From positions 1 through 33,787 of the forward strand of contig JAGVAO010000188.1 in the NCBI GenBank assembly GCA_020060235.1: DNA of 33,787 nt, written 5' to 3'. This document shows positions 1-33,787 of this stretch, in pieces. A model generated the notes under the pieces. That model ran no database searches, was not told where the DNA came from, and saw only the letters and a program-made list of their open reading frames with translations. How positions within the stretch are numbered: position 1 is the stretch's first letter; every line of letters starts with the position of its first letter. A program made the translations under genes and the position numbers. Source of the stretch: Anaerolineales bacterium (lineage in GTDB: Bacteria > Chloroflexota > Anaerolineae > Anaerolineales > Villigracilaceae).

Positions 1-3000
1 CCCGATGATGCGCGGATGATGCCCGGATGCGGAAACAATCTGACGGGTGGCTTCCAGCCCATCCATCTCCGGCATCTGGACGTCCATCAAGATGACATCA
101 TATTTCTGGCGGGCTGCCATTTGCACGGCTTCGTAACCGTTCAGGGCGGTTTCTGCCGCGTAACCCATTTGACCAAGCAGGCGCAAGGCCAGTTTTTGGT
201 TTACCAGGTTGTCTTCTGCCAGCAAAATGCGCAGGGGATGGCGCGTGGCCAATTCGGGGTCGAGGCGGGGGCGTTGGGGGACGGCGCTTTGCTCGCCAGG
301 ACTTTCAGTTTTGGAAAAGAGCGCGACCAGCGTGTCGAATAGCTGCGATTGTTTGAGCGGCTTGGCGAGGTAGGCTGAAAATAAGCCTGCGGCTGTTCCA
401 GAATCGGGCCGCCCGATGGAGCTGAATAGCACCAGCGGCAGTTTGGCTTGCAGTTTGCGGATGCTTCGGGCGAGTTCAACGCCGTCCATCTCGGGCATGT
501 GCATATCCAGAATGGCGAGGTCGAAGGTTTCGCCGTTTTTGAGCCACTCAAGCGCCTGTTGGGGTTGGGCGGTTTCGCGCACGCGCATTCCCCAGTGGGC
601 GGTTTGCAGGTTGAGAATTTGGCGGTTTGTGGCGTTGTCATCCACGACCAGCAGGCGTTTGTTTTGCAATTCGGGTTGCACCTCGTACATTTGATGGCGG
701 GCCGGCATCGGGTCGTTCGATGCGTCTGCCTGGATGCTGAAGGTGAAGGTGGAACCTTTTCCGATGCCTTCGCTGGTGGCGGCCATTGTTCCGCCCATCA
801 GTTCGCTCAGGCGCTTGCTGATAGCCAGTCCCAGCCCGGTGCCGCCATATTTGCGGGTGGTGGATGAATCGGCCTGGCTGAACGCCTGGAAGAGTTGGGC
901 GATGTTCTTTTCTGACAGCCCGATGCCGGTATCGCGCACGGAAAATATGAGATGGTAGCGGGGGGATTTGCGCATGGGCTGTGCCTTGACGGTGAGCACC
1001 ACTTCGCCCTTGTCGGTAAATTTGAGGGCGTTGCTGAACAGGTTGAGCAAAATCTGGCGCAGTCGGATTTCGTCGCTTTCGATGACCAGCGGGACATCTT
1101 TGTCGCAGTGGTATGCCAGTTCGATGTGTTTTTTTGTGGCGGAGGCGGCAACCAGGTCGAGGGCCGATTCGATACAATCGCGCAGGTTGAAGGGGCGCGT
1201 CTCGATGTCCATGCGGTTGGCTTCGATTTTTGAGAAGTCGAGAATGTCGTTGATGATGGTGAGCAGGTTTTCGGCTGAGTTGCGGATGGTTTCAGCGTAG
1301 TCAAGTTGTTCCGGGTCCAGGTTGGTATTGAGGAGCAAGCCGCTCATGCCAATCACGGCGTTCATCGGGGTGCGGATTTCGTGACTCATGGTGGCGAGGA
1401 AGGCGCTTTTTGCCTGGTTGGCTTGTTCGGCGGCTTCGCGCGCCTCGCGGGCTTCGGCAAACAGGCGGGCGTTCTCGATGGCAATGACCGCCTGGCGAGC
1501 CAACCCGTTCAGGAATTCCAACTCGCGTTCGCCAAAATCCAGCCCCTCCCCTGCGCGCCAGACCGCCATCAGGCCCTTGAGTTCGTCATTGGCAAGCAGG
1601 GGCACGGCCAAAAGATGTTCATTTTTGGCAATTTCGGTGCCGGAAATACGCACAGCGCGCTTGTCGGCGGCAACATCGTTGATGATTTCCCCGACTTTGC
1701 TCTGGGCAATGTAGCCGAGAATGCCCTTGCCCGGCACAATACTGTCGTTGAGAATGGCGTCGGCTTCTTCTCCCAGGGCTGCAATGGCGCGGAAAATGCC
1801 TCCTTCTGGCAAGAACAGGGCGGTCAGGTCGGCGTTGAGCAGGTTTTTGGCGTGAGTGGCGATTCCTTCAAGAACAGTGGCAGTTTCGAGCGAGGAGGAA
1901 ATATCACGGCTGATGTCGAGCAGGGCGGCGGTTTCGCGGGCGCGGCGTCCGGTTTCGGCGTGCAGTTGGGCGCTCTGGATGGCGGCCCCGGCATTGGCGG
2001 CGATGGTGGTCAGCAGGCGGAGCGAATCTTCTTTAAACCGGCCTTCTTCACGCGTGGATTGCACGCTCAAGACGCCGATGGTTTCTCCCGCGGCAAAAAT
2101 AGGCACGCCCAGGTAAGACAGGGCGGGTTTGCCCACAGGCTCAATGCCCAGCCGGATGCGGGTTGGCACAATATCTTTGTTGATGAGCAAGGGTTGACCG
2201 CTCTCAAGGATGCGGCTGGTCAGGCCGGCTCCTACCGAGATAGGCTGAATCGATTCATCACCATAGGAGTAGGGGAAGTTAATCATCCGGGCTGCCCGGT
2301 CGTACAGGGCCAGGTAGGCGATGTCGGCGTCGAAAGTCTCCTGGGTTTGGCTACCGATGAGTTGGATGAGGCTTTCGAGTTCCGATTCTGCCACCAAAGC
2401 CTGGCTGACCTTGCTGATGGTGGTCAACTCGCTGTTACGTTCTTCGGTTTCCTGGAGCAGGCGCTGGGTTTCATTGAAGAGACGCGCGTTTTCGAGGGCG
2501 ACGCTCATTGAATTGGCGAGGGTTTGCAGCAGGCGCACGTCGCTTTCGCTAAAGGCGTTTTCTTCCATGCTGGTCAGGTTAATCATCCCGCGAATCTGGT
2601 CACCGACAGTCAGCGGAACAAAAACGAGTGCTTTCTCGACCGAGGTGCCGGGCAGGGTGTAAGCGCCATACTTTTTTCGCTCTTCCTGCAGGTTTTCGTT
2701 AATGACAACCGTTTGGCGGGTACGGATGACATGAGCAGAAAAACCAACTTCTCCTACTTTCAGGGGAGGAATTTCGAGGCGCTTGCCGCCTTCGGTTGTG
2801 TAGGGGAAATGCAGCAGGTCAGTTTTGGGGTCGTAGATTCGGATGTTGACATCTCTATTTTGGAAAATCTCACCGATTTTGTCGCCGACTGCGTCGTAAA
2901 TGCCCTGAAGGCTGATTTCGGCGGCGAGGGCGGCCTGCACACTGTTGATGACTGCCAGTTCCGCATTGCGTTCTTCCGTGATTTTTATAAGCCGCTGGGT

Positions 3001-4608
3001 TTCATCGAACAGGCGCGCATTTTCCAACGCGACTGCCGCCTGGTCTGCCAGCAGGCTGAGAACGCGCAATTCTTCGGCCCTGAACTTGCGGCTTTTCTTA
3101 AACGAAAGGTTCATGACCCCAACAGTGCGCTGTCCAATTTTGAGGGGCATGCCAATGATGGCGCCGTTGATTAACTTTTGGTTGGTGTAGAGCGGGTGAT
3201 TGCTCATATCTTCGATGATGATGGGTTCTCCATGTTGCACAACCGAGTAGGTTAGGCCGTCGCGGCGCGGTTTGCTGAAAGGCTGGTCTTGTTTCCCGTC
3301 TTTGTAGTAGGCTGCGCCAAACTCAAGCAGGTCTTCTTCGCTCTTGTAAAGAAAAATGTGCAGGGTGTTGGCGTCCTGGAACAGGCTGAAGGTATCGTGC
3401 AGGATGGTGTTGAGCAATTCCTGGAAATTAAGGTTGGATGCCAGGCTAAGGCTGACTTTGCGAACAGTTTCCAGTTCGGCGGCGCGTTGTTCGGTTTCAC
3501 GCAGCAGGCGCTGGGTTTCGTCGAACAGGCGCGCATTTTCAATCGCTCCGCTCATTGAGTGTGCCAGGGTTGCCAGCAGGCGCGCGTCCCGTTCGGTATA
3601 TGCGTTTTGCTGGTAGGCTTGCACACTCAAAACACCCAGGGCAGTATCACCGCTAACCAGCGGGACGCCCAGGTACGATTCGTTATATTCCCGCTCTTCC
3701 CCCGGAATGATGACCGGTAACACGCCCAGCGTTTCCTGTTCGCTCATCGAATTGAGCCGCAAGGGCTGGCGTGTTCGGATGATATGTGAGGTCAGGCCGG
3801 GTCCGTATGGGTCGGGCGGTTCGTTGTGCCGGAATCCTTTTTCGACATAATACGGAAAGTGAATTTGCCCGCCGGGTTCGTCAAACAGCGCAACATAGGC
3901 TGTATCGGCCTGGAAAATTTCGCGTATTTTTTTGCCAACCAGGTCGCAAACTGCTTGCAGGTCCAGTTTGGAGGCCAGGCTTTCCTGAATATTGTTGATG
4001 ATGGCCAGTTCCCTGGCGCGTTGCTGTTCGGTTTGGAGCAGGCGCTGGGTTTCATCAAGCAGGCGGGAATTTTCCAGCGCGACGCCCATGCTGGCGACCA
4101 GGGTTTGGAGCAGGCGCTGGTCTGATTCGCTGAAGGCGTGTTCGCGGTCTAAATTTTGAAGCGAAACAACCCCTTTCACCTGCCCGGCGACCAGCATGGG
4201 GACAAACAAGACCGATTTGGGCGCTTCGCCAGAAAGTGACACCGGATTGCCATATTTTTTAGCCGCTGCGAGGTGGTCTTGATTAATCATCAGCGGCTGG
4301 CGGCTTTCGAAAACGTGCTTTCGGAAACCGAAAATCGGAATTGGCTCGATGTGATAACGAATGCGGCGCTCGATGACGTACGGGTGGTTCAGCAGTTGGG
4401 TTTGCGGGTCGTAAACGCCAATCATGACCACCTGCGCGTCGAAGATGTCGCGCAATTTGTCGCCCACCAGGTCGTAGATGGCTTGCAAATCCAGATTAAG
4501 GGCAAGCGCCGACTGGACCGAATTGATAATGTCCAGTTGGTATTCGCTTTGCGCCAGTCTTTGCTCAAGCGTTGATGGAGCGTTTTCAGCGGTCGGTTTC
4601 TTTGCCAT
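1..4608 (-). CDS. Multi-GAF hybrid histidine kinase (C-terminus cut by window edge)
   Basis: This open frame has no stop from the ATG at 4608 to base 1, giving 1536 codons, and it continues beyond the window. Six GAF-like domains can be read at about residues 20-170, 195-350, 372-528, 545-708, 722-880 and 895-1045. They are joined by near-identical linkers of the type [12 protein letters not shown] HisKA domain follows, with the phospho-acceptor His at 1076 in [10 protein letters not shown], then an HATPase with an N box near 1190 and [10 protein letters not shown] near 1255. Receiver 1 has its acceptor Asp at 1368 ([10 protein letters not shown]), and receiver 2 has Asp 1509 and is truncated. 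No membrane segment is seen, so it is probably a cytoplasmic phosphorelay sensor. The ATG lies 8 bases after the stop of the upstream kinase gene, with GAGG as ribosome site, so the two are very likely cotranscribed. The ligands of the GAF domains are unknown. Confidence 0.93.
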
Positions 4609-4616
4609 AATCTGCC

Positions 4617-7600
4617 TCAATCCACTTTTTGTACGGTAACGCGCTGTAAAGCCGCGATGAGTTCTTTGACCTGAATTGGCTTGCTGACGTAATCGTCCAT
4701 GCCGGCTTCGAGACAAATCTCGCGGTCGCCCTGCATGGCGTTGGCGGTCATTGCCACAATGTATGGCTGTTGGGCGGGCGGCAGTATTCGACGAATGGCG
4801 CGGGTGGCTTCCAATCCATCCATTTCGGGCATTTGCACGTCCATCAGAATCAGGTCGTAGCGTTGGCGCTCCAGTGATTGCAAGGCTTCCAGCCCATTTG
4901 CGGCGATATCTGCCCGGTAGCCCATGCGCTCCAGAATGCGGATGGCCAGTTTTTGATTGACCGCGTTATCTTCCGCCAGCAAGATTTTGAGCGGGTGGCG
5001 TGTCGCTATTTGGTCATCAAAAACCGTTCCCGGCACTGGCACGGGGTTTGCACTGCTCTCCTGTAGCGCAAGGGCGCTGACAATCGCATTGTACAGGCTC
5101 GACTGCTTGACCGGTTTGGTCAGGAAGGCGGCAAAAACGCCATTTTCGGCAGAGTCACGCCAGCCCAGGGATGTGAGCATGATGAGCGGCAGGTTCTTGT
5201 TTTGTTTGTGGATTGACTGCGCCAGCGTGACGCCGTCCATTTCGGGCATTTGCATGTCCAGAATGGCGAGATCAAAGGCTTGGCCCTGTTCCAGTGCATC
5301 GAGAGCCTGAAACGGGGAGGCGAAGAGCGAAGCATCCATACCCCAGGAGCGCGCCTGCAAACTTAAGATGCGGCGGTTGGTTTCATTGTCATCCACGACC
5401 ATCAGGCGTTTGCCGTTTAATTGGGGCACAGCCGCCAGCCGGTCTGTGGGCGGGAGTTCAGCCACGCGCGCTACGATGGTAAAGTGAAAGGTGGAGCCAA
5501 GCCCTTCCTGGCTTTCGACCCACATCTTTCCGCCCATCATTTCGCTCAAGCGGTTGCTGATTGCCAGCCCCAGGCCTGTGCCGCCATATTTGCGCGTGGT
5601 GGATGCGTCAATTTGCGAGAAAGATTGAAACAAGCGGTCCATGCGGTCTTTGGGAATGCCAATGCCCGTATCGCGCATGGAAAAATGCAGGGTCACACTG
5701 TCCGGTGCATCGTCCGGGCTTTTTTCAGGCATCGTCCCTACACTCAGCGCGATTTCACCCTGGTGGGTGAACTTGACAGCGTTGCCAAGCAGGTTGACGA
5801 CAATCTGTCGCAGGCGGGCTTCGTCGCTGGCAATAACTTCGGGCACGTCCGGCTCGATGAGACAGCCCAACTCCAGGCCTTTTTCGGCGGCTTTCAGGGC
5901 GAGCAAATCGAGGGCAGATTCGAGACAGGCGCGCAGGTGGAAGGGCTGCTTTTCCAGTTCCATTTTCCCGGCTTCGATTTTGGAGAAGTCGAGTACGTCA
6001 TTGATGATGGTCAGCAGGGAATCGCTGCTCTGGCGGATGGTTTCGGCATAGTCGCGCTGCTCGCCATTCAGGGGGGTATCCATAAGCAATCCGGTCATGC
6101 CCATGATGGCATTCATGGGCGTGCGGATTTCGTGGCTCATGTTTGCCAGGAACTCGCTCTTGGCGGTTGAAGCCGCTTCTGCCGCGGCGCGGGCTTCGAC
6201 GGCTTCGGAGGTGCGTTCTTGTACGCGCTGTTCGAGCGTTTCGTACAGGCGCGCGCCATCTACGGCGCTGGCAATTTGACTGCCGATTGTGAAGAGCAGG
6301 TCGTGATAACTTAGCGCAATCGGGCGGTCGCTATCGGCATTGTCCACTACCAGCGTGCCGATGCTTTTGCCTTTGCTGACCAGCGGGACAACGAGAAGTG
6401 ATTTTGTTTTTGAAAATTCAAAATAATCCCGGGCGCGTTCGCTCAAGTCAGGGTCGCTGATGTTGACCTGCCGTGGCTTGCCAGAGCGGATGATGCCGGG
6501 AATCAGGGAATTGGCGGCGGGGTTAAGGGGTAGGTCCATGGTCTGTAAAACGGAAACCATTTTCGGGGTGAAATTGATGGCGTGGGCAAAGGTCAGGAGT
6601 TGCCGGTTTTCATCCACAAGCATAATCAGCGCCCGCTCAAAATGCAGGTGATTGATGACTGCCCGCAGGCTGCGGTCAAGCAATTCGGAAAGGTTGAGTG
6701 TGTCGCGCAGGGTTGTGCCGATTTCGTAGAGCGTCGTCGCTTCGGAGATTCTTTGCTGGAGCGCCATGTTCGAAATTTGCAGGTTGGCGTTGGATTGCTG
6801 GAGCGCATCGTATTGCTCTTCGGAGCGGTCGCGTTGTTCGAGCAGGAGTGCTTCCTGGCGCTGGTTTTCCTGGCCGAGTTTGTTGATGCGGAATAGCAGA
6901 ATGCCCATCAGCGCCGGGGAGATGATGGCAACAATCAGGATGAGCATTTCCCAGCCGGGGAGTTGTAAGAGCACATAGGCGAGCGCCAGAACTGAGAGCA
7001 CAGCCCCAACCAGGATTTCGAGCGCGGTCTGTCGTTGCGTGACTGCCTGCCAGGTGAATTCCCATTCGTTGTATGGAAAATCATCCATGACGGATTGCAG
7101 GACTTTGGCCTGGGCAATGGGCAGCCCGGAGTGAAAATGCGGCAAAACGGCAAACAGGCTTTGATAGCCTTCGTATCCCAGGCGCAAGTAATGGCGGTGC
7201 AGGTTTTCGGGCAGGCTGTTCAGCTGTTTGTGCGGGTGCCATTGCAAAACTGCCGAGTTTAGTGAGACGCGGGTGACACGAATATCTGCGTCGCTAAACC
7301 GCGACACAATTTGCGGAATGACCCCATAGACCTGCCGTAATGGAAAGGGGCGAATCAGGTTTAAGAGCGATAAAAGCGGGGAGGATGGGTTGATATGCAG
7401 ACCGCGATTAAAGAAAAAGCGCGGGTCGCCGCAAATGTCGCGGGCGAATTCGGCGGTGTACAGGTTGAATTCGTGTGAATAATGCCGGTGCGGGTCGAGC
7501 AGGGATTCTTTGCTGACCCGGTAACTGGTTTGCTCCAGCGCATTGTTCAATTTTTGCGCCAAGTCTTCGAGTGCCTTTTCTTGCGCCTGCGAAATGAGTT

Positions 7601-9521
7601 GCGTGCGCTGTTCTTCGCTGGTTCCGGGCTGGGTCTCTTGTTCCACCTTGCGCTGGATGTAGTCGTACATTTGCGAGATGGATGCCAGGATGGTCGCGGC
7701 GTTGGTACTACGAATGGGTTTTCCATCCGTACCAACACCAAAGGGCTGGGTTTGCATGTGCGGCGGCAGGGGAGGCAGTAGTTCTTCCGGGTAGATGGCT
7801 GGTTGCCAGTCCACCCGGTCCATTAGCAGCAGGGCATCTTTGGCGGGAACAGTTCGCCCTATCCAATTGCTTTGCCCGCCTGGCGTTCCCCAGGTAAATT
7901 CCCACTCGCAACACTCGTGACCATCCAGCGTGCAGCGTATTTCGCGCGTTACCGCGGGGGGTAAGCCTTTGCTTAATTGTGGAATGACGCTGTACGCCCC
8001 CTGATACACCCGGCAGGTCATGTGGATGGAGCGGCGATGCCATTCGGGGGGCAATTTTTCCAGTTGGGTTTGTGGATACCATTGCAGGATGGCGCTGTTG
8101 CTTGTTACCTGCGCCACGCGAATATCTTCATCTACAACTTTGGCGGTCAGGCGCGGCACCAGATTGAAAATTTGTGAAATAGACAGGTGCCGAATAATGG
8201 AAACCATGGCTGGCGGCACGCTTTTTGCGCCGCGACGGATGAAAAATTGCGGGTCGCCGCTGATTTCGCGCGCAATTTCATTGACCAGCAGGTTGAACTC
8301 ATAGGAGTAGAAGCGGTCGGTATCAAAGAGCATCTCGCGCGTCACATGGAAACGTGGGTCGGGAATGGCGTCATTGACTCGCGTCACCAATGTTTCAATG
8401 GCTTCATCCTGCGCCTGCCGGATTTGGGATGCGCGCTGATGGGTGGTGAGCGCTTCGTGGAAGTGCTCGCTTACTTTCCTGCCAATCGATTCATTTAGTT
8501 GTTTAATGGCTGAGAAAAGCAAGGTTCCGCGAATATGGTTGATGGGATGTCCGTTATCATCCTGCCCGAAGGGTTTGCCCTGTATGAAGCGCGGGCTTGG
8601 CCCCAACTCGTCTTCACTACGTTCCTGGGTTGTCGAAAGACGCTCTGGCGGGGGGGCGGAAATTGCTGATATTTGGGGGGATGCTTTTTTGCGGCGCGAA
8701 AACAGGGCGGCTAATCCCTGCGGGGGTGGGACTTCCCAACTGAGTTTCCACTCACAGTAGGGGTCGCCCCTTAACTGGCATTTGATTTCCTCCACCCGCG
8801 CAAATGGTCGCCCCGAATGAAAATATGGAATACTCGAGTACACCCCCTGGTATGCCCGGCAGGTCATGCGCAGGTAGCGGCGATGCACCTGCGGGGGGAC
8901 TTTTGCCAGTTGGTGTTCGCTGTGCCATTCGAGATGCACAAAATTTTCGCCAACTTTTGTCACACGAATATCGGCATCGGTTTGTTTGGATGAAAAGCGG
9001 GGTAGGAGACTGTAAGTGTAGGAAAGAGAAAATGGGCGCACCATCCCCAGCATACTGGCTGGCACGCTTTTTACCCCGCGCAGGTAGTAGAACAGCGAGT
9101 CGCTGCCTGCAATTTCGGCGGCATATTCATTGGCAAACAGGCTGAATTCGTACGAGTAATAATTCCCCTTGCTGGTCAGCGAATCGGTGCTAACCGAATA
9201 GCTCGGGTCAGGCATGGCGTGGTTCAGTCGCCGCACCAGTTCATCCACCGCCTCGCGCACAGCCTGAGTAACGCGCGTTGTGCGCTCTTTAGGGGGCAAC
9301 GACATTCCCAGTTCCGCGAGTGTGCGCTCTTCGACGGATGCTTTTAATTGTTCGACCACTCCGATAATGGATGAAGAGCGTGATTGCTTTATCAAATTTC
9401 CCGCTGAATCCAACCCAAAAGGCGGATACGCCATCCGCTCTGGTAGGGGTGGCAGGTCAGTTTCGGCCTCCCGGTCAATCCTAATCTCGCGCAGCGATTG
9501 TTGAAGAATTTCATCGGCCAT
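4617..9521 (-). CDS. Hybrid histidine kinase with three tandem V4R/HNOB-like sensor modules
   Basis: The protein has 1634 residues from the ATG at 9521, which has AGGA seven bases upstream. A TTG nine codons earlier is possible but less likely. Three copies of a ~280-residue module (about 22-265, 310-548, 585-830) each begin with PFG-x-D/G-x-x-G-x-x-I. Each contains D-x-DIRV and ends in E/R-x-x-x-C-x5-8-C-EW-x-x-x-W, although the third copy lacks the cysteines. The modules resemble V4R/heme-NO-binding-like sensor domains, but this assignment is tentative. Two membrane segments (about 835-875), a coiled coil and one GAF domain (about 934-1097) follow. The HisKA His is 1130 ([10 protein letters not shown]), [10 protein letters not shown] is near 1313, and two receivers have acceptor Asp 1422 and 1561. 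No HPt domain is present. The protein is probably an inner-membrane phosphorelay sensor, and the next gene on the same strand is a second hybrid kinase. Confidence 0.93.
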
Positions 9522-9586
9522 GGGTTGTTCCTGCCAGCAGAACGGCAATCAGGTGATTTTTTGCTTTTCCGATAAATTGTCTCTAA

Positions 9587-9615
9587 ATTATAACTTTATC
9601 AGCTTGTTTTTGTAA
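9587..9615 (-). promoter_or_regulatory. Sigma70-like promoter for the kinase pair
   Basis: On the minus strand a perfect TATAAT (9587-9592) lies 17 bases from TTACAA (9610-9615). The predicted start of transcription is near 9580, leaving an untranslated leader of about 60 bases before the ATG at 9521. The -35 box matches the consensus at only three of six bases, so the -10 element carries most of the support. Confidence 0.6.
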
Positions 9616-9633
9616 CTACCTATCTAAAATGTG

Positions 9634-9663
9634 AAATCGCTCTTGTTGCTACAAGGGCGATTT
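9634..9663 (-). terminator. Hairpin terminator after the GNAT gene
   Basis: Two 13-base arms (9634-9646 and 9651-9663) pair with one G-U wobble around a four-base loop. The T tract is short on either strand. It lies between the end of the GNAT gene and the kinase promoter on the same strand, which fits an insulating terminator. Nearby, the nine-base word TGTGATTGT occurs twice as a direct repeat (9680-9688 and 9699-9707), with no known meaning. Confidence 0.5.
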
Positions 9664-9738
9664 TCTTGGTAATCCTGAGTGTGATTGTAGTGGCAAAATG
9701 TGATTGTCATCGCTTTTCCCACTTGCGTGAGATTTTTC

Positions 9739-10167
9739 TCAGGACAATTGTTTGGTCATGTAGTGGCGTGTATGCCCGGGCGGGAAATCTTTGAGTTCGC
9801 CAAAGACCTGGTAGCCGTGTTGCTTGTAAAATTCGGGAGCCTGGAAGCTGAAAGTGTCGAAAAAGGCGTTGGTCGCGCCGCGCTGGCGGGCTGCTTCTTC
9901 GGCCTGGGTCAGTAGTTGATGTCCGTATCCTTGCCCGCGCAGTTCTTCGCGGACAAATAGCAGGTTGATGTAAAACCAGCCCCAGTAGATTTCACCAATC
10001 AGCCCGCCGACAACCTTGCCCTCGGGGTCATACAGCGCAAGGCTGAGATGCTGGAAACCTTCCGGGCCGCCGTGCTGGGTATTGTATTGGCCAATGCCGC
10101 CGCCGATGACCTCCCACATTTCATCGGTGGGCTTTTCAACGGGTTCGATGCGATATTCTGTGGACAT
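9739..10167 (-). CDS. GNAT family N-acetyltransferase
   Basis: The protein has 142 residues, the usual size for a single-domain GNAT enzyme that transfers an acetyl group from acetyl-CoA to an amine. The acetyl-CoA binding motif A is visible as REELRGQGYGHQLL (Arg/Gln-x-x-Gly-x-Gly). The C-terminal part has the common EFYKQHGYQVFGEL pattern with an aromatic residue following a helix. The ATG at 10167 was chosen because GGAG lies eight bases upstream. A longer frame reaching 10248 would add a Pro/Ser-rich stretch with no homology feel. The substrate cannot be told. The gene appears monocistronic, with its own -10 candidate and a hairpin after it. Confidence 0.85.
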   Translation of the reverse strand: MSTEYRIEPVEKPTDEMWEVIGGGIGQYNTQHGGPEGFQHLSLALYDPEGKVVGGLIGEIYWGWFYINLLFVREELRGQGYGHQLLTQAEEAARQRGATNAFFDTFSFQAPEFYKQHGYQVFGELKDFPPGHTRHYMTKQLS

Positions 10168-10208
10168 GTTGTTTTCTCCTTTTTCGAGCAACTGCGAGCG
10201 CGCGACCA

Positions 10209-10229
10209 GCCCGCCTGACGCGGGCGGGC
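10209..10229. repeat. GC-rich inverted repeat
   Basis: Seven-base arms GCCCGCC and GGCGGGC flank a seven-base loop. It lies in the probable untranslated leader of the GNAT gene. It could be a leader hairpin or a small dispersed palindromic element, and the sequence alone does not decide. Confidence 0.5.
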
Positions 10230-10262
10230 ATGAACTTTTTGGTAACAAAGCGTCACAAAAAT

Positions 10263-10268
10263 ATTATA
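10263..10268 (-). promoter_or_regulatory. -10 element candidate for the GNAT gene
   Basis: A perfect TATAAT is present on the minus strand, about 95 bases before the GNAT start codon. No convincing -35 box is found at the normal distance, so this is only a candidate. Confidence 0.35.
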
Positions 10269-10396
10269 CTGCCCGGTATTCCGTTCTGTATATTCAATTT
10301 ACTGAGACCAATTTCAGCCCCAAATCGAGGAAACGGAAGACAGGCTCCGGCCTGGCTGGCTCCGCGGGTTTGAAACATCTCTGGCATTAATCACAG

Positions 10397-10402
10397 TATA
10401 CT
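10397..10402 (+). promoter_or_regulatory. -10 element placed for a leaderless transcript
   Basis: TATACT (five of six matches to consensus) ends ten bases before the ATG at 10413, which has no Shine-Dalgarno sequence. Transcription starting about seven bases after the -10 box would begin only a few bases before the start codon. A TTGAAA at 10370-10375 is present but spaced 21 bases away, longer than ideal. Confidence 0.4.
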
Positions 10403-10412
10403 TATTCACAAT

Positions 10413-10643
10413 ATGATGACTGAACAAGATTTAATTCGACCGGGCGACCGGGTGCAGGTTCGCCTGAAAGCCGAAACCTTTGGGCAGGAAGGCTGGTTCG
10501 ACGGGACAGTGGTGCGTATAGACCCGTACTCCGCCCATCGAAGTTTTCACTGGGTGGAGTTGGACGCCGAGGCGCAGGCCATTTTGGGCGGCGGGATGAA
10601 ATTGGTTTCGGTGCTTAATCCTCGAAATATTCGTAAGGTGTGA
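10413..10643 (+). CDS. Small conserved-looking protein of unknown function
   Basis: The protein has 76 residues, or 75 if the second of two adjacent ATG codons (10416) is used. I do not recognise a named family. The pattern RPGDRVQVRLK...GWFDGTVVRIDPY...HWVELD suggests a small beta-barrel of the SH3/KOW or Tudor-like kind, which often binds nucleic acid or protein; this is inference. The stop codon lies three bases before the ATG of the SUI1 gene, so the two are almost certainly cotranscribed. A link to translation is therefore plausible. Confidence 0.7.
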   Translation: MMTEQDLIRPGDRVQVRLKAETFGQEGWFDGTVVRIDPYSAHRSFHWVELDAEAQAILGGGMKLVSVLNPRNIRKV

Positions 10644-10645
10644 TA

Positions 10646-10984
10646 ATGCCAAAAGAATACTCACGCACGGTCTGGTCGTCTAAATCGGGCGACCAGCGCA
10701 AGGATACAAAACCGGCAGACAGCCAGAAATCCCTGCCGCCGGGAGAGCAGGTGGTTTACCTGCACCGAGATTCAAAGGGACGCGGCGGCAAAGGTGTGGC
10801 GGTCTTGCGCGGGTTGGTGCTCACTGAAACAGACCTGGCGATACTGGCGAAAAAATTGAAGCAATCGCTGGGGGTGGGCGGAACGGTCAAGGCCGCGACA
10901 ATCGAACTCCAGACCCAGGAACGGGAGAAGATTGCCGCAGCGCTGACAAAGTTGGGTTACCGGGTCAAGATTGCCGGAGGATAA
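10646..10984 (+). CDS. yciH: SUI1/eIF1-family translation factor (YciH-like)
   Basis: The protein has 112 residues, the normal size for bacterial YciH homologues of eIF1/SUI1. The family signature is read at about residues 45-60 as SKGRGGKGVAVLRGL. The C-terminal region KLKQSLGVGGTVK and LTKLGYRVKIAGG matches the conserved alpha-beta end of the fold. Members bind the small ribosomal subunit near the P site, and their role in bacteria is not fully settled. The ATG at 10646 has AAGG seven bases upstream. A GTG at 10640 overlaps the preceding stop and is less likely. A decayed partial copy of this gene lies at 14762-14833. Confidence 0.92.
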   Translation: MPKEYSRTVWSSKSGDQRKDTKPADSQKSLPPGEQVVYLHRDSKGRGGKGVAVLRGLVLTETDLAILAKKLKQSLGVGGTVKAATIELQTQEREKIAAALTKLGYRVKIAGG

Positions 10985-11021
10985 CTGCCCGATATTCCAC
11001 AACCGTTTCGCCGGGCCGAGA

Positions 11022-11798
11022 TTACGGACAAGCCGGTGGGATGGAGATGCTAATAGGCTGGTTGATGTCTTTGACTTCGATGTGAAATTCGGAGTGCATT
11101 GTTTTGGCGCTGGGGTCGCCGGCGGGGCCGCTGCGGGTTTCGATTACAACATCGTAGCGGACGATGAACTGCCCATCGACTGCCAGCCAGTATTCCCCGC
11201 TCGAAAAGACCACATCTGCGCCCGATGTCACGCCCAGCCCACTGACGTTGAATCGAAAATGGTTGACCAGCACGCCGTTCAGGTTTTCAGTGCCGATAAA
11301 GATTGGGTCATTGACCAGCGGAACCAGGTCAATCAACCCGTAAAGCACATCCATGGTTTCCTGTGCCTGGGGGTCAACTTCACTCTCCTCAGCCTCGCTC
11401 CCTTCATCAGAAATGGCGCACATGCGATTGCCAACCTTATACTGGTCAATCTGGCTGGTTTCAATCTCAGGCTCTTCGGCGCTGCTGACAAGGACGGAAG
11501 TGGAAATGTGCCAGCTTTCTCCGTCCGATGCCGATTCCATGAGATAGGTGATTTCGTTTCGGTCTCTAGCGCTGGGGCCGTTGTTGATGGTGCGAATTCC
11601 CAGCCGGTAGCTGTTCAGGCTGGCAAGCCCCTGGCGCAGTCCGATGGGCGTGCTGGGTATGGGGGTGGGTTCCAGGAAGGGTAGCAGGGGCGCGGCGGGG
11701 TCCTGCGAATCTGTCGGGGATGAGGGCGAGAACATCGGTATTCTGCAGGCCAGCATGAGGGTGAGCGTGGCAATCCACAACCAGAATTTGGATTTCAT
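11022..11798 (-). CDS. Lipoprotein at the end of an ABC exporter operon
   Basis: The protein has 258 residues. It opens with a charged start, a hydrophobic stretch and the lipobox LMLAC, making Cys18 the probable lipidated residue. A Pro/Ser-rich linker (about 20-50) is followed by a domain of roughly 200 residues rich in beta-type sequence, with an acidic stretch near 135-145. The general pattern recalls LppX/LprG or LolA-like lipid-binding lipoproteins, but no specific motif proves it. The ATG has GGAGG a few bases upstream. The gene starts 14 bases after the last permease gene, so it is probably the extracytoplasmic partner of the exporter. Confidence 0.85.
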   Translation of the reverse strand: MKSKFWLWIATLTLMLACRIPMFSPSSPTDSQDPAAPLLPFLEPTPIPSTPIGLRQGLASLNSYRLGIRTINNGPSARDRNEITYLMESASDGESWHISTSVLVSSAEEPEIETSQIDQYKVGNRMCAISDEGSEAEESEVDPQAQETMDVLYGLIDLVPLVNDPIFIGTENLNGVLVNHFRFNVSGLGVTSGADVVFSSGEYWLAVDGQFIVRYDVVIETRSGPAGDPSAKTMHSEFHIEVKDINQPISISIPPACP

Positions 11799-11812
11799 AG
11801 CGACCTCCGGAG

Positions 11813-12901
11813 TTATTCGGCCCGCAACAGGGCCGAAAGATTGGTGCGGTTCAACCAGAAAATAGGCAGGATTGAACCCGCAAGGGTGATGCCTGCCGCC
11901 AGGGGCAGGCCAGCAAGCAAGGTGGGGGCGTCCAACTCAGGCCGCAGGCTGATTCCGGCGGTTTCGAGGCGGGAAAAAACTCCCAGCAGGGCCGCGCCTG
12001 CATATCCCCACAACAGGCCGAGCAGGGCGATGGCTGTGCCCTGCCCGAGCAGGTAGCCCGCCAGGCTGGCCGGGCCAAAGCCCAGGCTGCGTAAGATGGC
12101 CAGTTCACGCCGCTGCAGCCAGGCCAGTCGCCACAAAACGTTGGCCAGGCTGACCGCCGCCGAAAGTCCCATTGCCTGGATGATGAGTTCCAGAAGACTG
12201 AAAAAAGGCCCCCATTCTGCAATCAGGGCCGCGCCGCTCTCGCCCTGTTGGACGATGGAGATGCCGCCTGGCAGGCTGTCGCCTGGCTGAAATTGCTCGC
12301 CGTTTGGGATGAGATAGACGGAGACATCATCTTGCCAGCCGAGCAGGGTTTGGGCGTCCTCGATGGAAATCCAGGCTTCGTTCCCGGTGTAGGTTTCGGC
12401 CTCGAAGATGCCGATGACTGTGAAGTTACGCCCGCGAATGGGGATGGTATCGCCGGGAGTCAGGCCGCGTTCCTGGGCCAGCCGCATTCCGAGCATGGCA
12501 AGTCGTGGGGCGTCGCCGGGTTGCAAGGGGCGGCCTGTCAGCATCCGAAATCGCTCGATGCGCGGGTAATCGGCCAGTGGGATTCCGCGCAGGAGCACGG
12601 CATCGGACCGGGTGGTGCCCACAATGGTGTGAATTTCAGGTATGGCAAAACTTAGCCCTGCCGCGAGTAAATCCTTTTGCAGGCTGGCGGGCAGGCGGCT
12701 GCCATAGAACTCCCCCATGCTGCCGCTGGCCTGGACGACCAGGAATTGCCCGGAAGTTGCCTCGTAAAGATTACGCAGGTTGGTCTGGTAGCCTTGCAGG
12801 CCGATAAAAACCATGACCGGCACGGCTATGGCCAGTGCCATGAGCAGGGTCAGGCGCAAGTGTTGGCGTAAGACATCCAGTCCGAGGCGGATAATAATCA
12901 T
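11813..12901 (-). CDS. FtsX/MacB-type ABC transporter permease
   Basis: The protein has 362 residues. A first membrane helix (about 17-37) is followed by a ~190-residue extracytoplasmic domain of the MacB periplasmic core type, including GDTIPIRGRNFTVIGIFEAE. Three more helices lie near 235-260, 280-310 and 325-350, which is the four-helix FtsX topology. The cytoplasmic loop WLQRRELAILRSLGF is the usual coupling segment that contacts the ATPase. The start codon overlaps the stop of the preceding permease gene by four bases (ATGA), showing translational coupling. The pair probably forms a heterodimeric permease that moves lipids, lipoproteins or peptides by a mechanotransmission mechanism; the substrate is unknown. 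Confidence 0.9.
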   Translation of the reverse strand: MIIIRLGLDVLRQHLRLTLLMALAIAVPVMVFIGLQGYQTNLRNLYEATSGQFLVVQASGSMGEFYGSRLPASLQKDLLAAGLSFAIPEIHTIVGTTRSDAVLLRGIPLADYPRIERFRMLTGRPLQPGDAPRLAMLGMRLAQERGLTPGDTIPIRGRNFTVIGIFEAETYTGNEAWISIEDAQTLLGWQDDVSVYLIPNGEQFQPGDSLPGGISIVQQGESGAALIAEWGPFFSLLELIIQAMGLSAAVSLANVLWRLAWLQRRELAILRSLGFGPASLAGYLLGQGTAIALLGLLWGYAGAALLGVFSRLETAGISLRPELDAPTLLAGLPLAAGITLAGSILPIFWLNRTNLSALLRAE

Positions 12902-14025
12902 GACAGGCGCAGTAAAGTGACCACCCGCTGGCGGGCTAAGCCCCGGGTGGCCAGGGCTGCACCAAGCAGGGAGAGGAAAAACATCCAGGCCACGCCTTCG
13001 AGCAGGATGGCCGGGGTGATTTCAAGGTGCAGGGGGAGTTCCAACACGAAAAACGGGGCAAAAATACCCTGAAAGAAGGTGTAGGCCAGGGCCAGTCCGG
13101 CGCCCAGCAAGTAGGCAAACAGGCTGAGCAGCACAAACCGCACCCAGACCAGCCCCACCAGAGACGAGGCGGAAAATCCCAGCCCGAGCAGGATGCCAAG
13201 GTCACGGCTGCGTTCGACCAGGCTGAGGGTAACGGTGTTGCTGACCCCAAAGACAATTCCCAGAATGGCGAGCAGGCTGGCCAGCTTCATCAGGTCGCTG
13301 AATCCGCGCATTCGGTCGAGATTTTGGTGAGTGTAGGTGTCTTCAAGATAGACAGCGTATTCCCCTGCCAGGCGCGGGTCGTTTTGCAGGTCGGCTTTGA
13401 GGGCCAGCAGGTCGGCGTCGGGAGCGGCCTGCAAAAAGAGGGCCTGGTAGCCGCGCTGCGGACCGAAAAGGGCTTGGGCGCTTTCGAGCGGCATCCAGAT
13501 GGAGGCGAAGATGGAGCCGGGAGCGCGGAAGATGCCCGCTATGCTGAAATCGCGTCCGAAAATTTGCACCTGTTTACCAACATCCAGCCCGCTGAGTTGG
13601 GCCAGTCCTTCGCCGATGATGATTTCGTCAAAGGGCTGCGGCCATTGGCCACGCACCAGTTGCAGGTGGAAGACTGGCTGCCAGGCAGCGAAATCAGCGG
13701 CGCGGAGTTGAACGACCCGGTCGTTGAGGCGGGTGTGGCGAAAAATGAGCGGCGCGACCCGGCTGACGCGTGACTCGTCCAGTGCGAGGGCGGCTTCAAG
13801 TACGCCCGGTGGCAGGGAATCTTCCGCCGGGTCGAGCAGGTCAGCCCGGACGATGACCAGGTTTAATCCTCCCGAAAGATTGCCCAGGAAGGCCGATGCC
13901 GCTTCGGCCAGGGCTGAAAGCAGCAGGAAGGTAAAAAGCGTCACCGCCAGGCCAACCAGGCTGGGCAGGCCGCGGCGGCGGTCGTGAAGCAGGTCGAGCA
14001 GGGCAAAGCGCAGGGACAGGAGCAT
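12898..14025 (-). CDS. FtsX/DevC-type ABC transporter permease
   Basis: The protein has 375 residues with the same plan as its downstream partner. One helix (about 22-45) precedes an extracytoplasmic MacB-like domain containing GKQVQIFGRDFSIAGIFRAPGS (about 150-171). Three C-terminal helices follow near 245-270, 290-325 and 340-360. The coupling loop is LVERSRDLGILLGLGF. Its ATG overlaps the stop of the ATPase gene by one base. The two permeases differ strongly in sequence, so they are likely an ancient heteromeric pair like LolC and LolE, not a recent duplication. Confidence 0.9.
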   Translation of the reverse strand: MLLSLRFALLDLLHDRRRGLPSLVGLAVTLFTFLLLSALAEAASAFLGNLSGGLNLVIVRADLLDPAEDSLPPGVLEAALALDESRVSRVAPLIFRHTRLNDRVVQLRAADFAAWQPVFHLQLVRGQWPQPFDEIIIGEGLAQLSGLDVGKQVQIFGRDFSIAGIFRAPGSIFASIWMPLESAQALFGPQRGYQALFLQAAPDADLLALKADLQNDPRLAGEYAVYLEDTYTHQNLDRMRGFSDLMKLASLLAILGIVFGVSNTVTLSLVERSRDLGILLGLGFSASSLVGLVWVRFVLLSLFAYLLGAGLALAYTFFQGIFAPFFVLELPLHLEITPAILLEGVAWMFFLSLLGAALATRGLARQRVVTLLRLS

Positions 14026-14696
14026 CAGCGTTCCTTGAGTTGGCCGCTATGCAGTTCGAGAATGCGGTCGCCGGGTCGGACGAGGCTTTCGTTGTGGCTG
14101 GCAATGATAAAGGTGGCGCCAAGGGCGCGGTTCAGGTCGCGCATGAGGGTTAGGATGGATTCGGCATTGGCCGCGTCGAGGTCGCCGGTGGGCTCATCGG
14201 CCAGGATGAGGCCGGGGCGGCCTACCATGGCTCGCGCAATCGCCACGCGCTGTTGTTCCCCTCCCGAAAGTTCGGCGGGGCGGTGATGCTGGCGGGAGGC
14301 CAGGCCGACAGTATTGAGCATGTCGGCAGCCAGCTGCTGGGCCTGGCGCAAGCCTTGTCCACGTGCCAGCAGCGGCAGGCAGACATTTTCGAGGGCGTTG
14401 AGCGAGGCCAGCAGGTTGAAGAATTGGAAGACAAAGCCGATTTGTTCGCGGCGAAAGCGAGTGAGTTGGGCTTCGCTGGCGGTTTCGATGGTCAGGCCGT
14501 TGATGGTCAGCTGGCCGCCAGTGGGCCGGTCCATGCCGCCGAGCAGGTGCAGCAGGGTCGATTTGCCGCCGCCGCTGGGGCCGACCACGAAAACAAAAGC
14601 GCCCGGCGCAATGTCGAGGTTAACATCACGCAGGGCGGCGATTTTTTCCTGGCCGCGCTGGTAGGTTTTGCTGAGTTGGCGGGCGCTGACAAGCAT
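14025..14696 (-). CDS. LolD/MacB-type ABC transporter ATPase
   Basis: The protein has 223 residues from the ATG at 14696. The Walker A motif is GPSGGGKSTLL, the Q loop lies in GFVFQFFNLL, the signature is LSGGEQQRVAIARA, Walker B is LILADEPTGDLD, and the switch His is in IIASHNESL. The spacing and the ENVCLPLLARG segment are typical of the LolD/MacB/FtsE group that drives FtsX-type permeases. A longer reading from 14738 is unlikely because that ATG overlaps a TATAAT box (14730-14735), and the shorter start gives the standard MLVSARQLSKTY beginning. No clear Shine-Dalgarno sequence precedes 14696. It is the first gene of a four-gene operon. Confidence 0.92.
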   Translation of the reverse strand: MLVSARQLSKTYQRGQEKIAALRDVNLDIAPGAFVFVVGPSGGGKSTLLHLLGGMDRPTGGQLTINGLTIETASEAQLTRFRREQIGFVFQFFNLLASLNALENVCLPLLARGQGLRQAQQLAADMLNTVGLASRQHHRPAELSGGEQQRVAIARAMVGRPGLILADEPTGDLDAANAESILTLMRDLNRALGATFIIASHNESLVRPGDRILELHSGQLKER

Positions 14697-14729
14697 TGGC
14701 AAAGGCCGCTTGAAAGACGGGTTATGTTT

Positions 14730-14735
14730 ATTATA
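14730..14735 (-). promoter_or_regulatory. -10 element for the ABC exporter operon
   Basis: A perfect TATAAT lies on the minus strand 33 bases before the ATG at 14696, so a short leader is expected. No good -35 box is found at 16-18 bases. The decayed SUI1 fragment begins just upstream, so this promoter sits against pseudogene sequence. Confidence 0.45.
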
Positions 14736-14761
14736 CATCCGGCCAGGCCGGGGTGGTCAGG

Positions 14762-14833
14762 CAACTGAAGCAATTGCCGGGGGTGGGCGGCCCTGACGAA
14801 GCTGGGGTATCGGGCCAAAATTGCGGGTGGGTA
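14762..14833 (+). pseudogene. Decayed fragment of a second SUI1/yciH gene
   Basis: Bases 14763-14790 match the intact SUI1 gene at 10854-10881 at about 25 of 28 positions. Bases 14791-14833 match 10941-10983 at roughly three quarters of positions. The two blocks are collinear, and both copies end at the same TAA stop. The 59 bases between the blocks in the intact gene are missing here; 59 is not a multiple of three, so the reading frame is broken. Many differences are transitions, as expected for a decaying copy. Nothing of the 5' half is recognisable. I counted the identity by eye, so the figures are approximate. Confidence 0.72.
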
Positions 14834-14841
14834 ATCGTCCT

Positions 14842-15291
14842 CTATGCCAGGCTTCGCAAGAGTTTTTTCCAGCGTCGCTGACGGTGGCGATAAAACAGGT
14901 GTGCAAAAGCCCAAATCATTGGGGTTAGCAGACCGGCCCTTATTTCAATCTCGTCGGTGTAGTGTAATTTGTTACCTTCCAGCGCATGGAATCGGATGGT
15001 GTGATTCCAGACCGGTGACAGCGTACCCCTTTCCTTGCTCTCGATAATGTTGTTTTTCCGGTCTATGTTGGCAATTGTTATGTTGTGTCTTCCCGCTGGC
15101 AAAAATCCAAACAGGGATAACCGCAAGGCATAAGTTTTGCCTACGACCCACTCGTTATCGAGTTCGCCTTCAGCCAGGGATTCAAAATGCAGTAGGGGCG
15201 CGCTAACAAATTTAAGCGATGATGGACGGCTAATTTCTTCCCAAAGTTGCTTAGGGGTACAATCGAACACGGTTGAGATGTGCGCGAACAT
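14842..15291 (-). CDS. SRPBCC (START-like) family protein
   Basis: The protein has 149 residues, the normal size for a polyketide-cyclase/START-like helix-grip domain. The N-terminal pattern TVFDCTPKQLWEEISRPSSLKFVSAP is the first strand and helix that open the ligand pocket. The centre (GHRNITIANIDR-like strand, then IRFHALEG and YTDEIEIRAG) gives the beta-sheet, and the C-terminal helix is FAHLFYRHRQRRWKKLLRSL. AGGA lies seven bases before the ATG. Family members bind hydrophobic ligands, but the ligand here is unknown. The gene starts 31 bases after the DUF418 gene on the same strand and may share its transcript. Confidence 0.75.
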   Translation of the reverse strand: MFAHISTVFDCTPKQLWEEISRPSSLKFVSAPLLHFESLAEGELDNEWVVGKTYALRLSLFGFLPAGRHNITIANIDRKNNIIESKERGTLSPVWNHTIRFHALEGNKLHYTDEIEIRAGLLTPMIWAFAHLFYRHRQRRWKKLLRSLA

Positions 15292-15322
15292 TATGAATTC
15301 CTATTATTGTTGTTCCGGTAAA

Positions 15323-16588
15323 TCAGGCTGTCAGTACCGGACGCTTGATTTCCTGGCGTTTGCCGTAGGTGAGTGAACGCCACAACCATTCTGCCGGGCC
15401 ATACTTGAAGCGCTTCATCCACCAATGGCTGATGGGAATTTGCAGCAAGTAAATCAGGATGGATAGACCAATGCCTGCCGCCATGCCCACTTTGCCAAAC
15501 AACCCCAGCCCGTAGCCATAGAAAATCATTGTGCAGACAAGCGACTGGGTCAGGTAGTTGGTCAGCGCCATCTGCCCGACAGGGGCCAGAATTTTGATGC
15601 GCCCGGCCCAGGCAGGCGAGAGCGCCAGCAGGCAAAAGGCCGAGACGTAGGCCAGCATCAGCAGTGGCGCGCCGATACCCTGTCCAAGTGTGGCAAGCAG
15701 CAAACTCGGAGTCATCTCAATGCGGTCGGCGGACATAATCAGTGTGGCGTAAAGCGCGTTCCCGGCCAGGCCGAGGAGCAGCCCCCAGAATAGCAGCTTG
15801 CGAAACAATTCGCGATTGTCTTCGAGGTGTTTGAAAATTTCACGTTTGCCGAAGTAGACGCCAAGCAGGAACATGCCCAATACGTTGAAGCCCATCACAA
15901 AAAAGGCGGAGATACCCATGCTGGTATAGTCGTAAATGCGTTGCTCGGTAATTTCGAGGAAATTCCCTTCCACATAGACGCGGTTGGCGCGTTCGAGGTC
16001 GGCGGCAAAACTGGCCCTGGCCTCGGCAAAACTAAGGTTGATTTGCTCTGCGCCTTCGGGTACCGAGCGGCCCAGTTCAAGCAGCCCGGTGACAGCGGCG
16101 GTAAACAGCAGGGGAATGGCAATCAGGATAACCGCCCAGATGAGCAGCGTGCGCGGTTTTGCCTTGCGGAACAAAATGAGCAGGAAACCCAGCAGGGCGT
16201 AGAGGATGAGGATGTCGCCAATCCAAATCAGGAAAGCGTGGACGATGCCGATGAGCAACAGAACCAGCAAGCGCCGCAGGTAGAGCGGGACGAATTTTCC
16301 GCCGCGCGCTTCGATGCGCTCCATCAACAGGGTCAGCCCCAGGCCGAATAGCATCGAGAACAGGGCATAGAATTTTCCCTCGCCGAGGAAATGAATCAGC
16401 CATTCGGCGGCGCGGTCGTACCAGGGCATGGCCGGGTCTGCGGGGAACAAGAGCACCTGCATGGGACGGGCAAAAATTGTCATGTTGACAAACAAGATGC
16501 CAAAAAGCGCAAAGCCGCGCAAAATATCCACAATTTGGACGCGTTCGGTTTGCTGGACAGGTGCAATGGGCGCTGCGGACTCACTCAT
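15323..16588 (-). CDS. DUF418 family integral membrane protein
   Basis: The protein has 421 residues, typical of the family that includes YeiB. The family opening is clear: RVQIVDILRGFALFGILFVNM (about 17-37) with the Arg-Gly-Phe-Ala-Leu-x-Gly-Ile motif. This is followed by FYALFSMLFGLG (about 75-86) and RRLLVLLLIGIVHAFLIWIGDIL. The C-terminal DUF418 part contains LAPVGQMALTNYLTQSL and the WLWRSLTYG ending that defines the domain. About ten membrane helices are expected. GGAG lies seven bases before the ATG. The molecular function of the family is not established; related proteins resemble membrane acyltransferases. Confidence 0.9.
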   Translation of the reverse strand: MSESAAPIAPVQQTERVQIVDILRGFALFGILFVNMTIFARPMQVLLFPADPAMPWYDRAAEWLIHFLGEGKFYALFSMLFGLGLTLLMERIEARGGKFVPLYLRRLLVLLLIGIVHAFLIWIGDILILYALLGFLLILFRKAKPRTLLIWAVILIAIPLLFTAAVTGLLELGRSVPEGAEQINLSFAEARASFAADLERANRVYVEGNFLEITEQRIYDYTSMGISAFFVMGFNVLGMFLLGVYFGKREIFKHLEDNRELFRKLLFWGLLLGLAGNALYATLIMSADRIEMTPSLLLATLGQGIGAPLLMLAYVSAFCLLALSPAWAGRIKILAPVGQMALTNYLTQSLVCTMIFYGYGLGLFGKVGMAAGIGLSILIYLLQIPISHWWMKRFKYGPAEWLWRSLTYGKRQEIKRPVLTA

Positions 16589-16738
16589 AATATTCTCCTT
16601 GTGGGCTGTGTTGTTTTTCAGGCTGTCAGGCTGTGTTTGTTACAATCAGCCTTACGAAAACCGGGCGGCTAAGTTGCAAGATTGCTCGGCATAAAATTGC
16701 GTGTAGAAATTCTCGCGTTGTGACATTCCCCATCCAAT

Positions 16739-19528
16739 TTAGCGGCGCTCGAGATGTAAATCGGCCATGGCGTAGGGCGTATAAGCCAGCCCAAGGAAAC
16801 TCCCCTCGTTGAGCAGGTCCCAGCGCATGCCGAGAATGGCCTGGCCGACGTCTTGCCCGCGGCCCAGGCGCTCGAAGAATTTTTCGGCGGCCAGGTAGCC
16901 GTGTTCGACCGTAACCGGGATTTCGGTACCGATGACGCCGCCAGCCAGCAGGTCGCGGAAGGCGCTGACAAAGTTCAGGGTCAGGTCAGGCAGCAGGTCG
17001 GTTGTGTAACAGCCGTTGATAAAGACCAGCGGCCGGGTTTCCTGCCACTGCTCCAGGTCGATAAAATCACGCTCGCCCCAGGCGCCGGGCAGGTCGGGGG
17101 TGATGGTGTAACGGGCATCCTTCCCGCGCGGGCCGATGCTCAGGTAGGTTAGTTTATCGTCCTTGCCGCCATGACACAGGATATAAACCAGTTGCGGGGC
17201 GCGCAGGCTGTCGCGCACCTGGTCGCGTTCGCTGGCCGGGATGTTGGGAATGTATTCCGCGTTGAGCGAATCGTGAATCGACTGGAAGTGCTGTTCGCGG
17301 CGGCTTTGGCGGGGGACGTCGGTGGTGGCGGCTACCGCCACTTTGACGCGGTCACCCGCGCGGACGCTGCGGGCCGGTTCCACATCCCAGCCTTTGCCGA
17401 GCAGGGCCGAGATGGGCTGCTCGAGGGTATATTTGTAGCCCCAAAAACCGAACGGGCAGACGGTGTTTGGCCCGTGTTCGGCCTCGTGCGGACAGGCCAG
17501 GTTTTCCTGGTTGCGATAGGCCGGCTTGCGCCTGAGAAAATTTGCATCCCACTGTTCTTCGACCACTGGACAGAGTTTGAGCGGCAGGTCGGAGCGGTCA
17601 GGCTCGAGCAGGTGGTCGTACACCAGCGCCCAGGGAATGATGTGGGTCGCGGGCACCGACCCGGCTCGCGCCAATTGGATGATATCCCCGGCGCGCAAGG
17701 TGGTTCGGAATTGCCTGCGCCATGCCAGGGGCGCCAGGCCCTCGGCGGGTGTGAGTCCTTGCAGCAGGATGCTGTACAGGTTCGCGCCGAGTTTTGCCAG
17801 CGCGAACAGGTCTTCCCTGAATTTGTCGAGCAGGAAGGTGTCCTGGTCGAAATCGAGCGGCTGGCCCGACGGGTCAGACAGGATGCGGCGGGCTTCTTCG
17901 AGCATGTTTTGGATGGCCTGGGCGTCGTAAGCTTTCCAGGCCGGGGGCAGGCTGTCTCCCTGGCCGGTTTCAGCATCCCCTTTGAGCAGGATACGGTGCG
18001 AGCCTGAACGGTCATCGTTCATCAGGATTCCGACCCGGATGCGCTCATCTTGCCCGCTGCCGGTTCGGTGACGGGTGGAAATATCGCCCAACTGGCGGTA
18101 GTCGGAGGTCAGGACGTAATCGACCTTCCCGGAGTTTTCTTCGACTGATGCGGTCTGGTTGGAGATGCCCATATTGAGTACCGCGGATTGCAGAACCTGC
18201 GCGCCGTAATACAGGCTCAACCGTCCACGCGCGCGTTCACCGGTGAGCGGCGCATTCAGGCGCAGTTTGAGCGGGCCGGGCTGGCTGGCGAGCGCATTAT
18301 TAATGTAAGGGATGCTGCGCCCGGATGGATTGACTGGCACGCGGATTTGTCCGCTGACCAGGTTGGGCTGGAATTCCTGGCTGACGAAGACGACTTCCAG
18401 GTCGAACCAGCCCTGTTCACGGTCTTCCCGCCGAAGGTAGGGGGTATCTGCATCTTCGGGGAAGAAGGCCTGCTCCCCGAGCAGCGAGACCTCCTTTTGC
18501 CAGGGCAGGCCGACATCGACGAGCAAATCATAGGGGCTGCCGGGCTGAAGCGGCTGGCTGCGCGCCAAAATCTGCCCGTTTTCGGCAGACGCAAAGTTGG
18601 CGTTCAAGACGCGTTTCGAGGGCGGGCTAACTGGCCTTGATGACCGGGCAGATTCTTCAGGGGCCAGTTCTTCCAGTTCGAGGTCAGCCCATTCGTCCAT
18701 GTCGCCTGGAACAGGCGGTTCTGCGTTTGTCCATCCGGGTTCTTCGTCATCCGAGAGCCATTCGGGCGATTCTTCTGGCGCTGTTGTTTCCATCTTTGGC
18801 TTTTTTGAGCTTGACTCTTCCAACCAGTTGTAGGAGTCGTCTTCGAGGCTATCGCTGTATTCGGTTTCTGAATCTGCCGCATCGAAATAACTCTCAGCGC
18901 GCCTGGCCGCTTTGGCAAAGAGAAAATCGCCTTCCAGTATCTCGTCCGAATCATTTTCGAAATCATCGGGTGTGATGGCGCCGTTCATAATCCTTGGCGA
19001 TAGGGCGGCGGCGTAAACGATTCGCAGCCCGGAAGGTTGTTCCGCTTGCATGGCTTCGCTGATGGGTTTTGAAACCATGCCGATTACAGCATCCTGTTCC
19101 AGGTCTATCAGCGGCGCGCCGCTGAGAATGTGCGCGCTTTCCTGGGCGGATTCAAGGCGGATGATGTCCTGGGTGTCGATTGAGGGCACTTCGCCAGCCG
19201 TTTGAATTACAATGGGCTGGCCATCGGCGAAAATGGGAAAGCCATACTCGCTTGCCATCCATGCCAGGCTGCCAAGGGATAATATCTCCGCGCTTGCAGG
19301 GGGTTGATGGACGCGCAGGATTGCAAAGTCGTGGCCGGGGTCTTGGGTTCGCAGGCGGATATCCGCTTCTGCAACCGAACCATCTGCCAGGAATTTTATT
19401 TTGACGTTTTTGCCTTGCGGCAGGAGGTGGGCACAGGTAAAGACCAAGTGTTCACTTGCCAAAAAGCCGGCCCCCAGCACTTTTTCCGACTTATCAAGAA
19501 TTAAAACCGTGCCAAGAAGAATATTCAT
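16739..19528 (-). CDS. Trypsin-like protease fused to a CHAT caspase-like protease
   Basis: The protein has 929 residues from the ATG at 19528, which is preceded by GAGA; a GTG seven codons upstream is an alternative. The N-terminal ~190 residues fit an S1-type serine protease. His34 lies in FTCAHLL, Asp67 in HDFAIL and Ser136 in LSGAPL, a complete triad. Residues about 200-310 form a very acidic Ser/Glu/Pro linker. A beta-rich region (about 330-490) may be an Ig- or C2-like domain. The C-terminal CHAT domain has LCHGG with His786 and FINGC with Cys840, the catalytic dyad of caspase-like proteases. No signal peptide or membrane helix is seen. The order suggests one protease may activate or be activated by the other. 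CHAT proteins act in several bacterial stress and defence pathways. No defence partner is adjacent here. Confidence 0.88.
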   Translation of the reverse strand: MNILLGTVLILDKSEKVLGAGFLASEHLVFTCAHLLPQGKNVKIKFLADGSVAEADIRLRTQDPGHDFAILRVHQPPASAEILSLGSLAWMASEYGFPIFADGQPIVIQTAGEVPSIDTQDIIRLESAQESAHILSGAPLIDLEQDAVIGMVSKPISEAMQAEQPSGLRIVYAAALSPRIMNGAITPDDFENDSDEILEGDFLFAKAARRAESYFDAADSETEYSDSLEDDSYNWLEESSSKKPKMETTAPEESPEWLSDDEEPGWTNAEPPVPGDMDEWADLELEELAPEESARSSRPVSPPSKRVLNANFASAENGQILARSQPLQPGSPYDLLVDVGLPWQKEVSLLGEQAFFPEDADTPYLRREDREQGWFDLEVVFVSQEFQPNLVSGQIRVPVNPSGRSIPYINNALASQPGPLKLRLNAPLTGERARGRLSLYYGAQVLQSAVLNMGISNQTASVEENSGKVDYVLTSDYRQLGDISTRHRTGSGQDERIRVGILMNDDRSGSHRILLKGDAETGQGDSLPPAWKAYDAQAIQNMLEEARRILSDPSGQPLDFDQDTFLLDKFREDLFALAKLGANLYSILLQGLTPAEGLAPLAWRRQFRTTLRAGDIIQLARAGSVPATHIIPWALVYDHLLEPDRSDLPLKLCPVVEEQWDANFLRRKPAYRNQENLACPHEAEHGPNTVCPFGFWGYKYTLEQPISALLGKGWDVEPARSVRAGDRVKVAVAATTDVPRQSRREQHFQSIHDSLNAEYIPNIPASERDQVRDSLRAPQLVYILCHGGKDDKLTYLSIGPRGKDARYTITPDLPGAWGERDFIDLEQWQETRPLVFINGCYTTDLLPDLTLNFVSAFRDLLAGGVIGTEIPVTVEHGYLAAEKFFERLGRGQDVGQAILGMRWDLLNEGSFLGLAYTPYAMADLHLERR

Positions 19529-19579
19529 GTCGGTCTCTTTCTGGAGCACATTTGCCCGAATTTGTTACCTTGTCCCTGG

Positions 19580-20434
19580 TTATTCCGTCACCGCCGCAAA
19601 TCCCAGCCCGTTTGGGCCGACGTGTGTGCCTATCAGGCTGGTGACGTTGGTCAGGCCGATTTCGCGCGGGATTTGGCTTCGCGCCTGGCTTTGCATCAGG
19701 CTGTTCAGGAAGTCGCGGGCGCGGCTTTCGGCGTTGGTGTGCAGGATGGACAGCCGCCGCAGTGGGCCGAGGCTGGCGATGAAGTTGAACAGTGCCTCGT
19801 TGGCCTGGCGGGTGGTGCGCGCCGCGCTGATGGGGCGCACGGCCCCCTCGCGCAGTTCCACCACCGGTTTGATGTTCAACAGCCCGCCAATGGTGGTAAT
19901 CGCCGCCGGGACGCGCCCGGAGCGCCGCAGGTAGTCCATGGTGTCGAGGGCGGCAGCCACGCGCACACGCTGGCGGGTCGCGCGGACGGCTTCCAGCGCG
20001 CCATCAAGCCCCAGGCCTTCATTAACAGCCTCGGCGGCGGCCAGTACCTGGAAACCCGTTCCCAGGGTTAGCGAGCCGGATTCGAGCACCGTCACACGCC
20101 CTTCAAAATCGCGCGCCGCGTTGCGCGCAAAGTTGGGAATGCTGGTCAGTTTTTCAGCGGTATGCAGGGAAATAATATGCTCACAGCCCCCCTTGAGCAG
20201 TTTTTCATAGCGTGCGGCAAACTCCGCCGGGGCGGGCGCGGCGGTGCTCGGCGGTTGGCGCATTCCCGGCAGGCGGGCGTAGAACTGTTCGCGGGTCATG
20301 TCGACCCCGTCCACATATTCCCGGCCTTCGATGACCAGGATGGCGGGCACGACTTCGATGGCGTATTTTTCGATAACGTCTGCCGAAAGGTCGCAGGGAG
20401 AGTCGGTGACAAGACCGATGGGGGTTGTTTTCAT
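19580..20434 (-). CDS. DegV family fatty-acid-binding protein (FakB-like)
   Basis: The protein has 284 residues, the usual size for DegV/FakB. FakB proteins hold a fatty acid and present its carboxyl group to FakA for phosphorylation. The family motifs are present: LVTDSPCDLS at the N-terminus, TAAPAPAEF after the first domain, and GTHVGPNGLGFAAV near the C-terminus. The ATG at 20434 was chosen to give the standard MKTTPIGLVTDS start. It lacks a Shine-Dalgarno sequence, and a longer frame to 20500 would run through a terminator hairpin. The gene directly follows fakA on the same strand, which supports a functional pair. Confidence 0.9.
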   Translation of the reverse strand: MKTTPIGLVTDSPCDLSADVIEKYAIEVVPAILVIEGREYVDGVDMTREQFYARLPGMRQPPSTAAPAPAEFAARYEKLLKGGCEHIISLHTAEKLTSIPNFARNAARDFEGRVTVLESGSLTLGTGFQVLAAAEAVNEGLGLDGALEAVRATRQRVRVAAALDTMDYLRRSGRVPAAITTIGGLLNIKPVVELREGAVRPISAARTTRQANEALFNFIASLGPLRRLSILHTNAESRARDFLNSLMQSQARSQIPREIGLTNVTSLIGTHVGPNGLGFAAVTE

Positions 20435-20468
20435 GGGTGTCGGCAATGGGTAATTGGGTGTTGTGATA

Positions 20469-20511
20469 AAAAGAGAGGAGTTCAGAGATTTTCTCCGCAC
20501 TCCTCTCTTTT
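20469..20511 (-). terminator. Intrinsic terminator between fakA and degV
   Basis: Perfect 13-base arms (20469-20481 and 20499-20511) enclose a 17-base loop. On the minus strand the hairpin ends in five T residues. It would end or attenuate transcripts from fakA before the degV gene. The plus strand also has a short T run. Confidence 0.75.
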
Positions 20512-20528
20512 GTCTATTCTACATTATC

Positions 20529-22169
20529 TCACTCAATCGAAATGATGAAGTGGTAGTGCGGCTGGCCGCCTTCCTGCACTTCGATTTCCTGGTTCGGGTA
20601 TTTCTCGCGAATGAGGTCTGCGATACGGTGGGCTTCCTTGTGGGGCATTTCTTCCCCATAAAAGAGGGTGATGAGTTCATAATCGCCCGCGCTGGCTTTT
20701 TCGAGCAATTGCAGCACCGCGCTCTCGACCGATTCGGCAGAGACAGCCAGCTTGCCGTTCAACAGGGCAATCGCCTGGCCTTCCTCGACGTTGACGCCGT
20801 CGATTTCGACCGTGCGCACGGCGACAGTGATTTCACCCGCAGCCACCGAGCCGAGCGCCTTTTCCATGCGCTCGGCGACTTTCTCCAGGTCGCCGTCCGG
20901 GTTCAGGTGCAGCATGGCCGCCAGCCCCTGCGGAACGTTGCGGCTCGGCACAACATGCACTTGCTTGACCGTCACTTCCTTGGCCTGGTTGGCCGCCAGC
21001 ACGATATTCTTGTTATTGGGCAGGATAATAACCTTGTCGGTTGGCAGGTTCTCGAAGGCTTCGAGAATATCCTTGGTCGAGGGGTTCATCGTCTGCCCGC
21101 CGGCCACAATCGCGGTCACGCCCAGGCTGGCAAAAATGCGCGAGAGGCCCAGGCCGGGTGAAACTGTTACCACCGCAATCTGGCCCGGTTCCACATTTGC
21201 CAGTTCAATCTGCGTCGCGCTGGCCTGGCTGCCGATTTCGTCCATCTGCGCCAGCAGGTTTTCCATGGCGACCTTGGTAATCGTGCCGATGTCCATAATG
21301 TAATCAATCGGCTCGTAACGCTTTTCGAGCGGGGTGTGGATGTGCATCCGGTACATCCCTTCCCCCTCGCCCACTTGGATGGATGTACCCATCTCTTCGA
21401 GTTTGGTATAAAACGCCTGCAACTCGAACCCGTTATTCGGGCGGAAATCTACCACCACTTCCCAATCCTGGCCCTCTTCGACTTCTTCCATGGCATTCTC
21501 CAGGTTCATGGCTGAAAGCGGCTGGACGGAAACCAGCGGCGAATCAAGCGGCAGGTCGTCCACATAGCGCAAAATACCTTCTAGGATGAAGAACAAGCCC
21601 TTGCCGCCCGAATCAACCACTCCGGCCTGCTTCAAAACCGGCAGAATTTCAGGTGTTCGCTCCACCGACTCGTCGGCGGCGGCAACAACGATTCGCAGCA
21701 TCTCGCTCAAGCGTTCGGTTTGCCCTACGGCGGCTTCGGCGGCTATCGCAACGTCTTTGATAACGGTCAGGATGGTTCCCTCGACCGGGCGCACAACCCC
21801 TTTATAGGCTGTGTCGCGGGCCTCGGCAAAAGCGCGCGCCATTGCGGGCGTATCAATCACTTCGACCCCGTGCAGGCCGCGCGCAAAACCGCGCCAAATC
21901 TGCGAAAGGATGACGCCCGAGTTGCCGCGCGCGCCCATCAGCGCGCCCTGAGCCACCGCCGAAGCCATTTGCCCGGCATTGTGGTGCCCCGCGCTGGCAA
22001 TTTCGTTATAAGCGGCTTGCATGGTTAAAAGCATATTCGTGCCGGTGTCACCGTCCGGCACAGGGAAGACATTCAGCGCGTTCACAGTTTGGTGATTGAC
22101 ACGCAGCCAGGCCAGTCCGGCCTCTACCAGTCTTTTGAATTCGAGGCCGTCTACGGGCTTCTTACTCAT
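20529..22169 (-). CDS. fakA: Fatty acid kinase catalytic subunit FakA (YloV, DAK2 domain)
   Basis: The protein has 546 residues, as expected for YloV/FakA. The N-terminal DhaL-type kinase domain (about 8-200) has the magnesium-binding motif NVFPVPDGDTGTNM and the nucleotide-binding ALMGARGNSGVILSQ. The middle region contains DSGGKGLFFILEG, and the C-terminal half is the conserved YloV/EDD-type domain with ILPNNKNI, the segment that docks FakB. FakA with FakB makes acyl-phosphate from exogenous fatty acids for phospholipid synthesis. The ATG at 22169 has GGAG about ten bases upstream, whereas a start seven codons earlier gives a non-conserved extension. YloU lies just upstream and the FakB candidate just downstream. 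Confidence 0.94.
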   Translation of the reverse strand: MSKKPVDGLEFKRLVEAGLAWLRVNHQTVNALNVFPVPDGDTGTNMLLTMQAAYNEIASAGHHNAGQMASAVAQGALMGARGNSGVILSQIWRGFARGLHGVEVIDTPAMARAFAEARDTAYKGVVRPVEGTILTVIKDVAIAAEAAVGQTERLSEMLRIVVAAADESVERTPEILPVLKQAGVVDSGGKGLFFILEGILRYVDDLPLDSPLVSVQPLSAMNLENAMEEVEEGQDWEVVVDFRPNNGFELQAFYTKLEEMGTSIQVGEGEGMYRMHIHTPLEKRYEPIDYIMDIGTITKVAMENLLAQMDEIGSQASATQIELANVEPGQIAVVTVSPGLGLSRIFASLGVTAIVAGGQTMNPSTKDILEAFENLPTDKVIILPNNKNIVLAANQAKEVTVKQVHVVPSRNVPQGLAAMLHLNPDGDLEKVAERMEKALGSVAAGEITVAVRTVEIDGVNVEEGQAIALLNGKLAVSAESVESAVLQLLEKASAGDYELITLFYGEEMPHKEAHRIADLIREKYPNQEIEVQEGGQPHYHFIISIE

Positions 22170-22226
22170 ACAATAAGTTCTCCTCTCCAACCAGTGGTGT
22201 TTCGCTTGTTAGGGTTGCGACAACCA

Positions 22227-22583
22227 CTAATCGGGGTTGCTGACGCGTAATCCCTGCACATGCACATTGACGTTGTGAACATGCAGGCCAATGATTTTTT
22301 CAACCTGGAAGCGCACCGCATTGGCAACGCTTTGCGCCACCGTCGAAATGCGCGTGCCAAATTCGACGATGACATAAATGTCGATATCCAGTTTCTCGCC
22401 ATCGAACCGAACGTTAACGCCCCGGGTCGGTTCGCGCGTGATGGTGGCCGCAATGCCTTCAGCCAGGTTTTTTGGCGCCAGCCCCACCACCCCGTACGAT
22501 TGCAAGGTGGCGTGGTAGGCAATGGTCGCCACGGCGTTGGGCGCAATATGGATGCTTCCCAGTGTCGTTTTTTCCTGTCCCAT
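22227..22583 (-). CDS. yloU: Asp23/YloU family protein
   Basis: The protein has 118 residues. The family features are the N-terminal GSIHIAPNAVATIAYHATLQSYGVVGL, followed by GVNVRFDGEKLDIDIYVIVEFGTRI and VQGLRVSN at the end. The function is not firmly known; members are small soluble proteins linked to envelope stress and often sit beside fakA. AAAGGA lies about eight bases before the ATG. It is about 57 bases upstream of fakA on the same strand and divergent from rpmB. Confidence 0.9.
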   Translation of the reverse strand: MGQEKTTLGSIHIAPNAVATIAYHATLQSYGVVGLAPKNLAEGIAATITREPTRGVNVRFDGEKLDIDIYVIVEFGTRISTVAQSVANAVRFQVEKIIGLHVHNVNVHVQGLRVSNPD

Positions 22584-22619
22584 AGTATTTTTTCCTTTGC
22601 TGTTTTAATAACACTTCTC

Positions 22620-22648
22620 TTGTAGAAGGATACGATTTATGTTAGAAT
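22620..22648 (+). promoter_or_regulatory. Sigma70-like promoter for rpmB
   Basis: TTGTAG (22620-22625) and TAGAAT (22643-22648) are separated by 17 bases. The -10 box matches the consensus at five positions and the -35 at three. The leader to the ATG at 22704 would be about 48 bases and contains the AAGGAAA ribosome site. Confidence 0.55.
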
Positions 22649-22703
22649 AACGCGCCTGTCAAAAAGAACCCCTGCAATTATAGCAAGAAAGGAAAGTTTA
22701 CAG

Positions 22704-22886
22704 ATGGCTAAATGCGCACATTGCGGTAAAACCACCACTTTCGGACACAATCGCTCGTTCTCACAGCGCGCGACCAATCGCAAATTTTTGCCCAACCTGC
22801 AAAAAGTGACGATGTACGAAAATGGCCGCAAACTCCAGAAGTCCCTTTGCACCAAGTGCATTCGCACAATGGTCAAAACCGCTTAA
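22704..22886 (+). CDS. rpmB: Large subunit ribosomal protein bL28
   Basis: The protein has 60 residues. The L28 core is plain: MAKCAHCGKTTTFGHNRSFS, then TNRKFLPNLQKV and an end in KSLCTKCIRTMVK. Two CxxC pairs (Cys4/Cys7 and a pair near residues 49-52) mark it as the zinc-binding form. It binds 23S rRNA in the 50S subunit. AAGGAAA provides the ribosome site. It is the only plus-strand gene in this cluster and has its own promoter and terminator. Confidence 0.97.
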   Translation: MAKCAHCGKTTTFGHNRSFSQRATNRKFLPNLQKVTMYENGRKLQKSLCTKCIRTMVKTA

Positions 22887-22911
22887 TTACACACGACCTT
22901 GCGAAAACGAG

Positions 22912-22942
22912 AGTCACGGTTCAGGCCGTGATTTTTGTTTTT
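22912..22942 (+). terminator. Intrinsic terminator of rpmB
   Basis: A six-base stem TCACGG/CCGTGA with a six-base loop is followed on the plus strand by TTTTTGTTTTT. It begins about 25 bases after the rpmB stop codon. Confidence 0.85.
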
Positions 22943-22944
22943 AA

Positions 22945-22978
22945 GCGCCAGGATGAATCCCGTCAAATTGCCTGGCGC
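22945..22978 (-). terminator. Inverted repeat after rpe
   Basis: Eight-base arms GCGCCAGG and CCTGGCGC enclose 18 bases. It lies about 20 bases after the end of rpe on the minus strand. Only a weak T-containing stretch follows, so it is a possible but unproven terminator between two convergent genes. Confidence 0.4.
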
Positions 22979-22998
22979 AATGCAAGCGCGTTTTGCCG

Positions 22999-23667
22999 TT
23001 AAATCAGCAACTCGCGCAGCGCCCTCACCCCGGCCTGGATACCGTCTCGATGGTTAAAAACCGCATTTCCGGCCACGAACGCGTCCGCGCCGGCTGCCCG
23101 CAAACGGGGCAGGGTCTCGGCTGAAACGCCGCCGTCCACCTCCAGCCAGGCCGTCGAACCAATTTCATCCAGCATCCGGCGGATTTCAGCAATCTTGCCC
23201 AAACTGGCCTCGATGAACTTTTGCCCGCCAAAACCGGGGTTGACGGTCATCACCAGCACCAGGTCGACCATTGGCAAAATCTCTTTCAGCGCAGCCGCCG
23301 GGGTTGCCGGGTTCAACGTCACACCCGGCAAAACGCCCAATTCCCGAATTTGCTCCAGGGTGCGGTGCAGGTGCGGGCAGGTTTCGACATGCACGGTCAG
23401 GCGGTTGGCCCCGGCGCTGGCAAAGGCCTCCAGCATCAATTCCGGTTTTTCGACCATCAGGTGCACGTCAAGGGGCAGGTCGGTGGCGCGGCGACAGGCC
23501 TCGACGATGAGCGGCCCAAAGGTCAGGTTCGGCACAAAGTGGCCGTCCATCACATCCACATGAATCCAATCTGCCCCGGCTTGCTGGCAGGCGGCAACTT
23601 GCTCACCCAGGTGGGAAAAATCGGCTGAGAGAATGGACGGGGCTAAAACCGGCGTTTTTGGGGGCAT
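22999..23667 (-). CDS. rpe: Ribulose-phosphate 3-epimerase
   Basis: The protein has 222 residues, the full normal length. It interconverts ribulose 5-phosphate and xylulose 5-phosphate in the pentose phosphate pathway. The TIM-barrel signature motifs are all present: LAPSILSADF, HVDVMDGHFVPNLTFG, LDVHLMV, MTVNPGFGGQKF and EVDGGV. Catalytic Asp residues lie in the DVMDG and VDGG segments and metal-binding His residues in HVDV and DVHLMV. Its ATG overlaps the stop of the kinase gene by one base, so the two are translationally coupled. Confidence 0.97.
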   Translation of the reverse strand: MPPKTPVLAPSILSADFSHLGEQVAACQQAGADWIHVDVMDGHFVPNLTFGPLIVEACRRATDLPLDVHLMVEKPELMLEAFASAGANRLTVHVETCPHLHRTLEQIRELGVLPGVTLNPATPAAALKEILPMVDLVLVMTVNPGFGGQKFIEASLGKIAEIRRMLDEIGSTAWLEVDGGVSAETLPRLRAAGADAFVAGNAVFNHRDGIQAGVRALRELLI

Positions 23668-24770
23668 CAGGGAAGCGGGGAAGTCCAGTTGTAGTAAATG
23701 AACATCCAGAAAGGTATCAGGCCGCCGACGGCCATCAGGGCAATCAGCCCCAATACAACCGAAAGCCAGTCGAAATCGAGAAAATCGTCTTCGACCACCT
23801 CGGCGGGGGAGGCGTTGACCGGCGTGGGCGTTACCACCGGGCGCGGCGCAGGCCGGACGACTTGCGGCGTGCGCGCAGGCGTTACCGTGACGGGTTGCTC
23901 CGCCGGCTGCGAAACCGGCTCGACCAGCGCGACAGCGGGCGATTTTCGCGCCGCGCCAAAGTTCATCAGCACGCGTCCCAACTGGTCGGCAGTGCGGTAG
24001 CGGGCCGAAGGCTCTTTGGAAAGCACTTTAAGGATGATTTGTTCGAGTTCGGGGTTGATGGCCGGGTTGAGTTGTCCGGGCGGAATTGGGTTGGCCTCGC
24101 GGTGCAGTTGGGCCAGTTTTTCGGCTGTTTTGGCTACGAAAGGCGGGCGGCCTGTCAGCAGTTCATACATCACCACGCCCAGCGAATAGACATCCGAGGC
24201 GGGCGAGGGGGCCTGCCCGGCAGCTTGTTCGGGCGAGAAGTAGAGCGGCGACCCCCAGACCACGTCGGTCTGCTCATCGGGGTGGATGCTCGCAATCGCG
24301 CGTGCAATACCGAAGTCGGTGACTTTCAAACGCTGGTCGGGCGAAACCAGCATGTTGTGCGGCTTGACGTCGCAATGCACCAGCCCGGCGCGGTGGGCAT
24401 AGCCCAGCCCGGCGCAGGCCTGCACAATCAACGGCAGGGCGTCTTCGAGTTTGAAGCGGCCCAGGTTTTCCATCATGGTTTTCAGGTTTGTGCCGGGCAC
24501 GTGTTCCATGATGAGATACAGGTAGCCCTGGTCGAAACCAAAATCATGCACGGTGACGATGTTGGGGTGCGACAGGTTGGCAGCCGCCCTGGCCTCCTGC
24601 CTGAAACGGGCCTGGAACTCAGGGTCTGCCGAGTAGTCGGAGCGCAAGACCTTGACCGCCACAAACCGCTCCAGCATCAGGTCGCGGGCGCGGTAAACCT
24701 GCGCCATGCCGCCAGTGCCGAGCGGTTCAATCAGTTGGTATCGGTTGCTGAGCAGGGCTGTTTCTGTCAT
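23667..24770 (-). CDS. Hanks-type Ser/Thr protein kinase with a C-terminal membrane helix
   Basis: The protein has 367 residues. The kinase domain (about 11-275) has the glycine loop LGTGGMAQVY, Lys40 in VAVKVL, the catalytic loop HCDVKPHN with Asp134, and DFG at 152-154. The residue before the catalytic Asp is Cys, not Arg, so it is a non-RD kinase, whose activity is less dependent on activation-loop phosphorylation. A Pro/Thr-rich linker (about 280-330) precedes one membrane helix (about 338-360) and only a few outer residues. The PASTA repeats of PrkC/PknB are absent. The start has no Shine-Dalgarno sequence, but a TATAAT lies seven bases upstream. rpe follows directly. Confidence 0.93.
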   Translation of the reverse strand: MTETALLSNRYQLIEPLGTGGMAQVYRARDLMLERFVAVKVLRSDYSADPEFQARFRQEARAAANLSHPNIVTVHDFGFDQGYLYLIMEHVPGTNLKTMMENLGRFKLEDALPLIVQACAGLGYAHRAGLVHCDVKPHNMLVSPDQRLKVTDFGIARAIASIHPDEQTDVVWGSPLYFSPEQAAGQAPSPASDVYSLGVVMYELLTGRPPFVAKTAEKLAQLHREANPIPPGQLNPAINPELEQIILKVLSKEPSARYRTADQLGRVLMNFGAARKSPAVALVEPVSQPAEQPVTVTPARTPQVVRPAPRPVVTPTPVNASPAEVVEDDFLDFDWLSVVLGLIALMAVGGLIPFWMFIYYNWTSPLP

Positions 24771-24777
24771 TGTTGAA

Positions 24778-24783
24778 ATTATA
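24778..24783 (-). promoter_or_regulatory. -10 element placed for a leaderless kinase mRNA
   Basis: A perfect TATAAT ends eight bases before the A of the kinase start codon. Transcription would therefore start at or next to the ATG. No recognisable -35 box is seen at the normal spacing. Confidence 0.5.
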
Positions 24784-24839
24784 CCCGTAACGCCTGTAAT
24801 TTGCGCGGCATGATCTATTGTCTAAAAACGAGGACAGGC

Positions 24840-25301
24840 TTATCGAAAAGTGGCTGCGCTGACAATTGAAAAAATGTCACTGCCGTTGCGAATTTTTTGA
24901 AACAAATGAAGGTTGATAATGCCATCGGGGTAATTTGTCTTTTCCTGTATCATTATCAGTTCGGTTATGACCAATAAAAATTCGGCAGAATACTCTCCGT
25001 ATCTGCCCAATTCTTGAAATTTTTCAACCTGAATCGGGGCAAAAATTTGCAAGTTTGGCGGGAAGTTCGTCGAGGGAAAAACCTTCATAATAATGTTCTC
25101 AATTACATGGTCAAGCAAATCATTGGTGAGATATAAATTACCCGTCCGTTTTGCGAACAAATCAACCACAAGATGAATATGTTTTGGGGTTCTCAGCCTT
25201 TTCCCCGGTTCACGATATTTGACAATGAAATCATTTGGCGATTTGCTGCCCGGCTCAATATGGATTTCAACCTGGTCTTGCGTAACATAGACGATGGGCA
25301 T
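24840..25301 (-). CDS. Unrecognised protein downstream of an XRE regulator
   Basis: The protein has 153 residues and I do not recognise its family. The N-terminal part alternates short strands (VYVTQDQVEIHIEPGS, then NDFIVKYREPG) and has the phrase TPKHIHLVVDLFAKR. The middle looks helical, and the C-terminus ends IFSIVSAATFR. No membrane helix, signal peptide or PD-(D/E)xK-like nuclease motif is evident. AGGA precedes the ATG, which follows the XRE stop codon by nine bases, so the two form an operon. Codon and base use are AT-richer than the flanking genes, as in the methyltransferase gene nearby. It could be a partner of the restriction-modification type module. Confidence 0.75.
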   Translation of the reverse strand: MPIVYVTQDQVEIHIEPGSKSPNDFIVKYREPGKRLRTPKHIHLVVDLFAKRTGNLYLTNDLLDHVIENIIMKVFPSTNFPPNLQIFAPIQVEKFQELGRYGEYSAEFLLVITELIMIQEKTNYPDGIINLHLFQKIRNGSDIFSIVSAATFR

Positions 25302-25310
25302 GGTATTTTC

Positions 25311-25526
25311 CTACTCTTCCGGCAAAAAATAAGGCAGGGATTTGTTGTATAGCTTTGCAAAGGCTTCAAGTTCGAAAATATCCAATCGCCTTTGGCCTGT
25401 TTCGCATCGGGAAATATAAGATTGGGTTTTGTTTAGTTTTTCCGCGACTTGTTCCTGACTCATTCCCAGAGACTCTCTTAAGTTACGAAGTTTTACTGCT
25501 ATCTGGTCGAAATTCGTATTTGCCAT
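25311..25526 (-). CDS. Short XRE-family transcriptional regulator
   Basis: The protein has 71 residues, consisting of one helix-turn-helix domain. The HTH is read at about 16-45, LRESLGMSQEQVAEKLNKTQ followed by SYISRCETGQRR, the Cro/C1 signature. The size and context match controller (C) proteins of restriction-modification systems, which repress or activate from symmetric operators. A dyad TTATGC-N7-GCATAA lies 12 bases upstream of its ATG, and the same dyad lies before the methyltransferase gene. It therefore probably regulates itself and the methyltransferase. The ribosome site is weak. Confidence 0.9.
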   Translation of the reverse strand: MANTNFDQIAVKLRNLRESLGMSQEQVAEKLNKTQSYISRCETGQRRLDIFELEAFAKLYNKSLPYFLPEE

Positions 25527-25537
25527 ATTGGAAACTC

Positions 25538-25556
25538 TTATGCGAAAAGTGCATAA
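25538..25556. promoter_or_regulatory. Operator dyad upstream of the XRE gene
   Basis: Perfect six-base arms TTATGC and GCATAA are separated by seven bases. It lies 12 bases before the XRE start codon, in the likely promoter region. The same arms and spacing recur at 26505-26523. Autoregulation by the XRE protein is inferred. Confidence 0.7.
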
Positions 25557-25560
25557 AAAT

Positions 25561-25588
25561 AAAATCGCCCCATATTAGGGGCGATTTT
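25561..25588 (-). terminator. Intrinsic terminator after the Dam gene
   Basis: Perfect 11-base arms (25561-25571 and 25578-25588) enclose a six-base loop, with T-rich tails on both strands (TTTTATTTTT on the minus strand). It separates the methyltransferase gene from the XRE unit. The XRE gene therefore needs its own promoter. Confidence 0.8.
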
Positions 25589-25607
25589 TGGAATAAAAAA
25601 TGTGTGG

Positions 25608-26492
25608 CTATGGCCCATAGTTTGTTACCACCAGTTCGCTAATTTTTCCGCGCCTTTCGGGCTTTGAATTGATTGCGCGCGAGGCTTTAACCTCAACACA
25701 ATAAAAATCCTTATATAGATTCAAAACAGTGTCTACCCAAGAATTACTCAGTATTACCATACAGCCACGTTTATCCAGTTCCCGAAAAATACCAGCCAGT
25801 TCTTTTTGCTCCTGCTCTCCGAAAGGTTTTTCTGTATAACTGGTAAAGCTGGATGTTTTTGAAAATGGAGCATAGGGTGGGTCAAAGTAGATAAAATCTC
25901 CCGCTTGCGCCCAGTTTAAAATTTCTCGAAAATCTACTGCATCCAAGCTGACATCTTGCAAGGCCAGACTGGCATTTTTCAATTCTTCGACATCAAAAAT
26001 AGTCGGGTCTTTGTAACTTCCCATTGGGACGTTGAATTGGCCGGAACGATTGACACGGTAGAGACCATTGAAACAAGTCTTGTTAAGGTAAATAAACCGC
26101 GCTGCGCGATCAATAGATGAAAGGTGTTGGACTTTCAAGGCGCGAGTATGATAGTAATATTCTTTGTCGTGTTTTTCCCGATGAGTGGATAGTTTCTCGA
26201 TTAGTTCATTGACGTTATCGCGCACAACAGCGTAACAATTGATTAGTTCAGTATTGCTGTCTGTTAACCTGGCATCTGTAAAAAGAAGGCTTCTTTTCTC
26301 TCGCAAGGTAAACAAGTGCCAGTAAACCGCTGCACTGCCGGTAAATGGCTCGCCGTAACGCGAAAAATTTTTCGGGAGCAGCGGGGTTAATTGCTCCAAT
26401 AATTGTGATTTTCCGCCAGCCCATTTCAGGAAGGGTTTTGGGAAAATGCGCTGTACCTGAATTTCAAACAATAAAGGTTGGCTAAGGGTCAT
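25608..26492 (-). CDS. Dam-family DNA adenine N6-methyltransferase (D12 class)
   Basis: The protein has 294 residues, a normal length for Dam/M.DpnM-type enzymes that methylate adenine using S-adenosylmethionine. Motif I is FLKWAGGKSQL (about 19-29). The catalytic motif IV is YFDPPYAPF (about 199-207). The family motifs GEPFTGSAAVYWHL and FNVPMGSYKDP are also present. GATC is the usual target of this class, which is inference here. No matching endonuclease was recognised in the neighbourhood. The promoter carries the XRE operator dyad. The gene is AT-richer than most neighbours, suggesting horizontal acquisition. Confidence 0.95.
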   Translation of the reverse strand: MTLSQPLLFEIQVQRIFPKPFLKWAGGKSQLLEQLTPLLPKNFSRYGEPFTGSAAVYWHLFTLREKRSLLFTDARLTDSNTELINCYAVVRDNVNELIEKLSTHREKHDKEYYYHTRALKVQHLSSIDRAARFIYLNKTCFNGLYRVNRSGQFNVPMGSYKDPTIFDVEELKNASLALQDVSLDAVDFREILNWAQAGDFIYFDPPYAPFSKTSSFTSYTEKPFGEQEQKELAGIFRELDKRGCMVILSNSWVDTVLNLYKDFYCVEVKASRAINSKPERRGKISELVVTNYGP

Positions 26493-26503
26493 CTCATTAC
26501 CTG

Positions 26504-26524
26504 TTTATGCAATTATGGCATAAA
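26504..26524. promoter_or_regulatory. Operator dyad over the Dam promoter
   Basis: Seven-base arms TTTATGC and GCATAAA are separated by seven bases. The predicted -10 box (26512-26517) lies inside the spacer. Bound XRE protein would block RNA polymerase, so repression is the simplest reading. A further half-site TTTATGC occurs at 26561-26567. Confidence 0.7.
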
Positions 26525-26540
26525 ACCTTTTTTTTTACAA
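26512..26540 (-). promoter_or_regulatory. Sigma70-like promoter of the Dam gene
   Basis: On the minus strand TTGTAA (26535-26540) and CATAAT (26512-26517) are spaced 17 bases apart. A run of nine A residues fills part of the spacer. The transcript start is expected near 26505, about 13 bases before the ATG. Confidence 0.5.
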
Positions 26541-26584
26541 ACAAAAATCCCTGCGCGCATTTTATGCAAGGTTGGGGGCAATTC

Positions 26585-26593
26585 TGGTATCAT
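26585..26593 (+). promoter_or_regulatory. Extended -10 promoter placed for a leaderless transcript
   Basis: TGG followed by TATCAT forms an extended -10 element (TGn plus a five of six match). It ends nine bases before the ATG at 26602, and no Shine-Dalgarno sequence is present. Confidence 0.45.
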
Positions 26594-26601
26594 TCCGCTA
26601 T

Positions 26602-27081
26602 ATGAACTTTGATTTTCGGCGTTTGCTTTCCCCCGCAGTCATGCTGGGCGCGTTGGGCCTGGCGGCTTTTTTGTTGCTGGTCACGTTTGTGTGGATTTTG
26701 CTAAACGCGCCGGAACGCCCCCAGCCGGGAAGCGTTTCCGCTGCGCTGACGGTCATCCCGGCCCCGACCGCCACCCCCGCCCCGACGGCAACCCCCACTC
26801 CCGACCCCGACATCACGCCGACCCCCATCCCAGGCCAGGTGATGATAGGCAGTTACGTCCAGGTGGCGGGCACTGGCGGACAGGGGCTGCGCATCCGCTC
26901 GAACCCCGGCCTGGAGGGGGCGTTTCTCTTCCTGGCGCTCGATTCTGAAATGTTCATCATCAATGACGGCCCGGTCGAACTGGACGGCTATACCTGGTGG
27001 CAGTTGATTGCCCCTTACGACGATGCCCGCTCCGGCTGGGCGGCAGCCCCGTTTCTCGAATACATTCCGCCGCCGGAATAA
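26602..27081 (+). CDS. Membrane-anchored SH3-like domain protein
   Basis: The protein has 159 residues. One membrane helix (about 12-35) is followed by a Pro/Thr linker (about 50-76) of the PTATPTP type. The C-terminal domain (about 80-155) has GLRIRSNPGLEGAFLFLALD and WWQLIAPYDDARSGWAAAPFLEY, which fit a bacterial SH3 domain with the RSxPG turn and the GWxxxxFL end. Such domains often bind cell-wall or surface ligands. The ATG at 26602 gives a natural membrane anchor, and an upstream alternative at 26572 would overlap the promoter. DUF971 follows 32 bases downstream. Confidence 0.82.
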   Translation: MNFDFRRLLSPAVMLGALGLAAFLLLVTFVWILLNAPERPQPGSVSAALTVIPAPTATPAPTATPTPDPDITPTPIPGQVMIGSYVQVAGTGGQGLRIRSNPGLEGAFLFLALDSEMFIINDGPVELDGYTWWQLIAPYDDARSGWAAAPFLEYIPPPE

Positions 27082-27113
27082 GCAAAAATAAAATATTACG
27101 AGGTAACCCAAAA

Positions 27114-27470
27114 ATGAGTGTACGCCCCACCGGTATTACCGCCAATCGTGAAATGCGCGAAATGACCGTGACATGGAACGACGGCCACACCAGCATTTAT
27201 CCCTTCTCCCTGCTGCGGGCGGCCTGTCCGTGCGCCCAATGCCGCGGTGGACATGAAAACATGAAATCGGAACCCGACCCCGAGGTGTTCAGCGTCTCGC
27301 TCGAGGAAAGCCCGCAGACCCGCCTGACCAATGTCGTCGCTACCGGTTCTTATGGCATTACCCTGGTCTGGGAGGACTATCACGACTACGGCATTTACAA
27401 CTGGCATTACCTGCGGGCCTTGTGCCCCTGTCCCGAATGCCGCCTGAAAAACAGGAAGCCTGCGGCTTAA
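27114..27470 (+). CDS. DUF971 domain protein
   Basis: The protein has 118 residues. The DUF971 pattern is clear: MTVTWNDGHTSIYPFSLLRAACPCAQC, then ATGSYGITLVWEDYHDYGIYNWHYLRALCPCPEC. It is the same fold as the N-terminal domain of gamma-butyrobetaine hydroxylase. Cysteine groups CPCAQC and CPCPEC could bind zinc; this is inference, since not all members have both. The biochemical role is unsettled. GAGG lies about eight bases before the ATG. Confidence 0.9.
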   Translation: MSVRPTGITANREMREMTVTWNDGHTSIYPFSLLRAACPCAQCRGGHENMKSEPDPEVFSVSLEESPQTRLTNVVATGSYGITLVWEDYHDYGIYNWHYLRALCPCPECRLKNRKPAA

Positions 27471-27496
27471 CCGTCCTACCCGAAGAGCCAAAAAGG

Positions 27497-27505
27497 TGGG
27501 ATAAT
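27497..27505 (+). promoter_or_regulatory. Extended -10 candidate before the small membrane protein
   Basis: TGG plus GATAAT forms an extended -10 element about 69 bases before the ATG at 27574. No -35 match was found at 17 bases, so support is modest. Confidence 0.3.
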
Positions 27506-27573
27506 AGCCAGAATTGCGCTCGGCGGGAGAAACGCCTAAGGCTGCAAAACCTATCGAACGGAGCAAAAACCGA

Positions 27574-27903
27574 ATGGAAAATCAAGAATCACAATCCCTG
27601 CACAGCCAGAGTGCGGTCTTCCGCATTGCGCTCGGCGCGAACATTCTCTCCTGGCTCATCCTGGCTTTTTACCTGGTTAATTTTACCGGCGACATTCAGT
27701 CGATTGTCAACAACTGGCCGCTGCAAATGCCGCCCGACCCGCTCCAGCAAGTGATTGCCTGGTCGAGCCTGCTCTCGAAGCCGCTCTTCGGGGCATTCTA
27801 TTTCTTCCTCTTGCAGGGAGTTTCGCAATTGCTGTACATCGGTTTGGATGTCTACCTTGACCTGACCGACACCGGCGAAGACGAAGAAGAAACCGAAGAA
27901 TAA
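27574..27903 (+). CDS. Small membrane protein of unknown function
   Basis: The protein has 109 residues. Two hydrophobic segments are seen near 17-38 (IALGANILSWLILAFYLVNF) and 68-93 (KPLFGAFYFFLLQGVSQLLY). The C-terminus is strongly acidic (TDTGEDEEETEE). No family is recognised. GGAG lies ten bases before the ATG, and a strong terminator follows within ten bases of the stop codon. Confidence 0.75.
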   Translation: MENQESQSLHSQSAVFRIALGANILSWLILAFYLVNFTGDIQSIVNNWPLQMPPDPLQQVIAWSSLLSKPLFGAFYFFLLQGVSQLLYIGLDVYLDLTDTGEDEEETEE

Positions 27904-27911
27904 AGAAACGC

Positions 27912-27940
27912 AACCGCCGGAGAAAAACCGGCGGTTTTTT
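27912..27940 (+). terminator. Intrinsic terminator
   Basis: Perfect nine-base arms (27912-27920 and 27928-27936) enclose a seven-base A-rich loop, and the hairpin runs into a six-base T tract. It ends the small membrane protein transcript. Confidence 0.9.
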
Positions 27941-27962
27941 GTATCCCCAAACCGGAGCTGAT

Positions 27963-30020
27963 ATGACATCCCATCCGCTTGCCCCCAAAAAGCCGCATCC
28001 CATCACCCAGCACGGGCAGACCCGCGTGGACAACTACTTCTGGCTGCGCGAGCGTGACAACCCGCAGACGATGGAATACTTGCGCGCCGAAGACGATTAC
28101 CTGCAAGAAATGACCGGCCACACCCTGCCCTTGCAGGCCGCGCTTTTCGAGGAGATGAAAGCCCGCATCAAGGAAGATGACACTTCGGCCCCTGAAAAGG
28201 TGGACGATTACTACTATTACACCCGTACCGAGCAGGGCAAACAATATCCGCTTTTTTGCCGCAAACACACATCGCTTGACGCGCCCGAAGAAATCCTGCT
28301 CGACCAGAACGCCCTGGCCGAAGGCCGCGCGTTTTGCCGGGTGGGCGCTTTTGTCGTCAGCCCCGACCATTCCAAACTGGCCTACTCGCTCGACGAGGAC
28401 GGCTCTGAAAAATGCGTGCTATACGTAAAAGACTTGCTCGAAAATCGCCTGCTGGAAGAAAAAATTCAAAATACTTATGGGGATGTCTACGACCACAGCG
28501 GGATAGCCTGGGCGAACGACAACCAGACAATTTATTACGTCACCCTCGACCCGTCGCAGCGCCCCGACAAACTCTATCGTCACCGCCTGGGCGACGACCC
28601 GGCCAGCGACCCGCTGCTTTACCATGAAGCCGACGAGCAATACTTTCTGTTTGTGACCAAGAGCCGCAGTCGCGCTTACATCCTGGCCTGGTCGCATTCC
28701 TACACTGCTGACGAGTGGCGCATCCTGCCTGCCGACCAGCCGGATGCCGATTTTCAAGTATTCCATCCTCGCCAGCGCGGCCTGGAATACAGCCTGGAGC
28801 ACCACGGCGGCTATTTTTTCGTCCGCACCAATCTCGACGCGGTCAATTTCCGGCTGATGAAAACGCCCGTAGGGGCCACCGCCCTCGAAAACTGGCAGGA
28901 GGTCGTCCCGCACCGCGCCGACACCCTGCTCGAGGACATGCAGGCCTTCGAGAATCACCTTGTCCTTTACGAGCGCCGCGACGGCCTGCGCCAGATTCGA
29001 CTTTCAGACGCAGACGCAACCAGCCGGGCGCGATACGTCCAGTTCCCCGAGCCGGTCTACACCTACTACCAGGCCGCCAATCCTGAATTCGCGGTCAAAA
29101 CCCTGCGCTTTCACTACACCTCGCTGGTGACGCCCAAATCGGTCATCGATTTTGACATGGAAAAGGATGAGTGGCGGGTGGTCAAGCAGGATGAAATTCC
29201 GAGCGGCTACGACCCGGCGCTTTTCACCTGCGAACGACAGCTTGCCACTGCCCCCGACGGTACCCGCGTCCCCATCTCCCTGCTCTACAAGCGCGGAGTG
29301 CAGCGCGACGGCAGTAACCCGACCCTGCTCCACGGGTATGGCTCTTACGGCATGAGCGTCGAACCGGCCTTCAACGCCAGCCGCCTGAGCCTGGTCGAGC
29401 GCGGATTTGTGTTTGCGATTGCCCACATTCGCGGCGGTTCTGAAATGGGACGCGCCTGGTACGAAGACGGCAAAATGCTCAACAAGCGCAACACTTTCAC
29501 CGATTTCATCGCCTGCGCCGAACACCTGATTGCCGAAAAATATACCTGCACGCCGAAGCTGGCGATTATGGGACGCAGCGCGGGCGGCCTGCTGGTCGGC
29601 GCGGCCTTAACCATGCGCCCGGATTTGTTCGGCGTGGCCGTTGCCGATGTGCCGTTTGTGGACGTCATCAACACCATGAGCGACCCGACCATCCCGTTAA
29701 CGACGATGGAATACGACCAGTGGGGCAATCCCGACAACCGCGAGTACTTCGACTATATGATGTCTTATTCCCCCTATGACAATCTGCGCGCAGCCGATTA
29801 CCCGCATATTCTTATCGGCGCCGGGTTGAACGACCCGCGTGTGGCCTACTGGGAACCGGCCAAATTTGTCGCAAAACTGCGCGAACTAAAAACCAACGAT
29901 TCTCTGCTGGTGCTCAAAACCAACTTCGATGCCGGGCACGCCGGGGCTTCGGGACGTTACGATTACCTGAAAGAAGTTGCGTTTGAGTATGCTTTTTTGA
30001 TAGATATGTTACAGTCGTAA
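27963..30020 (+). CDS. ptrB: Oligopeptidase B-type S9 serine peptidase
   Basis: The protein has 685 residues, the normal length for S9A oligopeptidases. They cleave short peptides after basic residues (oligopeptidase B) or proline. The N-terminal half is a beta-propeller region beginning PPHPITQHGQTRVDNYFWLR-like. The C-terminal hydrolase domain carries Ser539 in GRSAGG, Asp624 in LNDPRV and His659 in AGHAG, a full triad. The segment IAHIRGGSEMGRAWYEDGK is typical of oligopeptidase B. The usual LYGYGSYG reads LLHGYGSYG here. The ATG at 27963 has GGAG five bases upstream. No signal peptide is present, so it acts in the cytoplasm. Confidence 0.93.
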   Translation: MTSHPLAPKKPHPITQHGQTRVDNYFWLRERDNPQTMEYLRAEDDYLQEMTGHTLPLQAALFEEMKARIKEDDTSAPEKVDDYYYYTRTEQGKQYPLFCRKHTSLDAPEEILLDQNALAEGRAFCRVGAFVVSPDHSKLAYSLDEDGSEKCVLYVKDLLENRLLEEKIQNTYGDVYDHSGIAWANDNQTIYYVTLDPSQRPDKLYRHRLGDDPASDPLLYHEADEQYFLFVTKSRSRAYILAWSHSYTADEWRILPADQPDADFQVFHPRQRGLEYSLEHHGGYFFVRTNLDAVNFRLMKTPVGATALENWQEVVPHRADTLLEDMQAFENHLVLYERRDGLRQIRLSDADATSRARYVQFPEPVYTYYQAANPEFAVKTLRFHYTSLVTPKSVIDFDMEKDEWRVVKQDEIPSGYDPALFTCERQLATAPDGTRVPISLLYKRGVQRDGSNPTLLHGYGSYGMSVEPAFNASRLSLVERGFVFAIAHIRGGSEMGRAWYEDGKMLNKRNTFTDFIACAEHLIAEKYTCTPKLAIMGRSAGGLLVGAALTMRPDLFGVAVADVPFVDVINTMSDPTIPLTTMEYDQWGNPDNREYFDYMMSYSPYDNLRAADYPHILIGAGLNDPRVAYWEPAKFVAKLRELKTNDSLLVLKTNFDAGHAGASGRYDYLKEVAFEYAFLIDMLQS

Positions 30021-30050
30021 GGATTATCATTTTTCAACAAGGAGAGAACC

Positions 30051-30521
30051 ATGCGCTACGATGTAAACCTTGAAAACTTTGAAGGCCAGAATATCGAAGT
30101 CGATTCCAGCTTTTTCTCAGGCGTAAAACTGCTTCTCAATGGCGAGCCGGCCCCAAAAGGAGAAAAACGCGGTGAGTTTGTCTTGCAGAACAACAGCGGC
30201 CAGCAGGTTACAGCTACCTGGAAGCAGCAAGCACTTGGCTTTGACATTCCCCAGCTGGTGATTGACGGAAAAGCCATCAACCTGGTCGAGCCGCTCAAAT
30301 GGTATCAGTGGGTCTGGGGTGGCTGGCCTGTCGTTCTCGTTTTTGCTGGTGGATTTATCGGGGCAATTTTCGGTGTCATTGCCTTTGCCGTCAATGCAAA
30401 AGTATTTCGCATGGACCTCTCTGGGGTGATGAAATATGCGCTCACAGCTGTTATTTCTTTTGTCGCGCTCGTGGCCTATATTGTCATTGCGGTTGCCATA
30501 CAGTTGGCGGTTGGAGGGTAG
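30051..30521 (+). CDS. Membrane protein of unknown function
   Basis: The protein has 156 residues. The N-terminal ~80 residues look soluble and beta-rich (NIEVDSSFFSGVKLLLNGEP, then KRGEFVLQNNSGQQVTATW). Two membrane helices follow near 92-114 and 128-152. No named family is recognised. GGAG precedes the ATG, and the gene begins 30 bases after the peptidase stop, so it may be cotranscribed with it. A terminator follows. Confidence 0.78.
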   Translation: MRYDVNLENFEGQNIEVDSSFFSGVKLLLNGEPAPKGEKRGEFVLQNNSGQQVTATWKQQALGFDIPQLVIDGKAINLVEPLKWYQWVWGGWPVVLVFAGGFIGAIFGVIAFAVNAKVFRMDLSGVMKYALTAVISFVALVAYIVIAVAIQLAVGG

Positions 30522-30536
30522 TCTGGTTTTTCATGT

Positions 30537-30564
30537 AAAAAGACGCGCGCAGGCGCGTCTTTTT
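30537..30564 (+). terminator. Intrinsic terminator
   Basis: Perfect 12-base arms (30537-30548 and 30553-30564) enclose a four-base loop, and the second arm ends in five T residues. Outer bases CATGTAAA and TTTACATG extend the pairing with a small bulge. Confidence 0.88.
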
Positions 30565-30577
30565 ACTTTACATGTCG

Positions 30578-30602
30578 TAGCGCGGGATGTTATCCCGCGC
30601 TA
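30578..30602. repeat. Perfect GC-rich palindromic element
   Basis: Arms TAGCGCGGGAT and ATCCCGCGCTA, 11 bases each, enclose a three-base loop. It lies between convergent genes just after a terminator. It has no T tract on the minus strand, so it is more like a dispersed palindromic repeat than a terminator. Confidence 0.6.
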
Positions 30603-30637
30603 AAAAATGTGGATGAGCAATCCGCCCCACGAAGAAT

Positions 30638-30952
30638 CTACTCCAATTCAGGCGCACCGCTGCGGTTAACGATGGTCACATCTTCGTCCTTGAGCAGGAT
30701 GTCCAGTTCGGCGGTTCGGGCGACGACAATCTGGCGCACCACCAGCCGGATGGGGTGGAAAATCGTCAGCATGTAAGAGCCGCCGCGCAGGAAGTCATTG
30801 AACTGCACGAGACGGGCGGTTTCGAGAATCTTCCAGCCTTCGTCGAGGGCCGAAAGCAAGAGTAAATAGTCGGCAGGTTTGCCAGCCGGGCGGGCCGGTT
30901 CCTGTAATTTGTTCCAGACATGGTCGCTGTCGAACGTTGTTTGCATCAACAT
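30638..30952 (-). CDS. Hypothetical protein of 104 residues
   Basis: No family is recognised. The centre LSALDEGWKILETARLVQFN looks helical, and the end MLTIFHPIRLVVRQIVVART then LDILLKDEDVTIVNRSG suggests strands. AAAGGAG sits seven bases before the ATG, which supports a real gene. It stands alone, with its own upstream spacer of about 150 bases. Confidence 0.7.
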   Translation of the reverse strand: MLMQTTFDSDHVWNKLQEPARPAGKPADYLLLLSALDEGWKILETARLVQFNDFLRGGSYMLTIFHPIRLVVRQIVVARTAELDILLKDEDVTIVNRSGAPELE

Positions 30953-31044
30953 GATTTTGCTCCTTTAACTTTTCTAAGCATCATCATACCTGCCCATGTT
31001 TATCAACGGTTTAAGCGCAGGTAAACAACTTGTAAAGAAATTCA

Positions 31045-31078
31045 AAACTCCCGGTCTCGTTTGAAAGGCCGGGAGTTT
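31045..31078 (-). terminator. Intrinsic terminator after the LamG-like lipoprotein gene
   Basis: Perfect ten-base arms AAACTCCCGG and CCGGGAGTTT enclose 14 bases. On the minus strand TTTTGAATTT follows. It lies about 24 bases after the lipoprotein stop codon. Confidence 0.75.
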
Positions 31079-31102
31079 GTTTTGCAAAGAACAGGCAAAA
31101 TT

Positions 31103-31927
31103 TTAGGGAACGAGTTCCTCGAACTCGAAATTGTCATAGGCGACGCCCATCGAGTGCCAGTCCATGTACAGGCCGACTTCAGCGGGTTCGACCGCAATTT
31201 TGTAGGCCACGAAAGAAACTATGCCGTTCAAAATCATTTTCATGTCGGCCTGCCCAGCGCCGGCTGGTTCGAGGACAATTTCGAGCCGGTTGGTCAACTT
31301 GCCCGGTTTGACATGGCTGTTGAAAACATTCTCGGTCGAGGCATTAATAACCTGCCAGTCTTGTTTTATGTAATCATAACGCGCCAGAAGGGCAAACTGC
31401 AACGGGGAAATACCCAAAACGGTCTGGTAGTTTTTGCCCTCGCCGACCATCAGACCGTACAGACGGTCAGTGAACCCTTCCACAAATGTCACATCGACGG
31501 CAATGCGGAAGTAGGTTTTCTTGCCGCAGGCAACACAAATAACCACGTCGGTCTGGTCATAACCGCTGCCACGGGCCGGATAGGGGCCCATCAGCAATGT
31601 GCCGTCTTGAAATTTGCAACTTTTACAGCCTTTCCAGTTTTTGCTATTGGGGTCTGAAAAGTCGTCGTTGAAAACGATAGGCCCTTCGGGTGTTGCCGTC
31701 GGGGTAATGGTTGGCGTTTCGGTCGGTGGCAGGGTGGGGGTGATGGTCGCCGTCGGCGGGACGGGGGTTTCGGTCGGCGGCAGGGGCGTGGGTGAAGCGG
31801 CGGCGGCGGTTTCGGCGACCATCGTTTCGGCCATTTCCTGCGCCGAGGGGCCGCTTGCGCCAACCTCGCAGGCCAACGCGGCAAACAAAAGGACAACGAT
31901 GCCAATGAAAGGCGCTTTTCTTTTCAT
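31103..31927 (-). CDS. Lipoprotein with Pro/Thr linker and LamG-like domain
   Basis: The protein has 274 residues from the ATG at 31927, which has AGGAG before it. A longer frame from 31984 lacks a ribosome site. The signal sequence ends in the lipobox ALAC with Cys20. A Pro/Thr linker (about 45-80) leads to a beta-rich domain that starts FNDDFSDPNSKNW and ends NFEFEELVP, the pattern of concanavalin/LamG-type domains. Two CxxC pairs (CKSC and CVAC) lie near the start of this domain. The protein is probably anchored outside the membrane, and its ligand is unknown. Confidence 0.83.
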   Translation of the reverse strand: MKRKAPFIGIVVLLFAALACEVGASGPSAQEMAETMVAETAAAASPTPLPPTETPVPPTATITPTLPPTETPTITPTATPEGPIVFNDDFSDPNSKNWKGCKSCKFQDGTLLMGPYPARGSGYDQTDVVICVACGKKTYFRIAVDVTFVEGFTDRLYGLMVGEGKNYQTVLGISPLQFALLARYDYIKQDWQVINASTENVFNSHVKPGKLTNRLEIVLEPAGAGQADMKMILNGIVSFVAYKIAVEPAEVGLYMDWHSMGVAYDNFEFEELVP

Positions 31928-32012
31928 CTTTTCTCCTGAAAAAATATTTGATACTTGAATCCACCTGGAAACAATTACAACCATCTTACATAAATGAAAG
32001 GTTCATGCAAAG

Positions 32013-32024
32013 TGACATATGTCA
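32013..32024. promoter_or_regulatory. Perfect 12-base palindrome, possible operator
   Basis: TGACATATGTCA lies 86 bases upstream of the lipoprotein start codon. It resembles a binding site for a dimeric regulator, but no regulator is adjacent and only one copy was seen. Confidence 0.35.
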
Positions 32025-32031
32025 TTTTTTA

Positions 32032-32047
32032 TCCTCCTTTTGGAGGA
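32032..32047 (-). terminator. Short hairpin after the membrane protein gene
   Basis: Six-base arms TCCTCC and GGAGGA enclose four bases. It lies nine bases after the stop of the 174-residue protein gene. No T tract follows on the minus strand, so its role as a terminator is doubtful. Confidence 0.3.
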
Positions 32048-32055
32048 CGAACTGC

Positions 32056-32580
32056 CTAATTTTGTCTAAACAACCAGCCGGTCAAGGCGTAAAAGACCCC
32101 CGAAAATAACAAAACAAACTTGATTGTGGCACACCAGAAGGCAATTTGCGGCATGGGTGAAAATGCGCCGTTTTGCAGAATGTAAAAAAGGGAAATATTC
32201 TCGACTGTATCGAATCCGACTGCGAGGAAAGCGCCCCAGGCGAGGGCCTTTCCAAACGCGGACCAAAACCCTCCCCGTCGCCTGTCTGCCGCTATGCTGA
32301 CGGCCAGGCCCAGGGCTGTGGCGTAGACCGGCATGAAGAGAAAGTCGAGGCCGAGGCCGAACGCCAGCGAAAGGCGGGCCGCTTCGCCCCAGGATGCCAG
32401 CATGGCGGAGGCGGCTGCGGGTGTTTGCGCCAACTCGAAGGACACGATTCCGCCGGGGGCGGCGGGTGTTCGGACGGGTTGGTCAAGAAAGTTGAAAACG
32501 GCGAACAGGCCGAGGGTGAGAACGAGGAAGAGTCTGAAGAGCGCAATCCGCCGGGGCGCGGGGATGAAGTCGAGGGGCAT
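32056..32580 (-). CDS. Membrane protein of unknown function
   Basis: The protein has 174 residues. Four hydrophobic segments are visible near 15-30, 70-95, 107-122 and 143-170. The phrase GFDTVENISLFYILQNG between the third and fourth segments is distinctive, but I cannot name the family. The start codon lies 16 bases after the stop of the GNAT-like gene, so the two are likely cotranscribed. Confidence 0.8.
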   Translation of the reverse strand: MPLDFIPAPRRIALFRLFLVLTLGLFAVFNFLDQPVRTPAAPGGIVSFELAQTPAAASAMLASWGEAARLSLAFGLGLDFLFMPVYATALGLAVSIAADRRRGGFWSAFGKALAWGAFLAVGFDTVENISLFYILQNGAFSPMPQIAFWCATIKFVLLFSGVFYALTGWLFRQN

Positions 32581-32596
32581 GAGTCGGCCTGTCGCC

Positions 32597-33727
32597 TTAA
32601 TCCAAATCCCTGCGGAAGACGCGGTGGTTTTTGTACTCGACGCCGTTCAGGTTTTTCAGGTCGGCGCGCATCTGGGTGGCGGTTTCGGCGACCTGGGTCA
32701 TTTCGACGTGCTGGAACTCGAATTCCATGAACGAGCGGGCCATTTCGTAGTAGAGCAAGGCGTTGCCGCCATGGCCCTGGAAGGCGGGCAGGATGCCCAT
32801 GCCGTTGCCTGAGACGGTTTTGGTGCGGCGCATTTCGAGCAACAGGTCGGGCAGACCGAAGGGCAGCAGGCGGCCGCGGGCGCGCTGGAGGGCGGCCGAG
32901 ACGTCGGGGAAGGCGAAGAGGAAGCCGACCACGTCTTCGCCGTGCAGGATGATTTTAATCAGGCGATGGTCGGCGACGGTCATGATGTTTTCGACCACGA
33001 ATTTGATTTCGTTGGGGGTCAGGGGGTAGTATTCCCAGTTGTTGATGAAGGCGTCGTTGTAGGCCTGGCCGATGCGCCCGGCCCACTGGACGAGTTCGCG
33101 CTTGTTCTTGAAGCGCTTGACCTGCAATTGGCCGCGTTCCATGACCCGTTGGGCGATGCGCTCGACGCGCTCAGGAATGTGGAAGTTTTCGGCGGGGACG
33201 TAGCAGGAGACGAAATCGACTTCCTTCTCGAAGCCCAGGTTTTCGACCAGGCGCGGGTAGTAGTCGTAGTTGTAGTTCATCATGGTCATCATCTGGCGGT
33301 GGTTGTAGCCTGCGACCAGGATGCCGTAGCCGTCGAGCGGCCCCATGCCTTTTGGCCCGACGATGCGTTTCAGGCCGCGCGAACGCGCCCAGTCGAAGGC
33401 GGCTTCGAACAGGGCGTTGGCGACTGCCTGGTCATCGATGCTCTCGAAGAAGTAGAACTCGGCTTCCCTGGCATCGTGGTATTGGTTGAAGGGTTTGTTT
33501 TCGAGGGCGGCGATGCGCCCGACCATTTGGCCGTCTTGCTCGGCGATGAAGAAATCGGCTTCGGAATGTTCGAAATAGGGGTGTTTGACGCGATTCAGGT
33601 ACAGGTTTGCGTCGATAAACAACGGCGGCACCCAGTAGGGACAGTTGCGATAATGCTCGTAAGGAAAGCGCACGAATTTGCGCGCCTGGTTTTTGTCGCT
33701 TGTGTCTATTTTGGTGATGGTCAGCAT
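32597..33727 (-). CDS. GNAT-fold acyltransferase-like protein of 376 residues
   Basis: The N-terminal part (about 1-190) contains EADFFIAEQDGQMVGRIAALEN, a strand pair typical of GNAT enzymes, followed by GPKGMGPLDGYGILVAG. The C-terminal part (about 225-376) holds a second GNAT-like unit with GMGILPAFQGHGGNALLYYEM, which resembles the acetyl-CoA pyrophosphate loop. Proteins of this length and pattern are annotated as uncharacterised N-acetyltransferases, and the substrate is unknown. GGAGG lies a few bases before the ATG, and a promoter is visible upstream. A membrane protein gene follows on the same strand. Confidence 0.82.
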   Translation of the reverse strand: MLTITKIDTSDKNQARKFVRFPYEHYRNCPYWVPPLFIDANLYLNRVKHPYFEHSEADFFIAEQDGQMVGRIAALENKPFNQYHDAREAEFYFFESIDDQAVANALFEAAFDWARSRGLKRIVGPKGMGPLDGYGILVAGYNHRQMMTMMNYNYDYYPRLVENLGFEKEVDFVSCYVPAENFHIPERVERIAQRVMERGQLQVKRFKNKRELVQWAGRIGQAYNDAFINNWEYYPLTPNEIKFVVENIMTVADHRLIKIILHGEDVVGFLFAFPDVSAALQRARGRLLPFGLPDLLLEMRRTKTVSGNGMGILPAFQGHGGNALLYYEMARSFMEFEFQHVEMTQVAETATQMRADLKNLNGVEYKNHRVFRRDLD

Positions 33728-33755
33728 GAGCCCTCCGCCGGATTTATTGTTTTCT

Positions 33756-33785
33756 TTTATATCATTATTTGGGCCTGAAAGTAAA
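33756..33785 (-). promoter_or_regulatory. Sigma70-like promoter with extended -10
   Basis: On the minus strand TTTACT (33780-33785) and TATAAA (33756-33761) are spaced 18 bases apart, with TGA directly before the -10 box as an extended element. The leader to the ATG at 33727 is about 22 bases. Confidence 0.55.
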
Positions 33786-33787
33786 CA

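Follow-up and report, generated by a model that had tools for sequence, protein, structure and literature searches.

The gene at positions 16739-19528 of the window (the whole stretch of 33,787 nucleotides of an uncultured Anaerolineales bacterium that was analysed) encodes a single protein in which a trypsin-like domain is fused to a CHAT protease. Judging by sequence and predicted structure, the CHAT half is a genuine protease and presumably active, because its dyad and cysteines are conserved, it is well modelled and it matches Csx29, separase and SAVED-CHAT. The trypsin-like half is likely a binder rather than an ordinary protease because the glycine of its oxyanion hole has been lost, and is more probably a sensor or regulator than a cutting enzyme. 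The trypsin-CHAT fusion is a variant within already known kinds of CHAT/caspase-like protease systems. The more surprising part sits outside the coordinates of the gene and is a membrane protein that recurs beside the same CHAT module in relatives. Along the protein chain the features are:

16739..19528, minus strand: whole gene, 929 residues, ATG start at 19528 and stop codon at 16739-16741
18959..19528, minus strand: trypsin-like (Trypsin_2) domain, residues 1-190, from PF13365, alignments and HtrA-type structure matches
19427..19429, minus strand: His34 of the triad, invariant in the alignment
19328..19330, minus strand: Asp67 of the triad, invariant in the alignment
19127..19129, minus strand: Ile134, at the site of the oxyanion-hole glycine (Gly193 in chymotrypsin numbering), from the homologue alignment
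19121..19123, minus strand: Ser136 of the triad, invariant in the alignment
18629..18961, minus strand: acidic linker, residues 190-300, predicted disordered (32% D/E; pLDDT <50)
18119..18628, minus strand: beta-rich domain, residues 301-470, start of the module with an RVLNANF motif; predicted mostly beta over ~305-470
17369..18118, minus strand: middle of the module, residues 471-720, aligned to the caspase/separase-like region of TPR-CHAT
16742..17368, minus strand: CHAT protease domain, residues 721-929, from profile, structure and conservation
17171..17173, minus strand: His786 of the CHAT dyad, invariant in 13 and at least 90% conserved in 42 sequences
17009..17011, minus strand: Cys840 of the CHAT dyad, invariant in 42 sequences

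The reading frame of 929 codons is unbroken, and translation might instead begin at an in-frame GTG at 19549. A pseudogene or frameshift is ruled out as the frame is intact in both species that carry the fusion, and chance co-occurrence of motifs is ruled out by profile matches and conservation. The gene lies between DegV and DUF418 genes, with FakA-DegV upstream and DUF418 and an ABC transporter downstream; a conserved operon with FakA/DegV or DUF418 was rejected, these genes not being found near homologues. No MoxR ATPase or vWA genes were recognized among the window ORFs profiled, nor any gated MBL-type nuclease partner among the profiled neighbors. Elsewhere in the window are a 1643-residue GAF-histidine kinase-double receiver hybrid (4617-9548), on which PADLOC matches to SduA/PDC were discarded as they sit on its response-regulator (receiver) domain, a second very long frame overlapping that gene (1-4716) and a D12-class DNA adenine methyltransferase (25608-26492; PF02086, E 3e-59). 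The genome encodes four further CHAT-domain proteins (L001-L004), none with the module described here, and gives two Trypsin_2 matches in total.

The module (residues ~305-929) is made up of the beta domain, caspase-like middle, Cys cluster and CHAT domain, and its ~600 residues are the constant part of a wide family. A whole-protein search of genome contigs confirmed nothing; the module alignment then gave 80 listed loci of 145 relatives, with hosts in Chloroflexota, Actinomycetota, Proteobacteria, Acidobacteriota, Planctomycetota and archaea (Methanoregula, Bathyarchaeum). Its distribution is patchy in the class genome sample, and a plasmid search returned module-level relatives only. In relatives the module opens with a motif like R-[YVI]-x-N-T-G-F, and in its middle C653, C679 and C691, which cluster with H685, are invariant in 42 sequences. 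Queried by itself, the window protein gives no Pfam CHAT (PF12770) match even at E 0.1, but 10 of the 13 relatives aligned over the module do, which makes the missing single-sequence match a matter of profile sensitivity. The module profile matches the solved CHAT proteases 8tl0 (SAVED-CHAT, E 1e-4) and 8d9h (Craspase TPR-CHAT, E 0.02), with its His and Cys in register with theirs, and the His-Cys spacing along the alignment equals that of the H585/C627 dyad of TPR-CHAT (PMC9729208). An AlphaFold model of the window protein built with 42 sequences gives the module pLDDT values of mostly 80-97, and compares well with TPR-CHAT/Csx29 (Z 16.2 over 311 residues, rmsd 4.1), separase (Z 15.2) and SAVED-CHAT (Z 14.0). 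The initial annotation, which had described a single protein with a trypsin triad (His34/Asp67/Ser136), a CHAT dyad (His786/Cys840), a very acidic linker and a beta-rich domain, is therefore upheld in its domain content, the five residues reading H, D, S, H and C. The structure prediction it had called for recovered the CHAT fold but left most of trypsin residues 83-151 below pLDDT 50.

PF13365 (Trypsin_2) matches residues 19-151 with an E-value of 2.4e-9 (38.5 bits; gathering cut-off 27.6), and HtrA-type structural matches cover residues 1-88 of the model. The trypsin part is poorly modeled because viral contigs searched for trypsin-domain relatives yielded one weak relative only. Its closest relatives are the N-terminal trypsins of trypsin-NTPase proteins (L018, L019, L008, L010, and L017; NTPase by reading), and the PADLOC profile RT-Protease_XI (DRT) matches the domain at E 8e-9. 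Two residues before the catalytic serine (GxSGxP) all 40 aligned homologues, 14 non-HtrA and 26 HtrA-type, carry glycine; this is Ile134 in the window protein, a substitution that the initial annotation had passed over, and Leu in the only other trypsin-CHAT protein found (L052, the same protein as L006). In HtrA-like proteins a non-glycine residue at 193 strongly disfavors the active oxyanion conformation, and MamO, with Glu at this site, is a pseudoprotease that promotes cleavage by MamE, for which its presence is needed but its own triad is not (PMC4794232). Trypsin domains in the effector position of vWA proteins are nearly all called inactive (PMC7159879), which fits a non-protease reading of the domain described here. 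The loss of glycine may be a single event, as just two trypsin-CHAT members are known. Both retain nearly all the other invariant core residues, G19, G21, H34, D67, S136, G137, and G150 among them, and the kept triad and core, along with a retained Cys32, hint at some remaining function of the trypsin half. This half evolves faster than the module, at 49% identity between the two species compared with 75%.

The linker between the halves has a pI of 4.05 and contains repeated [DEN]W[LA] motifs (window 18629-18961), which are also found in L052 and could be binding or cleavage motifs. Between the two fusion proteins the linker varies greatly, in sequence as well as in length, and no common cleavage site is obvious.

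What precedes the module differs from protein to protein, and includes kinase, cyclase-like, HEAT, LRR and EF-Tu domains as well as Frankia-peptide-like and hydrophobic segments. Six N-termini resemble nitrile-hydratase (NHLP, RiPP-type) leaders (L061, L072, L088, L090, L092, and L105), L088 by a profile match below cut-off and the other five by likeness. A trypsin domain occurs in exactly one of 66 scanned N-termini, that of L052 from the same genus, and the trypsin-CHAT architecture is consequently known from two species of one genus. The search for homologues of the same architecture suggested in the initial annotation thus found one, and the oxyanion glycine is replaced in both members. 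EAD1/EAD7-like matches, all sub-threshold, occur on the N-termini of module relatives, and the Pfam scan gave none on the window protein. Together with the kinship of the trypsin domain to trypsin-NTPase proteins, these matches support the proposed ties to conflict and death-type systems.

Two proteins of the same genus, L053 and L054, are ~63% identical to the window protein over the module and share an N-terminal domain with L056-L059. Direct profile comparison of this domain with CHAT is weak (probability 8%); structure comparison revealed a CHAT fold, the model of the domain (pLDDT 74; L053:3143-3952 in L053) matching SAVED-CHAT with Z 13.3 over 188 residues. The catalytic His and Cys are both absent in all six sequences: no His follows ‘HFxG’ and D, Q or H stands at the Cys site, with an intact CHAT module behind. 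The closest sister occupants of the slot are therefore, by predicted fold and residues, dead proteases, and several domains seen in the slot resemble adaptors or dead enzymes rather than released effectors. Among other members, two from Streptomyces (L071:8156-11362 and L076:8168-11362) carry a full three-domain EF-Tu before the module, which could be a decoy or guard against attacks on EF-Tu. A Dactylosporangium protein (L126:9074-11809) has a caspase-like N-terminus (‘VHFAGH’ by eye, no Pfam match) and is possibly another two-protease fusion. The Streptomyces plasmid pADI95-16a (L174:325-7767) has two consecutive CHAT-domain genes with a hypothetical gene in between.

Most relatives have a second gene. 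At 62 of the 80 listed loci the module gene has a small-protein gene (86-156 residues in the aligned set) no more than 1 kb away, in 58 cases within 140 bp; this neighbor is upstream (34) or downstream (16) on the same strand, or downstream on the opposite strand (12). Three hydrophobic segments rich in glycine are seen in most members, and the protein is predicted to be a three-helix membrane protein (L088:3422-3814, L090:8922-9326 and 60 more loci among L052-L131). A Pfam scan of the partner gave no convincing family, the best supported being DUF2304 at E 0.001 (below cut-off where shown), and listed no EACC1 match; a PADLOC scan of two partner proteins gave no match, and no description of such a pair was found in the freely accessible papers searched. 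The partner is recurrent and apparently undescribed. It is present in eight of the 298 genomes in the class sample. Five of these eight belong to the ten that have a full-length module, a number obtained by scoring the best few module candidates per genome, so that other genomes can less safely be said to lack the module. In those five the two genes are adjacent by coordinates, and the other half of the ten genomes have no membrane partner. On a Rhodococcus aetherivorans plasmid the gene for this small protein comes 18 bp after a module gene of the LRR form. The conserved C-terminal tail of the longer form of the partner is missing from a short actinobacterial form, which makes a universal CHAT cut in this tail unlikely.

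The three-helix membrane protein is a likely candidate for the partner or substrate of CHAT, and its presence beside most relatives argues that the module usually works on, or together with, another component. At the window locus no small membrane-protein gene adjoins the gene, and searches of the window, its genome and the sister genomes G001 and G002 gave no partner, while five positive-control genomes matched. The initial annotation was right that the gene has no adjacent partner here, but this does not extend to the family.

What, then, could the fusion do? Domain content, conservation, the lost glycine, the module family, the partner of relatives and the unsuccessful search for it here are the observations at hand, and we consider it an even chance that they reflect a signal-activated CHAT protease, in which the trypsin-like domain provides the input, by binding or regulation, and CHAT is the catalytic output on a substrate in trans. 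The constant C-terminal module would be the catalytic part, with the N-terminal slot swapped between family members and occupied in this genus by a trypsin-like domain resembling those on bacterial NTPase (NLR-like) immune proteins. This domain most likely binds a peptide or protein, or works solely in a special conformation; the binding signal would pass through the flexible acidic linker, relieve inhibition and switch on CHAT, which would then cut its substrate in trans. In most relatives CHAT would act on or with the adjoining three-helix membrane protein and so cause a membrane lesion or arrest. We infer the sensor role of the trypsin domain, this direction of control, the cutting of the partner and a role in defense from the observations above. 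A bolder version is conceivable, though on balance doubtful: that cell death or arrest via the membrane is brought about by an undescribed and widespread two-gene system, which pairs a CHAT protease carrying an interchangeable sensor with the glycine-rich three-helix membrane protein. The window protein would then be an orphaned branch with a trypsin-like pseudoprotease as sensor, trapping or recognizing a peptide or invader protein, so that an inactive protease would govern an active one within a single polypeptide.

The strongest rival, which we think unlikely, makes the trypsin domain a real and very selective effector that is freed when activated CHAT cuts the acidic linker. Retention of the triad and core residues in both members at 49% identity agrees with this, as does the joining of a variable domain to a constant CHAT through a disordered linker, and EACC1 caspase systems have been proposed to deploy their fused effectors by the same logic (PMC7159879). 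Active enzymes with a substituted Gly193 exist: activity is reported for mouse KLK13 (G193D), although none was seen for KLK10 (PMC2967472), and TSV-PA, with Phe at 193, is counted among the active ones (PMC3123349). The lost oxyanion glycine nevertheless speaks against it, and so does the resemblance of several other slot occupants to adaptors or dead enzymes.

The initial annotation had suggested a possible self-contained cascade, in which both proteases would be active in one chain, one activating the other by a linker cut, with no partner needed. Both catalytic sets are present, the acidic linker is exposed, and precedents are published in multi-peptidase conflict systems (PMC7159879) and the SAVED-CHAT protease cascade (PMC11229360). 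This reading is nonetheless improbable: the oxyanion glycine is replaced in both fusion members, the slot is filled by a dead CHAT in sister proteins, 62 of 80 listed relatives have a separate partner gene, and the two linkers differ greatly. Least probable of all is a regulatory protease for housekeeping in stress or development rather than conflict, as the ordinary genes in the neighborhood (FakA-DegV, DUF418, and ABC transporter) and the differing gene neighbors of relatives might suggest, given the patchy distribution in the class sample, the EAD-like domains of relatives, the plasmid copies and the fast-changing N-termini.

If the reading of a CHAT protease switched on by its trypsin-like domain is correct, bacterial caspase-like proteases are rewired by swapping of their front domains, and protease folds could themselves be put to new use as sensors. 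The recurrent membrane partner is in turn a candidate for the missing target in CHAT systems of this kind.

Among known systems, the CHAT/caspase-like fold of Craspase TPR-CHAT (Csx29) and separase is alike over ~310 module residues, including the middle region, and the dyad of TPR-CHAT matches that of the window module. However, the window protein has no TPR, a different N-terminus and an identity of just ~11%, and no Cas7-11 was recognized among the profiled ORFs near the gene. SAVED-CHAT of type III CRISPR/CBASS, a protease working in a cascade (PMC11229360), is the best sequence match among solved CHATs, but its input is a SAVED domain that binds cA3 whereas here it would be the trypsin-like domain. 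The same kind of trypsin domain occurs in trypsin-NTPase (NLR/STAND-like) proteins and in AVAST, Hachiman and DRT protease fusions, from which the window protein differs in lacking an NTPase, a recognized nuclease partner and the oxyanion glycine. MamO likewise combines a trypsin/HtrA fold with a non-glycine residue at 193 (PMC4794232), but has Thr in place of Ser, binds metal, carries a TauE membrane domain and is not fused to another protease.

The two-gene organization of relatives resembles that of EACC1-caspase, a membrane-associated conflict system in which a small glycine-rich membrane protein accompanies a caspase with tens of alternative domains, EF-Tu included (PMC7159879). Both pair a small glycine-rich membrane protein with a caspase-superfamily protein bearing interchangeable domains. 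EACC1 has a single TM helix, and its caspase is N-terminal with a C-terminal variable region, whereas the partner described here is predicted to have three helices and CHAT is C-terminal with the variable region in front. Assignment of the window locus to EACC1 was consequently rejected, given the reversed polarity, the different membrane protein and its absence at this locus. Nucleases activated by paired trypsin or caspase proteases (PMC12799240) illustrate another working mode of such proteases.
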